Shown piece after piece: positions 1 to 64,000 of a stretch of DNA of 64,000 nt (its first letter is position 1; each line of letters begins with the position of its first letter). The notes beneath the pieces were generated by a model. That model was not told where the DNA came from, did not search any database, and saw only the letters and a list, made by a program, of their open reading frames with translations. A program made the position numbers and the translations under genes. Source of the stretch: Rosenbergiella metrosideri (GTDB lineage: Bacteria; Pseudomonadota; Gammaproteobacteria; Enterobacterales; Enterobacteriaceae); NCBI RefSeq assembly GCF_022602565.1, contig NZ_JALBCV010000011.1:1-64000 (forward strand). Direction: 5' to 3'.

Positions 1-1
1 T

Positions 2-3000
2 CAAAAAACGCGGCGCACGGCTAACGATGCCGCGATTGAATTACTTAACGAATTACCGATTGGTACAGATGGCAATACGCTGAGCGATGAACAACGTGCA
101 ATTCTGGCTAAGTACACTGGCGAAGGTGGGCTACAAGGCGAGGGCGGCAGTCAGTATGAATACTACACGCCTCAGTTTATGGCCGAGGGTATTTGGGACC
201 TAATGAAAGAGTACGGTGCGAGCGCTGGCCATGTACTTGAACCGTCAGCCGGAACGGGGATTTTCCAGGAAACTAAGCCGACTACCTCTATCATGTCGAG
301 CGCTGAAATCTCGCCGATTTCTGGACGCATTAACAAGCTATTGCACCCCGAAGATGAAGTGAATTTAGGGGCCTTTGAGAAGTTAGCCAGCGCGGTACCG
401 GATGGGACTTACGATCATGCCGTGGGTAACGTTCCATTTGGTGAAGGACGCTCCGGCTTTGCTCAACTGGATCCGGCTTATGCGCAAGAGAAGAACATCG
501 GTAATTACTTTGTACTGCGTACCATCGACAAGGTTAAGCCTGGCGGTTTAGTTGTGCTAGTGGTGCCCAACGGTATGACTGACAGCACTAAGAGTAAGAA
601 GCTACGCGATCAGGTATCACGCAAGGCTGAGTTTTTAGGCGCGCACCGTATGCCGTCCGGTACCTTTGCTGAGTCTGGCACCTCAACGGTTGTCGATGTG
701 TGGGTCCTGCGCAAGCATACCGAAGCCCTCAAGACGATCATTGACGACAGTACCGACAAAGTATTGAAGCAAGCCAACGTTTTATGGCCGGAATTTTTAA
801 CAGGTAAATGGTTCCTGCAGGACGGTAAAAAATTCGTGCACGGGGAAATGGAACGCACCGAATATCAAAACATGCTGGTGGTCAAAAAGGATGCGCAAAT
901 CACCGATGCTGCCATGAAAACCGCGTTATCACGCCGTTTTGAGTCCCGTATTGATTATGACGCGTTAGGCACCCCCACTAGCACATTTCAAGGCGCAAAA
1001 GAAGGAGATCACCGACTGGTCTCAGGTATTTGGCATGAATTTAACGGTGAAATGTGGGTTAAGCAGACGCAAAGCGACACAACCATTGTGGATGCAACGC
1101 AATTTGGTGCGCAGAATTACGCTGAGTTAAGTGGCCGGACTTCCTCAACTGAGGGGCTATTGAGCTTTAACGCCGAGCAGCTGCAGAACATCGCGCGAAG
1201 CTACCCGAATCTTTTAACCGAGCAAGTTCATGCCGTTGTTCAATTCGCTAACTCACAGCCACCGGCTTCCCGTGAGCGCGTTTTACGGGGTGGCATGATT
1301 GGCCTTGAAATCATTAAGGGAACCGACAGGGCGGCACTAGGACAAGACTCAGCCGAAATCTTTGCCGATGCCGCGAAGCTTGTTAGTGCTGAGTTTGATC
1401 AGTATGGCCGGTGCGACACGATTAAGGCTAAAAACCTTTCCGATCCGCGCTCCCGTGCCTGGTTAGCGTTTAAGGGCAACGTTTCACCCACTGGCGAAGT
1501 CTCTGATCTCTTGTCAGGTACGCTCGATACAGAGGCGGCTGTAGGCGTTAACTTTGCGGAACCTGAGCAAGTGATCGCGCACCTCTTTAGCCAGGTAAGT
1601 TTAACGCCGGTCACGCTTGATGACTTTCGGGCAAACTTCACCGGCGAGCTGCCGGCAGATGATGACGAGGCACTGACCTACCTCGCGCAATTTAAAGAAA
1701 TCGCCCTCGATGGCAACGGCAACTTACTGCCGATGACGCGCGCCACCTCCGGCGATGTACGCGGTCGTGCCAAAGACCTCTTGGCGCTGGCCGGCTCCGT
1801 GCCAGAAGGCCACCAGCAAGATAACTACCTACGCCAGATTGATGAAATCAACGCGAAACGTGGTCGTATCGAGCTGAAAAAAATCAAAATTAACCTCAAT
1901 GCGCGCTGGCTTGACCGCCGACTTATCCAGGAGTTTTTAGCGGATCAGGGTTATGACCAGTTCAAGTACACCACGCCGGATCTGGATATTCAGAATGGCG
2001 AGCTCTTATCGCCAGATGGGTATGCCGGCAAAGATGGCGTATTCACCGGCTACCAGATGCGTACCGTGGTTTCACCAAAAACAGGTGAAAAAGAGTTTAA
2101 GAAGGCCACTAATGCTAACGGTTTCCTGAATCAGTTAGAAAACTACCTCAACGGCGTGAAGCCGCGCGGCTCTAATGCAGGTAAATACCTGACCAAAATC
2201 GCTGCCATGGAGGAAAGCTTTAACGAGTGGATCGCCTCTCACGCCAGCGCCGAACAGGTTGAGGATGACTACAACGATGCGTTTAACGGCTATGTGGCGT
2301 TCGCGCACTCTGATGCGAGCCTGAACCTATCCGGGATTAGTGGCAAACGCATACCAATGAGCCACCAAAACGAGGAAGTGCGCCGCTTATCAGAAGATGG
2401 CCGGGGCATAATGGGCTTTGGTACCGGACTTGGGAAAACAACAACCGGCTTAGCACTTGAAGCGTATAACTTTGAGAATGGCCGGACGAAACGCACCGCG
2501 ACCGTAGTACCGAAAGCCGTCTATCAAAACTGGTACCACGAAGCGCGCGAGTTCTATTCGGATGAAGCTTTCGCCACGATGCTGTTTGTTGGCCTCGATG
2601 TGGTGACGGGGGATGACGGTAAACCATTAACCGCGCCGGTGCGTAACGAGAAAAACGAAATCGTCACGGATAAAGACGGTAATCCCGTTGTGCGTGATGT
2701 AGTTAAGGAGTCCTCAGCCGCCGATATTTTGCTACGCCTGAACCAGATCCCTACGTCTAACTGGCGAAACGTGATCCTGACTAAAGAGCAATTCGCCTCA
2801 ATTCCACTGCGCCAAGAGACTATTGAGGCGAACCAACAACAAGCCGTATTCGATGCGATTGAATCTGGCCGCGTTGATATTGGTAAATCCTCGCACCGTG
2901 AAGCGAGCAAGATTAACCGCCTCAAGGACAAAGCCGCCGATACCGGCAGCGCGAAAAAGCAGAACGTACCGTATTTTGAAGACATGAATTTTGACAGTGT

Positions 3001-6000
3001 GATCGCCGATGAAGGCCACAACTACCGAAACTCATTCTCTGCAGGGCGTGAAGCCGGACAATTGGCCTATCTGCCGACCTCTGCAGTCTCGCAAATCTCG
3101 CGTGACATGGCGGTGAAGTCGTCTTATCTGATGAATAAGAACAATGGCCGTGGTGTAGTCATGCTGACTGCTACACCGCTCGTTAACTCCCCGATTGATG
3201 CGTTTAACATGCTTTCGCACGTTATTCCTGCAGGTGAGTGGCAAGCGATGGGCGTTTATACGCCAGATGACTTTGTTAGAGTATTCGGTGAAACAGCGAC
3301 CGTGGATGTTCAGGCCATTTCAGGCGCTATCGAACAGAAACAGGGGCTAGTGGGCTTTAAAAACCTTGATGGCTTGCGTGGTATCTTCCACCGTTGGGCG
3401 TCAATCAAGACCGCTGCAGACGTTAAGGCTACCGTCAAAATACCGGACATTATCGAGAAATCCGTAGCGGTACCGATGACAGACGAGCAATCAGAAGCCT
3501 ATGAGGTGCTACGTCAACGGGCGACCTTGCTCAGTAGCGGCACGTCCCTGGTTAAAATGGATGATGGCGATACAGGCGTATCAAACTCTAAGCCTGACGA
3601 TGCTATTTTCTCAATTATCCGCGACATGGATAAGGTTTCACTGGATCCTGATTTATACAAAAACCAGATGCGTTTTCAGTTCAAGCCCGAAGACGCGGAA
3701 AAAGTTAAGGCAATTGTCGCTAAGTTACCGCTCTCAGCCGGTGGTAGTGATGACGAAGACGACAACGGCAGTGATAACCCTCTCAAACAGTCGAAAGAAA
3801 TCACGACAACGCTTACCGATAACGGGACCTACTTAGAGCTGACAGTCAGTGTCGAGCTCGAAAAAGAGGTACTCAAGGCCATTGCTGATGCAGGAATTGA
3901 TCTCAGTCAAGTTTCCCATCCAGTACCGCCTAAATACGCGGCCCTTATCGAAAACCTCAAAACCGGACTAGAAGACGGTAAGCAAATCATTTTCATTGAT
4001 GAAAAGACGCAGCACGGCAAATTACAGCGCATTATCTCTCAAGCCCTGGGAATGGATGCAAGCCAGATAGGGATTATCAATGCCACAACCGTTGCAAGCG
4101 CTGGTGGACCAAAAATCAAAGCCGTTAAGCAGCCGGTGGAGCCGAAAGAGGGCAAAAACGGCTACAAAGATGGCGCGTGGGAGAAGTATTACGCGGATAA
4201 GGCTCGTTATGAGGACTATATCGCCGCGAAAAGTGATGTAAGCCTGTCTGGCATGGAAGGTATCGCCGCTGATTACAACGAAGGCCGTACCCCTATCGTT
4301 ATCTGTAACAAGAAAGCGGAAGTCGGGATCAACCTTCACAAAGGGACCACGGACATTCACCATTTAACGTTCCCGTGGACACCGGCGAGTATTAACCAAC
4401 GTAACGGACGTGGCGCGCGCGTGGGATCGAGTAATGAATCTGTCCGGGCGCATTACTATTGCGGCAAAGGAACCTTTGATGACTTCCGCTTAGAGACGCT
4501 GCAGCGTAAAAAAGATTGGCTGACCACGGTAATGACGTCTGACGAGTCTGAAATGGCGAACGGTGACGCCGCAAGCCATGAAGAACGTGCCGTTATGCTT
4601 GCTGCAAACCCCGAAGAACGCCGCGCAATGCTTGCCAAGCAAAAGGCTGAGCGTGAAGCGGAGCAAAAGCGCGTAGCGACTCAGAACGCGACTAATGCCC
4701 TCAATACCTACCTAAAAGCCAGTAATGCAGCTTCAAGACCGATTGAGCAGCTACAAAGTGAAGTCGATACAGCCACCAAAGCGGTAGCTGATTTAGGGGT
4801 GGATCTCGAAAGAGCGCGTGAAAACCAGACGCACTACGAGGAAGCCATGAAGGATAGCCGCACCTCGCTATCTAGCTACTACCAAGGTGAGCGCCGCAAT
4901 GCGCGCCGGAAGTTCAAAGAAGTCAGCGCAAGCTTGCTAGACGCACAAGACACACTCAAGAAGGCAAACAATGCCCTTAAACGTGCGAAAAGTGCTGGTA
5001 GTGCTATCAAGCGCTCGCTCGCAGACGTGGAACGAGCTGTTAAAGATGGCGTATTAGATATTGACCAGGACGTGATTGATAATCCGGCCTCTTATACGCA
5101 GTTACCGGATGGACGCCTGGTTAAAGTCGGCAACTACTTTAAAACATCGGCCAATGAAGAAGGCGACATTACCGCCGTTGTTCGCCTAACAGCCATTTAC
5201 CCGGAAAAGGGAAGCTGTAGCGTTGAGGTGATCAATATCACAAGGTCATCTGGTTATTCCTACACAAATTGGGGACCAGGCGACACGCGCAATGTGACCA
5301 TGAGCAATTTAGGCGAGAAGGTCACTCTCTCAGAGAGTGATGCACAATTGCTTAAACGCGCGGCAATGGGCGTTCTTAGTACCGAGATTGCGAGTAGTTT
5401 TACCGCAAGTAAATTCGCTGAGCTCACTAAAGATGCCGGAATTAAGGTGAACGTGGTCCGTAACAGCTATTCATCCAGCGGTGCTGACTACTGGTTAGCT
5501 GATAAAGGAGGCAAGCTTGCGAGCGTTAGCATGTCCCGTGACACCCTCCAAGGGGATAACCTGCTTTACCCTGATTCGAGTAATGAGCAGTTAAAAACCC
5601 GTGTCGCTGAGTGGTACCACGATTCCAGTAATTCTAGTTATGGGCTTAAAGAGTTTCTTAAAGCGTTATATGGATCTAATTACCTAACTATCCTTCAAGG
5701 TTACGGCGCGCAAGCCACCATCAAAGACGTTGAGCCGGTTTACGATAAGTTCATCGCCAAGTGTGAGGAAAAATACCCTCAGTACGGCTCATTCTTCCAC
5801 ACTGACCTAGAACAAGGTAAGGCGTTCTACTTCACCAAGACCGATGCATTAAGTCGCTGGCAATACAGTATCTCTGATTACTCTGTCCGGGCAGAATTGA
5901 CCGCGAAATTCTCAAACGAGAAAGAGATCACCGAGTTTATCCGTACCGTTAAAGAGGCGCGCATGAAGGCGAAAGGCGATGCCCTGGCGCAAGCCGGTGC

Positions 6001-6766
6001 TGAGTACGGCCAAGCTGTCATTAAGGCGATTAATACCGTGTCACAGATGCAGATAAACAGCGCGCTATCGGACATGGTAGGGGTTGGCTATTACAACCTA
6101 ATCAACACGGCCAGAAACGACCAAGAGGCGATCCGCTCCGATATTCCACTGTATATCGCTACAGGGGTATTTTTCGGGGCTGTCATGCAATCAGAAGTCG
6201 ATGACGCGAAAACATGGAGCGCGATTACACAGCTAGTCACTTCCACCAGCCAAACTATCAACGCTCTAAGAGCCGGTAAGTATCAAGATTCTGGCCGCGT
6301 GGAAGGTGAAGCCGACATGACCTTTGATGAATGGATTAAGGCGTTAACGGGCGAGCTAACCGATGCAGAACGCGAAACTATTAAAACCAATGCCGCTAAA
6401 GCTGCCACCGTGGCAGACCAGACGGTTGAGGCTGAGGTGGATAGCCAACAAGCAGACGGTTACACGATTAACGTTGTGAAAAATGACCTCAAAGCGAGCG
6501 TTAAGTCTAAATTCCGTGGCCGTTTCTACACGCGCACCTTAAACATTGATGCCGGTAACGGCGTGGTGCTTGTGGATGTAGGCAGTGAGCCGGTACTTAA
6601 ACAGAAGGAAGTGCGAGAGCTATTAAAGACTCAATACGGCGCAATCTTTTGGGACTTCTCACAGAATCCGGTCGCCGGTAGTGACTTCAATATGCCAGCT
6701 TGGGTGATTGAAAAGAGCGTGGATCAGATACAACTAACAACCGCGATAAATCGCGTTAGAAAATAG
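2..6766 (+). CDS. darB: DarB-like antirestriction protein: N6-adenine methylase fused to a helicase (5' end outside the window)
   Basis: The frame is open from base 2, so the first methionine at 179 is internal and the true start lies upstream; at least 2,254 residues are present, about the size I remember for P1 DarB. Counting from the methionine at 179, a SAM-binding motif LEPSAGTG is at residues 20-27 and a catalytic NVPF motif at 84-87 (family NPPF/Y). A superfamily 2 helicase follows: Walker A in GFGTGLGKTT (nt 2416-2445), motif II DEGH (nt 3007-3018), motif III LTATPL and a C-terminal helicase motif ending in NQRNGRGARVG (nt 4393-4425). A coiled coil comes next, around nt 4600-5050. In P1, DarB enters the virion, is injected with the DNA and protects it from type I restriction. 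The role here follows from that family. Confidence 0.85.
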   Translation, partial: QKTRRTANDAAIELLNELPIGTDGNTLSDEQRAILAKYTGEGGLQGEGGSQYEYYTPQFMAEGIWDLMKEYGASAGHVLEPSAGTGIFQETKPTTSIMSSAEISPISGRINKLLHPEDEVNLGAFEKLASAVPDGTYDHAVGNVPFGEGRSGFAQLDPAYAQEKNIGNYFVLRTIDKVKPGGLVVLVVPNGMTDSTKSKKLRDQVSRKAEFLGAHRMPSGTFAESGTSTVVDVWVLRKHTEALKTIIDDSTDKVLKQANVLWPEFLTGKWFLQDGKKFVHGEMERTEYQNMLVVKKDAQITDAAMKTALSRRFESRIDYDALGTPTSTFQGAKEGDHRLVSGIWHEFNGEMWVKQTQSDTTIVDATQFGAQNYAELSGRTSSTEGLLSFNAEQLQNIARSYPNLLTEQVHAVVQFANSQPPASRERVLRGGMIGLEIIKGTDRAALGQDSAEIFADAAKLVSAEFDQYGRCDTIKAKNLSDPRSRAWLAFKGNVSPTGEVSDLLSGTLDTEAAVGVNFAEPEQVIAHLFSQVSLTPVTLDDFRANFTGELPADDDEALTYLAQFKEIALDGNGNLLPMTRATSGDVRGRAKDLLALAGSVPEGHQQDNYLRQIDEINAKRGRIELKKIKINLNARWLDRRLIQEFLADQGYDQFKYTTPDLDIQNGELLSPDGYAGKDGVFTGYQMRTVVSPKTGEKEFKKATNANGFLNQLENYLNGVKPRGSNAGKYLTKIAAMEESFNEWIASHASAEQVEDDYNDAFNGYVAFAHSDASLNLSGISGKRIPMSHQNEEVRRLSEDGRGIMGFGTGLGKTTTGLALEAYNFENGRTKRTATVVPKAVYQNWYHEAREFYSDEAFATMLFVGLDVVTGDDGKPLTAPVRNEKNEIVTDKDGNPVVRDVVKESSAADILLRLNQIPTSNWRNVILTKEQFASIPLRQETIEANQQQAVFDAIESGRVDIGKSSHREASKINRLKDKAADTGSAKKQNVPYFEDMNFDSVIADEGHNYRNSFSAGREAGQLAYLPTSAVSQISRDMAVKSSYLMNKNNGRGVVMLTATPLVNSPIDAFNMLSHVIPAGEWQAMGVYTPDDFVRVFGETATVDVQAISGAIEQKQGLVGFKNLDGLRGIFHRWASIKTAADVKATVKIPDIIEKSVAVPMTDEQSEAYEVLRQRATLLSSGTSLVKMDDGDTGVSNSKPDDAIFSIIRDMDKVSLDPDLYKNQMRFQFKPEDAEKVKAIVAKLPLSAGGSDDEDDNGSDNPLKQSKEITTTLTDNGTYLELTVSVELEKEVLKAIADAGIDLSQVSHPVPPKYAALIENLKTGLEDGKQIIFIDEKTQHGKLQRIISQALGMDASQIGIINATTVASAGGPKIKAVKQPVEPKEGKNGYKDGAWEKYYADKARYEDYIAAKSDVSLSGMEGIAADYNEGRTPIVICNKKAEVGINLHKGTTDIHHLTFPWTPASINQRNGRGARVGSSNESVRAHYYCGKGTFDDFRLETLQRKKDWLTTVMTSDESEMANGDAASHEERAVMLAANPEERRAMLAKQKAEREAEQKRVATQNATNALNTYLKASNAASRPIEQLQSEVDTATKAVADLGVDLERARENQTHYEEAMKDSRTSLSSYYQGERRNARRKFKEVSASLLDAQDTLKKANNALKRAKSAGSAIKRSLADVERAVKDGVLDIDQDVIDNPASYTQLPDGRLVKVGNYFKTSANEEGDITAVVRLTAIYPEKGSCSVEVINITRSSGYSYTNWGPGDTRNVTMSNLGEKVTLSESDAQLLKRAAMGVLSTEIASSFTASKFAELTKDAGIKVNVVRNSYSSSGADYWLADKGGKLASVSMSRDTLQGDNLLYPDSSNEQLKTRVAEWYHDSSNSSYGLKEFLKALYGSNYLTILQGYGAQATIKDVEPVYDKFIAKCEEKYPQYGSFFHTDLEQGKAFYFTKTDALSRWQYSISDYSVRAELTAKFSNEKEITEFIRTVKEARMKAKGDALAQAGAEYGQAVIKAINTVSQMQINSALSDMVGVGYYNLINTARNDQEAIRSDIPLYIATGVFFGAVMQSEVDDAKTWSAITQLVTSTSQTINALRAGKYQDSGRVEGEADMTFDEWIKALTGELTDAERETIKTNAAKAATVADQTVEAEVDSQQADGYTINVVKNDLKASVKSKFRGRFYTRTLNIDAGNGVVLVDVGSEPVLKQKEVRELLKTQYGAIFWDFSQNPVAGSDFNMPAWVIEKSVDQIQLTTAINRVRK

Positions 6767-6779
6767 ATACAAACCTAAT

Positions 6780-6807
6780 AATCAGGGCGGTAATATTCGC
6801 TCTGATT
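6780..6807 (+). terminator. Stem-loop after darB
   Basis: AATCAGGGCG and CGCTCTGATT form a 10-bp stem with one wobble pair, 13 bases after the darB stop codon. No T-run follows, so this may be a processing or partial termination structure and not a strong intrinsic terminator. Confidence 0.4.
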
Positions 6808-6854
6808 ACAGTATAGTTATACAATATAAAATATATATAAAAGGTTAATAGAAT

Positions 6855-7316
6855 ATGACAACTTTAGTCGATACTGTAATACCACAAGAGGCATATTTAG
6901 AGGAAATATTACGAGGTGTAATGCCAGATGGTATGACCGAAAATAATTACTTGGACAGTTCACTCACTAATATTAAATCGCTGATCCTTTCGCAGCCAGA
7001 ACGCTATATTGCGTATGGTCCCTGGTGGCCGGCACTAAAACAATTGATAGTCGAAAGTGGGGAATACGGACTAGGACAAAATATAGATAGTGACGTGGCA
7101 GCTATCTACTCTTACCAGCGTCCCGCCCTAACGGTTCTTTCTGCCATCATTTACAGTGCTGAGCGTCTTGTTGATCACATTGTCACCGACCCGTATCATT
7201 ACCTCGATGTATCAGAAAGTGCCGATGATACAGAGCCTTATATGTATGTGAGTACAGATATTTCGATAACAAAATTCAACTTACCGACACAGGGGAGCGA
7301 CCAAAAAAGTGACTAA
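6855..7316 (+). CDS. Hypothetical protein, 153 aa
   Basis: I do not recognise this protein. It is acidic, with several YxxY-like aromatic stretches (ERYIAYGPWW, IYSYQRPAL) and no clear signal peptide or membrane segment. It sits alone after darB behind an A+T-rich leader and overlaps the next gene by 8 bases, so the two are probably translated together. The leader and these two genes are more A+T-rich than darB, which suggests a separately acquired accessory (moron) unit. Confidence 0.6.
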   Translation: MTTLVDTVIPQEAYLEEILRGVMPDGMTENNYLDSSLTNIKSLILSQPERYIAYGPWWPALKQLIVESGEYGLGQNIDSDVAAIYSYQRPALTVLSAIIYSAERLVDHIVTDPYHYLDVSESADDTEPYMYVSTDISITKFNLPTQGSDQKSD

Positions 7317-7560
7317 ATATAAGCGCGTTTACTGGAAGGATATTGCTGAACTTTGTGCAGCAAATGGCTCGGCAATTTTGCAGCATCCACAGTCCCGATC
7401 GATGACCTATGTAGCGAAATCAGGGCACTCTGTATGGTTAATTAATCCTGAAACAGAGAAGGTGATCAAAAAACTATCAGAATTAACGTTAAGCGAGTGG
7501 AAAGCACTAATTGACGAAACTCAATTAAATATTGAAGGGCAAATTAATAAAAATTTATAG
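7309..7560 (+). CDS. Hypothetical protein, 83 aa (GTG start)
   Basis: The GTG start at 7309 is preceded by GGGGAG at a good distance and lies inside the end of the previous gene, which supports translational coupling. The protein is small and basic, with a WKD...L..W pattern but no motif I can assign. Function unknown. Confidence 0.55.
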   Translation: MTKYKRVYWKDIAELCAANGSAILQHPQSRSMTYVAKSGHSVWLINPETEKVIKKLSELTLSEWKALIDETQLNIEGQINKNL

Positions 7561-7616
7561 TAATTTTAAATAATACAAGGCTACAATATTGCTTTATAAC
7601 AGTATGTAACGAAATT

Positions 7617-8138
7617 ATGACTTTACGGTTCTCAGAAGACTGGTATCAAGGCTATGTGAGTAAGAAATCGGTACCATCTAAAGCTAAAGGTACACCCAAA
7701 AAGCGAGCGAGTCGTAAAGTTGCAACGAACGTTAGTCCTCATGCTATCGCACTGGCAAAACTAGCCAAAAATCCAAGCTTAGAAGATGGAAAAGGCGAGC
7801 ACTATTCGCAGGTTCGCTATTTTGATTATTTTGAGCGCTTTCACCCCGATGTGTACGACCTGATCCACGCCACGCCTAACGGTGGATATAGAACGGAAAA
7901 GGCCGGGGCAGAAATGCGAGCAGAGGGACAGAAAAAAGGGTACCCCGACATATCTTTAGACTCGGCGCAGCAAGGGTTTTACGGACTGAGGATAGAGATG
8001 AAATATGGAAAGAACAGCCTCACTGCAGAACAGAAGATTTGGCGTGAAAGGCTAGAAGGGCAGGGATATAAGTACGTTGAATGTCGTTCTACAGAAGAAG
8101 CAATTAGCGTGACACTTGATTATATGAATTTGAACTAG
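7617..8138 (+). CDS. VRR-NUC domain endonuclease
   Basis: Residues from about 60 onwards carry the VRR-NUC (PD-(D/E)XK-type) pattern: a polar HYSQVRYF start, the HATPNGGYRTEKAGAEMRAEG block, GYPDIS with the catalytic Asp, IEMKYG with the Glu-x-Lys, and LTAEQKIW with the conserved Gln. The basic N-terminal 50 residues (KAKGTPKKRASRK) probably bind DNA. Stand-alone VRR-NUC proteins are common in phages, act as structure-specific or Holliday-junction-like nucleases, and probably help recombination or DNA maturation here. An A+T-rich 56-bp gap precedes it. Confidence 0.8.
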   Translation: MTLRFSEDWYQGYVSKKSVPSKAKGTPKKRASRKVATNVSPHAIALAKLAKNPSLEDGKGEHYSQVRYFDYFERFHPDVYDLIHATPNGGYRTEKAGAEMRAEGQKKGYPDISLDSAQQGFYGLRIEMKYGKNSLTAEQKIWRERLEGQGYKYVECRSTEEAISVTLDYMNLN

Positions 8139-8148
8139 GGAATTTCTC

Positions 8149-8406
8149 TTGAAAGAAGCATCATTACAATCACAGCACGAAAACAAGACAGCTACTAATC
8201 TCACGTACTCTGAGGTGGAGTCTTTACTAAACGCTAAACATGGTAACGCTTCCTTTTACCGTGCCAGTTGGCCGAAAGGCGAGTTTTTATTCATCGAAAT
8301 AAGTACCAAAGAGATCCAAGTCGTGCGTGATGGAAAGATACAAGGTCCAGCAAGGTTTATGCCGGACGATCTATTAGCAAACGATTGGATAGTTGAGGCG
8401 ATGTAA
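8149..8406 (+). CDS. Tad2-like (DUF2829) small protein
   Basis: 85 aa from a TTG start 10 bases after the nuclease stop, with an AGGGA-like ribosome site. The protein shows the DUF2829 layout: LTYSEVESLL near the start, R.SW followed by FLFIEI, and the C-terminal DLLANDWIV (family consensus DLLA.DWE.V). Some DUF2829 proteins are Thoeris anti-defence 2 (Tad2), which sequester the cyclic-ADPR-type signal. Membership is inferred from this pattern and the anti-defence role is only a possibility. A second, longer copy is at 10978..11619. Confidence 0.6.
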   Translation: MKEASLQSQHENKTATNLTYSEVESLLNAKHGNASFYRASWPKGEFLFIEISTKEIQVVRDGKIQGPARFMPDDLLANDWIVEAM

Positions 8407-8408
8407 TT

Positions 8409-8702
8409 GTGCGTAGTCATTTTTTTAGCGTCACGCTGGCCGACAATGACGGCCGGATGCAGACCAGCATTATCAAGCACAGCGAACGAAACCTTACCGC
8501 GCCAGTAATTAACGCGCAGTTAGATGAGGTTAACGCTTATCAGCCTGTCATTATCGCTTCCATCAATTACCTGGGGAAAATGTCAGATCACTACTTTGAA
8601 ACGGGCTTTAAAAAGCTGGTGGATCATTGGTGGTCAAAGTGGGTGATATTGCCCTCAATAGGTTTTGCGCTCGGTACCGCCGCGTATTGGCTCTCTCTAT
8701 AA
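8409..8702 (+). CDS. Hypothetical protein with C-terminal membrane segment
   Basis: 97 aa from GTG at 8409, three bases after the previous stop. Residues about 76-96 (WVILPSIGFALGTAAYWLSL) form a likely membrane anchor at the extreme C-terminus, leaving a soluble N-terminal domain. It is the last gene before a terminator hairpin. Function unknown. Confidence 0.6.
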   Translation: MRSHFFSVTLADNDGRMQTSIIKHSERNLTAPVINAQLDEVNAYQPVIIASINYLGKMSDHYFETGFKKLVDHWWSKWVILPSIGFALGTAAYWLSL

Positions 8703-8712
8703 AGAATTCTAC

Positions 8713-8736
8713 AAGCTCGGTTATGCCGGGCTTTTT
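8713..8736 (+). terminator. Rho-independent terminator
   Basis: AAGCTCGG and CCGGGCTT pair with one wobble across a TTATG loop and are followed by a T-run, 11 bases after the preceding stop codon. Confidence 0.75.
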
Positions 8737-8785
8737 GATGTATGCAACTTGATAAAACGGTTATAACCTTATAGATTTACGCGCA

Positions 8786-8800
8786 ATTATTATCTAATAG
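8786..8800 (-). promoter_or_regulatory. C1-like operator
   Basis: On the minus strand this reads CTATTAGATAATAAT, a close match to the recurrent motif CTATTAGAWAATNAT. It lies 18 bases before the next start codon, where a bound repressor would block transcription. Confidence 0.55.
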
Positions 8801-8817
8801 AGTATTGTAGGCGTAAA

Positions 8818-10239
8818 ATGGAACCACAAGCACAAGCAAAAACCCTCGAATTACCAGCCATCGTGCCAGGCGAAACCCCTTATACAGACGATTATTTCCA
8901 GCAAGCGGCCATGTCAGCCTTTAGCCAATTGGACATGGTGATCCACCGCTGCAAAGGTGATGACCTCAACATTAAAGCTATTCAAAACTGTAAAAGTGTT
9001 GTTGAACAGGTGATTGCCGACCTAAACGCGCGCCTAGACCATGAGGCGAGCGAATATAACGGCGTATTGGACGTGGTAGAGCAGCTGTATGACCGTCTCA
9101 AAGAGTCTTTATCTGCGATTGAGTCCCTAAAGGCGCAAGCCGCGACCGGCACTGATACATTAAGCGAACGGTTAGCTGAGGAAATCGACAAATCCGATAC
9201 CCTACAAGCCAATTACGACCGATTAGAAGCCAAGTTTGAGGCGTTTCGCCACGAACACGAAAAGATGGTGATTAATAATGATCGCGTGGCCGAGGTGGCT
9301 GCCATTCAATTACGCCAAGAACGTGCGGAGTTTGCTCATTACCGTAAGGCATTGCCGGAAAGCCTAAGTAAAGACAATCAAAAGCTGCAGCAAGAGAACG
9401 CCAAGTTACGCGCTGATCGCCGCGAAGATGCTAAGGTTCGCCAGGAGATATTAACGACCAATAAAAAATTGTCGTCCGAAAATAACACTCTGCAGCGTAA
9501 GCTATCTGACACCGAAAAATCAGCGAACAATATTCAGTTACGCAATCTCAATCTTGAGCATGACATGGCTGAAATGGCCCACCACATAAACCGTATGTCC
9601 GGTACTGATGGTTATACCGAGCACACAACGAGATCAATTGCCGGCCATAATATCACTTGTCACATAAACACGTTCCATCATCAAATCCTGATGCCGTTAT
9701 ATGGCGACTTTACCGAGCGTGATTGTCATTACGGGGTAAATGCACATTGGCAGATTAGAACGGCCACCATGATCGATATGACGGTATTAGCGTCACCATG
9801 GGGCAGAGCAATATTCCATAAGTTGCCGCACCTGGAACAGCATTGGAACGAAGACATAACCATTGATTTAGAAGGGCGCATTGAAGCTGCCTTTGAGGTA
9901 GAAACGCCACAACTCTACAAGCGCATTAAAGCCGGAGAAGAAGCCCCACTATCAGAGCTAAACCTTTCCACGCGTACAGCCAACACGCTTATGAATAACC
10001 GTTTTGTGACGGTACGTGATGTAGCGGCGATTCTGACACCGGAATTTAAAGATATTGATGGGTGCGGTGATGCGATGACTAAAGAGATTATCAATGCGGT
10101 GATCACCTGGGAAAATAACTGGTCAGCCGAGAATGGGGCAGTTGAGGAATACCGCCGTAGCAAGCTTTCAAGCCTTAAAATGCCTAACGAGCCGAACCGC
10201 GAACAACGCCGCAAACAGAAGGCAAAGAATAAACAGTGA
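8818..10239 (+). CDS. Coiled-coil protein with C-terminal helix-hairpin-helix-like domain
   Basis: 473 aa. Residues about 60-255 are a long charged coiled coil. A globular part follows (around 265-370). Residues about 380-440 (LSELNLSTRTANTLMNNRF, TVRDV, IDGCGDAMTKEI) resemble the RNA polymerase alpha C-terminal domain or related helix-hairpin-helix folds that bind DNA. The tail NREQRRKQKAKNK is basic. It stands alone between a terminator and a long non-coding region, behind a C1-like operator, so it is probably expressed when repression is lifted. The exact function is unknown. Confidence 0.7.
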   Translation: MEPQAQAKTLELPAIVPGETPYTDDYFQQAAMSAFSQLDMVIHRCKGDDLNIKAIQNCKSVVEQVIADLNARLDHEASEYNGVLDVVEQLYDRLKESLSAIESLKAQAATGTDTLSERLAEEIDKSDTLQANYDRLEAKFEAFRHEHEKMVINNDRVAEVAAIQLRQERAEFAHYRKALPESLSKDNQKLQQENAKLRADRREDAKVRQEILTTNKKLSSENNTLQRKLSDTEKSANNIQLRNLNLEHDMAEMAHHINRMSGTDGYTEHTTRSIAGHNITCHINTFHHQILMPLYGDFTERDCHYGVNAHWQIRTATMIDMTVLASPWGRAIFHKLPHLEQHWNEDITIDLEGRIEAAFEVETPQLYKRIKAGEEAPLSELNLSTRTANTLMNNRFVTVRDVAAILTPEFKDIDGCGDAMTKEIINAVITWENNWSAENGAVEEYRRSKLSSLKMPNEPNREQRRKQKAKNKQ

Positions 10240-10693
10240 TCAGTCGGTTTTTTTTATCTGATTTCTGCTAGACAATTATAACCGGAAAATGTATATTTTG
10301 CCTTGTGACGTCATACGGCCTCAAGCTTAGCAGTTTCATCGGAGGCGTCACAATCTGTAGTTTTAGTAGTAGGCACGTTTTTGTCGGGGTGGTGAGGTTT
10401 TTTTTATGATCCTTAAATTTTTCCTCACTACCTCGCCGAGACTAAAACATTTAATTCAATATTAGTTTATTAAATTATTACAGATACTATCACTCAGCCG
10501 CCTTTGAGCTCATGGGCATTAGGCGACTTAGGCGGCTGACTGATAGTGAATGAACGGCGCTATCGGTGTTGAACTACCTGACATACCTTTGATTGCAACA
10601 TTATAAAAGACCTTTGTATCAGTAGTCTTTGCCAGCGGGAGCTAAACACTTCCGCTTTTTTTTTGCCTGAATTTACATAAGCACCTTGGAACC
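10240..10693 (+). ncRNA. Hairpin-rich non-coding region, candidate structured RNA
   Basis: 454 bases without a convincing gene. It holds an imperfect inverted repeat at 10383..10442 (GGGGTGGTGAGG against CCTCACTACCTCGCC). A long near-perfect one follows, 10486..10503 with 10530..10548 (18 of 19 positions around ACTATCA.TCAGCCGCCT). Then come a small hairpin AAAGAC/GTCTTT and a rho-independent terminator at 10634..10664. Ordered stems ending in a terminator are what a small regulatory RNA or long leader would look like. No family recognised. Confidence 0.4.
10634..10664 (+). terminator. Rho-independent terminator
   Basis: AGCGGGAG and CTTCCGCT form the stem, followed by nine T residues. It ends the non-coding region 30 bases before the next gene. 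Confidence 0.75.
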
Positions 10694-10978
10694 ATGCGTA
10701 AACTCATTAAACAAGCACTCAGCCGCCTAATAGGGCGCAATAAGCACAAAGCAGTCGAATCTGAGCTATCCAGACGTATCGATATGCTGGTGGCCGATAA
10801 GCAGACACCTACCACGACCGTTGATACGAACCAGGAACCGGCAGTCGAAACAGCCCCGGAGCCTGTCGTTTATGAGCTTCCTGTAGTCCCCGTGATTAAA
10901 CGCAAATCTAAGACGCGCGCGACCGCAAAAAGCATCCGTAAATCACGTAAACGTATCACTCGTAAGGGTAAGAAGTAA
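10694..10978 (+). CDS. Small basic protein, 94 aa
   Basis: Basic at both ends (MRKLIKQALSRLIGRNK and a Lys/Arg-rich C-terminal third, KSIRKSRKRITRKGKK) with a Pro/Thr/Glu-rich linker between. It could bind nucleic acid, but no family is recognised. The stop codon overlaps the next start (TAATG), so it is coupled to the Tad2-like gene. Confidence 0.6.
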   Translation: MRKLIKQALSRLIGRNKHKAVESELSRRIDMLVADKQTPTTTVDTNQEPAVETAPEPVVYELPVVPVIKRKSKTRATAKSIRKSRKRITRKGKK

Positions 10979-11619
10979 TGGAACAGCTAAGAGCAGGTAA
11001 AGCACTACCTAAAGCCAAAGCAAAGAAAGTCTACGACACACAAGACGATGCCGTCATTTCTCGCTACTTAGGCGTAAAGGACGTTAAAGAGTGGATAAGC
11101 TGCCACAAAGAGCTTATCGACTTACTTCTAAATTCTGGCCACACGATCGACATTGACGATTCAGACGAACATTTCAACCGCGTATCAGTAGGCAAACACG
11201 GCCTTACTCTTTCTGGTAAAGGGGAATCCCTCAGAGAAGCACTGGTACACGCCACCGTGAGTTTCGTCACCTTCATGCAAGACACCGGACAATCCAAAAC
11301 TGAACAGCCTCAACGCGCTCGATCAGCCATGCCATTTCATACTGCATTAAGTTGGATGATAGAAGGGCGAACAGTACGCCGCCAGGTATGGGCTAAAGAG
11401 CAATCCGTAAAGCTTGAGGCAGGATTCCTACCAAAAGACAGTGAAATCCTTTATGGACGCGTTCTAGGTGTTCCCGTTGAATATTATCAGCAGGGTGTAG
11501 AGGGTGAAGAACTCAGGCCGTTACAGGATCCAAAATTCATTATGACGTTCGGTACCAATGCAGGTGATTGGAAACCATCAACCATTGCAGTATTAGCGAG
11601 TGATTGGGAGTTAGTGTAA
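10978..11619 (+). CDS. Protein with C-terminal Tad2-like (DUF2829) domain
   Basis: 213 aa in two parts. Residues 1-105 are an unassigned alpha/beta domain. Residues about 112-213 show the DUF2829 layout: FHTALSWMIEGRTVRRQVW, then a beta-rich middle, then the ending WKPSTIAVLASDWELV (family W.PS..DLLA.DWE.V). The DUF2829 family includes Tad2, a Thoeris anti-defence sponge. The fusion to an extra N-terminal domain is unusual. Start overlaps the upstream stop. Confidence 0.65.
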   Translation: MEQLRAGKALPKAKAKKVYDTQDDAVISRYLGVKDVKEWISCHKELIDLLLNSGHTIDIDDSDEHFNRVSVGKHGLTLSGKGESLREALVHATVSFVTFMQDTGQSKTEQPQRARSAMPFHTALSWMIEGRTVRRQVWAKEQSVKLEAGFLPKDSEILYGRVLGVPVEYYQQGVEGEELRPLQDPKFIMTFGTNAGDWKPSTIAVLASDWELV

Positions 11620-11646
11620 TGAACGAAGAAAATTGGGGCGTATAAA

Positions 11647-12057
11647 GTGGCTCAGTATCGCAAAAAGCCTGTAGTCATTAATGCGATTCAATGGACAGGC
11701 GAAAACCTTGGCCAATGCAAAATCTTTCTTGGTGATAGCTTTGCTGGAGCATTAACCGAAAAAAGGATCGGTGGGAAAAGGGACTTATTAGTTCAAACCC
11801 TTGAAGGAAAGATGATGGCTTCAAAAGGCGATTATCTTATCCGTGGCGTACAGGGCGAATACTACCCATGTAAGCCTGATATTTTTGCTGCAACCTACGA
11901 AGCAGTAAATCAACCTAAGACCGAAGAACACGTATACAAGTGCTCCGTTTGCCTAAGAACAGTAACGTCTGAATCTCAGTTTGCGTTGAGCGATTTATAT
12001 TGCCACCGATTACCTATGATCATGAGGAAGGAGACCTGTAAAGAGGGGATAAAATAG
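11647..12057 (+). CDS. PGDYG-domain phage protein
   Basis: 136 aa from a GTG start. The opening QYRKKPVVINAIQW and the block TLEGKMMASKGDYLIRGVQGEYYPCKPDIFAATYE are diagnostic of the PGDYG family, small proteins found in very many phages and of unknown function. A C-terminal CSVC segment, about residues 98-101, could be half of a metal site. It ends on the start of the next gene. Confidence 0.8.
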   Translation: MAQYRKKPVVINAIQWTGENLGQCKIFLGDSFAGALTEKRIGGKRDLLVQTLEGKMMASKGDYLIRGVQGEYYPCKPDIFAATYEAVNQPKTEEHVYKCSVCLRTVTSESQFALSDLYCHRLPMIMRKETCKEGIK

Positions 12058-12263
12058 TGTCAAAGCGTCTACTTATTGATGCAGCACTACTCTTAGCAGG
12101 ATTTAGCCTTATGGGCGCGTCTGTTTATCTATTCGAAACAACACTATCAATATCTGGTGCCTTTCTCACGGGGGCACTATTCACGACTGGTTTTTTTATA
12201 GCCGGTATCACTGCATTATCACTTCAATTAAAGAGCACCATCAATGAGAGTAACCCCATTTAA
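12057..12263 (+). CDS. Small membrane protein, 68 aa
   Basis: GTG start overlapping the upstream stop by one base. Two hydrophobic segments (residues about 6-25 and 33-57) with a short loop predict a two-span inner-membrane protein. It overlaps the next membrane protein gene by 20 bases. Holin-like topology is possible but unproven. Confidence 0.55.
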   Translation: MSKRLLIDAALLLAGFSLMGASVYLFETTLSISGAFLTGALFTTGFFIAGITALSLQLKSTINESNPI

Positions 12264-12633
12264 CTGGATTTCCGCACTATACGTTTTCCCATTGGCGCTT
12301 GATTGCTACACGAAGCACGCTGTATGGGCCAGCATTTCACGCGTTCAGCTATGGTTAGCTATCGCATACGGCGCTTTATCAGTCGTTGCATACGTGGCTT
12401 ACGCTATGGCCACCAAGAAAAAAGAGGGACTAATCACGCGTATTGGTAAGGCTATCTATTTTTACGCGGGCCCGTTCGCTCAGCTAATTAGGTTTACTCT
12501 GTTCTGGCGCATCGTATTTATCACCTTAATGACGTGCGTATGTATCAATAACCTATGGAATTATTCGCTGGTGGCTTTCTTATTGCTATCCCTATGGAAA
12601 TGCTGGCCGGAGAAGAAGGCCAAGACGGTATAA
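12244..12633 (+). CDS. Membrane protein, 129 aa
   Basis: Three or four hydrophobic segments (residues about 8-22, 34-54, 84-103 and 104-120) separated by short basic loops. It starts inside the preceding membrane-protein gene and is followed directly by a terminator. The pair may act together in the membrane. No family recognised. Confidence 0.6.
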   Translation: MRVTPFNWISALYVFPLALDCYTKHAVWASISRVQLWLAIAYGALSVVAYVAYAMATKKKEGLITRIGKAIYFYAGPFAQLIRFTLFWRIVFITLMTCVCINNLWNYSLVAFLLLSLWKCWPEKKAKTV

Positions 12634-12649
12634 GAGAATACCCCCAACA

Positions 12650-12678
12650 AGCCTTGCTCATTGCAGGGCTTTTTTTTA
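12650..12678 (+). terminator. Rho-independent terminator
   Basis: GCCTTGC and GCAGGGC pair (one wobble) around TCATT and are followed by eight T residues. Confidence 0.8.
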
Positions 12679-12776
12679 ACCATTTTTCGGGGTAAGTGTA
12701 TGTAAGTTATAGCTTTGCTCTTATTCAAAAAATCACCATTCTTATAATTCCCTTACTATTATTGTGAGGATAAGAA

Positions 12777-13196
12777 ATGCGAAAAGTGTGTAGCTTAGAA
12801 ATGGCACAGCTAATGATTGAGCAAAAGGAACCCTTAACCATCAATGAGATAATTTCGCTGGTGGTAAAACGATACCCGAACATCATAGTAGACCGTAGCC
12901 AGATAAGTAGCATGGTCCGTAATTTCGTATCTTCACGTTTTTGTACCTGCATCGCAGTTAAAGACGTCTATCCCCATAAATACCGCCTATTATCCCTTAA
13001 TGGCTATACCTTCAAGATCCGCAATGATGAAGGCTTAGTGCGCGACAGCTTCCCGTTATACGTCAAATCCGGTTCCCCACGCATCGCTCGTGAATATGCC
13101 GATAAAGTTGAGAAAGAGCGCAAGGTAATGGCCTCTCAAGCGTTCCTGATTATGGGCCGCGCAAATAATGATGGCTCACACGCTCGTTACGCATAA
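12777..13196 (+). CDS. Putative winged-helix DNA-binding protein upstream of pacA
   Basis: 139 aa. Residues about 1-75 look like a helix-turn-helix/winged helix (AQLMIEQKEPLTINEIISLV, DRSQISSMVRNFV). Residues after that are charged and unassigned. In P1 the gene directly before pacA is lpa (gene 10), the late-promoter activator. This gene holds the same place and a shared late-promoter motif exists in the window, so it is a positional candidate for that role. No sequence similarity to Lpa is claimed. Confidence 0.6.
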   Translation: MRKVCSLEMAQLMIEQKEPLTINEIISLVVKRYPNIIVDRSQISSMVRNFVSSRFCTCIAVKDVYPHKYRLLSLNGYTFKIRNDEGLVRDSFPLYVKSGSPRIAREYADKVEKERKVMASQAFLIMGRANNDGSHARYA

Positions 13197-13204
13197 CCCA
13201 TCCT

Positions 13205-13228
13205 CGCAAATAGCGAACCTCCTATAGT
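13205..13228 (+). promoter_or_regulatory. Putative late promoter (pacA operon)
   Basis: Pattern CGCAAAT, then AGCG, then AACCTCC, then the -10-like TATAGT, with no -35 box. The same pattern recurs before five other late operons. Confidence 0.6.
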
Positions 13229-13261
13229 GCGCGCTTATTATCGACATACAGAGCGCACCAC

Positions 13262-14569
13262 ATGGCAAAGGTAGATTGGGACTTACATCGTGAACAATAC
13301 GCACAGTTACGCGCTGAGAAGGGCATAACTGCGCGTGAGTACGCTGAGTACCATGGCCTTAACCCTAATACGGCGCGCCGCGAACTAAAGAAAGCCGTCC
13401 TCAATGCTGAGGAAGTTGGCGTTATTCGTGATCAGAATAGTGATCAAAACAATGATCAAAAACGTGATCATAACCGTGATCAAAAGCGTAAAAAGGGCAA
13501 AAGTGATCACAATTCCGGTGACGCAGCCGCCAAGGGAAAAGGGCGAAAATCCAGTGATAGCAAGGTTTCAGGCGGTGATAGCGATTCAAGCGGAAGCGAA
13601 AACACGCCGCTTTCAAAGTCGCGCAAGAAAGATAACGCCAAAACCCAAAACGCGAAAATGATCACAAATGGCGAGGGTAAGGGCGAGCTGGTCCACGTTA
13701 AGAAGCCACGCGGCGAAGGTCGCCGTCACAAGCCTGGCAACGAAACGAGTATTAAAACTGGCGAACATGCCACGCCACGCCAGCAAGATTACATCGCCGC
13801 TGATGAAATGATGGAGCAAAGCATAGAAGCACTGGCCACCCAGGCGCTACGCGAATCCATTGCTCACATGCACTTAATAAAACGCTCCGTATCCCACGCC
13901 GTAGAGATATTGGACCAAGAAATTGAGGCCATCGAGCACCCGAATCCGGAAGATGACCTGGATCCATTCGGTACCCACCCGACCATTAAGAAAGCCAAGC
14001 TATTGATGGATGTTGGCTACCTACACATCGCGCATAACAACATGCTTAGCGGCGTGATAACCAGTACAAACAAGGTCGATTTAGAGGACCGTAAAGTTAC
14101 CCTGGCAGAAGCCAAGGCCGCTAACCTCGATGTTTCCGCGAATATCGTCAAACAGGCTATCGAATTTAGGGACAAACACGGTTGGTCAGACATTCAAACC
14201 GCCGAATATATTGAAACCTTTGGCGTGAAGGTCCCAGCCTCACTCATGGCCCGTGCAGCGAAAGCCATTGCCGATATTGAGCCAGAAGTAGACGACACCG
14301 GCACCGTTGACGAGGCTCAGTTAGATGCTGAGGCGCGTGCTTATGCACTCTCGAAGATTGAAGCTGCAAACTTTGTTCATAAGCGCCGTCAAGAGGTAGC
14401 TGCCCTGACTGATACGCTTGGCCTTGGCGATCACGATAGTACCGGCGAGCGTAAAGCCGGTGAGTTTGAGGAAGGGGAATCTGACCTCGATATAGACTAT
14501 GAAGCCACCAGCGACCTATACGGCGAGGATATACCGCCAGCCATAGCCATAGAAGGCGATGACGAGTGA
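13262..14569 (+). CDS. pacA: PacA-like small terminase (pac recognition)
   Basis: 435 aa. The N-terminus, about residues 3-45, is a helix-turn-helix (ITAREYAEYHGLNPNTARREL) matching the start of P1 PacA as I remember it (NLNPNTARR). A low-complexity, Asp/Lys/Asn/Gln-rich linker encoded by the pac repeats follows. The helical central region and acidic C-terminus ending near ATSDLYGEDI resemble the PacA end. In P1, PacA binds methylated pac and, with PacB, cuts the DNA to start headful packaging. Its last four bases overlap the pacB start (GTGA), so the two subunits are coupled. Confidence 0.85.
   Translation: MAKVDWDLHREQYAQLRAEKGITAREYAEYHGLNPNTARRELKKAVLNAEEVGVIRDQNSDQNNDQKRDHNRDQKRKKGKSDHNSGDAAAKGKGRKSSDSKVSGGDSDSSGSENTPLSKSRKKDNAKTQNAKMITNGEGKGELVHVKKPRGEGRRHKPGNETSIKTGEHATPRQQDYIAADEMMEQSIEALATQALRESIAHMHLIKRSVSHAVEILDQEIEAIEHPNPEDDLDPFGTHPTIKKAKLLMDVGYLHIAHNNMLSGVITSTNKVDLEDRKVTLAEAKAANLDVSANIVKQAIEFRDKHGWSDIQTAEYIETFGVKVPASLMARAAKAIADIEPEVDDTGTVDEAQLDAEARAYALSKIEAANFVHKRRQEVAALTDTLGLGDHDSTGERKAGEFEEGESDLDIDYEATSDLYGEDIPPAIAIEGDDE
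13429..13664 (+). other. Putative pac site: phased TGATCA repeats inside pacA
   Basis: TGATCA begins at 13429, 13441, 13453, 13465 and 13477, exactly 12 bp apart, then at 13504 and 13659. P1 pac also lies inside pacA and is built of TGATC(A/G) hexamers on both sides of the cut, whose Dam methylation is required for cleavage. The cut would fall between 13510 and 13658. Confidence 0.8.
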
Positions 14570-16074
14570 GCGGTGCGCATAAGGTAAAATCCGTCACAAC
14601 GGATCCCCGTTGGAGAGACCTCGTTAGGCAGTACCGCTACAATTGGGCTGAGGCTATCGTTCTGCTATTCGGTATGACGCCGACCTGGCAGCAAGATGAA
14701 ATCATTGACTCAGTACAAGAGACAGGAAGCCGTACAACGGTAACGTCTGGACACGGTACGGGTAAATCATCCCTTACGGCCATGATGCTACTTATCTACA
14801 TGATCATGTTCCCTGATGCCCGTGTCGTTCTGGTGGCCAACAAAATCGCCCAGGTGCGCACCGGTGTATTCAAATACGTGAAAATGTTTTGGGGTAATGC
14901 GATAAAGCGCCACCCCTGGCTACAAAACTACTTTGTCCTCACTGATACAATGTTTTATGAGCGTTCACGTAAAGGGATATGGGAGGTTTTGTGTAAAGGC
15001 TATAGGCAAGGTAACGAGGAATCGCTTGCAGGTGAACACGCCGCGCATATCCTGCTAATTCTCGATGAAGCGTCCGGTATCTCTGATAAAGCCCAAAGTA
15101 TTATGCGTGGTGCGCTGACAGAAGTAGATAACCGCATGTTAATGCTCTCTCAGCCCACACGGCCAACCGGCTATTTCTACGAATCCCATCATAACCTGGC
15201 TAAGTCACCTGATAACCCACACGGGATCTGGACGGCTATCTGCTTAAACAGTGAAGAAGCGCCTCACGTTACTATGCAGTTCATCAAAGAAAAATTGATG
15301 GAGTACGGCGGTCGGGACTCCCTTGAGTACATGGTGAAGGTTTTAGGGCGCTTCCCTGACGTTATCAACGGCTTCCTGCTTGGCCGTGACGAGATAGATC
15401 GTGCAGCGCGCCGTAAAGTGTACTTAGAGCGTGAATGGGGATGGATAGCCACCGCTGACGTGGGGAACGGTCGTGATAAGTCGGTCCTTAATATCTGTAA
15501 GGTGTCTGGCCGGCGTAATAAGCGGCGTGTCGTAAACCACAAAATGCTAGAAATGCCCGGAACAATGAAGCCAAAAGAGTTTGCGCACTTCATTGCTCAG
15601 GAATGTACCCAGGAGCGTTACCCGAATATTCGTATCGCGGTCGATAGTGATGGCATCGGTGCGGCCACTGCAGATGAACTTCAATCTATGGGGATCTCCG
15701 TTACTCGTATCAGATGGGGCAAACCGATGTTTGCGAAGGTCGATAAAGAGCGCTTTGTGAGCCAACGTGCGTTCGCTAACTTTGCGGTAAGGGATGCTAT
15801 TCAATCTGGCCGTCTGCGTCCTGACAGCTCACAGGCAACGGCTGAGCAGGGTTCTAAGATACCTTTTATGATGAATGAGTCCGGCCAACTCTGCATGATT
15901 AAGAAAGAAGTCATGCGTAATAAGATGAATATCAAGTCACCGGATAGGTGGGACACCTATTGCTTTATGTGGCTGGTGGATTATGTACCGGCATCGGAAG
16001 CGATGGGCGAAGATGTTGAGGACTTACGGAATAAGGCGGCTGAGGTGCTAGAAGTAGAGGGCTTAGAAATTTAA
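14566..16074 (+). CDS. pacB: PacB-like large terminase (ATPase-nuclease)
   Basis: 502 aa from GTG. Walker A is TSGHGTGKSS (residues 60-69), Walker B is LLILDEAS (163-170), and a coupling SQPTRPTG motif follows near 190-200. The C-terminal RNase H-like nuclease has WIATADVGNG and IAVDSDGIGAATAD, with acidic metal-binding residues. This is the motor that cuts concatemers at pac and pumps DNA into the prohead. It directly follows pacA, as in P1. Confidence 0.9.
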   Translation: MSGAHKVKSVTTDPRWRDLVRQYRYNWAEAIVLLFGMTPTWQQDEIIDSVQETGSRTTVTSGHGTGKSSLTAMMLLIYMIMFPDARVVLVANKIAQVRTGVFKYVKMFWGNAIKRHPWLQNYFVLTDTMFYERSRKGIWEVLCKGYRQGNEESLAGEHAAHILLILDEASGISDKAQSIMRGALTEVDNRMLMLSQPTRPTGYFYESHHNLAKSPDNPHGIWTAICLNSEEAPHVTMQFIKEKLMEYGGRDSLEYMVKVLGRFPDVINGFLLGRDEIDRAARRKVYLEREWGWIATADVGNGRDKSVLNICKVSGRRNKRRVVNHKMLEMPGTMKPKEFAHFIAQECTQERYPNIRIAVDSDGIGAATADELQSMGISVTRIRWGKPMFAKVDKERFVSQRAFANFAVRDAIQSGRLRPDSSQATAEQGSKIPFMMNESGQLCMIKKEVMRNKMNIKSPDRWDTYCFMWLVDYVPASEAMGEDVEDLRNKAAEVLEVEGLEI

Positions 16075-16089
16075 GCCCTCAGAGTGACG

Positions 16090-17184
16090 TTATTTCTTTT
16101 TAGGAAACAAGTCTTGATACAGGGGGATCCCTTGGTCAATGAGCTCCTGGCGGCGCTTGTTGACTGTTTTAGGGTAATAGCCGGTCGCTAGTTCATCGTC
16201 ATACAGGTAACGCGCGCGAATATCGACAATGCTTTTCAGGTCGAATTCTGCAGTATCACGTAAACGTTCAACGAGGATGTAGTCTTGCTCAATGAGCCAC
16301 TTACGGATCGGGCGTAGTGCGTTAGCGTTCGCAATATACGTATTGTATTTCTCGGTACCACGATACTTGCGGCGCGCCTCTTTCTCGCGTTTTTCCCAGC
16401 CATTACGCATTGATACGTCATTGCGTTGGACTAAGCGGTAGGCTTCACGGAACTGACGCTCAAATTCAACATCATCAACACGGTATAGCTCGCCTTGGTC
16501 CAATACGGAACATGGCAGAGGTGCTATACGGTCATACACTGAACGCTGATCTGAACTCTGAACGTCACGGAAACTAATATCATCCTTTGTCATCGTTTCA
16601 GAGAAGAACAGCGCGCCGTGCGCACCGATCTGAGCGCGTTCCGGGGAAAGGTCTGCTCCTGGACTATGTAGGTATGTTAGCTCAGTAAAGCCCGTTGCAC
16701 GTAAGCGGTATAGGGTGCCTTCCGGTTCGCCCAGGAAGAAATCACGCTCTTGTTTTAGGTAATCAATAAATTTGACTGCAGCAGTGACTTTAGAAAAGCG
16801 AGCGATAGTCGAGTCGTAACGAGACAGTAATGATTCACGAGGATGCACAAATGATGTACTAGCCGGGCGGCGGATTATCTCAAGCTCTTTTTTTACCTTT
16901 ACGATATATGGAACAGGTAAGTAAGTTTCTTTTAGTATTGTTGATTTACTCCCCTGTGCTTGCTTGTTGAATACGTCTGCGAAGCGCTGCCAATCGGCGA
17001 CGATTCGCTCTGCTTTTTCAAGTAAGTTAGGGTCATTAATCAGGCCCACAAACCGGAAAGGAATACCTCTGGTGTCGGTGTCAGAGTAGATAAGAGCATC
17101 TTTAATAAGGGTTTCCCACTCAGCATGTACGCTGCGAAAGTCGCGGTACATTTCCTCGAATTTTTTATCAGTAAAGGTAGCCAT
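16090..17184 (-). CDS. c1: C1-like lysogeny repressor
   Basis: 364 aa, convergent with pacB, the place of the immC region in P1. Blocks match P1 C1 as I remember it: YRDFRSVHAEW near the start, ILKETYLPVPYIVKVKK (C1: ILYPVPNILRGVRK), YRLRATGFTELTYLH (C1: FRMRVHGFSETMLRVH), VYDRIAPLPC (C1: LYDSIEPIIC) and LYRVDDVE. P1 C1 is about 283 residues, so this protein has roughly 80 extra basic C-terminal residues. C1 lacks a classical helix-turn-helix and binds asymmetric operators. Dispersed CTATTAGA motifs in this window are the candidate operators. The start has AAGG seven bases upstream. Confidence 0.75.
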   Translation of the reverse strand: MATFTDKKFEEMYRDFRSVHAEWETLIKDALIYSDTDTRGIPFRFVGLINDPNLLEKAERIVADWQRFADVFNKQAQGSKSTILKETYLPVPYIVKVKKELEIIRRPASTSFVHPRESLLSRYDSTIARFSKVTAAVKFIDYLKQERDFFLGEPEGTLYRLRATGFTELTYLHSPGADLSPERAQIGAHGALFFSETMTKDDISFRDVQSSDQRSVYDRIAPLPCSVLDQGELYRVDDVEFERQFREAYRLVQRNDVSMRNGWEKREKEARRKYRGTEKYNTYIANANALRPIRKWLIEQDYILVERLRDTAEFDLKSIVDIRARYLYDDELATGYYPKTVNKRRQELIDQGIPLYQDLFPKKK

Positions 17185-17948
17185 TTTACGCCTTTAGGCA
17201 AAAGAGAAAAAAGTAACAATTACGGTAAGAATATATTATAAGGAATCTAAAATAAATTTATTTCTTTATGCTAATTGTAATACAGATTAAACGAAAATCG
17301 TTTGCTTTCAAGGTTTAGAATAATCCTAAAATTTCTTTGAAAATGTTTTATAAATAATTGGTAATGTTAACGTTAATGTAAGTCCCTAATAACCAGAGGA
17401 TTACAAAAAAAACTAATCATATCAATGCTTATACTGTTTTGAACACTCTTTAGGCTGCTAAGATCTGCAACATCTAAAGCATTATAATGGAGCAACATAA
17501 TAACAATGCTAATATAATCCAGATTTCTGTATAGCATGTAATTTATCGTGATAACTTAATTGTACAATTAATAAAATTAACCCTAAGAAGCAATTATATA
17601 CATAGCGTTACAACTGTCTTACTTAAGTGATCAGGTGTTGCAATGCACTTAGGAATGATCATGTAAATGAAACGGTAAAAATTCGTGATCAAAATGACCA
17701 ATCCTTTTCCGCTTTCCCTCAAAAACACCACCAGCACTGAGCTATTGAGAAAATAATCAGAAAATGATAACTTTAGATAATAACAGTTATATAAAGTTAT
17801 AGTGTGATCACTGGATAGATGTACACTTGATTTTGATCACCAACTATGGCAGGGATTTTTGACGCGTTTACGTGAAAAGTTACGGGTTTCTACCCCCAAC
17901 ATAAATAAAGATTCACGTAGCGTTACCAAACGGGAAATAGAATAAATT
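17185..17948. promoter_or_regulatory. Long intergenic region between c1 and the recombinase
   Basis: 764 A+T-rich bases without a convincing gene. It should hold the c1 promoter on the left and the recombinase promoter(s) on the right. TGATCA occurs at 17628, 17656, 17686, 17805 and 17834, and the lox-like site is at 17768..17799. A CTAATAA at 17388 is a weak operator match. An incoming C1 auto-operator is expected here but I cannot fix its position. Confidence 0.6.
17768..17799. other. lox/rox-like recombination site
   Basis: Two 14-bp arms, TAACTTTAGATAAT and GTTATATAAAGTTA, are inverted around a 4-bp AACA centre and match at 12 of 14 positions. The 32-bp size and TAACTTTA.ATAA arms are almost those of rox, the site of the phage D6 recombinase Dre. 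The site lies 150 bp upstream of a Dre-like recombinase gene, as loxP lies upstream of cre in P1. Confidence 0.85.
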
Positions 17949-18974
17949 ATGAGCCAATTACCTACAATTCGTACAATTAACATGCCGGCGCACTTATCCC
18001 ATGTCACGGCCGAGGATGTTGAGAGCAATTTACGGAATTTCTTTAGAGATAAAGAAGGATTCTCGCCTAACACACTCAAGAGTCTATTAAGCGGTGCAAA
18101 ATTGTACGCGAACTGGTGTGTTGAGCGTGGCCATAGTTGGCTACCCGTTGATCCTGATAACTGCCGTGAGTATTTAATATGGATGAAAGACGTTAAAGGC
18201 AATTCTATTAATACTGTTAGGACGCGTCTTGCCATGTTGAATATGCTGATGAAAATATCTGGCTTGCCGGCTGTAAGCATGGATAGTGTTGTGAGCTTAG
18301 GGATGAAAAAGCTAAACCGTGTCGCGGCGACCAGTGGTGAGCGCGTAGGCCAGGCGGTGCCGTTTCACCTTGCCGATCTGCAGGTGGCCGACAGGCTCTA
18401 TAAGCAATTAGGAACCGAGTCGGCATTGAGGAACCGCGCATTTTTGTTTGTGGCCTACAACACCATGTTGCGTATGTCCGAGATCGGGCGACTACGAGTG
18501 CGTGACCTGCAGATAAACGGTGACAACGTAACGTTATTCGTGGCCTATACTAAAACCAATACCGTGACCGAAACCATTAAGCAGCTGTCAGAGAAAACCG
18601 TTAGCGCCCTTTTTGATTGGCTCAAGGCGTCTGGCCTCAGTGCGCACCCGGATGCGATGATGTTTTCCCAGGTATATAAAAACGGTAAAGCTAAGATAGC
18701 TGATAAGCCAATGAGTAGTGTGGCCATAGAGCAAATCTATAAAGACACTTGGCAATTGATGGGTAAAGATGATGAACCGGCGAATAAAGGTCGCTATGCG
18801 CAATGGTCCGGCCATAGCTGCCGCGTTGGTGCCGCTCAAGACCTGAATACGACAGGTGCATCACTGCCTCAAATCATGGCCGAAGGTGGTTGGAAGAACA
18901 CGGAAACTGTTATGCGCTATATGCGTAACTCAGGATCGATCGTGAGTGCCGTTACTGAAATGATGAAATTTTAA
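17949..18974 (+). CDS. cre: Cre/Dre-type tyrosine recombinase
   Basis: 341 aa against 343 for Cre and 342 for Dre. The catalytic set is complete: R175 (NTMLR), K202, H289 and R292 (GHSCR), W315 and nucleophile Y324; four of these have the same numbers as in Cre. Blocks AFLFVAYNT, MRMSEI-like and NKGRY..W(S/T)GHS.RVGAA follow Dre more closely than Cre. In P1, Cre resolves plasmid dimers and circularises incoming DNA at loxP. The partner site here is at 17768..17799, and five Dam sites precede the gene. Confidence 0.92.
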   Translation: MSQLPTIRTINMPAHLSHVTAEDVESNLRNFFRDKEGFSPNTLKSLLSGAKLYANWCVERGHSWLPVDPDNCREYLIWMKDVKGNSINTVRTRLAMLNMLMKISGLPAVSMDSVVSLGMKKLNRVAATSGERVGQAVPFHLADLQVADRLYKQLGTESALRNRAFLFVAYNTMLRMSEIGRLRVRDLQINGDNVTLFVAYTKTNTVTETIKQLSEKTVSALFDWLKASGLSAHPDAMMFSQVYKNGKAKIADKPMSSVAIEQIYKDTWQLMGKDDEPANKGRYAQWSGHSCRVGAAQDLNTTGASLPQIMAEGGWKNTETVMRYMRNSGSIVSAVTEMMKF

Positions 18975-19026
18975 AAATATAATAAAGTTATAACCCTCTC
19001 TTGATTAATTTATAGTTTACATACAG

Positions 19027-19055
19027 AATCCCCGTCATGTTGATGGGGATTTTTT
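19027..19055 (+). terminator. Terminator hairpin directly before a start codon
   Basis: AATCCCC and GGGGATT pair and are followed by T residues; the next gene's ATG begins at the end of the T-run. The 3' arm is also the only good ribosome site (GGGG), so the hairpin could limit both read-through and translation. Confidence 0.6.
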
Positions 19056-19394
19056 ATGGCTGATAATCAGGTATTTGATACTCGTAAAATGGAAATTGAC
19101 GGCTATACCGTTACTTTCACTGCCGGGATCAAGTCTGGTCGCCCTCTCGTTGTTTTCGGTATTTATACCAACGACAGCACAATCCCACTCGTCACATTAG
19201 AAAAAGACTATCCGAGCATCCAGAACGCCATCGGCTACACCATGGCCGTGACTGAGAAAGCCGGAAGAAAACTATTAGAATATTATTTATCGAATTTTGC
19301 CGATGTTGTGACGCGCGTTTCTAGCGCTATGAACAGCACGAAGATTACGCCGACACCACGGAACCCAAGAAATAATGCTTACTACAAACCATAA
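19056..19394 (+). CDS. Hypothetical protein, 112 aa
   Basis: Compact, beta-rich N-terminus (YTVTFTAGIKSGRPLVVFGIY) followed by a helical half. No family recognised. It overlaps the next gene by 20 bases. A CTATTAGAATATTAT stretch at 19272 inside the gene matches the C1-like operator but may be chance. Confidence 0.6.
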   Translation: MADNQVFDTRKMEIDGYTVTFTAGIKSGRPLVVFGIYTNDSTIPLVTLEKDYPSIQNAIGYTMAVTEKAGRKLLEYYLSNFADVVTRVSSAMNSTKITPTPRNPRNNAYYKP

Positions 19395-19899
19395 ATGGTT
19401 GTTAGGTACGCCATTTATTTGCGCCTCTTACCCTGATGTGGCCCTGAAAATCATTGGGGAACTCTCCCAGGCTGGATTGGCCGGATTGGATAGATGGGGA
19501 ATTACTGCAAAATGCGAGGGTATTTCTCCGCATAAAATTAGGATCTCGATTAACCAATTGGAATCATACGGCGTCATTGATTGCGACACGCGTAACTACA
19601 CGTTGGCACTCTCTGATTACCGTTCCTGCATCATTGATAAGTTTAATTCTACCCAGGCGCGGTTACTGAGTTTCATTACTCGCCATCGCAATGGAAAAGC
19701 TGCTACCGCTGGCGAAATTCACGCGCATTACCTGCTAGAACGCTCACAGCTGCAACCGGCAGCTCGCAGACTTGAAGCTAACGGGTACATTACGATCACC
19801 CTATCTAATGACCCAGGCACCCGAAGTAAACTGATTTATCAGTTAAAAGACCTAACCGCTAAAACGGTTGGGGCTCTGCTCGACTTGCAATACCCATAA
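19375..19899 (+). CDS. Hypothetical protein with possible tandem winged helices
   Basis: 174 aa. Two similar segments look like winged-helix folds: residues about 20-75 (LAGLDRWGITAKCEGISPHKIRISINQLESYGVI) and about 95-150 (GKAATAGEIHAHYLLERSQLQPAARRLEANGYITI). A DNA-binding regulatory role is plausible but not shown. It starts within the end of the previous gene. Confidence 0.6.
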   Translation: MLTTNHKWLLGTPFICASYPDVALKIIGELSQAGLAGLDRWGITAKCEGISPHKIRISINQLESYGVIDCDTRNYTLALSDYRSCIIDKFNSTQARLLSFITRHRNGKAATAGEIHAHYLLERSQLQPAARRLEANGYITITLSNDPGTRSKLIYQLKDLTAKTVGALLDLQYP

Positions 19900-19900
19900 A

Positions 19901-19915
19901 CTAATAATCTAATAG
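19901..19915 (-). promoter_or_regulatory. C1-like operator
   Basis: Minus strand reads CTATTAGATTATTAG, matching the shared motif except at its 3' end. It ends 10 bases before the start of the next gene. Confidence 0.45.
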
Positions 19916-19925
19916 CGAGATAGTT

Positions 19926-20867
19926 ATGCAATATTTAATTACACCAGAAATCAAAATTGAATTAGAAGCAGAAACGGGCATTACCATGCGTGATTTATCA
20001 CGAATGATGCTGATTCTTGGCGATCACAAACTGATTAAACAAGAAGAAGGTTATGACGTTTTTGCTAACATCAACGATATTGATACTACTAAGCTGGTGG
20101 TTGTTCTTGACCCTAATTTAGATGGCGAAGCGTTAGCAAAAGAGCATGAAGGTATCCTTTACTCCCCATTACACGATAACGCCCTGGCACACGCTTTAAT
20201 GCGCAAGTTCAAACTGCAGTTAACGCCTATCGTGACTATCAACGGCAACCTAAGCCCATCTTGGAAAGCTGAGCGTATGGGTACATTCATGTCCTTGGAT
20301 CAGCAATACACCGGGCTGTTATCACCAGAAAACGAGCCGCTGGCATACGTACACCGTGACGCGATTACCGCAATTGGTATCTGTGCAATGATGGCAGTCG
20401 GTATTGGCCGTACAACCTTCATCACGTTTAATGAAGCCGGTAACGCGAGCCTGTTATACATGGCACATGAAAACGTACCAACCCTCTTCAACAAAGGATT
20501 AGGCCGTACTATCTTCCCTGCTCCTGACCTGGACCAGTACAACGTTGTTGGCGTTCCAGCTGATATTCTGGATGCGGCGATCGCTAAAGCACGTACCGAA
20601 CTGGAAGCGGCTAAGGCGCAAGATGACACGCCAGCGGCTAATGTTCAAGATGCTGATCCGGCACCGACTGCAGAAGATAACAAAGATGATGCACCGGCAC
20701 CGGTAATTGAACCTGCACCAGTTGCGCCTGTTAACCCTGCTCCGGTCATTGAGCCTGTAGCAGCTGCGCCAGTAGTTGAGCCAGCACCGGCACCGGCACC
20801 AGCTGCGCCGAGCGTAGAGTCTTCCCCATCTGTGGATTCATCCTCAGCACCATCTGACAGCATGTAA
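19926..20867 (+). CDS. Hypothetical protein with Pro/Ala-rich tail
   Basis: 313 aa. Residues 1-225 form an unassigned globular domain. Residues about 240-313 are a low-complexity Ala/Pro/Val/Glu tail (repeats of PAPV and EPAP), likely an extended, flexible linker. No motif recognised. It is preceded by a C1-like operator and followed by a strong terminator, so it is probably a single-gene unit expressed outside lysogeny. Confidence 0.65.
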   Translation: MQYLITPEIKIELEAETGITMRDLSRMMLILGDHKLIKQEEGYDVFANINDIDTTKLVVVLDPNLDGEALAKEHEGILYSPLHDNALAHALMRKFKLQLTPIVTINGNLSPSWKAERMGTFMSLDQQYTGLLSPENEPLAYVHRDAITAIGICAMMAVGIGRTTFITFNEAGNASLLYMAHENVPTLFNKGLGRTIFPAPDLDQYNVVGVPADILDAAIAKARTELEAAKAQDDTPAANVQDADPAPTAEDNKDDAPAPVIEPAPVAPVNPAPVIEPVAAAPVVEPAPAPAPAAPSVESSPSVDSSSAPSDSM

Positions 20868-20888
20868 TTGCCACCCCTCAGATAGAAC

Positions 20889-20916
20889 AAAGCCCGATCA
20901 TTGTCGGGCTTTTTTC
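20889..20916 (+). terminator. Rho-independent terminator
   Basis: AAGCCCGA and TCGGGCTT pair perfectly and are followed by a T-run. It separates the gene above from the convergent gene that ends at 20918. Confidence 0.85.
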
Positions 20917-20917
20917 G

Positions 20918-21250
20918 TTAGTCGATAACCTTTTCTACACTGGCTTCCAGATTAGCGCGCCATTCTTTATCACGGTAACTCAGCCGCATAGTGATTGATG
21001 GCCGTCCTTGTTTATGTAACCAGGCCATAGCGCCCATGCACTGATGTTCGTTGCCTGTTTCCTCATATTCGCCCATTTCACACTCTTCACCGTCCAGTGT
21101 CTTGTGGCATAGGAACCCTGAGAAATCGTCCTCTAACAATCCCTGTTTGATGCTTTCCATGCGATCGGGGTGCAAGGTGTGACTGATGGACTTCTCAGAG
21201 TCCAGAAAAGGACAGTTACCGCATGGCCGTGCTAATCCCATATTAGACAT
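20918..21250 (-). CDS. Cysteine-containing small phage protein (DUF6283-like)
   Basis: 110 aa. The N-terminal PCGNCPF motif (residues 9-15), with later Cys residues at FLCH, EECEMG and QCMGAM, suggests a bound metal or disulphides and resembles the DUF6283 group of phage proteins. Function unknown. It is second in a two-gene minus-strand unit, overlapping the upstream gene by 8 bases. Confidence 0.65.
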   Translation of the reverse strand: MSNMGLARPCGNCPFLDSEKSISHTLHPDRMESIKQGLLEDDFSGFLCHKTLDGEECEMGEYEETGNEHQCMGAMAWLHKQGRPSITMRLSYRDKEWRANLEASVEKVID

Positions 21251-21629
21251 TAACGCCCCCTATTTTCGCCTGGTATGTCATGCGCGCCATTTCAGCGCTG
21301 TAATTTAAGCAGTTACCGATAAGGCGTGACGTTGTGACGGTACCGAGATCCCAAGATGGCTTAATGGGTAGATTGGCGATCATAAGGTAACTAGGGGCCA
21401 TTTCGTCACTGCGCTGGCCCATCTTAGCAATGACTTTATTACGGATCAGGTTCCAGATTATCGCTTGTGCCAGTGAGACAGGTTTCTTGTTGTCTTTTAG
21501 GTAGGCGCGCACTTGTTTATTGGTCACGATAACGTTTTGGCTGTGTGCTTCCACGAACCCCTCAGACAGTTGGTTGATGGCTTGTACCCGTGCTTTTCCT
21601 TTTAACACTACTTTCTTGCTGGTGGTCAT
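21243..21629 (-). CDS. Hypothetical protein, 128 aa
   Basis: I place the start at ATG 21629, behind GAGG, and not at the TTG 24 bases upstream. The protein is basic at its N-terminus (MTTSKKVVLKGKARVQ) and mostly helical; no motif is recognised. Its promoter region contains the C1-like operator at 21666, shared with the divergent ref gene. Confidence 0.6.
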   Translation of the reverse strand: MTTSKKVVLKGKARVQAINQLSEGFVEAHSQNVIVTNKQVRAYLKDNKKPVSLAQAIIWNLIRNKVIAKMGQRSDEMAPSYLMIANLPIKPSWDLGTVTTSRLIGNCLNYSAEMARMTYQAKIGGVNV

Positions 21630-21665
21630 AACGGCCTCAAAACTATTTCTCAATACTATTTTAAT

Positions 21666-21680
21666 CTATTAGATAATTAT
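21666..21680 (+). promoter_or_regulatory. C1-like operator in the divergent ref region
   Basis: CTATTAGATAATTAT is an exact fit to the shared motif. It lies between ref and the divergent 128-aa gene and could control both. P1 ref is known to be repressed by C1. Confidence 0.65.
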
Positions 21681-21744
21681 AGTATTGATATATTGCACGA
21701 GGCAATATATTATTGCCTCACTTTCCGGTAACGCAGTAACGACT

Positions 21745-22404
21745 ATGAATACTGATTACGCCGCTAAGCTCGAAAAAGCGAGGCAGCAACAGGAAAGAGC
21801 AAGAGAACGTCAAAAGGCCAAACAGAGTAACCCTGAATACCAGGCGAAAGTGAAGGCTAAGGCTCAAGCAAGAGCCAGCAAAGCAGTAGAAAAGCAACGG
21901 CAAAAACTCTCCGACCCCGTGTATATAGCGAAACAGAGAGAAAAACAGAGAAAGGCTATTGAGCGGCGGTTAGAAGTAGCCAAAACGAAAAAGCCCGAAT
22001 CTAAGCCACCAGCGGCGCGCAAGTCAGGGACTAAAATCGCTTATCGAGAACGGTCCACAAGCACTGATGAAAAACGCTTATGGGATGAACTAGGCCAATT
22101 ACCTTGTGTAGCTTGCCTGGAACACGGGAAAGAAAGACACCCCGTAGCAATTCATCACATGAGGGGGCGTACGTCTGAAAATTGCCATAAATTTGTAATC
22201 CCTTTATGCGACTGGCATCACGACACGCCAGCACCAAAAGAAGTGGTTGCATTGCACGAGTGGATGATACCGCGACATGCGAAAGGCTCTTTAGGTGGTA
22301 AGCCAGCGTTTGAAGCGGCTAACGCAAAAGAAACTGATTTGATGCTGACCGCTTACACAATGATCGGTCGGCGTGAAGAAGCCTTAAAACTTCTTGCTCT
22401 TTAA
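21745..22404 (+). CDS. ref: Ref-like RecA-dependent nuclease
   Basis: 219 aa from ATG 21745; a TTG-started longer form would run through a hairpin (GAGGCAAT/ATTGCCTC, near 21700-21720) and is less likely. The N-terminal 110 residues are basic and helical, with repeated RQ/EK stretches. The C-terminal domain has the Ref HNH-like signature LGQLPCVACLEHG, IHHMRGRTSENCHK, PLCDWHHDTPAPKEV, aligning residue by residue with the P1 Ref I remember. P1 Ref enhances RecA-dependent recombination and cuts DNA at RecA displacement loops. Confidence 0.88.
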   Translation: MNTDYAAKLEKARQQQERARERQKAKQSNPEYQAKVKAKAQARASKAVEKQRQKLSDPVYIAKQREKQRKAIERRLEVAKTKKPESKPPAARKSGTKIAYRERSTSTDEKRLWDELGQLPCVACLEHGKERHPVAIHHMRGRTSENCHKFVIPLCDWHHDTPAPKEVVALHEWMIPRHAKGSLGGKPAFEAANAKETDLMLTAYTMIGRREEALKLLAL

Positions 22405-22417
22405 CAATATGACCTGT

Positions 22418-22543
22418 TAAATTCGCCCCGTCTTGGGGTATTAACGAATCCCGAAGGCATCACGTCAATGGTGGCGTGTTAGTACGCTCACGCGTACCAA
22501 GGTCGTGCTTGTCCTTGGGGTTCCAACTAACACGCCGCCACCA
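22418..22543 (+). ncRNA. Candidate structured RNA with three-way junction
   Basis: A first hairpin (CCCC/GGGG inside ATTCG/CGAAT) lies near 22420-22450. A 15-bp outer stem, TGGTGGCGTGTTAGT (22469..22483) with 22526..22543 (same sequence plus a 3-base bulge), encloses two perfect 6-bp hairpins: GTACGC/GCGTAC (22482..22497) and CCAAGG/CCTTGG (22497..22518). The 75-nt unit ends in CCACCA but its acceptor-like stem is far too long for a tRNA. It lies between ref and a small gene. Confidence 0.5.
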
Positions 22544-22593
22544 AATTAGATTGGACCTCTAATTAATGACGGCTTAAACAATGAGACAAGCAC

Positions 22594-22797
22594 ATGAAAA
22601 TGACTCAATGTAAAAAGCAATCCCTTTATGTATGGCGCTTTGGTACAACTCGTATTGATGACGAGCGCGAAACAATCAAACCTCAAACCGTTATCGCTCG
22701 TACCGAGCATGAAGCCCGTAGCTCTCTCGATGATTATATTTGCTATTTTTCTGGCAAGCGCCCTGCTTCACCGGATGAAATCAGCACATATCAATGA
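22594..22797 (+). CDS. Hypothetical protein, 67 aa
   Basis: Small soluble protein with a YVWRFGTTRIDDE beta-hairpin-like start and ARSSLDDYICYF helix. Many phages carry similar orphan small proteins; no function is recognised. A terminator follows at once. Confidence 0.55.
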   Translation: MKMTQCKKQSLYVWRFGTTRIDDERETIKPQTVIARTEHEARSSLDDYICYFSGKRPASPDEISTYQ

Positions 22798-22805
22798 TCA
22801 TCACC

Positions 22806-22829
22806 AGGCCGCAATGCGCGGCCTTTTTT
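22806..22829 (+). terminator. Rho-independent terminator
   Basis: AGGCCG and CGGCCT (extended by GC pairs) around a short loop, followed by six T residues. Confidence 0.75.
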
Positions 22830-22892
22830 GATCGAGCTAAACATCTTGTTTCCAGGGTGCTTAACTCGATTAAAACAGTAAGAGAGCTACCC

Positions 22893-23363
22893 ATGGCTAA
22901 AATCAATACCCATCACCCTGACTACTTATCCGCTGATCGCGTTCGCCAGGCATTGCAAATGGCCGGAATTAAGCCGGTAAGCGGCTGTAAGTATGCGCAT
23001 GAGTACCGGATTAACGGTTGTGGTTATCACTATCACATCCACTACTACGTTAAGACGCCTGAACAAGCGCAATACACTCCTGCAGTAATGGTTATTCACC
23101 CTTTCAGATTGGACCAACTGCAACACGTATTCGATAAGGTACCGGATGCCGTTCTGTGTAAGGCTGATTTAAGTACCTCTTTCTTAAAACTTGCACCTTA
23201 TGAGGGAACGAACTCACGGATCGGCTATAGCGTTGTCTTTAAAAAACATCGCGCGGTCGCAGACTTCCTTAAAGAGCTACGTTCAGCGTTAAAGGCTGGC
23301 ATTGTGACTGACGAGATAGAGCCTACCCTTACAGAAGGACAGGCATTTATTAGTTGCCACTAA
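22893..23363 (+). CDS. Hypothetical protein, 156 aa
   Basis: I start it at ATG 22893 (MAKINTHH) because the longer frame from 22794 would have to read through the terminator. His/Tyr-rich centre (GYHYHIHYYVKTPEQAQY). No family recognised. Followed 15 bases later by another small gene. Confidence 0.6.
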   Translation: MAKINTHHPDYLSADRVRQALQMAGIKPVSGCKYAHEYRINGCGYHYHIHYYVKTPEQAQYTPAVMVIHPFRLDQLQHVFDKVPDAVLCKADLSTSFLKLAPYEGTNSRIGYSVVFKKHRAVADFLKELRSALKAGIVTDEIEPTLTEGQAFISCH

Positions 23364-23378
23364 CAGCGAGGTTACGTT

Positions 23379-23825
23379 GTGCGTGTATCAAAACAGCAGT
23401 ACCAATTAATTGTGGCGTTCGCCTCAGCAATCCCTTGTGAACTTAAACCACCCGAAGGTACGCCGGCGCTGGTGGACAGCTCAGGCTTTTACTATGGCGA
23501 TGGCATCACCCGACATGAAAGAGCGATATTGCAGCTATTTAAGGCTCGCATACTGGACTGTCACGGCGATGAAGACGATTACACGGTTAGGCTGGTGGAT
23601 AGGGATGGCTTCTTACTCTCGTTTAAGGCCGGTGCGCGTGAAGCGGCTAACGGTAATGGGATCGGCTACATAGATTACAGCGATTGCCCTATGGCGTTTA
23701 TGGCTGGCTATGAGCACTGGCATAACCGCCAGAAGAAGAACACACGACCTTATAGCGAACAAGATTTTGATGTTTGTCACGGCTTTATTAGTGCTGACAC
23801 CGGTAATGAATGGCTCCAACTATAA
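23379..23825 (+). CDS. Hypothetical protein, 148 aa (GTG start)
   Basis: GTG at 23379 follows GAGG. The protein is acidic and probably alpha/beta; no motif is recognised. It carries two Chi octamers in its coding sequence. Part of a run of small genes ending at the terminator at 24100. Confidence 0.55.
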   Translation: MRVSKQQYQLIVAFASAIPCELKPPEGTPALVDSSGFYYGDGITRHERAILQLFKARILDCHGDEDDYTVRLVDRDGFLLSFKAGAREAANGNGIGYIDYSDCPMAFMAGYEHWHNRQKKNTRPYSEQDFDVCHGFISADTGNEWLQL

Positions 23826-23849
23826 CAATCCGTCAAAAGGAGTAAAAAG

Positions 23850-24080
23850 ATGGCTAAGAAATCAACTAAAACCAAAACGCACATGATTACTCTCGTAAGT
23901 GAAAAAGGCAGAAAGCGCGTCAAGGTTCACGAAACCGCTACATCGTGGGTAGTTGGCGTAAATGAAGGTTACTGTAAGCAAACAGGACGCCGTAACGCGT
24001 GTCCCACCAGCTACCGTCGCTTATTGATCGACACATTGACTGAGATCGTCGTGTTAGAGCCACTGCGCGTTTGTGCATAA
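23850..24080 (+). CDS. Small basic protein, 76 aa
   Basis: Strong ribosome site AAGGAG precedes the ATG. Lys/Arg-rich N-terminal half (AKKSTKTKTHMITLVSEKGRK) followed by ATSWVVGVNEGYC. Possibly nucleic-acid binding; no family recognised. Confidence 0.6.
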   Translation: MAKKSTKTKTHMITLVSEKGRKRVKVHETATSWVVGVNEGYCKQTGRRNACPTSYRRLLIDTLTEIVVLEPLRVCA

Positions 24081-24099
24081 AATCACTGGAATTTGACTC

Positions 24100-24123
24100 A
24101 GGCCGCTCATTGCGGCCTTTTTT
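24100..24123 (+). terminator. Rho-independent terminator
   Basis: AGGCCGC and GCGGCCT pair perfectly, followed by a T-run. Confidence 0.85.
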
Positions 24124-24190
24124 ACGCCTAAATTTTGCATAAAGCCGCTAATTCTGGCGGTTTTACCCAACGTTTATAAGAGAGTTGATT

Positions 24191-24628
24191 ATGTTCGGAA
24201 TGTTTAAAAATAAAGTTCGTAAAGTTGCCGGTAACGTTAAGAAGATGGAAAACCGCGATGCGGTAGAAGCCTCAGTGTGGGGTGCATACGCGGTCGCGTT
24301 CGCTGACGGTAACTGCGAGCCATCCGAGATCGCTATTCTTGAGAAAACCCTTGCTGCCACCCCGGCTTTCGCTGGTTTTTCAGGTGAAATTTCTCAAATG
24401 AGCAGCAATATCCGCGCGCGTTACGAAGCCTCGCCTCGCGCAGCCAACGTTGCCGCCCTACGTGAACTGGCTGATATTGCCGGTACGCCGGAAGCTGAGG
24501 ACGTTGTTGCCCTATGCTTGGATATTGCCGCACAAGGTGGGGAAATCAGCGAAATCGGTGAAGATGAAATGAGTGTCCTCAAGAAAATTGCTCAAGCCCT
24601 GCAAGTACAACTTGAAAAATTCTTTTAA
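24191..24628 (+). CDS. TerB-like protein
   Basis: 145 aa from ATG 24191 (AGAG just upstream; an in-frame TTG six bases earlier is less likely). The all-helical pattern AVEASVWGAYAVAFADGNCEPSEI, then the second half AEDVVALCLDIAAQGGEISEIGEDE, matches the TerB (tellurite resistance B) fold, with two acidic metal-site-like loops (ADGNCEPSE and the later ISEIGEDE). TerB proteins couple to membrane stress and anti-phage systems. No other ter genes are visible, and a small membrane protein is encoded directly downstream. Confidence 0.75.
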   Translation: MFGMFKNKVRKVAGNVKKMENRDAVEASVWGAYAVAFADGNCEPSEIAILEKTLAATPAFAGFSGEISQMSSNIRARYEASPRAANVAALRELADIAGTPEAEDVVALCLDIAAQGGEISEIGEDEMSVLKKIAQALQVQLEKFF

Positions 24629-24795
24629 TGACTAAAGCCAAACTGGTTTTTGCGCTGGTGGCATTGTTGGTCCTGGCAACATTGGGACTCAGTAGCCGCC
24701 TTATCGGCTTGTTTGCCGATTTAACACTGATGGGAATACTACTTTGCATCATTGTTTATGTATTGAAGCCTCGCAACTCCACGCATAAAAAATAA
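24628..24795 (+). CDS. Small two-span membrane protein, 55 aa
   Basis: ATG overlaps the TerB-like stop (TAATG), so it is translationally coupled. Two hydrophobic segments (KLVFALVALLVLATLGL and LMGILLCIIVYVL) separated by a short loop and a basic tail. It may anchor the TerB-like protein; the function is unknown. Confidence 0.6.
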   Translation: MTKAKLVFALVALLVLATLGLSSRLIGLFADLTLMGILLCIIVYVLKPRNSTHKK

Positions 24796-24828
24796 CGCTT
24801 CACGCATAACACCACACACTTAACGCAT

Positions 24829-24855
24829 AAGGCCGATTAATACCGGCCTTTTTTT
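24829..24855 (+). terminator. Terminator hairpin directly before a gene
   Basis: AAGGCCG and CGGCCTT with seven T residues. The ribosome site (GGGA) of the next gene begins right after the T-run, so that gene depends on read-through or on a promoter inside the hairpin region. Confidence 0.75.
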
Positions 24856-24866
24856 ATGGGATCACT

Positions 24867-25277
24867 ATGGCATTAGAAATTATAGAGACAGATAAAATTG
24901 GACTGACCGGCTCAGTTAAAACGCGCACTGGCGATAAGTTAAACGTCCTAATAACTGAAAATAACGAGCGCGCCATGATCATGCTTATTCAGAATGGTGA
25001 ACTTGAAGCTTTTAAATATATTCCTAATGATGACTTTAACAGTGTGGTACGCGAAATCGTTGAAGTATGGTCCTTTGATCATTTGTACAACTTGCTTTGG
25101 CCTAATGCGTTGTTCACAGAAAAACGCGCATTGATGATTGAAGGGCTTGTTTTCTTTGTAGAAACAATAGTCATAGAGCTATTGGAATCCATGCACGGTC
25201 ATGTCTGCGAAGACTGCAGGGAAGAAGAACACAATCACCATGAAGTACACGCCGCACCAGGGGCAGTTCTTCACTAA
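24867..25277 (+). CDS. Hypothetical protein, 136 aa
   Basis: Acidic protein with a hydrophobic helix about residues 91-105 and a C-terminal Cys/His cluster (HGHVCEDCREEEHNHHEVH) that could bind a metal ion. No family recognised. Stop overlaps the next start (TAATG), opening a run of tightly packed genes that extends to 32.1 kb. Confidence 0.6.
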   Translation: MALEIIETDKIGLTGSVKTRTGDKLNVLITENNERAMIMLIQNGELEAFKYIPNDDFNSVVREIVEVWSFDHLYNLLWPNALFTEKRALMIEGLVFFVETIVIELLESMHGHVCEDCREEEHNHHEVHAAPGAVLH

Positions 25278-25495
25278 TGACAAGACGTAAAAAGAAGCCG
25301 GTTAAGTCCGGCTCAATTCCCCTCTATATCGGTTCATTCATCATGTTTTCCACGCTGTTTCTTGGGATCCGCTTATATGGCTTTGAATGGACCGTACACC
25401 ACGTAACGCTAGGTGCCGTTCTATTCGGGTTAGGCTCGATGGCCGGACGTGACCACCAGCGCCAAATTCAACGTAACAGAGCAAGCCGAAAATGA
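25277..25495 (+). CDS. Small membrane protein, 72 aa
   Basis: Basic N-terminus (MTRRKKKPVKSG) and two hydrophobic segments (about 13-31 and 40-55), ending in a basic tail. Overlaps both neighbours by a few bases. Function unknown. Confidence 0.6.
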   Translation: MTRRKKKPVKSGSIPLYIGSFIMFSTLFLGIRLYGFEWTVHHVTLGAVLFGLGSMAGRDHQRQIQRNRASRK

Positions 25496-25725
25496 AGAAA
25501 CGCACTAAGCAAGTGACAGCGTTCGGGCTGACCTTTGATGTGCATCGTGATGTGAAATTTATCACGGTAGATAGCGATGGCATGGTGCAAGCCCACTATG
25601 TTGATCCAGCACGTAAGCAGTCAGTGTGGCAAAGCCATACCAAGGGCTTGTATGAGCAATCAGATTGGCTCTTTAAGGTCAATTTTGAAGGCGAAGATTG
25701 GAAAGAATGTATCGCCGCAGTGTAA
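25492..25725 (+). CDS. Hypothetical protein, 77 aa
   Basis: Overlaps the upstream gene by four bases (ATGA). Small, likely beta-rich protein (VTAFGLTFDVHRDVKFITVD). No motif recognised. Confidence 0.55.
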   Translation: MKKRTKQVTAFGLTFDVHRDVKFITVDSDGMVQAHYVDPARKQSVWQSHTKGLYEQSDWLFKVNFEGEDWKECIAAV

Positions 25726-25760
25726 CCAACATCAATTTTCCCATTCTGAGGTATCACCCC

Positions 25761-26480
25761 ATGGAACAACAAAAACAAGCACAAACAATCGCCGCTGGTG
25801 GCCCGTTAAACAACGAATCCTTCAAGGACTTCATTCAACGCCTACGCCATGACGTAGCCGGTGAGAGAGTCCATGACCATTGCACCCGTGACGCCATTTT
25901 TACCGTGCAACGCTTACGCCGTATTGAAGGCATTGACCTTAACTTTGAACCGCCAAGACTTCTTACAGACAGTGACCACGAAAGGTATTGGTTTTCCCCT
26001 AAAGAATATTGGGACGAGTTAGAGCTAGAAGAAAAGAAAGCGCTCAACCAGGAAGCTATACAGGCAGAAGATAAGTTCTTTCTCGATATGAACGAGAACG
26101 AGCAATGGGACTTCCTAGCGGATCGCGATTATCTAAACGTGTATGGCTATCAAGAAGAATGGGAGCACGTTAACTCTCACCTTACCTATGCGGCCGCTGA
26201 GGCGTTTATTAAGCGTAAAACCAATGATTACCCTGACGGGCTACGTATCTTCACTGACAGCCGCGTGTGGTGCCCTGAGTTCACCATTATCGTTGATGCC
26301 CTTCTCGCTGGTCAGCTCGTTCTCAATACACCTGATAGTGACAATTACGCGGCGCTGAATTCTCTCAATAACGTTAACGAACAATTACAACGATTCGGAA
26401 TTGATGAAGGCTCAGCGCAGTTAGGCGTACTTAAACTCATTGAATTGGCAAATCTTAGTAAAGTCACAAAGGCACCGTAA
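25761..26480 (+). CDS. Hypothetical phage protein, 239 aa
   Basis: Start placed at ATG 25761, behind TGAGG; an upstream in-frame ATG lies inside the previous gene. The protein is acidic and Trp/Tyr-rich in the middle (DHERYWFSPKEYWDELELEEKKAL). The block DYPDGLRIFTDSRVWCPEF recurs in many phage hypothetical proteins, but I know no function for it. Ends on the next start codon. Confidence 0.65.
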   Translation: MEQQKQAQTIAAGGPLNNESFKDFIQRLRHDVAGERVHDHCTRDAIFTVQRLRRIEGIDLNFEPPRLLTDSDHERYWFSPKEYWDELELEEKKALNQEAIQAEDKFFLDMNENEQWDFLADRDYLNVYGYQEEWEHVNSHLTYAAAEAFIKRKTNDYPDGLRIFTDSRVWCPEFTIIVDALLAGQLVLNTPDSDNYAALNSLNNVNEQLQRFGIDEGSAQLGVLKLIELANLSKVTKAP

Positions 26481-26788
26481 TGAACGCACCGAACACTTAC
26501 GCCCCACCTATCGAAACATTGCGCTATATCGTCATGCTTTGTGATGGACTAACCGTTAGTCAGATAGCAGCACAGGTGGGAAAAACCCGTCAGGCAGTAG
26601 CACAGGCACTTGTGACCTACGAGACACGCACCGGCACCGCGATTATTGAATCAGTAAGGCCGACTACAACGCTCACTCTCGAAGGTAAAGGGATCGCAAT
26701 GATTGCCCGTGATGCTGTAGAGCAATATGACTATGCCAACAAGTTGATTGCCGAGTTAAACGAAAGAATGAGCAAGGAAAGCAGATAA
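26480..26788 (+). CDS. Small helix-turn-helix protein, 102 aa
   Basis: Residues about 14-45 (LCDGLTVSQIAAQVGKTRQAVAQAL) form a clear helix-turn-helix, followed by a short wing and a C-terminal helix. It probably binds DNA as a small regulator. Overlaps both neighbours by one base. Confidence 0.65.
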   Translation: MNAPNTYAPPIETLRYIVMLCDGLTVSQIAAQVGKTRQAVAQALVTYETRTGTAIIESVRPTTTLTLEGKGIAMIARDAVEQYDYANKLIAELNERMSKESR

Positions 26789-27153
26789 TGATTACCTCAG
26801 CGCGTTTCATTTCAATACCAAAAGAGAAATGGCCTCAGAAGTTATACGACCCTAAGCGCGTGGCCGTGTGGTTGAGTCCTGAGTTCCTTGTGCAACAAAT
26901 TGCCGAAGAAAACGGCGTAATTCGCCTCACGATAAACCTTAATTACCGTAACGGTAATGGACGTTGGGAGGACGGCATTTCTTGGGATGAATTACAGCAA
27001 ATCAAAAACGCCGTTGGCTTTAGTGAGTATGACGCCGTAGAGGTTTACCCCAAAGCAAGTGACCTGGTTAACGTTGCCAATATGCGCCACCTTTGGATTT
27101 TGCCTGAACCGCTGCCGTTCGCATGGAGAAGTGATGACAAACGAACAGATTAA
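26788..27153 (+). CDS. Hypothetical phage protein, 121 aa
   Basis: The pattern WDELQQIKNAVGFSEYDAVEVYPKASDLVNVANMRHLWIL is common to a family of small phage proteins of unknown function. No catalytic motif seen. It overlaps the next gene by about 20 bases. Confidence 0.65.
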   Translation: MITSARFISIPKEKWPQKLYDPKRVAVWLSPEFLVQQIAEENGVIRLTINLNYRNGNGRWEDGISWDELQQIKNAVGFSEYDAVEVYPKASDLVNVANMRHLWILPEPLPFAWRSDDKRTD

Positions 27154-27610
27154 GCAAATCTTCCTTGCTAACGGCTTCACTGAGAAGCCGCAAGCTGGTG
27201 GACATACCGATTTAAACCCTTACGTCTATGACGCCGCTAGGGCGCTTATAGAAGCCGATAGGGAAAATAGTAAACCCACATTTACTAATCGGGAAGAAAT
27301 CAGACAAGCCGTTGTTACCATGTCAAAAGCTGTATATCTCTACTATAGAAGCCTTCCTGACGGTATAGAGAAAGATGAAGCCTATAGCGTCTACAAAGCC
27401 TTGGGTTTTTTGCGTTTTTCCACGGTGGCTAAAGAGTTTATTGAAGCCATCAATCCACGGACAAGCGTTAAAGATGACATTATAAAAATCACCAATCTGT
27501 TAGCGGAAAACGAATGGGCTGAGCATATTGCCAATACGCCATTAGGCCAACGCCTTGAAGGGCAGATAACAGACATGATTAACCGCTTTAACGGGAGTAG
27601 TGACGAATGA
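27134..27610 (+). CDS. Hypothetical protein, 158 aa
   Basis: ATG 27134 (or GTG 27131) follows GGAGAAG and is preferred to an upstream ATG that lies deep in the previous gene. Helical, acidic; begins MTNEQIKQIFLANGF, a common opening of phage EaA- or Ead-like small proteins. Function unknown. Confidence 0.6.
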   Translation: MTNEQIKQIFLANGFTEKPQAGGHTDLNPYVYDAARALIEADRENSKPTFTNREEIRQAVVTMSKAVYLYYRSLPDGIEKDEAYSVYKALGFLRFSTVAKEFIEAINPRTSVKDDIIKITNLLAENEWAEHIANTPLGQRLEGQITDMINRFNGSSDE

Positions 27611-28116
27611 TTGCATTAACACAAGAGAAGCGGCAAAAGAGAATTGACTGGCTAAAGGGCCGCATCTCCAGCATGGAACAGTGCCGAGATGAAATCCCAT
27701 TTGGCTTGAGCGAAGATGAATCGATGGAGCTTTCTGCTTATAAGGATTCATTGTCATCACTAACGGCTGGTAAGCTATCAAAAGATGCATCTGAATCTTT
27801 AATTGCGATGGTTGAATATTCCCTTTCTCACAGAATATGTATGGGGATGGATGAAGGGTTTAAGTCTTTCGACCCAGTGGTCGAGCATGACTTTGTGCAA
27901 GAAATACGAGACTTTATTGCTTCTGGAGATAGTTTCTTCACCGCCCCGCCAGTGCCGGAGATTAAGTTGCCAGATGATGATCTGTGTGAAGAGGGATTAA
28001 AGAAGCACGGCTTAAGAACAAAATCAGAAGGTATTAGCCAGCTTTCTGATGGGTTTAGGTGTGGCTTTGCATGGCATGAGAACGAAATCAAACGCCTAAA
28101 CGGATTGGGGGAGTGA
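27607..28116 (+). CDS. Hypothetical protein, 169 aa
   Basis: Overlaps the upstream gene by four bases (ATGA). Mostly helical with a coiled-coil start (KRQKRIDWLKGRISSMEQC). No motif recognised. Part of the same translated run. Confidence 0.6.
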   Translation: MIALTQEKRQKRIDWLKGRISSMEQCRDEIPFGLSEDESMELSAYKDSLSSLTAGKLSKDASESLIAMVEYSLSHRICMGMDEGFKSFDPVVEHDFVQEIRDFIASGDSFFTAPPVPEIKLPDDDLCEEGLKKHGLRTKSEGISQLSDGFRCGFAWHENEIKRLNGLGE

Positions 28117-28117
28117 T

Positions 28118-28330
28118 ATGAAAACTCAGATGCAATTAGCCAACCGCGCGTGGCGTGTTGAAACAAAAGCTATTGGTTGGGATAAGGGGTGGAAAAAAGG
28201 CCGTAAGGGGTGGAGGACTTTTTGTAGAGAAAATGCAGAGGTAACGGCCCAAGAAAGTCATGAATACTTCGACTCACAGGAAGCCGCGAATGATGCAGTT
28301 CGCGAAGAAATTAGTGAATGGACACCTTAA
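28118..28330 (+). CDS. Small basic protein, 70 aa
   Basis: Starts two bases after the previous stop. Basic and Trp/Gly-rich (AIGWDKGWKKGRKGWRTFC). No family recognised. Confidence 0.55.
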   Translation: MKTQMQLANRAWRVETKAIGWDKGWKKGRKGWRTFCRENAEVTAQESHEYFDSQEAANDAVREEISEWTP

Positions 28331-29058
28331 CCATGAATGACGATCGCAAGCGTTACCTGAATAAAATCCGCAAACTAATGAATCTGGCCAACAACACAAG
28401 CAGTCCCGCTGAGGCTGCAAGTGCTCTCTCAAAAGCCCAAGCATTTATGCGTGAGCATGGCTACAGTGAGTCAGAGGTGCAATTCTCAGAGATTAGCACC
28501 AGCGAGACCAAGTCAGCTCCTAGTAACGCGGAGAAGCTACCTAAGTATATGACTATCTTAATAGCCTCAGTTGAGAAAGCTATGGGAGTGAAGGCACTAA
28601 TTAGGTGGCGAATCACTGACGCTGGACACGCTAAAAGAGTTATTAAATTTTATGGGCTAGATCGCCGCGATGTAACGGCGGCGTATGTCTTCGATGTGCT
28701 GACCCGCTTAATAAAAAAAGCACGTAAAGAATTCCAATCAACATACTGTCCCTTCATGAATTCAGCTCAAAAATCACGAGCCGCTAATCAGTTCTGCGAT
28801 GGATGGGCGTCAGGCGTTTATTATGCAATCAGTGAATTTATTGTGCCTGACGAACAAATCGAAAAGATGGATGCTTATACTGAGTCTTTGCGTAGGGATG
28901 GCCTAGAGGTTGCTAAGGAGCAGCGAGAACAGTCCCAAAAAGGGCGTAAAGACTCAGCCTATAAATTCCTTGGCTATGTAGAGGGAAAAAAAGCGGCAAT
29001 ATTTCAAGGCGTTGATGGTGGCAAGACTGTAACGCCTCAGTTAGCTGGTGGAACGTGA
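28318..29058 (+). CDS. DUF2786-domain protein
   Basis: 246 aa. Residues about 7-45 match DUF2786 (KRYLNKIRKLMNLANNTSSPAEAASALSKAQAFMREHG). The following alpha/beta region (VIKFYGLDRRDVTAAYVFDVLTRLI) is the domain usually found after it in phage proteins. Biochemical function is not known. It overlaps both neighbours. Confidence 0.75.
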   Translation: MDTLTMNDDRKRYLNKIRKLMNLANNTSSPAEAASALSKAQAFMREHGYSESEVQFSEISTSETKSAPSNAEKLPKYMTILIASVEKAMGVKALIRWRITDAGHAKRVIKFYGLDRRDVTAAYVFDVLTRLIKKARKEFQSTYCPFMNSAQKSRAANQFCDGWASGVYYAISEFIVPDEQIEKMDAYTESLRRDGLEVAKEQREQSQKGRKDSAYKFLGYVEGKKAAIFQGVDGGKTVTPQLAGGT

Positions 29059-29534
29059 CCATGGAGCCGCAAATACTTGATATGTGTTGCGGCTCTCGTA
29101 TGTTCTGGCTCGACAAAGACGATCCTCGCGTCATGTTCTGCGATGTGAGAGCCGAAACACACGAAATGCCCGACAGAAAACCCCTTACCATTTCCCCTGA
29201 TATTATCGCCGATTTTCGTAACCTTCCTTTCCCTGATGAATCATTCTGGCAAGTGGTATTCGACCCACCCCACTTATTGCGCGCTGGCATAAACGGTTGG
29301 ATGCGCAAAAAGTATGGCCAGCTCGATAAAGAAACGTGGCCAGAAGATATAAAGCAGGGTTTCAAAGAGGCTTTCAGGGTACTCAAGCCCAACGGCACAT
29401 TGATTTTCAAGTGGAACGAAACTCAGATCCGGATAAGCCAGATCCTTCCTCTTACCGAGTTTAATCCTACCGTATGGCAGCGTACCGGTAAGGGCGATAA
29501 AACTCATTGGATTTTGTTTATTAAACCAGAATAG
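29055..29534 (+). CDS. SAM-dependent methyltransferase
   Basis: 159 aa from GTG 29055, or ATG 29061. SAM site ILDMCCGSRMF at about residues 6-16, then FCDVRAE, the DPPH motif in VVFDPPHLL (residues about 70-78), and FRVLKPNGTLIFKW typical of small-molecule or DNA methylases. This size is typical of an orphan phage family. DPPH in place of DPPY makes the target uncertain. Confidence 0.75.
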   Translation: MTMEPQILDMCCGSRMFWLDKDDPRVMFCDVRAETHEMPDRKPLTISPDIIADFRNLPFPDESFWQVVFDPPHLLRAGINGWMRKKYGQLDKETWPEDIKQGFKEAFRVLKPNGTLIFKWNETQIRISQILPLTEFNPTVWQRTGKGDKTHWILFIKPE

Positions 29535-29540
29535 GCACCC

Positions 29541-30062
29541 ATGGACAGAAAAGAACTACTCCAAAAGGCGCATAAGCGCCTTTCTACATTGCGCGGTATG
29601 AGAAAGTATGGGAATGACGGCACCTGTATGCCCCGTGGTGGCGTTCGGGAGCAATACGATACTGATATTGCCCTAATGGAAGCCGCAATTGCTCACTTGA
29701 AGTTACGGCCACTTAGCGAGATTAAAACTACGCTGGTGAATAATGACGAGGCAGCTAAAGAAGTTATAGAAACAGCGCGCCTAATAATACCTCATGCCAC
29801 CCCTGGCGATTGGTGGATGGACAGCCACGGCACCGCCCTTGTGTCGTTTGCTGACTCAGACATGAGAACCATATTTAGACCAATTGACGCAAGGGAAAAG
29901 CCCCACAGGCATGAAGCCACAGGAAGGCTGTCACATTGGGAAAATGACGCAGACGCCTCTTGGATCGTGTTAATGCAGCCTCGCAACGTCAAGCTGTTAT
30001 TAGACGAGATAGAACAGCTGCAATCGAAAGTCTCAGAGCTAGAATCTCAACTGCCTAAATAA
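29541..30062 (+). CDS. Hypothetical protein, 173 aa
   Basis: Basic N-terminal helix, a central TPGDWWMDSHGTALVSFADSDM region common to Ead/Ea22-type phage proteins, and a C-terminal coiled coil (LLLDEIEQLQSKVSELESQL). Function unknown. Last gene of the packed run; a new promoter follows. Confidence 0.65.
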   Translation: MDRKELLQKAHKRLSTLRGMRKYGNDGTCMPRGGVREQYDTDIALMEAAIAHLKLRPLSEIKTTLVNNDEAAKEVIETARLIIPHATPGDWWMDSHGTALVSFADSDMRTIFRPIDAREKPHRHEATGRLSHWENDADASWIVLMQPRNVKLLLDEIEQLQSKVSELESQLPK

Positions 30063-30101
30063 CATAACCCCCTCTTTTTCATTCTTATTTCACCCTTTTC
30101 G

Positions 30102-30129
30102 TTGACTTAATCACCCCTGTAAATATAGT
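30102..30129 (+). promoter_or_regulatory. Sigma-70 promoter
   Basis: TTGACT and TATAGT are 16 bp apart, 30 bp before the ATG of the next gene. Confidence 0.65.
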
Positions 30130-30158
30130 ATATACATACTACTTACTGAGGCTAAAAG

Positions 30159-30404
30159 ATGAACTATATCAACGAAGAAACTCGTACAGAGTCGTTACGC
30201 AAACTAGCGGAGGGTGAATCAATCCTTCTTGCCCCTTACCAGGGAAATACCTACGCAAGAGAATCCGCTTCAATTAAATCAACAGGCGCGCGTCTTGGCG
30301 TGTTGTTCATAATCAAGAAAGCATTAGTCGTTGTCGAAGATGAAGCACCGTTTGCAATGATCCGTGTCACGCACGGCGGCCCAATTAAGAAACAAGAGGC
30401 ATAA
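30159..30404 (+). CDS. Hypothetical protein, 81 aa
   Basis: Preceded by a good sigma-70 promoter. The sequence (YARESASIKSTGARLGVLF, AFAMIRVTHGG) resembles a family of small phage proteins of unknown function that begin with an N-terminal ARESASI-like block. It is followed by another small gene one base later. Confidence 0.6.
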   Translation: MNYINEETRTESLRKLAEGESILLAPYQGNTYARESASIKSTGARLGVLFIIKKALVVVEDEAPFAMIRVTHGGPIKKQEA

Positions 30405-30405
30405 A

Positions 30406-30606
30406 ATGGCTAAAGGTTTTGAAGCATTATCGACAGTAGCAAACAGCCTTGAACAACAAATATGGGCCGCTGCAGAGAACAACAGTGATGTAGCATTAGA
30501 AATACTCGCTAATCTTGCAATGAGGACGATGCTACGCGCTGAAAGTGAAGATGCAGAGCTAGAATTCCTCGGAATGAAGGTACAAATCACGCTCGAAGTA
30601 GAATAG
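30406..30606 (+). CDS. Hypothetical protein, 66 aa
   Basis: ATG 30406 follows the previous stop by one base, behind AGAGG. Short, acidic and helical (NNSDVALEILANLAMRTML). Function unknown. Confidence 0.55.
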   Translation: MAKGFEALSTVANSLEQQIWAAAENNSDVALEILANLAMRTMLRAESEDAELEFLGMKVQITLEVE

Positions 30607-30743
30607 TTACGTACCACAAGTCGCCTAGTTCGGTGCTTTGAGAGTGATACAGGAAGCGAACCCCTTATGCCCTCAAGTGCCGAGCTAAATTAAAAACCCC
30701 TTCTTTATTTTTATTACCCCACAAGCACAAACGAGAATACCCC

Positions 30744-31454
30744 ATGAAAGCAATCCTTACGCCGGACATATCACCGGCGATGGGGCTTGTTATATTCAAG
30801 CCTAGCAAAGAACTATTACCCCTATTCGAGAATGGCCGCGTGGTCATTTCACCTGAATTGCCCCACTTAAAGAATGTCGCTAGTGGTCCTATCCCCCACG
30901 CTAAGCAACCTCTCGCAATTAAGCGCGGTTTATCGTCATTCTTTGCAGCTGACGAGGTGATCAAAAAACTAGGTGGCGTAGGGATGTTGGTTCAGTACGT
31001 TAAAGGGTTGGCCCAAGGTCAGTGCCAAGCAACAGAAGAAGATGAAGATAAGTATCATTTTAAATATTTCTGCGAACTGCATACGGAATGTGGCGTTGTC
31101 TGGCTATGCCACCACCATGATAACCACTATCGAGATAACGGCGCGACTGAGGCACTTAACGAGCTCGCACAGACACAGCGCATAGAGTGGATTATCTCAC
31201 GCATTATCCAGGCATTAGGCAAGGACCCCGATCACACGCTCTCACTGCAAGAGCTATGCTGGTGGGCTTTTACTCACGGTGCGGCGCACTTTCTTTCTGA
31301 TTACGTTTTACGTGAAGCAGCCGGTACCGCAACACGAATGGAAGCGATTAAGAGCGAGTATAAAGAATCAGAATTAATCGTTGATTCATACGACCAGAAT
31401 TACACCTATCTTGCCGATTGCTGCAGTCAATACACCGCCCACCAGCCAGAATAA
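30744..31454 (+). CDS. Hypothetical protein with Cys/His cluster, 236 aa
   Basis: A central FCELHTECGVVWLCHHHDNHYRD segment (Cys and His residues) may bind a metal. It is followed by a helical half. No family recognised. The 137-bp gap before it is A+T-rich with no obvious structure. Confidence 0.6.
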   Translation: MKAILTPDISPAMGLVIFKPSKELLPLFENGRVVISPELPHLKNVASGPIPHAKQPLAIKRGLSSFFAADEVIKKLGGVGMLVQYVKGLAQGQCQATEEDEDKYHFKYFCELHTECGVVWLCHHHDNHYRDNGATEALNELAQTQRIEWIISRIIQALGKDPDHTLSLQELCWWAFTHGAAHFLSDYVLREAAGTATRMEAIKSEYKESELIVDSYDQNYTYLADCCSQYTAHQPE

Positions 31455-31486
31455 CTAAGGAGCCGGAGCAATCCGGCCATATAACC

Positions 31487-32122
31487 ATGAAAAACAGATT
31501 TTACCTTTCTTGCCAGCGCGACAACGTAGGCGGCAACATGGCGTTTCACGGTCAAAACGGCCAGGGCTACCACACGAACATAGACAAGGCCCATGTTTAC
31601 ACGCGTGAAGAAGCACAGCGCGCGTGGGAGTTAGGGCGAGACTTTGATGTACCTATCAGTGCCGATCATGTTGATACTCTCACGGTATGGCGCGTAGACC
31701 ATCAATACATTCCTTGTGAAAACCTGCTAGTGGATGGGTGCGATCAGTATGTCGCGTTCGTCAAAGGCTCATGGAACGGTAACGATGTGTATTGGCTCAC
31801 TGATTATCGAACCAGTGACGATTTTTCAAAGGTGAAAGTATTCAGTCAGCCTGATTTAAGCGATACAGAATTGGTATGGATGCCGTATAGCGTGGCGAAT
31901 GAGCAAAAGCGGCGCACCTTTGACGTGAGTAACTATTCGCCCAGGAAGATGACACAAGGCGCAGGGATTAAGATACCCGGACACGTTAAAAGAGCTAAGA
32001 ATCGCAAGAAGAATCCCCTCTGCCGTATCAATTGCCCTGATTGTGGCCGTATCAATTGGCAGGAGCATGATTATCACTTTGAAGGGTGCAGGAACATGGA
32101 TTGCGAGGCACGCCGGTTTTAG
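31487..32122 (+). CDS. Hypothetical protein with C-terminal zinc-ribbon-like motif, 211 aa
   Basis: Start at ATG 31487 after an overlap-free gap; the in-frame upstream ATG lies in the previous gene. Residues about 182-207 have CxxC...CxxxxC pairs (NCPDCG and GCRNMDC), as in a small zinc ribbon. An AAGGAG-like site lies just upstream. Function unknown. Confidence 0.6.
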   Translation: MKNRFYLSCQRDNVGGNMAFHGQNGQGYHTNIDKAHVYTREEAQRAWELGRDFDVPISADHVDTLTVWRVDHQYIPCENLLVDGCDQYVAFVKGSWNGNDVYWLTDYRTSDDFSKVKVFSQPDLSDTELVWMPYSVANEQKRRTFDVSNYSPRKMTQGAGIKIPGHVKRAKNRKKNPLCRINCPDCGRINWQEHDYHFEGCRNMDCEARRF

Positions 32123-32144
32123 TATCAAACAACCATCAAACAAA

Positions 32145-32165
32145 AAGGGCGCATACAGCGCCCTT
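32145..32165. terminator. Bidirectional terminator-like hairpin
   Basis: AAGGGCGC and GCGCCCTT form a perfect 8-bp stem between two convergent genes. Confidence 0.6.
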
Positions 32166-32175
32166 CACTTCTTAA

Positions 32176-32499
32176 CTATTTAACTAACTTTATGTCTTGC
32201 GTTCGATGGCGTTTTTGTTCGGTATAGAAGTTTTCATGCGATCCGAAGCTGAGTAAATAAAGCTCAAGCTTTCCCTCATTAAAACTATACCCAAGCAAAC
32301 ACTGACGCCCTTTTAAGTCAAACTTATAGACTCGAAGGTAGGATAAATCACCCTTCTTTCTCTCACCTGCAGTTGGATTGTCTATAACAAAATCAATTGC
32401 ATCTTCTACAACGGCGCACTCGTTATCAGGTAGTTTCGATAAAGCCTTTTCAAATCGGCGGCTTTGAAATACCTCAAGTGCGTTTTGTTCTCCTGACAT
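32176..32499 (-). CDS. RelE/ParE-family toxin
   Basis: 107 aa. Pattern of the family: FEKALSKLPDNECAVVEDAID helix pair, then LRVYKFDLKGRQCLLGYSF and LYLLSFGSHENFY beta strands. This is a type II toxin, expected either to cut mRNA on the ribosome or to inhibit gyrase. It overlaps the 3' end of the upstream antitoxin gene by 26 bases, and such coupling is typical. It lies between phage genes, likely for plasmid stability or phage exclusion. Confidence 0.75.
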   Translation of the reverse strand: MSGEQNALEVFQSRRFEKALSKLPDNECAVVEDAIDFVIDNPTAGERKKGDLSYLRVYKFDLKGRQCLLGYSFNEGKLELYLLSFGSHENFYTEQKRHRTQDIKLVK

Positions 32500-32704
32500 A
32501 CCGAGTCCCTAAAGAATGTTCTAGCTCTTGCTTAGCGAGTAGCGTTTCCATTACGAATTCATAGGTAAGATCGGGGTTTTCCTCAAGGATTTTACCAATG
32601 CTCGCCCAATGCTCAATTTGCTTAGGAACGCTACGCTTAGCAACGCCAGCATGGATTTTGATTGATTCTACAAAGTCATCGTCTAAACGGATGCTAGTAG
32701 CCAT
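32474..32704 (-). CDS. ParD-like antitoxin
   Basis: 76 aa from ATG 32704, behind GAGG; a longer in-frame start is unlikely because its leader is hydrophobic and unlike the family. The start ATSIRLDDDFVESIKIHAG and the KRSVPKQIEHWASIGKI block fit the ParD-like antitoxin group that pairs with ParE/RelE toxins. It would bind the toxin and repress its own promoter. Confidence 0.75.
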   Translation of the reverse strand: MATSIRLDDDFVESIKIHAGVAKRSVPKQIEHWASIGKILEENPDLTYEFVMETLLAKQELEHSLGTRYVRRTKRT

Positions 32705-32870
32705 AAGGTGCCTCTCGTGTTCTAAAACTGCTCTGATTAAATTTAAAATTAAAATGATTACTGGAAATACCAGGACATGAGGGTAAGTACAAAATACCCC
32801 CATATGCGACAATATGCAACAAAATGCAGCGCTGACTTAAATCTAAAATCAACAAAATATCGGCGGTTCA

Positions 32871-32893
32871 TCAAATCTCTAACTTCCTAATCT
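32871..32893 (+). promoter_or_regulatory. Putative late promoter
   Basis: TCAAATCTCT, AACTTCC, then TAATCT: same pattern as the pacA and capsid promoters, 30 bases before the next start codon. Confidence 0.5.
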
Positions 32894-32922
32894 AGCCATG
32901 CACTCATAAACGAGGCTTAACC

Positions 32923-33552
32923 ATGATCTTAGATTGGCTTATACGCCACAGTCAGAAGGAAACAGAGAGAATGTCATTAGAAGAACTGCAACCAGAACTA
33001 CAACCTGAGCCACAGCCAGAACCGCAAGTCGATCCTCAACCGGAACCGCAGCCTGAACCGCAACCAGAAGCAGAACAAGCCGTTGTGAATGAGCCCACCC
33101 CTGCAGAACCTAAAGCCGAAGACGAACAAGGCGACCAGCAATCTAAGCTCGCTGATGCCCTGGACGCGTTAACGGTCGATAAGGGACAGTTAGCGACTGC
33201 ATCCTCTATCACTGCAAAAGATGGAAATGCCGCTCTTGCACTGACTTCCCCAGGTGCGCTAAAGATTGAGGCTCCGCTTCACGAGCAAGGCTTTGCGCAA
33301 CCTGAATTGGCACCATCACCCGATGGCGAGCACTCGCATAACATTGCTCCGGCACTGGTAGGTCAGCATACCCATTCTTTGTTCCCGTCCTTGCGCACGT
33401 ATGCACTCGCCACCGCAAGCGCAGTAGATAAACTGGAAGCAGCCTATAAGAACCGTATTCTGCATATCCGAAGCATCGTTGAGCATTTAGGCAAAGAAGC
33501 CGAGGCAGACGTGCTGGCACTATTCGATAAGCACCCGATCGTTATCGACTAA
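32923..33552 (+). CDS. Putative late/structural protein with Pro-Glu-Gln repeats
   Basis: 209 aa. Residues about 25-50 are tandem QPEP repeats, followed by an Ala/Glu-rich linker. The C-terminal half has GEHSHNIAPALVGQHTHSLF and a helical end. It follows a late-promoter motif and opens a small operon, so it is probably a virion or assembly protein. No family recognised. Confidence 0.55.
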   Translation: MILDWLIRHSQKETERMSLEELQPELQPEPQPEPQVDPQPEPQPEPQPEAEQAVVNEPTPAEPKAEDEQGDQQSKLADALDALTVDKGQLATASSITAKDGNAALALTSPGALKIEAPLHEQGFAQPELAPSPDGEHSHNIAPALVGQHTHSLFPSLRTYALATASAVDKLEAAYKNRILHIRSIVEHLGKEAEADVLALFDKHPIVID

Positions 33553-33725
33553 TGACCACCAGCCAGAAAGTAGAAGCGCCTATTGATTGGTGTCAGCGCA
33601 TGATGGATAACGCGAAAGACGGCAACGAGGCGCTAGATTACTTCAACCTCAAAGAGCGTTGGGTAGGCATCATTAAAGAGGCTAATCAATTGCGCAGTAA
33701 GCAGGTAAAAAATGAGTCACCTTGA
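33552..33725 (+). CDS. Small protein, 57 aa
   Basis: ATG overlaps the previous stop (TAATG) and the gene overlaps the next start by 14 bases. Sequence is MTTSQKVEAPIDWCQRMM and on to a charged helical end. Coupling on both sides supports it as real; the function is unknown. Confidence 0.6.
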   Translation: MTTSQKVEAPIDWCQRMMDNAKDGNEALDYFNLKERWVGIIKEANQLRSKQVKNESP

Positions 33726-33903
33726 CCGCGTTAAAACTGAAAAAGAGGAATTGGAAGTAAAAGCCGGTTCCCTCGCTGTATTTATCTATAAGTCAGAGAC
33801 TTTTAAGGCATTAAGCACTGAGAAGCAAAATACCTTGAAAGCTCAACTTAGCGTAATGCAGTCGTATATCTCTATCCTAGAACTACGTTTAACGCAGGGA
33901 TAG
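33712..33903 (+). CDS. Small coiled-coil protein, 63 aa
   Basis: Helical throughout (HLDRVKTEKEELEVKAGSL...SYISILELRLTQG). It fits a common phage family of about 65-residue proteins starting with a DRVxxEKxELxxK pattern. Function unknown. Confidence 0.65.
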   Translation: MSHLDRVKTEKEELEVKAGSLAVFIYKSETFKALSTEKQNTLKAQLSVMQSYISILELRLTQG

Positions 33904-34004
33904 GCTTTGGCGTTGTGGAAATAAAGCGAATACTGGAAGCTGAACCAGTTTAAAAAAAGTTACGGGTGTCATCGCCACCTAGCCACCACAGCAAACATAA
34001 ACAC

Positions 34005-34048
34005 ACCCGGCAAGCCTCTTAACAATGCTCAAATTGCCGGGTTTTTTA
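34005..34048 (+). terminator. Rho-independent terminator
   Basis: ACCCGGCAA and TTGCCGGGT pair perfectly across a 20-base loop and are followed by six T residues. Confidence 0.7.
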
Positions 34049-34105
34049 TTTGGTGTAATTCCACCGTTTTAATTCCCCCGAATTCGAGGGAATAGACTAT
34101 TTTCG

Positions 34106-34124
34106 TGACGTCAGCAATATGGTT
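34106..34124 (-). repeat. Inverted repeat flanking the toxin-antitoxin module (left)
   Basis: Minus strand reads AACCATATTGCTGACGTCA, matching 18 of 19 bases of the copy at 34857..34875 on the other side of the module, in opposite orientation. Confidence 0.7.
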
Positions 34125-34130
34125 GGCGGT

Positions 34131-34430
34131 CTATACCTCTAAATCAACCTTTTGGCCGTTTGGCAGGGAAACGCTAAGAGTGAGTTCCCCATCAAAGCCA
34201 GCAATATAGCGCTTAATAGTGGATAATTTAGGGTCATTCCCTATCTTCTCTACTTTAGCGATTGCAGGTTGTTTTACACCTATCATTTCAGCGAGATCTA
34301 TCTGAGACACTTCGAGCATTTCACGCAATCTCTGCAAGGTGACTTCTCGACGTATCTGCTGGGCTCTTACGTCAACACGAGCTAGACTTTCAGGTGATAG
34401 GCCAGCCCTTAATTCTTTTAAGCTAGACAT
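34131..34430 (-). CDS. Xre-type antitoxin (HigA-like)
   Basis: 99 aa. Residues about 35-70 are a helix-turn-helix (LRREMLEVSQ-like LREMLEVSQIDLAEMIGVKQPAIAKVE). The last part (GFDGELTLSVSLPNGQKVDLEV) matches antitoxins of this kind. It is downstream of its toxin, the HigBA gene order. It should bind the palindrome at 34822..34839 to repress the operon. Confidence 0.8.
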   Translation of the reverse strand: MSSLKELRAGLSPESLARVDVRAQQIRREVTLQRLREMLEVSQIDLAEMIGVKQPAIAKVEKIGNDPKLSTIKRYIAGFDGELTLSVSLPNGQKVDLEV

Positions 34431-34432
34431 AT

Positions 34433-34786
34433 TTACTCCTTAATTTCTTTTAAATGGTCGTCAAATTCTTGATCAGCCAACTTTATGAGCTCTTTATAAA
34501 AAAGCTTTTCGTTTTTTCCTTTCTTGTCGCCAGCGCAGAGAATTATTGCTTTTCTCTCTGGATCGAACGCAAAACAGATTCTTATCGGGTGTCTGTCTAC
34601 CTTTAATCGAAGCTCTTTCATGTTTGGGTGCTTGGAGCCATTTAAAGTGTCGGAATAAGGTCTTCCGAGATTAGGCCCTACCGCTTCAAGCACCGTTAAC
34701 AACGCCAAAACTTCAATTTTTATGTCATCGTCCTGCGTATCGAACCATGTTTTGAATGTGTCTCTGTTTTTGACAACCCACTTCAT
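34433..34786 (-). CDS. HigB/RelE-like toxin
   Basis: 117 aa. Family blocks VVKNRDTFKTWFDTQD, LGRPYSDTLNGSKHPNMKELRL and IRICFAFDPERKAIILCAGDKKGKNEKLFYKELI identify a type II mRNA-cleaving toxin (Gp49-like/HigB). It precedes its antitoxin by two bases. The module is bounded by inverted repeats. Confidence 0.82.
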   Translation of the reverse strand: MKWVVKNRDTFKTWFDTQDDDIKIEVLALLTVLEAVGPNLGRPYSDTLNGSKHPNMKELRLKVDRHPIRICFAFDPERKAIILCAGDKKGKNEKLFYKELIKLADQEFDDHLKEIKE

Positions 34787-34821
34787 TTCAATGACCCTTA
34801 TATTCCTTGTAGGCTATATTG

Positions 34822-34839
34822 TATTCCTTATAAGGAATA
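34822..34839. promoter_or_regulatory. Palindromic operator of the toxin-antitoxin module
   Basis: TATTCCTTATAAGGAATA is a perfect palindrome 35 bases upstream of the toxin start; a further half-site TATTCCTT lies at 34801. Likely binding site of the antitoxin complex. Confidence 0.65.
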
Positions 34840-34849
34840 TATCAAGTCT

Positions 34850-34890
34850 GTTTTGTAACCATGTTGCTGACGTCAACATGGTTACAAAAC
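34850..34890. repeat. Perfect 17-bp inverted repeat
   Basis: Arms GTTTTGTAACCATGTTG and its exact complement are separated by CTGACGT. The inner part includes the right copy of the module-flanking repeat (34857..34875). Confidence 0.8.
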
Positions 34891-35003
34891 CGCAAATAAT
34901 CGACACGTACTCCTGATGTGTCGAAGCCAAGTACACGCAAAGCCCCTTCCTGCCTCACTTTCTGCCCCGAAAAAAAATAAAAAAATTCTTGACCGCGTTT
35001 TCA

Positions 35004-35027
35004 CGCAAATAACGAACCTCTTAATTT
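35004..35027 (+). promoter_or_regulatory. Putative late promoter (tail operon)
   Basis: CGCAAATAACGAACCTC followed by TAATTT; matches the pacA and capsid promoters. A terminator-like hairpin lies between it and the first gene of the operon. Confidence 0.55.
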
Positions 35028-35116
35028 CCTACGCAGGCAAAAGCGAACCATTGGGTACTTTTGGCGATTTATCCTTTTTCAGCTAACGCGCGGAAAGGTT
35101 CGTAATGCTCAAAGAC

Positions 35117-35142
35117 AGGCCGCTTTATGCGGCCTTTTTTTT
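35117..35142 (+). terminator. Terminator hairpin before the tail operon
   Basis: AGGCCGC and GCGGCCT with a nine-T run, 18 bases before the next ATG. A late promoter lies upstream, so late transcription must pass it. Confidence 0.75.
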
Positions 35143-35159
35143 TATGCGAGCGAGGAAGT

Positions 35160-35819
35160 ATGCAACAGAAAATCGCAGTATTTGCCCTGTCCTTTGCCGC
35201 CCCGATGTGGGCGAGCGCTGTCTTTGATGATGGGGTCCTGACGTTTGGTGAAGTTAAGAAGATTTCCGCGAAGCTAAAGGACCAAGAAACCAAGGTTAAA
35301 CCGGCGGTCGTAAAGCTAATGAATAGCGGCTTTAAGGTGCTGGTGGATGAAGTCTCCCCTATTGTGACGGCTGGCACCGGCGCGTCACTCATTAAGCTCT
35401 CAAGCAAGCACCGTGACGAGCGCCCCGTGCTGGTGGCAGGACTTGAACGGTACCGAGAATTAAAGCGTCTTAGCGCGATTGTCTTCCCTCCCAAATCAGG
35501 CGAGCGATTCAACATCCCCGAAGACGTTGTAGAGTCCGAATTCAACTCAAGCGGCGATGAAGTGTACCGGATTAACTGGCCGGTGCTGACGGCCGATCAC
35601 GTAGTCACCATCCTGGCGTGTTACGCAACGATTTATCACCCCGTAGCCAGTGCCGCCTACATTGCCGGGCTTAATGCTGACATACCCGATAAGAAGCCCA
35701 CCAGCGGCATTGTCGCAGCGTTTAACCGAATCCTTAACGCACGGCATATCAATGACGTTAATCCCTCCCCTGAGCCGCTAACGGGCCTCGTGATTGATGA
35801 CAGCACGAGGATCCTATAG
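35160..35819 (+). CDS. Putative virion/tail operon protein, 219 aa
   Basis: ATG 35160 behind GAGG. The first 20 residues (KIAVFALSFAAPMWASAVF) are hydrophobic and may act as a signal or membrane segment. The rest is unassigned. It is the first of seven tightly packed genes ending with baseplate hub and spike proteins, so a tail role is inferred from position. Confidence 0.55.
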   Translation: MQQKIAVFALSFAAPMWASAVFDDGVLTFGEVKKISAKLKDQETKVKPAVVKLMNSGFKVLVDEVSPIVTAGTGASLIKLSSKHRDERPVLVAGLERYRELKRLSAIVFPPKSGERFNIPEDVVESEFNSSGDEVYRINWPVLTADHVVTILACYATIYHPVASAAYIAGLNADIPDKKPTSGIVAAFNRILNARHINDVNPSPEPLTGLVIDDSTRIL

Positions 35820-35821
35820 CC

Positions 35822-36148
35822 ATGAACTACAACCGCTTAGATGACCGCTTTATCGAGAGCGATGTGCTACGGGCCATGATGCACCGGGAAATGCTCGATC
35901 GGGTGAGTCAGTACAACGAAGACAACTTTGATTATGTGATTAAGGTTGATGAACAGTACCGCTCGGACCTTGCCGCGTTTCGTGCATACGGTTCCCAAGA
36001 ATTGCGATGGGTATTCCGCGTTATCGCTGGCCATGAAAGTGAGTATGAAGCCCTTCCCACCGGCAAGACCTTCACCCTGCCGGATTCCACCTGGTTACGT
36101 AACAAAATCCGCGACTATGCGGAAAAATCCGGTGCGATAGATGGCTGA
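35822..36148 (+). CDS. Putative tail operon protein, 108 aa
   Basis: Acidic helical protein (NRLDDRFIESDVLRAMMHREML). Starts two bases after the previous stop and overlaps the next gene by eight bases. No family recognised. Confidence 0.6.
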   Translation: MNYNRLDDRFIESDVLRAMMHREMLDRVSQYNEDNFDYVIKVDEQYRSDLAAFRAYGSQELRWVFRVIAGHESEYEALPTGKTFTLPDSTWLRNKIRDYAEKSGAIDG

Positions 36149-37337
36149 CATTCCAAGGACTAACGCCGGTCGATACCAGACGGAAGGATTGAGTTCTCAA
36201 GACTTCAACCGCGTATTCGACCAGATACAAAAAGACCAGCGAAAGAAGCGGCGCAGGGCGCGTTCTACCATCACGCCGTTTCTACTCAAAAACAAATCGC
36301 TCGATGACATTATCAAGCTCGGTCGCCGTAAAGGTGGAATGTACTTCACTAAGGACGATTTAAAAGGCTTTGAACGTAATCGTAACGATGCCCGGAACAA
36401 TTTTACCAATGGCGAAGCTGGGATCACTTATGCGCAATTGATCGCACACAGCCAGCAGATAGATATTAAGCGCGCCAACAACAAGGTCGATAACGGGCTA
36501 GGCATTACCAGTGCCACCCCTGTCTCTATCAAACATAACTTACTCATTGTTCGGGTTAAGGCGTCCCAAGCGTCACATGACCAACATCACCGCGTAAAGA
36601 TCCGGTTTGAGCAATGGGATGCACTACTGGATGAATTAACAGATGATAAGCGGAAAAATCAGGCAATTGTTCGCCAGCTCTGCGCTGGTCGCCTCTCTTT
36701 CGACTGCGATTGCGGTAGGCACCAGTATTGGTACCGATATATCGCCACAGCAGGTAACTTTGCCGTTGCACCCCCGAAAGAATACGCCTACCCCAAGGAA
36801 AAGAACCCGGACCTTAAAGGCGTAGCTTGTAAGCACGTCATTCATGCTACTACGCGTCTGCAGTCACCAGCCTGGCAAGTCCGTGTCCTGCAAACAATGC
36901 TGCAGGTCGCAAAGCAAGTCGGCTATGGCGATGACCGGCGCAATACTACCGAGCACTTTTCCGATAAAGAGCAAAAGCAACTTAACCGTAACCGTAAATC
37001 GCAGACTAATGCCGCCGCACTGAAACGTGAGTGGCAAATTTATCAACGCCGCCAGGTTGCGCTAGGTAAAAAGCTCGATGACGAGAACGGCAGTATTGAT
37101 GACCTACGCAAGCAGCTAACTAAATCTAAATCCCTCACCAAAGCCCAACGTAAGAAAGCCGAAACCGCCCAGGCAAAGCTACAAAAAGAGCGCGACAAAA
37201 ACGCCCTACTCCAACAGCAATTAGCTGATCAGTTTCAAGTCCGTAAACAGGCGTTTATTGATGCCCTGGTTATGACGGGAATGAGTGAGAAGGACGCCAC
37301 GGCCAAGTTTATGCAGACAGTTAAAGGAGGCCGTTAA
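36141..37337 (+). CDS. Structural protein with zinc-binding motif, 398 aa
   Basis: Residues about 180-240 hold CDCGRHQYWYRY and, after a Pro-rich stretch, KGVACKHVIHA, a CxCx...CxH pattern like SWIM zinc fingers, also found in structural proteins of related phages. Residues about 285-380 form a basic coiled coil. Encoded within the tail operon, so a baseplate or tail role is inferred. Confidence 0.65.
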   Translation: MADIPRTNAGRYQTEGLSSQDFNRVFDQIQKDQRKKRRRARSTITPFLLKNKSLDDIIKLGRRKGGMYFTKDDLKGFERNRNDARNNFTNGEAGITYAQLIAHSQQIDIKRANNKVDNGLGITSATPVSIKHNLLIVRVKASQASHDQHHRVKIRFEQWDALLDELTDDKRKNQAIVRQLCAGRLSFDCDCGRHQYWYRYIATAGNFAVAPPKEYAYPKEKNPDLKGVACKHVIHATTRLQSPAWQVRVLQTMLQVAKQVGYGDDRRNTTEHFSDKEQKQLNRNRKSQTNAAALKREWQIYQRRQVALGKKLDDENGSIDDLRKQLTKSKSLTKAQRKKAETAQAKLQKERDKNALLQQQLADQFQVRKQAFIDALVMTGMSEKDATAKFMQTVKGGR

Positions 37338-37339
37338 TA

Positions 37340-38212
37340 ATGGGCCGCTATGATGATTTTTTTGAAGACGAGACACCTACCGTCACGCCGACTGAATTCA
37401 GTCCGACTCCCACCGTTGAACCACAAGCCGATGCGCCGGCAGCGGTAACACCATCGCCAGAATCGGCAGAAAACGTAACAACTGAGCTAGAAAACGCACC
37501 AGATGTGCCAAAAACGGAGGAACAAGCCCCCCAAGGTGAGACACAAGCTCCTGCAGACGACACGAGCTCCGATAATGAGGCAAGCAGCTCCGATACTAGC
37601 GCCACTAGCTCCGATACTCACGACACTGCAGAAGTGCCAGAAACCGAACAACCAACCGCACCGGTCGTACCGTCAGCCATTGCCGGTAAACAGCAATCCA
37701 CCAGCCTCAAGCCTCGGTACCAAGGCGACAGCGAATTCAGTCAAATGGTGGCCGAGGATTGGTTTGAAACCATAAAAGCCGATCCTCGCAGTTACCAGGC
37801 GCTTTTATATCGCCCGGCCAATGGCACCTATGGCGTGGTGGACCCTGAAACGGGTATCGAATCAGATGCCTTTACCGAAATGGATAACAACCAGCGCGAA
37901 TTGACGTATGACGATCCGGTAATTGTGGTGCTACGTGATAGCAACGATAGCCGCGAGGCTTTTGCGGCCCTGGACGATGACACAAATCAAGATGGGCTGG
38001 TGGATAACTACTTGATTGTTTCGATCGCCGATAAGCACGTCCCTAAAGGCTCAATCCTTGAGTGGAACGAGGAAACGCTAGACGGTGGCGAACGCCGCGT
38101 GTGGTGGTACGTAAACCAACTTTACAGCTATGGCACACAGCATGTCGGCACCTTGTATTACTGCATACCAGCTCGAACCTTTGACACAACTGATTCAGGT
38201 AAACCGCTATGA
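37340..38212 (+). CDS. Putative tail/baseplate protein, 290 aa
   Basis: Residues 1-115 are Pro/Thr/Glu/Ser-rich and probably disordered. Residues about 145-290 are a globular beta-rich domain (YQALLYRPANGTYGVVDPETG, DGGERRVWWYVNQLYSYGTQHVGTLYYC). Overlaps the next gene by four bases (ATGA). No family recognised. Confidence 0.55.
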   Translation: MGRYDDFFEDETPTVTPTEFSPTPTVEPQADAPAAVTPSPESAENVTTELENAPDVPKTEEQAPQGETQAPADDTSSDNEASSSDTSATSSDTHDTAEVPETEQPTAPVVPSAIAGKQQSTSLKPRYQGDSEFSQMVAEDWFETIKADPRSYQALLYRPANGTYGVVDPETGIESDAFTEMDNNQRELTYDDPVIVVLRDSNDSREAFAALDDDTNQDGLVDNYLIVSIADKHVPKGSILEWNEETLDGGERRVWWYVNQLYSYGTQHVGTLYYCIPARTFDTTDSGKPL

Positions 38213-38976
38213 GTAACTTAACAGCCATCCCTTTATCTCGCACTGGCGAGTGGAAAACAACACGCACCGGCAAGTATGAAACTATCGGACTCAAGACGGT
38301 AGATGATGCCCTGGCGGCGCGCATTAGTGGGATGTTTTCTAATGCCGTGGTGTTAGGGAGCAATCCGGGAACAGAACGCTTTGCCTCTTTCCTCAATCGC
38401 AAGCCTCAAGAGCGTGTCTATAGCGGTAAATTCGATGACGTTGCACAAATACTCCGATCCATTGGACAGGAAAAGTCAGGTCAGCAAGCAACCCTGAGCG
38501 ATGCACAGATTAACAGCCTGGCTTTGCCCGTGGTGAACGTGTCCCGAAACTTTGATCTGGTATTTGAAAACGGCGATGAAGGCACGTCTGTTTGGTATTA
38601 TAACTATTTCACTGATGACGCCGGGAAGCCACTCGCTGACCTCTTAACGCAATACGTGAGCCTGAGCTATGAAGTGATGCTTATTGCTGCCGAGAAAGAA
38701 ACCTTGGCGATGATGTGTAATGCCCTGGCGGCGTCGTTCTACAGCATGACGGAGCACACCCTAGCCCACACGGGCAAGCTCTATTACTCAGATATTCCCC
38801 TGCAGAGTGCAATTGCCACCCCTAAATCGCTGATGTTCAGTGAGATGACGCCGAGCACAACAGGCCGGATCTTTGCGGCCAGTCTTCCCTTAACGGTAAC
38901 TGCGCAAGTCGTTTCCGCATGGGAATTAGAAGCAAGACGCGTCACTACAACCGTTGGAATGGAGCTAAGAAGATAA
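38209..38976 (+). CDS. Putative baseplate/tail protein, 255 aa
   Basis: Predicted alpha/beta protein with no motif I can name. It is packed between the previous gene and the hub gene, starting with an ATGA overlap, and its place suggests a baseplate or tail component. Confidence 0.6.
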   Translation: MSNLTAIPLSRTGEWKTTRTGKYETIGLKTVDDALAARISGMFSNAVVLGSNPGTERFASFLNRKPQERVYSGKFDDVAQILRSIGQEKSGQQATLSDAQINSLALPVVNVSRNFDLVFENGDEGTSVWYYNYFTDDAGKPLADLLTQYVSLSYEVMLIAAEKETLAMMCNALAASFYSMTEHTLAHTGKLYYSDIPLQSAIATPKSLMFSEMTPSTTGRIFAASLPLTVTAQVVSAWELEARRVTTTVGMELRR

Positions 38977-38977
38977 T

Positions 38978-39952
38978 ATGGCCACACTCCACCAGCTATT
39001 CCTTCAATCCGTCACAATCAACGGTACCGAGGTGCCGCGTAGCGCCATTTTCAAGGTGATTTACATCGAGAAAACGTCACTGCAAGCCCCTATCATTATC
39101 TTATCTATCCATGATCCCGCCGGAAAGATAGCCGATGACTACAAGGCTAAGTATGGCGCGAAAATGGTTGCCGAAATCGGGGATCCATCCGGTAAAAACA
39201 CTAGCTACAAAGAAAACTTTTTTATCACCTCAGCGCCCGTTGAGGGCGATGTGGTAACGGTTATTGCGACAACCGAGGACATTTACCGCCTCAAGACGCC
39301 TTCTACGCGCTCATGGCTTTACACGGACCGACAGCCAGGTGATGTGATGAACGCGCATAAGGGCGGCACGAGAGTAGTCAGTGACGTGGTGAAGAAACCG
39401 TGTACCTATCACCTCAATATCGGCGACAAGCCCTCTAAGGTGCTCTCAAAGATGGCTAAGGATAGAGCCTCGTTAGTGTGGATTGCACAAGGCGTCTTTT
39501 ACTTTCGTTCCTACGATGCCCTGATAAAAGATCCTATCGCCTTTGAGTATGAAGCCTATAACCCGTCAGCGCGCTACACCATAAGCCGTATGAGTAATAT
39601 CAACAAAGATAACTCAGCGTTAGAGGCCGTTCGCTTTTACTTCACTTCTTGGTCGTCAACCGATGGCTATGTTTCCGCTGGTGATCCGAAGCTGCCGATT
39701 AGGCACATTTCAGACACCGATAAAGAAACCCTTACCGCCATGACCCGAACCATGGTCCCGAAACTTGAAATTGATGTGACCGGCAATGCGGCCATCAAGG
39801 CAGGAATGGTTATCGGGATCACCATTCACCGTATGGACAAAGAGAACCAGGTAAGTGAAGCCCTACCTCAAAAAATGGTCGTGCTACGCGTAGCCCATGT
39901 TGAGCAGCGCGATACGTACATGACGCGCATGATTTTAGGAGTACCCAACTAA
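38978..39952 (+). CDS. Baseplate hub protein (gp27/late-control-D-like)
   Basis: 324 aa. The beta-rich sequence with TEDIYRLKTPSTRSWLYTDRQPGDVM, VLSKMAKDRASLVWIAQGVFYF and ETLTAMTRTMVPKLEIDV has the plan of the hub proteins that form the ring around the tail spike. The next gene encodes a gp5-like spike, the usual partner. Its stop overlaps the next start. Confidence 0.65.
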   Translation: MATLHQLFLQSVTINGTEVPRSAIFKVIYIEKTSLQAPIIILSIHDPAGKIADDYKAKYGAKMVAEIGDPSGKNTSYKENFFITSAPVEGDVVTVIATTEDIYRLKTPSTRSWLYTDRQPGDVMNAHKGGTRVVSDVVKKPCTYHLNIGDKPSKVLSKMAKDRASLVWIAQGVFYFRSYDALIKDPIAFEYEAYNPSARYTISRMSNINKDNSALEAVRFYFTSWSSTDGYVSAGDPKLPIRHISDTDKETLTAMTRTMVPKLEIDVTGNAAIKAGMVIGITIHRMDKENQVSEALPQKMVVLRVAHVEQRDTYMTRMILGVPN

Positions 39953-40560
39953 TGAAAAGACGTGCCGTGATAGTCGGAACCATGCACCCTGGCGGATTGA
40001 TGCGCGCCCAGGTGCGATTAACGCCAGATTGGCAAGGGATTGATGATAAGGATCTGCCTTGGGCAGAGTATTTGATGCCTATTGGTAATGGCTTTGTGCC
40101 AACGATTCAAGGCGATCTGGTATGGGTAGAGTTTCCGTATCTCGATGATGACGGCAAACCTGACACGCGTAGGCCGCTTATTGTGGGTGCTGCAGAACAA
40201 GCCCCTGGTGGCGTCCCTAACGTTGCCGCTGAGGCGTCCGGGCAAGGTCAGCCATACGATCCGGGTAAGTCCGATGGTGCACCGGCGCGCCCTTCCACCA
40301 GCAAGACGAAAGACGCCGTAATCCATCGTAATAATTTACTGGAAGTCAGAACGGCTGGCGGTGGCTATGAGATAGCAAATACCGCTGGTGGTTCGCGTAT
40401 AGGGATGAATGAGGCCGGCCAGATTTACATAATCAGCCCTGATAACGCGGTGATTAACGCCGGTGGTGATTTAACCTTTAATGCAGGAGGAAAAATCGCG
40501 ATTAAGGCCGGTGGGAAGTTTTCAGTCGTGGCTGGTGGCATGTCGTTCGATAAAGGTTGA
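39952..40560 (+). CDS. Baseplate spike protein (gp5-like OB fold)
   Basis: 202 aa. The N-terminal OB domain shows RRAVIVGTMHPGGLMRAQVRL, GNGFVPTIQGDLVWVEF and RRPLIVGAA, as in phage gp5/VgrG spikes. A linker follows, then a repetitive beta-prism needle (IGMNEAGQIYIISPDNAVINAGGDLTFNAG, GKIAIKAGGKFSV). No lysozyme domain is present. It punctures the outer membrane. The operon ends here; the P1 counterpart is gp5. Confidence 0.8.
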   Translation: MKRRAVIVGTMHPGGLMRAQVRLTPDWQGIDDKDLPWAEYLMPIGNGFVPTIQGDLVWVEFPYLDDDGKPDTRRPLIVGAAEQAPGGVPNVAAEASGQGQPYDPGKSDGAPARPSTSKTKDAVIHRNNLLEVRTAGGGYEIANTAGGSRIGMNEAGQIYIISPDNAVINAGGDLTFNAGGKIAIKAGGKFSVVAGGMSFDKG

Positions 40561-40614
40561 TATAACGTTATAATCTTTGTGTTATATTTATATAGTGCTT
40601 TTTCATATAATACA

Positions 40615-40629
40615 CTATTAGAAAATTAT
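40615..40629 (+). promoter_or_regulatory. C1-like operator at rdgC
   Basis: CTATTAGAAAATTAT lies just downstream of a TATAAT (about 40606) and six bases before the rdgC start, so a bound repressor would block the promoter. Confidence 0.65.
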
Positions 40630-40635
40630 CAGCCT

Positions 40636-41550
40636 ATGTCACCTTTTTTTAAAAGCGCGCAAGTTTATAGCTTGCGCCGTAATGATGTCATTGACACCAA
40701 GGAAATTGAGAATCAACTTGCGTCACAAGCCTTTAAGCCTTGCGCCTCGCAAGATAAGGAATCTGTAGGGTGGACGCCGATTATCGGGGAGCTATTTGCG
40801 CTGGTTCAAGGCAATAACTTGCTAATCAAGTGGCAGCGTGAAGAAAAAATACTCCCTTCAACGGTCGTCAAAGAAGAAGTGGCCAAGCGCGCTGCAGTGC
40901 GTGAAGAACAGCAAGAACGCCGGCTGAAAAAGACGGAGCGTGACGCGCTAAAAGATGAAGTCATTCACGCCTTTATGCCTCGTGCCTTTACCCGTCAAAA
41001 GTTCGCCTTTGTATGGATTGACCTCGACAATAGCCGTGTAGTGGTTAATGCCAGTAGTGCTAAGCAAGCAGAGAACATCTTAGCCTTACTACGCCGTACC
41101 ATTGGTTCGCTGCCGGTGGTCCCTTTCACGCTTGAATCCCCTATGTCACTGACCGCTAAAGAGTGGTTAGCCTCGCAAGAGCTCCCTGCCCTATTCCATA
41201 CGGGTGATTCGGTCCGTCTTTCCGGCGTGGTGGAAGGTACCGGCAGTGTCGCTTACACCAAAAGCGAGATATTCAGTGATGAAGTCGTTACCAATATCAA
41301 CAACGGGAAAATTGTTGCGGCAATTGGCCTGAATTGGAACGAGCGGATCAGCTTTAAAATTGATGATGGGCTATCAATTACCGGCATTAAATTTGCCGAC
41401 ATTCTGACCGAGCAAAACAACGATATTAGCCGTGAAGACGTTGCTATCCGCTTTGATGCCGACTTTCTGTTATTCCGCTCAGAGTTTAACGAGATGTTTT
41501 CGGCGCTAGTGGCCGCATTAGGTGGTGAGGCTGTGTATGCCGCAAGTTAA
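40636..41550 (+). CDS. rdgC: RdgC-like recombination-associated protein
   Basis: 304 aa, the length of E. coli RdgC (303). Start at ATG 40636; an earlier in-frame ATG crosses the operator. Family blocks: QLASQAFKPCASQD, KEEKILPSTVVKEE, LKKTERDALKDEV, FMPRAF, NILALLRRTIGSLPVVPF, and DADFLLFRSEFNEM. RdgC forms a ring on DNA and restrains RecA. It is likely to regulate phage or plasmid recombination, and appears to be under C1-like control. Confidence 0.9.
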   Translation: MSPFFKSAQVYSLRRNDVIDTKEIENQLASQAFKPCASQDKESVGWTPIIGELFALVQGNNLLIKWQREEKILPSTVVKEEVAKRAAVREEQQERRLKKTERDALKDEVIHAFMPRAFTRQKFAFVWIDLDNSRVVVNASSAKQAENILALLRRTIGSLPVVPFTLESPMSLTAKEWLASQELPALFHTGDSVRLSGVVEGTGSVAYTKSEIFSDEVVTNINNGKIVAAIGLNWNERISFKIDDGLSITGIKFADILTEQNNDISREDVAIRFDADFLLFRSEFNEMFSALVAALGGEAVYAAS

Positions 41551-43255
41551 GCAAAGCTGGCATGGTGCTCATTATCATGGCACTCCCATATGGGGTGGCG
41601 GCTCCCGTGTGTTGACTCACGCAGTTTCAGGAGTTGGCGCATTTGTTTCTTTTGCGCGTCCAGATCAAATTAAGCTGTGCTTTCAATCGGCATCTAGCGT
41701 GGCCATAGATAACGGGGCGTTTTCAGCATGGAAGCGTGGTATTAACATCGATTGGAACGACTATTACACGTTTGTCGAGCAATACTACAGCGACCCCAAG
41801 CTGAAATTTTTCGTTATCCCTGATGTGATAGAAGGTGGCGAGGCTGAGAATGATGCGCTTATAGAATCCCTGCCAAGCCATTTACGTGGGAAAGCTGCCC
41901 CTGTATGGCACCTTCACGAAAGCATTGACAGGCTAGTTAAGCTTTGTAGTGAGTGGCCATTGGTCTGCTTTGGATCTTCAGGGCAATACGCCACGATAAG
42001 AACAAAGGAATGGCATAAGAGAATGAGAGAGGCATTTAGTGCCATCTACGTTGAGCGTAATCTTAAAACGAAAGTTCATGGCCTACGTATGCTCGATGGT
42101 AGGGTTTTGGGGAATTACCCGCTATCCACTGCAGACAGCACGAACCTAGCGTGTAACGTGCCTAAAACCAATGTTAAATACCCTGGACTAACCCGCGCCG
42201 TAATGGATTCTAATTATGTAAAAGGCTTGAGCGAAAGGGACATTAAAGATTCTGTGCTTATGCATCGTTGCGCAGTTTTGAAATCTGCCATAGAAAGCGT
42301 CAATCCACCTACACGGGAAGCGTGGGTGTCAGATTTCAATGCAGCGGAAAGCGCCCGGACCAAGCTAGTGAAATTACCGGTAGGTGGCGGCACTAAAAAA
42401 GCAGGTGCCGGCAGCGAAAGGCAGCAATTTACGAAGCCATTCCTAAAATGGGCAGGCGGTAAGTTCCAGCAATTACCGGACATTCTGCCGCTATTGGAAG
42501 GCCACCAGCGGCTTATCGAGCCTTTTGCTGGTGGAGGTTCAATATTTCTTAATGCTGGCTTTAAAACGGCTCTCATTAACGATAATTGTTCGGACCTGAT
42601 TAATACCTATCAGCAACTCAAAGAGAACGCGCACGACATTATCACGAGAGCCTTTCGCTTATTTCAGCTCTACAACGGGCAAGCGCCATATCTGCGAATC
42701 CGCGAGAAGTTTAACGCCGGGAAATACACCCCGTCTGAACGTGCGGCCGTGTTTATCTACCTAAACCGCCATTGCTTCAACGGGCTTATGCGTTACAACG
42801 CTAAGGGCGAGTTTAATGTGGGCTTTGGTAAGTATGATGCGCCCTACTTTCCCCTGGCTGAGCTCGAAAACTTTCTCGGTTGTTGTGAAGGCATGACGTT
42901 TAGTTGCGAGGACTATTCGACCGTTATTGAACAAGCCGGTGCCGGTGATGTTGTGTTTTGTGATCCGCCCTATGAGCCAATGCCGGATAAGGAAGGATTC
43001 ACTCAATACAGTAACGGGACCATCTTTAAGATGGCAGACCAAGAAAGGCTCGTTAAATACGCCCTAGAAGCCCACCAGCGCGGCGCAACAATCATCATAA
43101 CTAATAGCGGTGCTGAGTCGATTAAAGAGCTATACCGTGCCAATGGCTTTGATATTCGGGAAGTATTAGTAAAGCGTAGCATGTCGAGTAAGGCAGGGAC
43201 GAAAGTAAGAGCGAAAGATGTGATCGCGGTGCTTGAGTCGTTGATACCGTTTTAA
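41537..43255 (+). CDS. Fusion: DpdA/TGT-like domain plus Dam-type adenine methylase
   Basis: 572 aa from ATG 41537 (GAGG upstream), overlapping rdgC by 14 bases. Residues 1-270 resemble phage DpdA-like proteins of the tRNA-guanine transglycosylase superfamily: HGTPIWGGG (14-22), DNGAFSAW (58-65), IPDV (94-97), WHLHES (124-129), GSSGQY (146-151), HGLRMLD (181-187) and ADSTN (199-203). Residues about 300-572 are a D12-class N6-adenine methylase: FLKWAGGK (302-309), SAM site LIEPFAGGG (326-334) and catalytic CDPPYEP (475-481), expected to methylate GATC. DpdA inserts 7-deazaguanine bases into DNA. The queuosine-pathway genes it would need are not in this window. Confidence 0.8.
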   Translation: MPQVKQSWHGAHYHGTPIWGGGSRVLTHAVSGVGAFVSFARPDQIKLCFQSASSVAIDNGAFSAWKRGINIDWNDYYTFVEQYYSDPKLKFFVIPDVIEGGEAENDALIESLPSHLRGKAAPVWHLHESIDRLVKLCSEWPLVCFGSSGQYATIRTKEWHKRMREAFSAIYVERNLKTKVHGLRMLDGRVLGNYPLSTADSTNLACNVPKTNVKYPGLTRAVMDSNYVKGLSERDIKDSVLMHRCAVLKSAIESVNPPTREAWVSDFNAAESARTKLVKLPVGGGTKKAGAGSERQQFTKPFLKWAGGKFQQLPDILPLLEGHQRLIEPFAGGGSIFLNAGFKTALINDNCSDLINTYQQLKENAHDIITRAFRLFQLYNGQAPYLRIREKFNAGKYTPSERAAVFIYLNRHCFNGLMRYNAKGEFNVGFGKYDAPYFPLAELENFLGCCEGMTFSCEDYSTVIEQAGAGDVVFCDPPYEPMPDKEGFTQYSNGTIFKMADQERLVKYALEAHQRGATIIITNSGAESIKELYRANGFDIREVLVKRSMSSKAGTKVRAKDVIAVLESLIPF

Positions 43256-43260
43256 TAATT

Positions 43261-43286
43261 AAGCCCTGACAATCAGGGCTTTTTTG
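43261..43286 (+). terminator. Rho-independent terminator
   Basis: AAGCCCTGA and TCAGGGCTT pair perfectly, followed by a T-run. Confidence 0.85.
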
Positions 43287-43290
43287 TATG

Positions 43291-43332
43291 TGGGAAATAG
43301 CACAAGTTTCAATATGGGAAATGGCACAAGTT
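43291..43332 (-). repeat. Iterons of the second replicon (left pair)
   Basis: Two copies at 43291..43308 and 43315..43332 read AACTTGTGCYATTTCCCA on the minus strand. They lie at the 3' end of the rep gene. Confidence 0.8.
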
Positions 43333-44032
43333 AATTGCTGATTTTTGGCTTTCCACTTTCTTTTTCAGCAAAGGTAAACACAAAATCACCGTTACTGTTC
43401 TCAGAGTAGACAGTAGTTAATACGGTGTTTTTGTTGATACTTTCGATTGACGGCTCAATAAAAGTACGTTTCATTTCGGCACGGTTATTACGTTGAGAGT
43501 CTGGCAGCATGAAGCGTTCCGCTAACCATTCAGGTGATGCGATGAATTGACCCGTGCTGCGATACTGGCATAGGCACTCATACAGGCGTATCACGCGTAC
43601 TGATTTTAGTTTACCGCAGTCGTAGAGGCTATAAGTCGTGAATTTAGATGAAAGGCCCGTAATGTAAGGCATAATCTTAGAATTAAACTCGATAGACCAT
43701 GCTCCGCGCCCGCGCTTTAAGCCAACCTCAGCCAGCCAAGGACGCCTTATTTCCTCGCACTCACCATTAGTCGGATAGAACACGACAGAGCTATTGCTTA
43801 TCATTTCAATGGCGTTCTTTAAGTCTTTTGAAGCTGTGGACAGACTTACCTGAAAGATTTGCGCATAGTCGGACACTTTAACGATATAGGTTGGCTCTAG
43901 TGGATCGGTTTCTGATTTCTGAAATATCTGGCGCAAGCATAGCCATAACATCCTCTTTGCTTGCAAAGGTAGATGATAAGCGGCTTCCGTTAACTCATTA
44001 GACTGAATAATACGGGGGTTCTTAGCTTTCAT
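43331..44032 (-). CDS. Rep_3 (pi/RepE-type) replication initiator
   Basis: 233 aa from ATG 44032; a longer frame crosses an iteron. Family blocks IQSNELTEAAYHLPLQAKRMLWLCLRQI, VSDYAQIFQVS, RGAWSIEFNSKIMPYI, YSLYDCGKLKSVRVIRLYE and the C-terminal winged helix. It would bind the iterons and open the adjacent origin. It is unlike the P1-type RepA at 59763, so the element has two replicons. Confidence 0.85.
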   Translation of the reverse strand: MKAKNPRIIQSNELTEAAYHLPLQAKRMLWLCLRQIFQKSETDPLEPTYIVKVSDYAQIFQVSLSTASKDLKNAIEMISNSSVVFYPTNGECEEIRRPWLAEVGLKRGRGAWSIEFNSKIMPYITGLSSKFTTYSLYDCGKLKSVRVIRLYECLCQYRSTGQFIASPEWLAERFMLPDSQRNNRAEMKRTFIEPSIESINKNTVLTTVYSENSNGDFVFTFAEKESGKPKISN

Positions 44033-44112
44033 TGTGCGCCTATGGGTAGAAAAAATATACCCCATAATAGGCAGTAAAACGCTTGAGTCAACAGTCAGAA
44101 AAAGAGGGAATG

Positions 44113-44218
44113 AACTTGTGCTGTTTCCCATAGTAACTTGGGGTATTTCCCACACCTTGTTGTGCTATTCCCCATATTTAGTTGAGGCGCTTCCCATATC
44201 AACTTGGGGTAATCCCCA
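44113..44218 (+). repeat. Iteron array of the second replicon
   Basis: Five units start at 44113, 44135, 44157, 44179 and 44201, exactly 22 bp apart, around the consensus AACTTGKGGTATTTCCCA. A further copy is at 44332..44349 and a perfect DnaA box (TTATCCACA on the minus strand) at 44314..44322. This is the initiator-binding origin region. Confidence 0.85.
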
Positions 44219-44381
44219 CACCACCAACCTACAGCCCTTGGTATTAAAGGGCTGGCGATGTGCTAAAAGGAAAGAAAAGGTGGAAAGGTAAGAAAAGGTT
44301 ATTAAAATTATTCTGTGGATAAATAACCTTAAACTTGGGGTATTTCCCATAAGCTATGATGTTTATGGCTTATAGGGCGGA

Positions 44382-44789
44382 TTAGCGTGAAATCTCTTTC
44401 CTTGCCAACTCAGCGAGAAACGCAGAACGGTTTCTATAAAGCCCTGATGATTCAATATGGCGGTCAATCGCGCTAATCAAATTGCGGGGCATTGTCAGAT
44501 TAAACTTTTCTGCCTTTGACTCGTATTTCGATGGTTCTATCTGCACTAATGCCAAAAATCCATCATCTTCGCTTAGTCGAGGGTCGCCAAGATAAGTCGC
44601 CGGATCTGCAGCCGCAGGGACAAACTCACCACGCTCTACTAAGGCACTACAATGTTGAGCAAACGCTGACTCAGCGTTTTTCATAGCGCCCTCAAACGTT
44701 TCACCGGCAAAAAAACACCCGTCAACGTCTGGAAAATAACCGTCAAACTCGCCGCTTTCGGTTTTAAAAATAAAAATTGGATAAATCAT
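44382..44789 (-). CDS. hicB: HicB-like antitoxin
   Basis: 135 aa from ATG 44789, behind GAGG. Residues 1-60 are the partial RNase H-like fold (MIYPIFIFKTESGEFDGYFPDVDGCFFAGETFEGAM). The C-terminus (FNLTMPRNLISAIDRHIESSGLYRNRSAFLAELARKEI) is a ribbon-helix-helix DNA-binding domain. It neutralises HicA and represses the operon. Confidence 0.9.
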   Translation of the reverse strand: MIYPIFIFKTESGEFDGYFPDVDGCFFAGETFEGAMKNAESAFAQHCSALVERGEFVPAAADPATYLGDPRLSEDDGFLALVQIEPSKYESKAEKFNLTMPRNLISAIDRHIESSGLYRNRSAFLAELARKEISR

Positions 44790-44855
44790 GGTTAGCCTCA
44801 TTGTGTAAAAGTTGATGCAGAGCGTAATAAAGAGGCGGCTTTCGCCGCGCTCTGC

Positions 44856-45044
44856 TTAGAGTAATTTCAAACCGGAGTATTTCTGCGCCTGTCTGATTAC
44901 TCCCTTTGAGGAATCTTTGCGAGGATGCGGAATTGTGATTATTTCCCTGACTCCTTCCTTCGCAAATGTCCGGTGGCTGCCACTTCTACTCACTTCAACC
45001 CAACCGTCTTCCTCAAGCCTACGTATTAACTCTCTACTCTGCAT
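44856..45044 (-). CDS. hicA: HicA-like mRNA interferase toxin
   Basis: 62 aa. It has the HicA double-stranded-RNA-binding-like fold with the catalytic His in SRSGSHRTFAKEG and the PHPRKDSSKGVIRQAQK end. It precedes hicB by 66 bases and follows GGAG. The toxin cleaves mRNA. Confidence 0.9.
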   Translation of the reverse strand: MQSRELIRRLEEDGWVEVSRSGSHRTFAKEGVREIITIPHPRKDSSKGVIRQAQKYSGLKLL

Positions 45045-45066
45045 CGAATCTCCTTATTGTTTCGAT

Positions 45067-45124
45067 GTGGGTATAGTACCCACAAATAGGGAGATGGTCA
45101 ATACATTTATGGGTATAATACCCA
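45067..45124. promoter_or_regulatory. HicB operator pair
   Basis: Two palindromes, GTGGGTATAGTACCCAC (45067..45083) and TGGGTATAATACCCA (45110..45124), lie 23 bases and more before hicA and are typical two-site binding targets for the ribbon-helix-helix antitoxin. Confidence 0.8.
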
Positions 45125-45137
45125 CTTTTATTTATAT

Positions 45138-45500
45138 TCAGGAAAACGTCACTGTATTTGTTACCACACCGAAGAATTGAGGCCAATCACCCTCAAACAA
45201 GGAATCATCTGAGGATATGCGCCCTTTTGTTGGCTCGTCCAGCTGTTCTAGGCGCACCGCCCCACCAGCCAGTACATAACGGCGAACTACAAACTCCCCG
45301 TCTATGGTAGCCACAATGAGCGAACCGCTGGTGGGCGTCACTGATGAATCAACAACGAGGACAGAGTTAGGCTTGATATATTCCCGATGCGAGCCTTGGG
45401 CGTACCGCATGAGGTAGACAGAAGGTGCTCGCGTATTGCAGAGCTGATCGAGGGAAAGTGGTTGTTCTTCAAAGTCTTTTGCTGGTGAAGGAAAGCCCAT
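45138..45500 (-). CDS. humD: HumD-like UmuD' homologue
   Basis: 120 aa. It begins MGFPSPAKDFEEQPLSL, which corresponds to UmuD residue 25 onward, i.e. the cleaved UmuD' form. The catalytic Ser (GSH, aligned with UmuD S60) remains, but the residue aligned with K97 is Arg (DGEFVVRR). It cannot self-cleave as a full-length UmuD would. P1 HumD is a comparable pre-processed UmuD'. It should assist UmuC-type translesion polymerase. Preceded by a LexA box. Confidence 0.88.
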   Translation of the reverse strand: MGFPSPAKDFEEQPLSLDQLCNTRAPSVYLMRYAQGSHREYIKPNSVLVVDSSVTPTSGSLIVATIDGEFVVRRYVLAGGAVRLEQLDEPTKGRISSDDSLFEGDWPQFFGVVTNTVTFS

Positions 45501-45516
45501 ATATCCCCCTAAAATA

Positions 45517-45536
45517 TACTGTATATAAATACAGTA
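45517..45536. promoter_or_regulatory. LexA (SOS) box
   Basis: TACTGTATATAAATACAGTA is one base from the E. coli consensus and lies 17 bases before the humD start. Expression should rise after DNA damage. Confidence 0.9.
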
Positions 45537-45573
45537 TATTAGGGAATTATAGGTAATGAAAGTGCCCTACTTA

Positions 45574-45912
45574 TTACCAGCGAGGCTCGCCATTAGGCCA
45601 ATGCTCCACCAGCAACGGCTCACCAGAATACCGGTGGCCTTTTAGGCTCTCTCGCCTGGTAGGTACTTCGTCAAAATCCGTCATTGTATTGAGGAAGTAG
45701 AGTGCTTCGCTAAAGTCCGCAAAGCACCAGCGATAACGGTATGCAGTCACCGCATCCATGTCTACGCACACAGCCCAAGTATAAGCGAGCTTACTAATTG
45801 CCACCCACGAGCCATCATCGAGTATGCGAGGCATTATGTAGTGGTTGGCTTCTATCCAAGCTTTAATATCGCTCTCACTACCAGAACTGAAAACATCAAT
45901 GAAATGACTCAT
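45574..45912 (-). CDS. Hypothetical protein, 112 aa
   Basis: Trp/Tyr-rich acidic protein with an ALYFLNTMTDFDEVPTRRESL central part. No family recognised. It lies between humD and an A+T-rich repeat region. Confidence 0.6.
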   Translation of the reverse strand: MSHFIDVFSSGSESDIKAWIEANHYIMPRILDDGSWVAISKLAYTWAVCVDMDAVTAYRYRWCFADFSEALYFLNTMTDFDEVPTRRESLKGHRYSGEPLLVEHWPNGEPRW

Positions 45913-46011
45913 AGCTTAAAATACCAACAAGATAATATTATAATATTAGGCTATTATAATATTATATGACGATATTTTCATAATATAATCATATCATCAT
46001 ATCATCATATC
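45913..46011. repeat. A+T-rich repeat region after the nuclease gene
   Basis: ATAATATTA-rich sequence with tandem ATCATATC units (about 45985-46010). It may belong to the centromere-like repeats of the nearby parA system. Confidence 0.45.
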
Positions 46012-46869
46012 CTAATAAGCTATGAGCACGGCTGTTTTGTCTGAGACCTTGTACCAGCAAAGCCCTACTTTAAAATTTGATGCTTCTTGGTCCAAGGCGT
46101 ACACCCCTTTGAACCTAAACAAGTTAAACCCAAGTGAATTTTTAGACTTGGCAAAAACAATCCGCTTTGTCCTTTTATCAACGTTCACAGTCTTGTTGAA
46201 ATGAATATCAAAATCATCCTGGGTGCCGCCTCTTTTCTTCTCAAATATGTATTGCTCGTCAGTCGATATACTGTTATCCCAATCAGCATGATTGATCAGC
46301 ATAGGCCACCAGATTTCGGTATCATGCTCAGTTGGATGCTTTTTTCCACCGCTACAGAAGCTCTTATGGTTGAAACCAAAAAGCGCTGTTATATCGACAA
46401 CCTTACGCAAACACACGTCATCTTGGGCATAGATATAACCGTCCTTAATTTTGTTTTTAACATTTAAAATGTCGTCGAACTCCCATTTGGGGATCGGACC
46501 GGCTGATTGCAGTTTTTGCTCGATATAGGCTACGCATTTATCAATTTCTGTATTGAACGCAAAAATATCCTCAATGACAGGGATTCGATAAAACTCATGG
46601 CCAGTAGCATTTACAATGTCGGCTTGGCGTTCTGCATCTTGTTTAACCCGTTTGAGGTGATAGGGTTCATCAACTTCAATGTGTAATCCGATTGCAGGAA
46701 AATAGAGGTCGGTCAGGGATCGCCTTGTGCCAGTGGTAATGTGCTGCTGGGTAATAAATTGCACATCAAAACGATTCAGTCGATGCAAAATCCTAGATAA
46801 CACGTATTGCTCATGTTTCTTATGCTTGGCTTTATATATCTGCTCAATGCTGTAGGTATAAGTGTTCAT
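46012..46869 (-). CDS. Putative modification-dependent endonuclease
   Basis: 285 aa. Residues about 25-100 are a Vsr/PD-(D/E)XK-like nuclease: LTDLYFPAIGLHIEVDEPYH with Asp, Glu-x-Asp-Glu in place of the usual E-x-K, then AERQADIVNATGHEFYRIPV. Residues about 165-285 contain RIVFAKSKNSLGFNLFRFKGVYALD, like the SRA/PUA-type modules that sense modified cytosine in AbaSI/PvuRts1I-type enzymes. Together they suggest a nuclease that recognises modified DNA. It follows the parA system and is flanked by A+T-rich repeats, as a cargo gene would be. Confidence 0.55.
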   Translation of the reverse strand: MNTYTYSIEQIYKAKHKKHEQYVLSRILHRLNRFDVQFITQQHITTGTRRSLTDLYFPAIGLHIEVDEPYHLKRVKQDAERQADIVNATGHEFYRIPVIEDIFAFNTEIDKCVAYIEQKLQSAGPIPKWEFDDILNVKNKIKDGYIYAQDDVCLRKVVDITALFGFNHKSFCSGGKKHPTEHDTEIWWPMLINHADWDNSISTDEQYIFEKKRGGTQDDFDIHFNKTVNVDKRTKRIVFAKSKNSLGFNLFRFKGVYALDQEASNFKVGLCWYKVSDKTAVLIAY

Positions 46870-46879
46870 ATTTATAAGA

Positions 46880-46980
46880 TGATATTAGGATATGATAATA
46901 GGATGGTATGATGATGCGAGGATGTTACTACTGGATAATATCATAATATGGTCACATCATCGCTTGATATGACCATATCA
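46880..46980. repeat. Centromere-like repeats downstream of the parA operon
   Basis: ATATGGTCACAT (46946..46957) and its inverted variant ATATGACCATAT (46967..46978) follow tandem GATGATAT-like sequence. The same words recur at 47941..47951 and 47961..47972 on the other side of the operon. Confidence 0.55.
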
Positions 46981-46983
46981 TCT

Positions 46984-47277
46984 TTAAGCTTTTGCTTTGA
47001 TTATGAGCGCTTCTAATTCTGTATCAGAAGTATTATCCAACAACATCAGCGCAGCCCTTACCACATCAGAGCGATTAGCATTATCGCCGCCTAGCTGCAT
47101 AAGACGTAGTTGAGCGCGCTTTATACTATCTAAGCTTGCTGGTGGTAGTGTAAAAGAACAAGCCTTGTATGGCTCAGCTTTAGGCTTTGAACGGGGCAAA
47201 GTATTATCAGCGCTGCCAGAAGATAAAAACTGCTCTTCCGACTTTTTCACTTGATCTGCTGTAAATGGTTTTCTCAT
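46984..47277 (-). CDS. Small ParB-type partner of ParA
   Basis: 97 aa, immediately after parA and overlapping it by four bases. The C-terminal half (LPPASLDSIKRAQLRLMQLGGDNANRSDVVRAALMLLDN) is a ribbon-helix-helix DNA-binding fold, as in partner proteins of type Ib partition systems. It probably binds the flanking ATATGGTCAYAT repeats. Confidence 0.75.
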   Translation of the reverse strand: MRKPFTADQVKKSEEQFLSSGSADNTLPRSKPKAEPYKACSFTLPPASLDSIKRAQLRLMQLGGDNANRSDVVRAALMLLDNTSDTELEALIIKAKA

Positions 47278-47900
47278 AGCCCTATCTCTTTCATTAGGTT
47301 AATGACTTCTAACTGTGCTTTCTGGTTATCCATTTCGAAAATAGTCTTGGATTGGCCCCAAGCATCCCGATGGACTTTACGATCACAGATTCGTGATTGT
47401 GTTAGCGTCAAGGCCGGAATATCTGCAAGTGCATCAGCGGCCTCATTCCCTTCGGTAATAAACATATTGGTGGGAACCATATTTAATACGACATAGCCCT
47501 TCACTTTCTCATTAAAGTCCTGAGCCTCAGTAAATATCCGAGTAAGGTTTGGCATAACATCAAGGTCCATCTGCGATGCTCGCAGAGGTGATATGAATAT
47601 GTCACAAGCAAGTAGGCCATTCCGCATTTCGGCACTATCACGGCCAGCACAATCAACAATAACGAAATCGTAGTTTTGCCCATGTTCCAAGAGCATGTTC
47701 TTGATCCGTCCACTAGCGCCAGTTACAGGGATGTGGTCTAGTTCTTCACTACGATTGTTATACCAGTTGATAATTGATTGCTGATCGTCTGCATCAACAA
47801 CCATTACAGATTTACCTTGCTGCCTAAGATAGCTTGCGATGGCGACAGTGAGAGTGCTCTTACCCACGCCACCTTTCTGACTTCCTATAACGATAATCAT
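47274..47900 (-). CDS. parA: ParA-family partition ATPase (type Ib)
   Basis: 208 aa. Deviant Walker A KGGVGKST (residues 9-16), Walker A' VVDADDQQ and Walker B FVIVDCAG are present. It lacks the N-terminal helix-turn-helix, so it is type Ib and the partner does the DNA binding. It moves plasmid copies on the nucleoid. The best P1 parallel is ParA, but this is the short form. Confidence 0.92.
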   Translation of the reverse strand: MIIVIGSQKGGVGKSTLTVAIASYLRQQGKSVMVVDADDQQSIINWYNNRSEELDHIPVTGASGRIKNMLLEHGQNYDFVIVDCAGRDSAEMRNGLLACDIFISPLRASQMDLDVMPNLTRIFTEAQDFNEKVKGYVVLNMVPTNMFITEGNEAADALADIPALTLTQSRICDRKVHRDAWGQSKTIFEMDNQKAQLEVINLMKEIGL

Positions 47901-48110
47901 TGTTACCTCATACGGTCCAAATACGACGATATTATGATGTGATGGTCACATGACACGATTATATGACCATATTACTCTAATAGGATGTTATCAGAAATAT
48001 CATGCGTTGATAGCATAATATTAGGGTAATATAAAAAGATAATATGAGGATAGGATGATATTATTATCACATGATTGCATGATATGATTTATTTAAAATC
48101 ATATATTTAT
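47901..48110. repeat. A+T-rich centromere-like repeats upstream of parA
   Basis: Contains GATGGTCACAT (47941..47951), ATATGACCATAT (47961..47972) and a C1-like operator match CTATTAGAGTAATAT (minus strand, 47969..47983), followed by long ATAATATTA/ATATGATAT tracts. It probably combines parA promoter, operator and partition site. Confidence 0.55.
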
Positions 48111-48116
48111 GTCATA

Positions 48117-48140
48117 AAAAAAGCCCCTTTAGGGGCTTAT
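48117..48140 (-). terminator. Rho-independent terminator after parR
   Basis: AAGCCCCT and AGGGGCTT form an inverted repeat followed (on the minus strand) by a T-run, 14 bases after the stop of the partition protein gene. Confidence 0.8.
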
Positions 48141-48153
48141 GTAAATGGCATGA

Positions 48154-48591
48154 CTATAATGGACTAAAGTTTTGTTTCACCGCAGCTGAAACAGGTTTGT
48201 CAGTTTCAGCTTTGGTATCGGCTGGCGTGGTTTTAACCGCTTTCGTTTGAGGTAACTCAGCCGGTGGCGGTGAAGCCGCCGCAGTTCGAGGGACGGCCAT
48301 ATTTGCCGCTCCCTCTTTCAACTGCGTATCACTTGTCGCCTCCCACGAAGCAAAACTACTAATGAGTTTTGCTATAAACTCACCTTGCGTACCTCTACGA
48401 TACATAGCCGCAATCGTACTGACCAAACGCGGATCAATTTCCTTCAATGCGCAAGCAGCTAACATGGCCTCACGGGCCAAACTGGAAGGGCGTTCTTTAG
48501 AGTCTTCTAAATATTCCTGAATCAGTTCGTCTTGCTCGCGTGTTTCAGGCGAGATATAGAATTGAACCTTTATGCGTTGATCATTAGCCAT
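48154..48591 (-). CDS. stbB: ParR/StbB-like partition adaptor
   Basis: 145 aa, directly after parM. The N-terminal ribbon-helix-helix (QRIKVQFYISPETREQDELIQEYLEDSKERPSSLAREAML) binds the centromere. The C-terminal Ala/Pro/Lys-rich tail should contact ParM. Together with ParM it makes a type II actin-like segregation system. Confidence 0.82.
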   Translation of the reverse strand: MANDQRIKVQFYISPETREQDELIQEYLEDSKERPSSLAREAMLAACALKEIDPRLVSTIAAMYRRGTQGEFIAKLISSFASWEATSDTQLKEGAANMAVPRTAAASPPPAELPQTKAVKTTPADTKAETDKPVSAAVKQNFSPL

Positions 48592-49560
48592 TTATTCCCC
48601 CGATATATACAACATGCCACGTACTAAATCGAATTGCGGATCATTAGAAACAAAGAATCGCTTATCGCTTATCTTTAATGCTTCCTTAACGTGGTCAGCA
48701 ACCAGGCTTGCACCACCACCAACAACCGCAACATGAGTAAAACCACTAAACCTTGTAAGGAAGTCAGCTGTCGCATTGGACAGCGACACAATGGATTTAT
48801 CTAAAGCCTCACGAATAGTTGGTAGGTTTTCTTCTTTAAAAAGACGGGCAGCGATGAATTCATTGTTATGCCGGTTCTTCACAATTGCGTCAGCAATGCG
48901 CCATGATGATTGACCATTAACAGCTCGTAATGCTTGATCAACTTCTCGCGTCACCGCTGAGGCACCAATGCTTGCATTGCCTTCAACTTTTACCAGGGAC
49001 GCTGTTTCACCCTGAATGAGTGAAACATCTAGCGTTGTCCCACCTAAATCAACAACCAGCAACGCATCTAAATCTGTTAGCTCAGAAACCTTAGCGACCG
49101 CTGCAGGAATTGACTCAGGGGAAACACTAACTTTTTCGATAATGAAAGCTTGGCCACCTAGCACCTCTACAACCTGACCGACAGAGGCTTTTTTCTTCTC
49201 GATGTTGTTCAGGTTAGGCTGATTATTATGGTCGTAAAACTCACTCAATGGCAGCGTGACGAGCGCGTGCACTGGCTGAGGTTCTAGCCCTGATTGCTGT
49301 AGGGCGTGTTGAATAGCAACAGCATTTGCAGCGCTGTACTGCCATTGAACGTTATTGGTCATAACAATTGAAGTGCTCATTGGTGAAAATGAGAAATCTT
49401 CCCCTGTACAACGGTAGTTATATACCTGGGACTCACCAGTAGGGGGTGAAAGCTCTTTTTTGAAAGTGTTGTTTGTGAGGGCGGTTTTAACCTCACCATT
49501 CCCATCTTTCCAAGCCAATTTAATACCAGTTGAGCCATCATCAATATAAATCTTTTTCAC
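48592..49560 (-). CDS. parM: ParM/StbA actin-like partition ATPase
   Basis: 322 aa, close to R1 ParM (320). Matching blocks: IDDGSTGIKLAW, FSPMSTSIVMTNNVQWQYSAANAVAIQHAL, LPLSEFYDHNNQPNLNNIEKKKA, VSPESIPAA, LLVVDLGGTTLDVS and VVGGGASLVADHV. It forms filaments that push plasmid copies apart. Operator-like and repeated sequences upstream form its centromere. Confidence 0.93.
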   Translation of the reverse strand: MKKIYIDDGSTGIKLAWKDGNGEVKTALTNNTFKKELSPPTGESQVYNYRCTGEDFSFSPMSTSIVMTNNVQWQYSAANAVAIQHALQQSGLEPQPVHALVTLPLSEFYDHNNQPNLNNIEKKKASVGQVVEVLGGQAFIIEKVSVSPESIPAAVAKVSELTDLDALLVVDLGGTTLDVSLIQGETASLVKVEGNASIGASAVTREVDQALRAVNGQSSWRIADAIVKNRHNNEFIAARLFKEENLPTIREALDKSIVSLSNATADFLTRFSGFTHVAVVGGGASLVADHVKEALKISDKRFFVSNDPQFDLVRGMLYISGE

Positions 49561-49599
49561 TGCTTGCTACTCCTTTAGGGTTCCTGCAACAACAATAAC

Positions 49600-49614
49600 C
49601 TATTAGAAAAAGAT
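49600..49614 (+). promoter_or_regulatory. C1-like operator upstream of parM
   Basis: CTATTAGAAAAAGAT, a near match to the shared motif, 40 bases before the parM start. Confidence 0.45.
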
Positions 49615-49931
49615 TGTGAATAATTCCGAGATTAAAAAGAGACACTTTGAGATTTAATTGTTTCTTTATTGCTCTTTTTGAGATTACTTTAATCCCAAAA
49701 CCCTCGTTACAGGTCATTTTAATCCCAAACAAACCCATAAAAAGCCCTAAAAAACCCCTTAACAATCCCAGAATTTCGTCAACTTGAGAAAAAATACCCA
49801 ACTTAATCCCAAATAGATTCATTTAATCCCATAAGGGATATAATGAGATTAATTTGAACCAATAATAACCCTACTTCCTTCACATCATCGCTTTACACCA
49901 TAAGCGCTTACAAATCGTCTATCGCACCCTG

Positions 49932-49955
49932 CGCAAATCTCTAACTGGCTAAAGT
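49932..49955 (+). promoter_or_regulatory. Putative late promoter (PAAR/lysis operon)
   Basis: CGCAAATCTCTAACTGGC followed by TAAAGT. It fits the shared late pattern and precedes the PAAR gene by 28 bases. Confidence 0.55.
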
Positions 49956-49983
49956 CGCCGTGCATATCTAGTACGGAGGTTAT

Positions 49984-50268
49984 ATGGCAGCAATTGGCAC
50001 CATTCAAAGCATTGATACCGGACACGGATCATTCCCACCAAGAAAGGTTGCTGAGGACGTTTCCTGGTTCACCGTTAACGGACAGCCGGCAATCGTTGAA
50101 GGCGATTTATTCCCACTGCATACCGATGGACATAGCGCGCATACGGGGAAAGCCGTCACAACGCGCAGCTGGTTCTCTATCGGCGGAAAAGGGGTGGTTT
50201 GTGTCGGTGATCCAGTTTCGTGTGGCGGCAAGGTGGCAACCGGTGACGGTTCACTGCAAATAGGCTGA
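49984..50268 (+). CDS. PAAR-repeat spike-tip protein
   Basis: 94 aa. It has PAAR-like glycine-rich turns (GTIQSIDTGHGSFPPRKV, GDLFPLHTDGHSAHTGK, GDPVSCGGKVATGDGS) and His/Cys residues for the metal at the tip. PAAR caps the gp5/VgrG spike and would sharpen the tail tip. It stands first in a late operon with the spanin genes. Confidence 0.85.
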   Translation: MAAIGTIQSIDTGHGSFPPRKVAEDVSWFTVNGQPAIVEGDLFPLHTDGHSAHTGKAVTTRSWFSIGGKGVVCVGDPVSCGGKVATGDGSLQIG

Positions 50269-50299
50269 CGTGCTTTTCACTCACGACTAAGGGGAATAA

Positions 50300-50812
50300 A
50301 TGGGCGCGTTAATCAAGCTCACTTTAAAAGGACTCGGCTTGCGAGGCTTCATGCTCATGGCGCTGGTGGCGGTAACTGCCTACCTCAGTGCTAAAGGCGT
50401 TAGCAAGTACCACGAAATGACTTCCGCTATAGCGACCTATGCGCAAAACGCTGAAAAGGACGCCGCAGAGAAAGCCACTTTACGAGACAACATCCATGCA
50501 GAAAAAACACGCGCTGACGCCGCTGAAAGCAATTCCAAGTTGCTTGCAGATCAGATGGCCCACCAGCAAGCAGAAGCAAAAAACTACCAAGACCGGTTAA
50601 AAGCATTACAGGACCAGAAGGACAAAGACGATGCAGCGACTCAAAAAACCCTACAACGACTTAACCACGAACTTAGCCTTGCTGGCGTTCACAATGTTCG
50701 CGTACCTGATCCTGTTATCAGGCTGCAGCAACAAGCAATCTGCCGCGTCAACGGCTCCTGCGCCAGTAGTAACCGTGACAAAGCTCGTCACGCCGCCACC
50801 AGTAACCGTTGA
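50300..50812 (+). CDS. Rz: Rz-like inner-membrane spanin
   Basis: 170 aa. One membrane segment (residues about 12-32) followed by a long coiled coil (about 50-125) and the family-typical HNVRVPDPVIRLQQ segment. With Rz1 it spans the periplasm and fuses the two membranes at lysis. The Rz1 gene starts inside it in a different frame. Confidence 0.88.
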   Translation: MGALIKLTLKGLGLRGFMLMALVAVTAYLSAKGVSKYHEMTSAIATYAQNAEKDAAEKATLRDNIHAEKTRADAAESNSKLLADQMAHQQAEAKNYQDRLKALQDQKDKDDAATQKTLQRLNHELSLAGVHNVRVPDPVIRLQQQAICRVNGSCASSNRDKARHAATSNR

Positions 50813-50972
50813 TCCGTATGAACCGTGCCGACTGCCTAATGACGTGCCGGTATGGATGAATGATTACCCTAGCTACGTCACGTTAACCGCGAACAAAGTA
50901 GGGCAGTGCAACGAGCGCAATAAAGCGATTTCTGATCACAATGCGGCGTTAGTTGCCGATAGGAGCATTTAA
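50631..50972 (+). CDS. Rz1: Rz1-like outer-membrane spanin (lipoprotein)
   Basis: 113 aa, beginning inside the Rz gene in another frame as in lambda-type spanins. Lipobox LILLSGC near residue 31 and a Pro-rich TPPPVTVDPYEPC region. It pairs with Rz to disrupt the outer membrane. Confidence 0.85.
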   Translation: MQRLKKPYNDLTTNLALLAFTMFAYLILLSGCSNKQSAASTAPAPVVTVTKLVTPPPVTVDPYEPCRLPNDVPVWMNDYPSYVTLTANKVGQCNERNKAISDHNAALVADRSI

Positions 50973-51508
50973 TGGAATTTATTATGGTTTTACGTTGGGT
51001 GCTCGGTACCCTGAGTTTCTTCCTTGTCGCACCGTTAGCCTACATCCTTGCGCCATTCGTTGCGCTGTATTCGGTGATTAAGAACGACACCGCACCACGG
51101 CTGTTCTACTACCTGTTAACGCCTGATAATCCCCTGGATGGCGACAAGTACCATTTAGCACGTTGGCCGAATAACAGCGCGTGGGGTAAATGGCTACGCC
51201 GTACCGCATGGCAATGGCGCAATGTGCTGTACAACTTCCGTTATGACTTGTTAGGGGTGGATGTATGCCCGGCTCAAGCGCGTTGGTATGGTGATCAGTC
51301 CGTTAACGGTGAAGTAAGCAAGAAAGGCTGGCAGCTTGCGATCGATGAAAACTCGAATACGTTTAGTTTCTTTGCCTTCCTGGTTTATCCAGGCACTCGC
51401 CACGGTGTACGAATGTATCTTGGTTGGAAGTATAAGAACGGCCAGCGTGATACCGCAGTGAAACGCAAAATGCTCTCGTTTTGTATCAATCCCGTGTGGG
51501 GTGGGTAG
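50972..51508 (+). CDS. Phage membrane protein of unknown function, 178 aa
   Basis: Starts on the last base of Rz1. One or two hydrophobic segments (residues about 10-40) precede a soluble region (YYLLTPDNPLDGDKYHLARWPNNSAWGKW...GRRTAWQWRN). This pattern recurs in hypothetical proteins of many phages. Function unknown, though its place suggests a late role. Confidence 0.7.
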   Translation: MEFIMVLRWVLGTLSFFLVAPLAYILAPFVALYSVIKNDTAPRLFYYLLTPDNPLDGDKYHLARWPNNSAWGKWLRRTAWQWRNVLYNFRYDLLGVDVCPAQARWYGDQSVNGEVSKKGWQLAIDENSNTFSFFAFLVYPGTRHGVRMYLGWKYKNGQRDTAVKRKMLSFCINPVWGG

Positions 51509-51519
51509 GGGAGTCAAAA

Positions 51520-51540
51520 AAGGCCGCTTAATGCGGCCTT
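51520..51540. terminator. Bidirectional terminator
   Basis: AAGGCCGC and GCGGCCTT between convergent genes. A-run and T-run flanks fit termination in both directions. Confidence 0.75.
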
Positions 51541-51542
51541 AT

Positions 51543-52001
51543 TTATGCGTATTTGCGATCAATCTCTCGGCGTTGGTGCGCTATAGAGCGTCTAAGTTGC
51601 TGGTGGAGTGGTGTTTCTTCAAACGAAAGCCTACGCAAGAAGTTTACCGACTGAACATACGCGTTAAACGCTTCAAAACGTCCCTGCAGTGACAGAAAGT
51701 AAGAGCTCAGTCCTGCGTCTAACACAACGTACATATTGATAAACGTTCTGATCCCATCATCGGGGCCGTTGATGATATTCAGCATACTCAGCAATGCGCC
51801 TCGCCAGATAAAGCGATAGTGCTTATCGGTGCGCTTGTGTACGTAGAGAAAGGCTATCAGGGTGCAGAATCCAACGAAAAAAGCGTGTTGTGCTGTCATG
51901 CCTTTGAGTAAGGCATAAGGCAAAACGCTGAAAATAAGCGAGGTAAGCACCAAAGGCACCAATGACAGTACGTTTTTGACGACCAATAGAATAGTTCTCA
52001 C
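51543..52001 (-). CDS. Membrane protein, 152 aa
   Basis: Two or three hydrophobic segments (about residues 4-30, 38-55 and perhaps 66-80), then a helical C-terminus (FNAYVQSVNFLRRLSFEETPLHQQLRRSIAHQRREIDRKYA). It shares four bases with the upstream gene (start inside its end). Function unknown. Confidence 0.6.
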   Translation of the reverse strand: MRTILLVVKNVLSLVPLVLTSLIFSVLPYALLKGMTAQHAFFVGFCTLIAFLYVHKRTDKHYRFIWRGALLSMLNIINGPDDGIRTFINMYVVLDAGLSSYFLSLQGRFEAFNAYVQSVNFLRRLSFEETPLHQQLRRSIAHQRREIDRKYA

Positions 52002-52399
52002 AACGTTACCTCTTTCACGACTTCTTTATCCTTACATTGCTTTAATACGCTGATCAGCCCTGAGCTAATCGATCCGTTTCCACGCGCTCTTAGTACTGGA
52101 ATTAAGCCAGCCGGAACATAAAGCGAGGTTGATACACCTTCACGAATTTTTCGGGGTTGCCCTGCATCATTGGTGCATTGGTCGATTTTCTTCCACGTCC
52201 GGTTATGGCTCAGTGAGCTATCACCCGAATAAACGACATTACGGCCAGTTTTCACGGTGATTTTCTCTGCGAGCGACAAAAGCTCCTTGTCTTTGAAAAG
52301 CTCTTTTACGATCTGTTTTAGCTCTGCTTTGCTCGTACATCTACGCACGTTACTGCGTTGACGGCCATTCGAGTATTCGAGATAAACCGTATATTCCAT
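51998..52399 (-). CDS. Hypothetical protein, 133 aa
   Basis: ATG 52399 preferred over a TTG six bases upstream. Small basic, mixed alpha/beta protein (LEYSNGRQRSNVRRCTSKAELKQIVKEL). A C1-like operator lies directly upstream, so this two-gene unit is probably an early, repressed one. Function unknown. Confidence 0.6.
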   Translation of the reverse strand: MEYTVYLEYSNGRQRSNVRRCTSKAELKQIVKELFKDKELLSLAEKITVKTGRNVVYSGDSSLSHNRTWKKIDQCTNDAGQPRKIREGVSTSLYVPAGLIPVLRARGNGSISSGLISVLKQCKDKEVVKEVTL

Positions 52400-52409
52400 C
52401 AACAATTAC

Positions 52410-52424
52410 CTATTAGAAAATAAT
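52410..52424 (+). promoter_or_regulatory. C1-like operator
   Basis: CTATTAGAAAATAAT, close to consensus. It lies between the ATG of the 133-aa gene and a minus-strand TATAAT at about 52440. Confidence 0.6.
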
Positions 52425-52484
52425 GAGTTAAGACTTCATTATAATATAGTAAGAGAATTATTTTTTTATTATTTTTATTTGTTC

Positions 52485-52508
52485 CGCAAATCTCTAACCT
52501 CCTAAATT
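52485..52508 (+). promoter_or_regulatory. Putative late promoter (capsid operon)
   Basis: CGCAAATCTCTAACCTCC followed by TAAATT, the clearest copy of the shared pattern. 45 bases before the major capsid start. Confidence 0.65.
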
Positions 52509-52553
52509 CCTCTCTGCCAAAAGTATTATCCGCGCCCTAAATAGGGCAACAAA

Positions 52554-54263
52554 ATGAGTAACACTCAGCGCGCGCATGACCGCGCAAAAGATATTAAGAA
52601 CCGCGCCTCTGCAGTAATGGCGATGACCATTGGTGCAGTTGATTCCTCCGCTTCTCCTGAACTGCAATTAGAGCAGCTGCAAAGCTCTGTAGTTAAAAAT
52701 CCAATGTTTGAAGGCGTTGACGCGCGTTTTGGCGTAACCGTTACTGGTGCATGGACCGAAGCGTTACACAACTACAAAGCATCCCACGGTAAATACCCAT
52801 CTGTAGAAGTCCTGGCTAACGCCCATAAATCCTTGCAAAACCTGATGACCGAGAGCGTTAAAGAGTCCGGTACCATCAAAGGCCCTAATGCACCGATGTT
52901 TGAATCTGCAGCCGCAGACATGCGCACCTCTGAGGGTGTGATGAAACAAGCGATTTTCGCTGCAATGATCCTGCCGGCCGCTTTAGGCGCTGCCACCAGC
53001 GATGCGTGTACCTTTGTTCCGTGTGAGCGTGACATTGCCAAGATTTACGAACTGACCAATATCGCAGGTTCTAACTTTGGTAAGTTCCGCGCAGGTGACG
53101 AACTGAATATGCACCGCACTGGCGCGTACTCTCAGATGCGCCGCACTGAGCGTTTTGATAAAGACAACCAACCAGACGGTACTAAGAAAGACTTCACGTT
53201 TTCTTTAGCAACGTTCCTGGGTACTGATGCGCCAATCATCAAAGGTCGCTCGAAGCTGTTAGTAAACCGCCGCGTTTCTAAGAAAGACGACTCTGACGGC
53301 AACCTGTATTTCAACGATACCGATTTCAACGGCGTTCAATACCAGGCAACCGGTAAAGTTGATTACGCGAAAGGCGTTATCACTGTTTCTTTCAACACTG
53401 CGCCAGCAGCCGGCACTGAGTTAGCCGCACAGATTGAGATCAACGTTGAAGGGAAAGCAGACCTTATCCCGGTTATTAACCAGACCATGCGCGAGTATGA
53501 GGTTAGCCCGTCACAGTACATCTTAGCGTCTGAGCATACCGTTCAGTCTGCGTCTGATTTACAACGTGAATTCGGCTTAAACCTGCAATCTCAGCAATTC
53601 CAGGCGATGACTCAATGGTTATCCCACGAAACTGACATGGCGCGTTTACGCACCCTGGTTTTCCATACCATCCCGAACTTCTCACGCGAATTTGACGTGG
53701 CACTGCCAGAAGGGCAGACCTACGAAAGTTGGGTGGGGATCATGAGCCACGCGGTTAACCGCCTGAGCACCGAAATGCTGAACCGTAACAAAGAGTCAGG
53801 CATCCGTGGTGGCTTTGCTGGTGGCGATGCAGCGAACTATTTACGTTCACTGCCTTCTAGCGTGTTCCAGAAAGACCCTAACTACGTCCAATCTCCATAC
53901 GTCCAGTACATCGGTACGTTATTTAACACCATTCGTATCTACGAAGTGCCGAACCCTGCTTGTGAGTCTCTGCAAGCTGATGGCTTGGATTTTCAACCAT
54001 ACGACATCTACTTCTACGGTCGCGGCGACAGCATCGGTAAAGCTGGCCTGATCGCAGGTGATGCCGTTCCTGCAATGCCGTTTGTTCACCCAACCGACAA
54101 AAACCTTGTTAACCGCACAACCATTTGGGGCTCCGCGCTTAACGAAATTCACCCACGCGGCGGTGAGAACTACTTCTCTCGTTTACGTCTGACCAACTCC
54201 AAAGTTGGCTCGTTCGACATGCTTACCGGCAAGCCAATCGAGGCAGCAGTCGCGGGAAAGTGA
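52554..54263 (+). CDS. Major capsid protein candidate
   Basis: 569 aa, a single large gene behind the best late promoter and before the tail sheath. The length, the N-terminal helical region likely to be cleaved, and the globular remainder fit the capsid protein slot. P1 gp23 is of similar size and lies next to the sheath gene gp22, as here. No signature motif proves it, so the call rests on position, size and the sheath neighbour. Confidence 0.65.
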   Translation: MSNTQRAHDRAKDIKNRASAVMAMTIGAVDSSASPELQLEQLQSSVVKNPMFEGVDARFGVTVTGAWTEALHNYKASHGKYPSVEVLANAHKSLQNLMTESVKESGTIKGPNAPMFESAAADMRTSEGVMKQAIFAAMILPAALGAATSDACTFVPCERDIAKIYELTNIAGSNFGKFRAGDELNMHRTGAYSQMRRTERFDKDNQPDGTKKDFTFSLATFLGTDAPIIKGRSKLLVNRRVSKKDDSDGNLYFNDTDFNGVQYQATGKVDYAKGVITVSFNTAPAAGTELAAQIEINVEGKADLIPVINQTMREYEVSPSQYILASEHTVQSASDLQREFGLNLQSQQFQAMTQWLSHETDMARLRTLVFHTIPNFSREFDVALPEGQTYESWVGIMSHAVNRLSTEMLNRNKESGIRGGFAGGDAANYLRSLPSSVFQKDPNYVQSPYVQYIGTLFNTIRIYEVPNPACESLQADGLDFQPYDIYFYGRGDSIGKAGLIAGDAVPAMPFVHPTDKNLVNRTTIWGSALNEIHPRGGENYFSRLRLTNSKVGSFDMLTGKPIEAAVAGK

Positions 54264-54478
54264 AGTCGGTAGACGCGCAATCGTCTACCGATAACAGCGC
54301 TCAGGTCGCCGCAGCTCAGGCGCAAGCCGATGCAGACGCCGCAGCCAAAGCGCAAGCCGAAGCTGACGCAGCAGCAGCCCAGGCGAAAGCAGATGCGAAG
54401 GCTAAGGCTGACGCAAAAGCTAAGGCAGATGAGCAAGCTCAAGCCGATGCCGCAGCAAAAGAAACTGACGCTAAATAA
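54260..54478 (+). CDS. Ala/Lys/Asp-rich coiled-coil protein, 72 aa
   Basis: GTG start overlapping the capsid stop by four bases (GTGA), in another frame. Almost all Ala, Asp, Lys and Gln in heptad-like repeats (AQADADAAAKAQAEADAAAA, then AKADAKAKADAK), like a single long helix. It could be a capsid-associated or scaffold protein or a tail of the capsid protein made by a ribosomal slip. No family. Confidence 0.5.
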   Translation: MKSVDAQSSTDNSAQVAAAQAQADADAAAKAQAEADAAAAQAKADAKAKADAKAKADEQAQADAAAKETDAK

Positions 54479-54496
54479 CGTCAATCCTTACTAATA

Positions 54497-54520
54497 AGCG
54501 CCCCACGGGGCGCGTTTTAG
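54497..54520 (+). terminator. Terminator-like hairpin
   Basis: GCGCCCC and GGGGCGC pair around AC, followed by GTTTT, ahead of the sheath gene. It may lower expression of downstream genes relative to the capsid. Confidence 0.65.
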
Positions 54521-54529
54521 GAACAAGAA

Positions 54530-56119
54530 ATGAAAAAAATTAGTTTTGCGATGGGGTCAGCAGCCGGCATTGCAATAAATGAAGTTAACGCCAACGCAAC
54601 CGGTAGTGTTGGCGCTGGTGGCGCGAGCTCCTTTGCAGGTTTAGTCCTGTCAACGCGAGGTGGTATCAACCGCGTTTTGAGCCTGACCGCTGACAACTTC
54701 ACTAGCGTATTAGGTAAAGCATTGCACCCTCGTACTGGCGCGGCATTTGAGCCATACCGCCACGTACAAACTGCCGTGTTAGGTGGCAACGGTAACGTTG
54801 TGCGCGTACCAGCACCAGGCATGATGATCCCTGCGATTACGCTGCAGATGTTAGCCAGTGATGACGCACAGGGAACGACCTTCAAAGTATCGAATACCGC
54901 GTTTGCTGCAGGTTCCACCCCTACAGTGCCAGCTGGTTCATTCGGTCTGATTTACGTTGATGACGGCGACGCATCCGTTAACCGTAAAGTGCAGATCGTG
55001 CCAGACACCCAAAACACCGCGTTATACGACTTAAATCTAGTCGAAACGGGCAGTGATGGCGTTGATGTGCTTGTAGAGTCATTACAGGTTTCGTTCGATC
55101 CAGAAGTACAAAACGATATGGGGCAAACCGCCTTTATTAGTGCTGCATTAGAGAATAACAACTCACGTTTACGTGCGGTGCTAACTTCTGATGCCCTGGC
55201 GCAATCACTTAAAGCGACTGTGACCTCCGATTACATTCCGTTTATTGGTGGTACTGACGGTGATTTCACCAAGGTTTCTTCTAACGACTACGCCAAAGCG
55301 TTAGCCGTCCTGAAAAAGTCACAAGCAAACTTTACCGCGATTCTTGCGCTAGGGTGCTATGACGCACCAACGCTTATCGCCCTGACCCAATACGCTGCAG
55401 ATTGCCGTGTCGATATGTTCTATGACGTGAAAGGCGCGCAAAACTCTACTGATGCAATCAAAGAAGCGAAAAGCCACAACCTAGGCGGCCAGCACGTTGC
55501 CGCGCGCTACTACTTCCCATACAGCGCGATGGATAGCTACAGCAGCACTAACGTTGTTTACGGTATCAGCTGTGATGCGTTCGTGGCGAAAGCTAAAGGC
55601 GTAGCCCTGGTCAATGACGTAGGCGGCTGGCACTACTCACCGGCTGGTACCTCTCGTGGCGTCCTGAACCGCTCAGGTATTTCCGTGCTACCGAACCTAG
55701 ACGAAGTAGACATGGAAGCAATGTACACCGCGCGTATTAACTGCGTCTCCGTTACCCGTGATGGCTCTGTTTACATTGATGACTCTCTGACGACCTACGG
55801 TAAAGAAAACTACCTACGCCTACAGCACATTAGTTCGCTAATGAACGCTATCGGCCGTGATTTCTACGCTATTGCTGGCGACTTGAAGCACGAGCCAGAT
55901 GGTATCACTCAAACCGGCCTCGCTTCCGCGATGACTAACCTTCTTGAGCGTTATTACGCAGCAGGAGCATTGGTTACACCACGCGATGCAAGCCAGGGCA
56001 AAGAGCCGTTTATCGTCAATGTGCAGCAGCTAGACATTGATAAATGGCAAGTCACTTGGTCTGTCTGTCCGACCGGCACCAGCCGCCGCATTGTCGGTGT
56101 TCCAGTTCTACTGCGTTAA
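54530..56119 (+). CDS. Contractile tail sheath protein
   Basis: 529 aa. Tail sheath plan: N-terminal FAGLVLSTRGGINRVLSLTADNFTSVLG, a central insertion, and the C-terminal GKEPFIVNVQQLDIDKWQVTWSVCPTGTSRRIVGVPVLL typical of sheath monomers that contact neighbours. It defines a contractile (myovirus) tail. In P1 the sheath is gp22, next to the capsid gene. Confidence 0.8.
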   Translation: MKKISFAMGSAAGIAINEVNANATGSVGAGGASSFAGLVLSTRGGINRVLSLTADNFTSVLGKALHPRTGAAFEPYRHVQTAVLGGNGNVVRVPAPGMMIPAITLQMLASDDAQGTTFKVSNTAFAAGSTPTVPAGSFGLIYVDDGDASVNRKVQIVPDTQNTALYDLNLVETGSDGVDVLVESLQVSFDPEVQNDMGQTAFISAALENNNSRLRAVLTSDALAQSLKATVTSDYIPFIGGTDGDFTKVSSNDYAKALAVLKKSQANFTAILALGCYDAPTLIALTQYAADCRVDMFYDVKGAQNSTDAIKEAKSHNLGGQHVAARYYFPYSAMDSYSSTNVVYGISCDAFVAKAKGVALVNDVGGWHYSPAGTSRGVLNRSGISVLPNLDEVDMEAMYTARINCVSVTRDGSVYIDDSLTTYGKENYLRLQHISSLMNAIGRDFYAIAGDLKHEPDGITQTGLASAMTNLLERYYAAGALVTPRDASQGKEPFIVNVQQLDIDKWQVTWSVCPTGTSRRIVGVPVLLR

Positions 56120-56131
56120 GAGGACGCTTAA

Positions 56132-56884
56132 ATGAAAAATCAAAATATCGGCCTGATGGGCCTATCTATGGCGGCGTTCGGTAGCGCCACCGCACAAGCA
56201 ATGCTTGAGTCTGCCGGGTCTAAAAAAGACGCAGCGGCGAAGGAAGATCCGAAGAAGGGCGAGCCAGAAGTAGACGACAAGAATACCAAGGCGAGTAAGA
56301 AGAAAAAGGCAATCTTTGAAGCTGTTGAAGCGCGCGCCGCGCAAGATTCTCGCGCACTGGCCGCGTCCTTGGTTACTGGTTGGGCGACTGATGGCTCACC
56401 GGATGCAGATGATTTTGACGCCTTAGCTATCAACATGGCCGGTTTAGGTGACATTGACGAGGACACCGACCTGACTGATGACCAGGTAGATGCCTACAAC
56501 GATGCGCTAAGCGCACTGGCTGACGCTGCGGTATCGCTTGGCGCTGGCCAAGACGATGTAACGAGCATGATCAATGACGAGGACGATGACGCTGCAGAGC
56601 GCGTTTATGACGCAATCAACGCGAACGTATCCCCTGATGACTCTGACGATGCCGTTGCTGAGTATTCCGTGGCTGATGGTGCAGACGATGACGCAATGTT
56701 TGAGTCCACTATCAAAGTTGTTCGTAACGGTGTCGTAACGCTGATCAAAAAGCGCCTACGCCCACGCCGCATGACCTCACTACAGAAAGCAGCATTGCGC
56801 AAAGCCCAAAGCAAAGCGCATAGCTCAAGCGGAAAAATGGCGTTTCGCCGTTCCATGAAGCTGCGCGCTAAACGCGGCTTGTAA
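56132..56884 (+). CDS. Acidic structural protein with basic C-terminus, 250 aa
   Basis: Very acidic centre (DDEDDDAAE) and a basic end (RRMTSLQKAALRKAQSKAHSSSGKMAFRRSMKLRAKRGL) that resembles the tail seen in structural proteins of many phages. Probable scaffold or head/tail assembly protein. In P1 the gene after the sheath is 21. Confidence 0.6.
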   Translation: MKNQNIGLMGLSMAAFGSATAQAMLESAGSKKDAAAKEDPKKGEPEVDDKNTKASKKKKAIFEAVEARAAQDSRALAASLVTGWATDGSPDADDFDALAINMAGLGDIDEDTDLTDDQVDAYNDALSALADAAVSLGAGQDDVTSMINDEDDDAAERVYDAINANVSPDDSDDAVAEYSVADGADDDAMFESTIKVVRNGVVTLIKKRLRPRRMTSLQKAALRKAQSKAHSSSGKMAFRRSMKLRAKRGL

Positions 56885-56927
56885 CTGGACATTCCACCAG
56901 CTGCGGCTGGTGGATTAAGGGAACGTT

Positions 56928-57518
56928 ATGTTTTGTGGCGCAATTATGCCGGATGGGATTAGCCCCTATCTAAAAGTCTATTTCACGTCTGATACAGACA
57001 TGGTTGTCGGCTATTTAGGGCAGGGGTCCAGTGCCAACATTTCCGCGCAGTGGGAATCGCCATTTGAAAACGCGAGCGTAGGCGGTGTCACCGGCGCAAT
57101 TACCCAATACGGCCAACAAGCCGCAGGTGGTGCGCAAGTCTTCACGGGCTACACCTCTAAATCGTCTTTTGAGTCTCGTCTTGTGTGGGGGGGGCAGATG
57201 CCGCCTGAATTCACGATTGTTGTTGATCTCATGGCAACGATTAACGCGCAAGTCGAAGTCAACGCGGCGATAACCACGCTCCTGCAGATGGCGTCACCTC
57301 AACTCAACAACCTAACACCTATGGGACGTCCACCAGCAACCGTAACGCTCGATATAGGGCGGCGATTAAAGCTGATGGACGTAGTGATCAAAGACGTCAG
57401 TTACGAGCTCGATGCACCGCGTACCGCTGATGGGTTTTACACCCATAACAAGGTGACGCTGCAGTGCTCAGGTGACGGGATGATCAACAAATCTGATATT
57501 CCATCAATGTTTATTTAG
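56928..57518 (+). CDS. Putative tail/baseplate protein, 196 aa
   Basis: Start ATG 56928 after GGGAAC. Beta-rich (LKVYFTSDTDMVVGYLGQGSSANISAQW) with no recognised family. It lies in the sheath-tube operon and is probably a tail component; P1 has pmgG in this position. Confidence 0.55.
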   Translation: MFCGAIMPDGISPYLKVYFTSDTDMVVGYLGQGSSANISAQWESPFENASVGGVTGAITQYGQQAAGGAQVFTGYTSKSSFESRLVWGGQMPPEFTIVVDLMATINAQVEVNAAITTLLQMASPQLNNLTPMGRPPATVTLDIGRRLKLMDVVIKDVSYELDAPRTADGFYTHNKVTLQCSGDGMINKSDIPSMFI

Positions 57519-57529
57519 GAAAAAATATT

Positions 57530-58021
57530 ATGAGCGGTTTCGCTAACTCAAAGCCTAACATGAGCTTTTTAAAACAACGCCTTAACCAAAACATCGCAGC
57601 CGGTGAGAAACTTATCTCTGCCGAATACTGGATGACCATTAAGGGCTATGAAAATATCTCCGTACTGATCCGCACGACTCAGTTACCAGAAATGACGCGT
57701 GAAGACGTTGAAGACGTAGGCCCAGGAGGCTTGAAGTTCAACCAACACGGCGTTATGCGCAACTCAGGTGAATTCCAAGTTAGCTGTGTTGAAACTATCG
57801 AAGGGGATGTGTTCAAGGCGGTCCGTGAGTGGGTCCGTGAAAAGAAATACTTGGACATTACTATCTCTGCAGCGTCCGAGTCTAAAGGCGGCGAAAGCGG
57901 CGGTATTACTCGTTCATTCACCCACTGTAAAATTTACTGTGATGCGGTTGATTTCTCGTATGAGGATGTCACAGCTGCAGTACGTCCAAGCCTACGTGTA
58001 GTCTACAGCTGGGCTGAATAA
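57530..58021 (+). CDS. Tail tube protein candidate, 163 aa
   Basis: Beta-rich fold with tail-tube features (RTTQLPEMTREDVEDVGPGGLKFNQHG, FQVSCVETIEGDVFKAVREWV, VRPSLRVVYSWAE). It follows the sheath genes, as tubes usually do. The P1 gene order suggests bplB as a possible counterpart instead. No single motif decides. Confidence 0.55.
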   Translation: MSGFANSKPNMSFLKQRLNQNIAAGEKLISAEYWMTIKGYENISVLIRTTQLPEMTREDVEDVGPGGLKFNQHGVMRNSGEFQVSCVETIEGDVFKAVREWVREKKYLDITISAASESKGGESGGITRSFTHCKIYCDAVDFSYEDVTAAVRPSLRVVYSWAE

Positions 58022-58023
58022 TT

Positions 58024-58578
58024 ATGACGCCAGCAAAGTTACTTGAAGGTGTAAAAAACCGCTTCAAGCCGCTATTAGTGAGGGAGCCTGATACACAACA
58101 GGCGCTTTTGCGTAAAGCGCTTGCAGCCTATCAAGACCGCGCTGGCGTTATGAAGGTAACTAAACTTGGCAAGGAGGACGTCACAAGCGTTGCCTTGCCA
58201 GGTGACTTCTTAGCGCTTATCCATGTTGCAGACTCAAACGGTGGGCTTGTCTATGCTGATCCGATAGGCAGCACGGTAGAAATTGATTTAATGGGCCGCG
58301 AGCGGTTTCCGTTACGGATATACTATTTTGCGAATCTGCGTGATTCTGACCACGATAGCTACGAGTTACCGGCTGATGCCGTTGGCATGATTGAGGACTA
58401 TCTTGAAGCGTTGATAGCGGTTCAGAATACCGACCGGCAACGCCGTGTTGAAATTAGCGGTAAGTTTGATGCAAGCAACCTTCCTGATGAATCCACACTC
58501 CACCAGCGCGTTATTGACCTAGAGGATAAGATGGCCGCGAACCGGGCAATTATCCCAGGCGCAACATTAGTGCCATAA
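58024..58578 (+). CDS. Putative head/neck or tail-completion protein, 184 aa
   Basis: Starts two bases after the tube candidate. Alpha/beta protein; the acidic ELPADAVGMIEDYLEALIAVQNTDRQRR and YQDRAGVMKVTKL blocks are seen in tail-head joining proteins, but I cannot name a family. Position in the structural operon supports a connector role. Confidence 0.55.
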   Translation: MTPAKLLEGVKNRFKPLLVREPDTQQALLRKALAAYQDRAGVMKVTKLGKEDVTSVALPGDFLALIHVADSNGGLVYADPIGSTVEIDLMGRERFPLRIYYFANLRDSDHDSYELPADAVGMIEDYLEALIAVQNTDRQRRVEISGKFDASNLPDESTLHQRVIDLEDKMAANRAIIPGATLVP

Positions 58579-58587
58579 GGGGGTAGG

Positions 58588-59331
58588 GTGGGTTACTTTT
58601 CAAGCTTTGTTAGTACCTTTGGCAATACCGTTAAAAACGAGGTGCAAAGCACGATCCGCACGGCGGCTCAAGATGCCGTATCGCGCGTGTCCTCGCGTAT
58701 GTACTCAGACTTTAGCGGCGCTGTCTTCAAAGGCTTAAACACCGAGCTAACCAACGCTAAATCCATCGTGGCGCAAGCCATGCGCATACGCTACGCACAA
58801 GGCTGGCAGTGGAATATTGAGATCGAGGGCTTTGCAGGGTTGGATATGTACGTTAAGGACATAACCTATGGCTTTGGCAACATCGAGACAGAAAACACGC
58901 TGATTGGTAGCGTTGAGTTCAACAAGCCAACTCATGCAACGGCCGGTACCTTAACCGTTACAGTTCGAGACAACGAAAAGAGGGAAGTGCGCAACTGGTT
59001 CTTAGAACGCAAGCGGCGTGTAACCAATTCTGACGGGACTTTGAATCTGCCTAAGCAATACCTGATGAAAGCGCGTATTTACAGTGTTGACCAGGACGGG
59101 AAGCAAACGCTACTCGAAACGGTTGATGTGTTCCCTACGCAATTTGGGGAGGTATCTTTTGCGCGCGATCAGATAACCGAGTTTAGTTATTACCCGTTAA
59201 CCTTTGTTCGCTACTCGTCTGCAGAGAGTAACTTGGTCGGCATGGCGACTAACCTTGTTGAAGGTCAAATTACTGGCGCGGTAAGTGGAGCGGTAAGCAG
59301 CGGAATAGGGAAGATAGGCAGTCTATTCTGA
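58588..59331 (+). CDS. Putative tail-tube-associated protein, 247 aa (GTG start)
   Basis: GTG 58588 preceded by GGGGGTAGG. Residues about 70-230 have an antiparallel beta fold (GWQWNIEIEGFAGLDMYVKDITYGFGNIETENTLIGSVEF) similar to tail tube/initiator (gp19/gp54-like) proteins. It is last in the operon and is followed by a terminator. Confidence 0.6.
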   Translation: MGYFSSFVSTFGNTVKNEVQSTIRTAAQDAVSRVSSRMYSDFSGAVFKGLNTELTNAKSIVAQAMRIRYAQGWQWNIEIEGFAGLDMYVKDITYGFGNIETENTLIGSVEFNKPTHATAGTLTVTVRDNEKREVRNWFLERKRRVTNSDGTLNLPKQYLMKARIYSVDQDGKQTLLETVDVFPTQFGEVSFARDQITEFSYYPLTFVRYSSAESNLVGMATNLVEGQITGAVSGAVSSGIGKIGSLF

Positions 59332-59348
59332 TGGCTGGCCACAATCAT

Positions 59349-59384
59349 AAAACGCGTTGGGTTTCGGCTCAGCGCGTTTTTTAT
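59349..59384 (+). terminator. Rho-independent terminator
   Basis: AAAACGCG and CGCGTTTT pair across a 16-base loop, followed by T residues. It ends the capsid-tail operon. Confidence 0.75.
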
Positions 59385-59762
59385 GGGTGATACGCGGTGT
59401 AAGAAAAACGGTCACTTTCATGCAAAAGGTGTGTCACAACATGCAAATGGTGTGTCGCGTTATGCGTAACGGCCAATAAATACACAAAAAAAGCATAAGG
59501 CAGGGGGTGGCTTTCACTTTTTTGGGCGATATTTGTACGACTTGCATGTTACTACCCACTTTTTAAAGTAGCCTCGATGTTAGCTGGTTCATGGCAGGTG
59601 TTAGTCAAAGACCGGTAATCAACGACTTTTCGTTAGTCTATTCATGGAAAAGAACAATAAATACGCAGATTTTGAGTAAGTATCAACCTATACATACCCT
59701 TTACCATGAATAGGCTAACACTCACCATGAATAGACTAACACTCACCATGAATAGACTAACG
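59385..59762. repeat. Iterons and repeats at the 3' side of repA
   Basis: Three iterons ACCATGAATAGRCTAAC at 59703, 59724 and 59745 (21 bp apart) plus an inverted copy at 59632..59647. Before them, ATGCAAA(A/T)GGTGTGTC is repeated twice (about 59420 and 59441). This is the equivalent of P1 incA, used to limit copy number by titrating RepA. Confidence 0.75.
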
Positions 59763-60650
59763 TTAGGGCTCAGGTATCAGTTCTGGTCTGCGTGAGTGAA
59801 TCAAGAAATATACAACCCCGTCTTTTTTGGTTTCCGTGTAAGTTAAATAGCCAATTTTTTCTAGCTCTTTCATAGCATTACGGACAGCTAGGTTTTGAGC
59901 GCTATTACTTGATGTGAGGCTCAACCGGTCTTTAAGGCGGGCCATTGATATTTGAATAAACCCACGAGGCATACTTTCAATGTAAACGTATAGAGCTTGC
60001 GCGGATTCTTTCCTAGGAAGGGCTTTAATTGCCTTTAGTTGGAGAAGCACCTTATGATCGAAGGCGTACAGTTCCCACAACCTAGAATCACCTTCAAGGT
60101 GAACAATGTCTTTTTCAATATCGAATGTAGCAGACTGTAATAAGTGAGTTATAGTAGCTCTGGAAGCGTCTTTATTCTTAAAGCTAATAGTGATTGAAGA
60201 TAATCGAGAGAGTGAGTGGAATAGCCGATCGCGAGCACGTTTATTGATGTCATCAACAGCAATACCGCAGAGTTTAGCGAATTCGGTAAACGGAATTTGA
60301 ATGGAGTTTTTGTCTAGCCCGTACTTTGAAAATGCGCGAACTGACCCAATCCATGTTTTGAAGTCTGTGCTCATATCAAGTCTTGAGCCACGCAAGGTAA
60401 TGTCCGTGTAGCCCTCGGCTTTCGCTATTTCTAGTTCTCTAAAGTCCTCGCTAACATCAATAACATTAGAGCCACGAACAGGTTTGCTTTTAGCTGATGG
60501 CACAAATACACCCAACCGCATTAATGCAATAGGTTGGACCGTTCTATTGCTATTAGGTACCAGTGAATAAACTATTGATTCCTCGCCACCAATAGTCACT
60601 AAGGCGTCACTTATTGTTTTGATTTCGTTGTCATTTTCCATGTTACCCAC
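59763..60650 (-). CDS. repA: P1-type RepA replication initiator
   Basis: 295 aa. It closely matches P1 RepA as I remember it: TVQPIALMRLGVFVP, FRELEIAKAEGYTDI, LRGSRLDMSTDFKTWIG, VRAFSKYGL, SIQIPFTEFAKLCGI, LYVYIESMPRGFIQIS and the end LIHSRRPEL. The start may be GTG 60650 or ATG 60641. It binds the iterons on both sides and, with DnaA, opens the origin at 60.8-60.9 kb. In P1 it controls low-copy plasmid replication. Confidence 0.92.
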   Translation of the reverse strand: MGNMENDNEIKTISDALVTIGGEESIVYSLVPNSNRTVQPIALMRLGVFVPSAKSKPVRGSNVIDVSEDFRELEIAKAEGYTDITLRGSRLDMSTDFKTWIGSVRAFSKYGLDKNSIQIPFTEFAKLCGIAVDDINKRARDRLFHSLSRLSSITISFKNKDASRATITHLLQSATFDIEKDIVHLEGDSRLWELYAFDHKVLLQLKAIKALPRKESAQALYVYIESMPRGFIQISMARLKDRLSLTSSNSAQNLAVRNAMKELEKIGYLTYTETKKDGVVYFLIHSRRPELIPEP

Positions 60651-60684
60651 AAATCCTGGTTATCTGTTAGTTAAAACGGCTTTT

Positions 60685-60786
60685 ACCATGAATAGACTAA
60701 CAACCTACCATGAATAGACTAACGTTTACCATGAATAAACTAACATTTACCATGAATAGGCTAACATTTACCATGAATAGACTAAC
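60685..60786 (+). repeat. RepA iteron array (origin side)
   Basis: Five copies of ACCATGAATAGACTAAC (variants at one or two bases) start at 60685, 60707, 60728, 60749 and 60770, 21-22 bp apart. They lie between repA and the origin, as do the iterons of the P1 origin. Confidence 0.9.
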
Positions 60787-60832
60787 GCAAAGTGTATTTT
60801 TAACAATGAAAATCATAGACTTGGAGTGTCGG

Positions 60833-60903
60833 TGATCTCTTTTGATCTCCTTTTGTACTCTTATGATCTATTTATTTGATCTATCCAGTGGATAAGTGGA
60901 TAA
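60833..60903. other. P1-type replication origin core
   Basis: Four TGATCT words (60833, 60843, 60864, 60877) carry Dam sites. Two directly adjacent DnaA boxes (GTGGATAA, 60888..60895 and 60896..60903) follow. P1 oriR has the same parts: GATC-containing heptamers and tandem DnaA boxes beside RepA iterons. Confidence 0.85.
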
Positions 60904-60929
60904 GTAATCGCTGCCAGAAAAATACCTAC

Positions 60930-60954
60930 CTCAAATAACGAACCCCCTTTAATG
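60930..60954 (+). promoter_or_regulatory. Putative late promoter (tape-measure operon)
   Basis: CTCAAATAACGAACCCCC then TTTAATGG; fits the shared pattern with one extra base, 28 bases before the next gene. Confidence 0.5.
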
Positions 60955-60982
60955 GCCTCACATTGACATAACGAGGCTAATT

Positions 60983-61810
60983 ATGAACCTTCCATCATTT
61001 CCCCTACCTTCGCAGCCTTTTGTTGAGGTGATCTTTCGATCGCCTACCGTGCGCGATTCAATGGAGTACATCGACATTCAGCCGTTTGATACGGAAAAGG
61101 TTACTACTAAATATCTCAATGCCTTACAAGTTGGTGAGCTCAACGACAGTGGCCTATGGACCCAACAAGACCGCCGCACAGCCTTATGGTGGATTTTCGT
61201 TAACTCACGCGACAGCGCTTATCTGACTTACCAATATGAGTGTGGTCACTGTAAAGACTTTCACTTTGCTGACGTGGATATGAGCGATTTAAGCCAGGCA
61301 TATTCTGTCCTTGAAGTGCCACCAGCGATCGAGTGTGAAATCCCCGTAGAAGGCAATCCGGTTACATGGAAACTCGTTCCTCTCGATGGCCGTTCAGCGG
61401 AAATGCTCGAATACATGAAACACCAGTTACCCGAAACCGGTACCGAAGATTATGACGCCGCGCTAACCGAGCTACGCATTGCTGAGCTGGCACTAATGAC
61501 CCGAACTCAAGACGACCCGGAAGACTACAAGGTTGCCGCTGATTACCGTATGGAAATGATTAAGCGCATGGACCTTAACAGCGAGTTTTCGCCGCTGGTG
61601 GCACGTATTCAGCTAATGACCCGTGATTTAAAGCATGGCTTGGATATGGACGTAGAGAAAACCGGCGTATTCCTCAACCTACCGCAACAATCCTGCAAGA
61701 AAACCAAAAAGGGGGAGCCGCAGCTATTCACAGCACTGCGCGCCCCATTTCGCAATACAGAATTTATCTCACGGATTAGACCGGAATGGATGGCTAACCA
61801 TCATCAATAA
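60983..61810 (+). CDS. Tail assembly chaperone / baseplate hub candidate
   Basis: 275 aa. It begins NLPSFPLPSQPFVEVIFRSPTVRDSM, has a single YECGHCKDFHF (Cys pair), and a helical C-terminus. Its place directly before a tape-measure gene and an overlapping second frame is that of T4 gp26/gp51-like or lambda G/GT-type proteins. In P1 the genes before sit are bplA and pmgA, so bplA is also possible. The stop at 61810 lies in a frame-overlap region. Confidence 0.6.
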   Translation: MNLPSFPLPSQPFVEVIFRSPTVRDSMEYIDIQPFDTEKVTTKYLNALQVGELNDSGLWTQQDRRTALWWIFVNSRDSAYLTYQYECGHCKDFHFADVDMSDLSQAYSVLEVPPAIECEIPVEGNPVTWKLVPLDGRSAEMLEYMKHQLPETGTEDYDAALTELRIAELALMTRTQDDPEDYKVAADYRMEMIKRMDLNSEFSPLVARIQLMTRDLKHGLDMDVEKTGVFLNLPQQSCKKTKKGEPQLFTALRAPFRNTEFISRIRPEWMANHHQ

Positions 61811-61937
61811 CTTGGCCCTATACGGCTATCAGCCTGTAAGTGATGTGGAGAGCCTGGCCAGCTGGCGCGCCCTCGATATGAACAAGGCACTGGAAGAAAA
61901 ATATAAAAACGCCGCCAAGGGCAAGGGGGGGAATTGA
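61788..61937 (+). CDS. Overlapping-frame extension of the tail chaperone (start not clear)
   Basis: The +1 frame is open from about 61700 to TGA 61935..61937. From 61788 it reads GWLTIINNLALYGYQP, then VSDVESLASWRALDMNKALEE and a Lys/Gly end, which looks like real protein. No ATG with a ribosome site starts it before 61880. It ends on the TTG of the next gene (TTGA), as a translated frame would. Either a ribosomal shift (+1 or -2) makes a fused protein, or a small gene (pmgA in P1 order) is reinitiated. Confidence 0.5.
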   Translation, partial: GWLTIINNLALYGYQPVSDVESLASWRALDMNKALEEKYKNAAKGKGGN

Positions 61938-64000
61938 AACAGAACAAAACTCAGCTAGGAGTAATTCTAGCGATTGAGGAAGCTAGTACGGAGCAGCTAA
62001 AGGCACTGTCCCGTATTGAAAATGCGCTCTCAAATGATAGGCCGGTCAACACGCAATCAAGCGTTGCGACAGCACCTAGCGTCGCCTTGCAAGGGGTGAC
62101 GGTTAAGGCTAAGCGTAGAAATCGTGGTGCGCAATCCAACGCGCCGGTGAATGACAATGCTCAGAATGAAGACCTCGCCAAGAAGATTGCGAATCAGATA
62201 GCCAAGGTTCACGCACCGTTTGAGAAGCGCCGAGCCCAACGCAAAGAACAGGAACGCGACAGTAAAGGCCGCTTTGTCTCTGCCAATGCAGTACACAACT
62301 TGGGTGAAAGTAAGCAAGGTAACATCACAGTTGGTAGCAATGAGCGTATTCATGCAGAGGAATCGGATAGTGGTATCAATCGGCAAAAGTCAGTAAGAAA
62401 TGGGACGGCTGAATTGCCACTCATGAAAAGCATTACGACCCTGACCAGCACTATCTCTGAGCAAACCTCGGAAGTCGTTCGGATCGATAAGAACGGGCGC
62501 AAGCGTGACAGTAACGGCCGTTTTCTCTCGAAGGAAAAAGCCGATGAACTGAAAGCAAAGAACGGCGATAAAACCAAAAGTGCAAACGGTGAATTACAAG
62601 AAGGTTTCCTAAAACGATTAGGCTCCGCGCTGACTGAGCACGGCAACAAAAATGTGCAAAATGACGGCGCTGATATTGTTGGTACCGCAGCTGGTGGCGC
62701 ACTTTGGCAGATGGGGCGCGGTGCGTGGGATATTGCGAGCACCGCGAAAGATAACGCGGTTTCCGTCAATGATTGGCGAAAAAAACACTTTTCCCGTGAT
62801 CCTGAAAGCACGCCAACCGACACAGCCGGTCATGCTGAGGTAAATAACCATCCAACATCGGGCAATCTGGCATTAAAACCTGCCGTTGTTTATCCATCTG
62901 TCACCGCCAAGCCTGTAACGCCCTCAAACGCTCCTGACGCGTCCAAAGAGATATTTGAGGATAACGCCAAGAAAGAGCAAGTAAAGGCCACAGAGAAGCA
63001 AACAGCCACGCTCAGCGCCAAAGATGACGCAATTATTAAAAACCAAGAGGAAGAACTAGAACTCTTAAAGAAAATTGCGCACAACGGCTCTGCAAACGAT
63101 CCCCTCGGTAATGGCCTGTTTAAAAAGCTGTTCGGTAAATTCGGTCGCCGTGATGGAGATGGCCGTGGACGTAGCCGGAGCCAATCGCGCCGAAGTAAGA
63201 AATCAGGCAGATTAGAGCGGCTAAAGGACAAATTTAGACGTAAAAACCCTAGCACTGAGCCGGATGTAGACGAAAAGGCGAAAGGGTCTAATAAGCCTGG
63301 CAAGACCAAGCCCACCACAACCGCCAACGATAAATCGAAGCCAAAATCGAGCACGGCCAGTAACCCAACGCCTGAAAAAGCCGGTCCGACGCTCAAAACC
63401 GCTGACGCTGAAAAAGCCACTAAACCAACGTTAAAAGACGGGGGCAAAATTGCCGTTCAGTCTGAAAAATCGGTAATGGCGGCAGGGGGAGTCAGTTTCA
63501 GTGAGGCCGCTAATGATGCGGTAGGTGCCTCTGAGAAAGTTGGCGGTAAAACGCTGGCAAAAGAAGCCTTTAAAACTGGCGGTAAAGTTGCGCTGAAAAC
63601 CGGACTTAAAGCCATTCCGATCATTGGTACCGCTGCGGGTGTCGCATGGGATGCCGCAGACGGTTACAACGATACCGAAGGGCAGAAAAAAGCCTTTGAT
63701 CTGAAAGATGGCCAAGAGGCTACAAAGCGCGAAAAAACTGAAATGTCAGCTGCGAACGTAGCCGGGTTAGGGGGATTGGTACCGCTTGCCTCGCAAGGTG
63801 CATCATGGTTGGCCAACAAAACAGGATTCACGGATAAGACGGACGCGCTAGACGTTGATACCTCTGACATTGCTAAGGGGATCCATAAAGGCGTTGGTGC
63901 GGTGGGTGCCGCTGCAACAGGTGCGTATTCCCTGGCTAAAGGATTGTTTAGTACCAGTAGTGATGATAAGGCTGCGCAAGCCGCACAGATGCAGCAAGTT
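61934..64000 (+). CDS. Tape-measure/Sit-like protein, N-terminal part
   Basis: TTG start overlaps the previous stop, behind AAGGGGGG. The frame stays open to the window end, at least 689 residues. N-terminal half is charged and repetitive (DSKGRFVSANA and DSNGRFLSKEKA repeats). A basic stretch (RRDGDGRGRSRSQSRRSKK) lies near residue 400. Later Gly/Ala-rich segments (GLKAIPIIGTAAGVAWDAADG) resemble membrane-active helices of tape-measure proteins. P1 Sit has a transglycosylase domain that would lie further on. Confidence 0.7.
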   Translation, partial: MKQNKTQLGVILAIEEASTEQLKALSRIENALSNDRPVNTQSSVATAPSVALQGVTVKAKRRNRGAQSNAPVNDNAQNEDLAKKIANQIAKVHAPFEKRRAQRKEQERDSKGRFVSANAVHNLGESKQGNITVGSNERIHAEESDSGINRQKSVRNGTAELPLMKSITTLTSTISEQTSEVVRIDKNGRKRDSNGRFLSKEKADELKAKNGDKTKSANGELQEGFLKRLGSALTEHGNKNVQNDGADIVGTAAGGALWQMGRGAWDIASTAKDNAVSVNDWRKKHFSRDPESTPTDTAGHAEVNNHPTSGNLALKPAVVYPSVTAKPVTPSNAPDASKEIFEDNAKKEQVKATEKQTATLSAKDDAIIKNQEEELELLKKIAHNGSANDPLGNGLFKKLFGKFGRRDGDGRGRSRSQSRRSKKSGRLERLKDKFRRKNPSTEPDVDEKAKGSNKPGKTKPTTTANDKSKPKSSTASNPTPEKAGPTLKTADAEKATKPTLKDGGKIAVQSEKSVMAAGGVSFSEAANDAVGASEKVGGKTLAKEAFKTGGKVALKTGLKAIPIIGTAAGVAWDAADGYNDTEGQKKAFDLKDGQEATKREKTEMSAANVAGLGGLVPLASQGASWLANKTGFTDKTDALDVDTSDIAKGIHKGVGAVGAAATGAYSLAKGLFSTSSDDKAAQAAQMQQV

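Follow-up and report, generated by a model that had tools for sequence, protein, structure and literature searches.

A lox-type site as the probable crossover partner of a Cre-type recombinase on a P1-like phage-plasmid of Rosenbergiella metrosideri

Introduction

A 34-bp sequence of the lox type, located in Rosenbergiella metrosideri 148 bp upstream of a gene encoding a Cre-type tyrosine recombinase, is very probably the crossover site of that enzyme. Together they make a new natural counterpart to Cre-lox and Dre-rox, within a type of system that is already known. Genome editing relies routinely on enzymes of the Cre type, and only a small number of naturally occurring pairs with distinct specificity have been put to use; the locus is a tool candidate with a combination of specificity residues not seen previously. 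No paper naming the enzyme was found in the open-licence literature, and Jelicic et al. 2023 is the study likeliest to overlap. The main features are collected in Table 1, where positions are those of the window, that is, the whole 64,000-nucleotide stretch of DNA that was analysed.

Table 1. Features of the recombination locus and its surroundings
Feature	Position	Strand	Basis
PacA-like terminase subunit	13262..14569	+	phrog_1711 terminase, E 1e-81
Seven TGATCA hexamers within pacA	13429..13664	+	probable pac site; compare hexamers at P1 pac cuts
PacB-like large terminase	14566..16074	+	phrog_2 terminase large subunit, E 9e-44
C1-repressor-like protein, 364 aa	16090..17184	-	30% to D6 C1 over 259 aa, E 2e-41
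Five TGATCA (Dam) hexamers around site, 3 left and 2 right	17628..17839	.	hexamer count
Lox-type recombination site, 34 bp, 13-8-13	17767..17800	+	repeat geometry, family comparison, single genome copy
Left arm ATAACTTTAGATA	17767..17779	+	1 difference from rox arm, 3 from loxP arm
Spacer ATAACAGT, 8 bp, asymmetric	17780..17787	+	comparison with relatives
Right arm TATATAAAGTTAT (read outward, ATAACTTTATATA)	17788..17800	+	1 difference from rox arm, 2 from loxP arm
Cre-type tyrosine recombinase, 341 aa	17949..18974	+	alignment, Pfam, catalytic residues, predicted fold

Geometry of the site

The arms of the site are complementary at 12 of 13 positions, the sole mismatch (G against T) falling at arm position 10. 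An earlier, sequence-only reading had placed a repeat of 32 letters at 17768-17799, with 14-bp arms around a 4-bp centre; its letters and its 12 complementary positions out of 14 were confirmed, but the 13-8-13 geometry, in the register of loxP, fits better. The 14+4+14 division was rejected on two grounds: spacer position 7 varies within the family while positions 1 and 8 are always A and T in the 46 family sites chosen by complementarity (see below), and the annotated rox, extended by one base on each side, matches the loxP register. A search of the 764-bp intergenic stretch brought up no better inverted repeat, as every other 13-8-13 repeat reaches 9/13 at most and the longer inverted repeats nearby are weaker (for example, one of 21 nt at 71%). 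Across the whole 3.34-Mb genome, exactly one lox-type site is present at three mismatches or fewer, and no second site for excision or inversion was found at that threshold. A half-match at 18977-18990 was considered as a second site and discarded, being one of 24 such matches where 25.7 are expected.

The recombinase and its relatives

The Cre/Dre-family enzyme that the earlier reading had put 150 bp from the repeat is encoded by a complete gene, and the catalytic positions of the Cre family are all filled (R175, K202, H289, R292, W315 and Y324, the full R-K-H-R-W-Y set). Over the alignment, the protein shares 37% identity with Cre and 42% with Dre, the latter value being 44.7% over the tblastn match, and Pfam detects domains PF02899 and PF00589. 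The structure model (pLDDT 80.8, pTM 0.66) predicts a two-domain Cre fold spanning the full length of the protein; its best structural match is Cre (Z 31.0, rmsd 4.7, 312 residues aligned), which tops both structure lists, and Foldseek ranks Cre and its variant Tre ahead of the next family.

In collections of phages (29 records) and plasmids (4437 records), all matches of the recombinase lie below 60% identity. Closer relatives are an enzyme of Rosenbergiella collisarenosi (77%) and one encoded on a 92,174-bp IMG/VR contig (98%). In a quick tree, the window and R. collisarenosi enzymes fall in a 12-row clade with Dre, Pantoea plasmid and Leclercia enzymes, where an SH-aLRT of 97 applies to the clade as a whole and the branching inside it is without resolution. 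The enzyme is best regarded as a clade-mate of Dre, Panto-type and Leclercia enzymes, yet not a Dre: it groups with Dre, but lacks R/P/K at Cre positions 43, 259 and 263, and its site has neither the arms nor the spacer of rox. As in Cre-type systems, a 34-bp 13-8-13 site adjoins the gene.

A site that recurs across the family

The association of site and enzyme was surveyed in a set of 232 sequences, to which one source search contributed 80 of its 139 loci. Six loci were dropped by name (duplicates, partial or own-genome pieces), and the survey kept 198 full-length recombinases (tblastn E ≤1e-40, at least 300 aa), which form 66 clusters at 90% identity. When complementarity alone was scored, 46 of the 66 clusters had a 13-8-13 repeat with 11/13 or more in the 450 bp upstream of the gene; downstream, the figure was 3 of 61, and among control stretches from the same loci it was 23 of 1178. 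Under a second criterion, aided by the consensus and ignoring arm positions 8-10, a lox-type site was found in 56 of the 66 clusters, at 116-418 bp from the start codon, and none was found in the remaining 10. In the 46 sites chosen independently of the consensus, ATA ends both arms in 45, and the spacer starts with A (position 1) and finishes with T (position 8) in every one.

The arms are also conserved relative to their surroundings. Among 31 close pairs, arms differ at 18 of 806 positions and flanks at 344 of 1860, roughly an eightfold lower rate of change in the arms. The 98%-identical IMG/VR relative has identical arms and the spacer ATAACACT (positions 513-520 of locus L198), and the 77%-identical R. 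collisarenosi locus keeps 25 of 26 arm positions around the spacer ATAAGGAT. The earlier proposal that the repeat is the cognate site of the neighbouring recombinase is therefore well supported: the layout recurs throughout the family, the arms are kept in the 77% relative while the flanks have diverged, and phage D6 has the same order of c1, site and recombinase. Catalysis by the encoded enzyme and cognate recognition of the site are what we infer from this.

The survey yields a set of 56 natural pairs of recombinase and site (one for each 90% cluster) that can serve to test rules of recognition. It also supports the 13-8-13 reading of rox-type sites, a question that PMC4777119 leaves open. 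Regarding the polarity of the sites relative to the gene, the spacer has T2 without A7 in 33 of 56 and the reverse in 4 of 56, and in the six of 56 sites whose arms are unequal at position 10 the gene-proximal arm has T every time, both being raw counts that ignore kinship.

Specificity and compatibility with known systems

The new pair can be compared with four others. Dre/rox of phage D6 has the same c1-site-recombinase order, arms that each differ by one base, a protein of 342 rather than 341 aa and membership of the same clade, but the enzymes share 42-45% identity, the spacers differ at 5 of 8 positions, and K/V/Q with S44 here stand against R/P/K with D44. The Pantoea plasmid enzymes, which we infer to be related to Panto/pox of Pantoea sp. 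aB, resemble the new one in identity (45-47%), in the order pac-c1-site-recombinase and in the T at right-arm position 10, and differ by A at left-arm position 10 and by residues R/P/K and D44. Cre/loxP of P1 shares the Cre fold, the catalytic residues, the 13-8-13 site and the presence of a single site near pac, whereas identity is 37%, the arms are three and two bases off, the spacer is unlike GCATACAT and Cre has R259. The R. collisarenosi 8.8A locus (77% identity, 25/26 arm positions, an equal distance between site and gene) has its own spacer, C at left-arm position 10 and no TGATCA cluster in the counted region.

Positions 43, 259 and 263 of Cre switch the choice between lox and rox, according to PMC7438526 and PMC4957104. 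At positions 43, 259, 263 and 44, the recombinase has K/V/Q/S, Dre has R/P/K/D and Cre has K/R/G/M, so that by alignment its specificity residues match neither enzyme. Of the recombinase columns in the 56 pairs, that of Cre residue 259 shows the strongest covariation with arm position 8: C occupies arm position 8 in both arms for 14 of 15 enzymes with R259 and for 1 of 41 others, and the window pair combines V259 with T at that position. This association agrees with the published biochemistry without proving it, because it rests on three changes in the tree. It was not accepted as a proven code, because a sign test needs more than three changes; trait b, in 200 random pairings of three pairs, changed in the same direction 1.8 times on average and never in the opposite one, with a best p of 0.5. 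A code linking residue 44 to arm position 10 was likewise set aside, as it is confounded with clade.

With respect to compatibility, spacer and enzyme have to be considered separately. Spacer positions 2 and 7 are critical for compatibility of rox sites (PMC4777119). Between rox and the site at 17767-17800, 5 of 8 spacer positions are unlike, position 7 among them, so joint recombination with rox would be unlikely. Dre and Panto, which share 52% identity and have arms one base apart, recombine each other's sites (PMC4957104), and activity of the new enzyme on rox is therefore quite possible. The suggestion of the sequence-only reading that this is a new heterospecific pair is thus supported for the spacer, which is not expected to pair with the rox spacer, and is weakened for the arms, which stand one base from those of rox, the distance at which Dre and Panto cross-react.

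The stronger claim would be of a new orthogonal pair, in which the enzyme is inactive on rox, pox and loxP, and Dre, Panto and Cre are inactive on the site at 17767-17800, with the spacer mismatch in addition. The unusual residues at Cre positions 43, 259, 263 and 44, the first three of which set the choice between lox and rox in the sources just cited, and the G/T at arm position 10, which is A in rox, speak for such orthogonality; it is nevertheless doubtful, given the one-base distance of the arms from rox and the fact that S44 enzymes are found with G/T as well as C/T at arm position 10, three bases in all, suggesting tolerance more than strictness. A broader proposal, namely orthogonality to Cre/lox, Dre/rox and Panto/pox together with reading of arm positions 8-10 by K43, V259, Q263 and S44 and with incompatible spacers in 98%-identical relatives, is unlikely as a whole. 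If it were true, related phage-plasmids residing in one cell, with identical arms but either G or C as the seventh spacer base, would not fuse at their sites.

The 98% relative has the arms of the window and, at position 7 of its spacer, C where the window has G (compare 17780-17787); two elements this similar may be incompatible with each other, position 7 being critical in rox. A faster-than-neutral change of the spacer, as a mark of self and non-self, was not supported: at positions 2-7 of the spacer there are 23 differences in 186, and in the flanks 344 in 1860. Within the 14 of the 31 pairs whose flank identity is at least 0.83 (counted by hand), the values are 6 of 84 for spacers and 58 of 840 for flanks, and the spacer drifts at roughly the pace of its surroundings.

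Alternative readings of the repeat

The repeat could instead be an operator or promoter element, bound by the C1-like repressor or another regulator, and no crossover site at all. Its location between c1 and the recombinase gene, a region that in P1 holds C1 operators and the promoters of cre, would suit such an element, but its geometry is that of loxP, the invariant A and T at the spacer ends recur in every family site chosen by complementarity, and the equivalent position is occupied by a proven or annotated lox in P1 and rox in D6, which makes this explanation very improbable. A dual role, as operator and crossover site, may exist.

The complementarity of the arms is by itself notable yet not overwhelming, because the 764-bp intergenic stretch has only 30% G+C: 12/13 at 13-8-13 was reached by 4 of 2000 simulated sequences, and the observed score by 4 of 500 simulations with free geometry (arm 11-15, spacer 4-10). 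Such figures are what an origin by chance in AT-rich DNA has in its favour, but its probability is negligible, as the lox/rox consensus (ATAACTT-N3-ATA-N8-TAT-N3-AAGTTAT, up to three mismatches) matches once in the window and never in 100 shuffles of it, and the arms stay conserved among relatives whose flanks change.

The replicon and the proposed role of the site

The window is part of a contig of 91,050 bp that is circular, because its ends overlap by 77 bp. The gene order is pacA-pacB-c1-site-recombinase, and the hexamer cluster in pacA lies 4.1-4.3 kb from the site, compared with about 4.0 kb between pac and lox in P1. The C1-like protein matches the NCBIfam model phage_rep_C1 weakly, well under its cut-off. 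The contig also encodes a Ref-like nuclease, a tail sheath protein and head morphogenesis proteins, as well as plasmid functions (a Rep3/RepE-like initiator, a ParA-like protein and ParM) and a Dam-family methyltransferase domain. By its gene content and order, the replicon can be assigned to the P1-like phage-plasmids, as a circular element of about 91 kb. A match to the recombinase at E <1e-60 occurs in 14 of 295 genomes of the host family, its own included, and is absent from the sole same-genus genome among those listed; this is as expected for a mobile element.

In P1, a single lox near pac resolves dimers and circularises terminally redundant packaged DNA. By analogy, the recombinase encoded at 17949-18974 would have its native crossover site at 17767-17800: four protomers would occupy the four arms of two site copies, and strand cleavage and exchange, by way of Y324 and a Holliday junction, would take place inside the 8-bp spacer. 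Two substrates can be envisaged, both as for P1 lox: two sites on a plasmid dimer, which would be resolved into monomers, and two sites on a packaged headful, whose linear DNA is terminally redundant and would be circularised on entry. Both roles are likely, and the explanation that joins native site, mechanism of strand exchange and roles is held with high confidence.

TGATCA clusters and neighbouring genes

No TGATCA clusters on the 91-kb contig are denser than the two at 13429-13664 (pacA) and 17628-17839 (around the site), and in P1 the regulatory region of cre is annotated as containing Dam sites. Beside the family sites, TGATCA occurs 33 times in 16,698 bp (1.98/kb), against 231 times in 440,525 bp of control (0.52/kb). 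As a rule of the family, however, TGATCA near the site was rejected, as no more than 7 of 56 clusters reach two hexamers (25 of 1412 control stretches do), and none was found in the counted region near the site of D6 or of R. collisarenosi.

Some other genes of the window are worth recording. A 577-aa protein (41522-43255) has a Dam-family adenine methyltransferase domain at residues 305-569 and matches phrog_887, labelled queuine tRNA-ribosyltransferase, over its N-terminal half (E 1.9e-84); Pfam and NCBIfam detect the methyltransferase only, and the product is possibly a fusion protein. On the minus strand, 46012-46869 encodes a PvuRts1I-like endonuclease with an SRA domain; such enzymes cleave DNA that contains modified cytosine, and this one possibly excludes other phages. 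Finally, 179-6766 encodes a 2195-aa protein with SNF2/helicase matches, at a place which we take to be comparable to that of the very large helicase-like Dar protein of P1.
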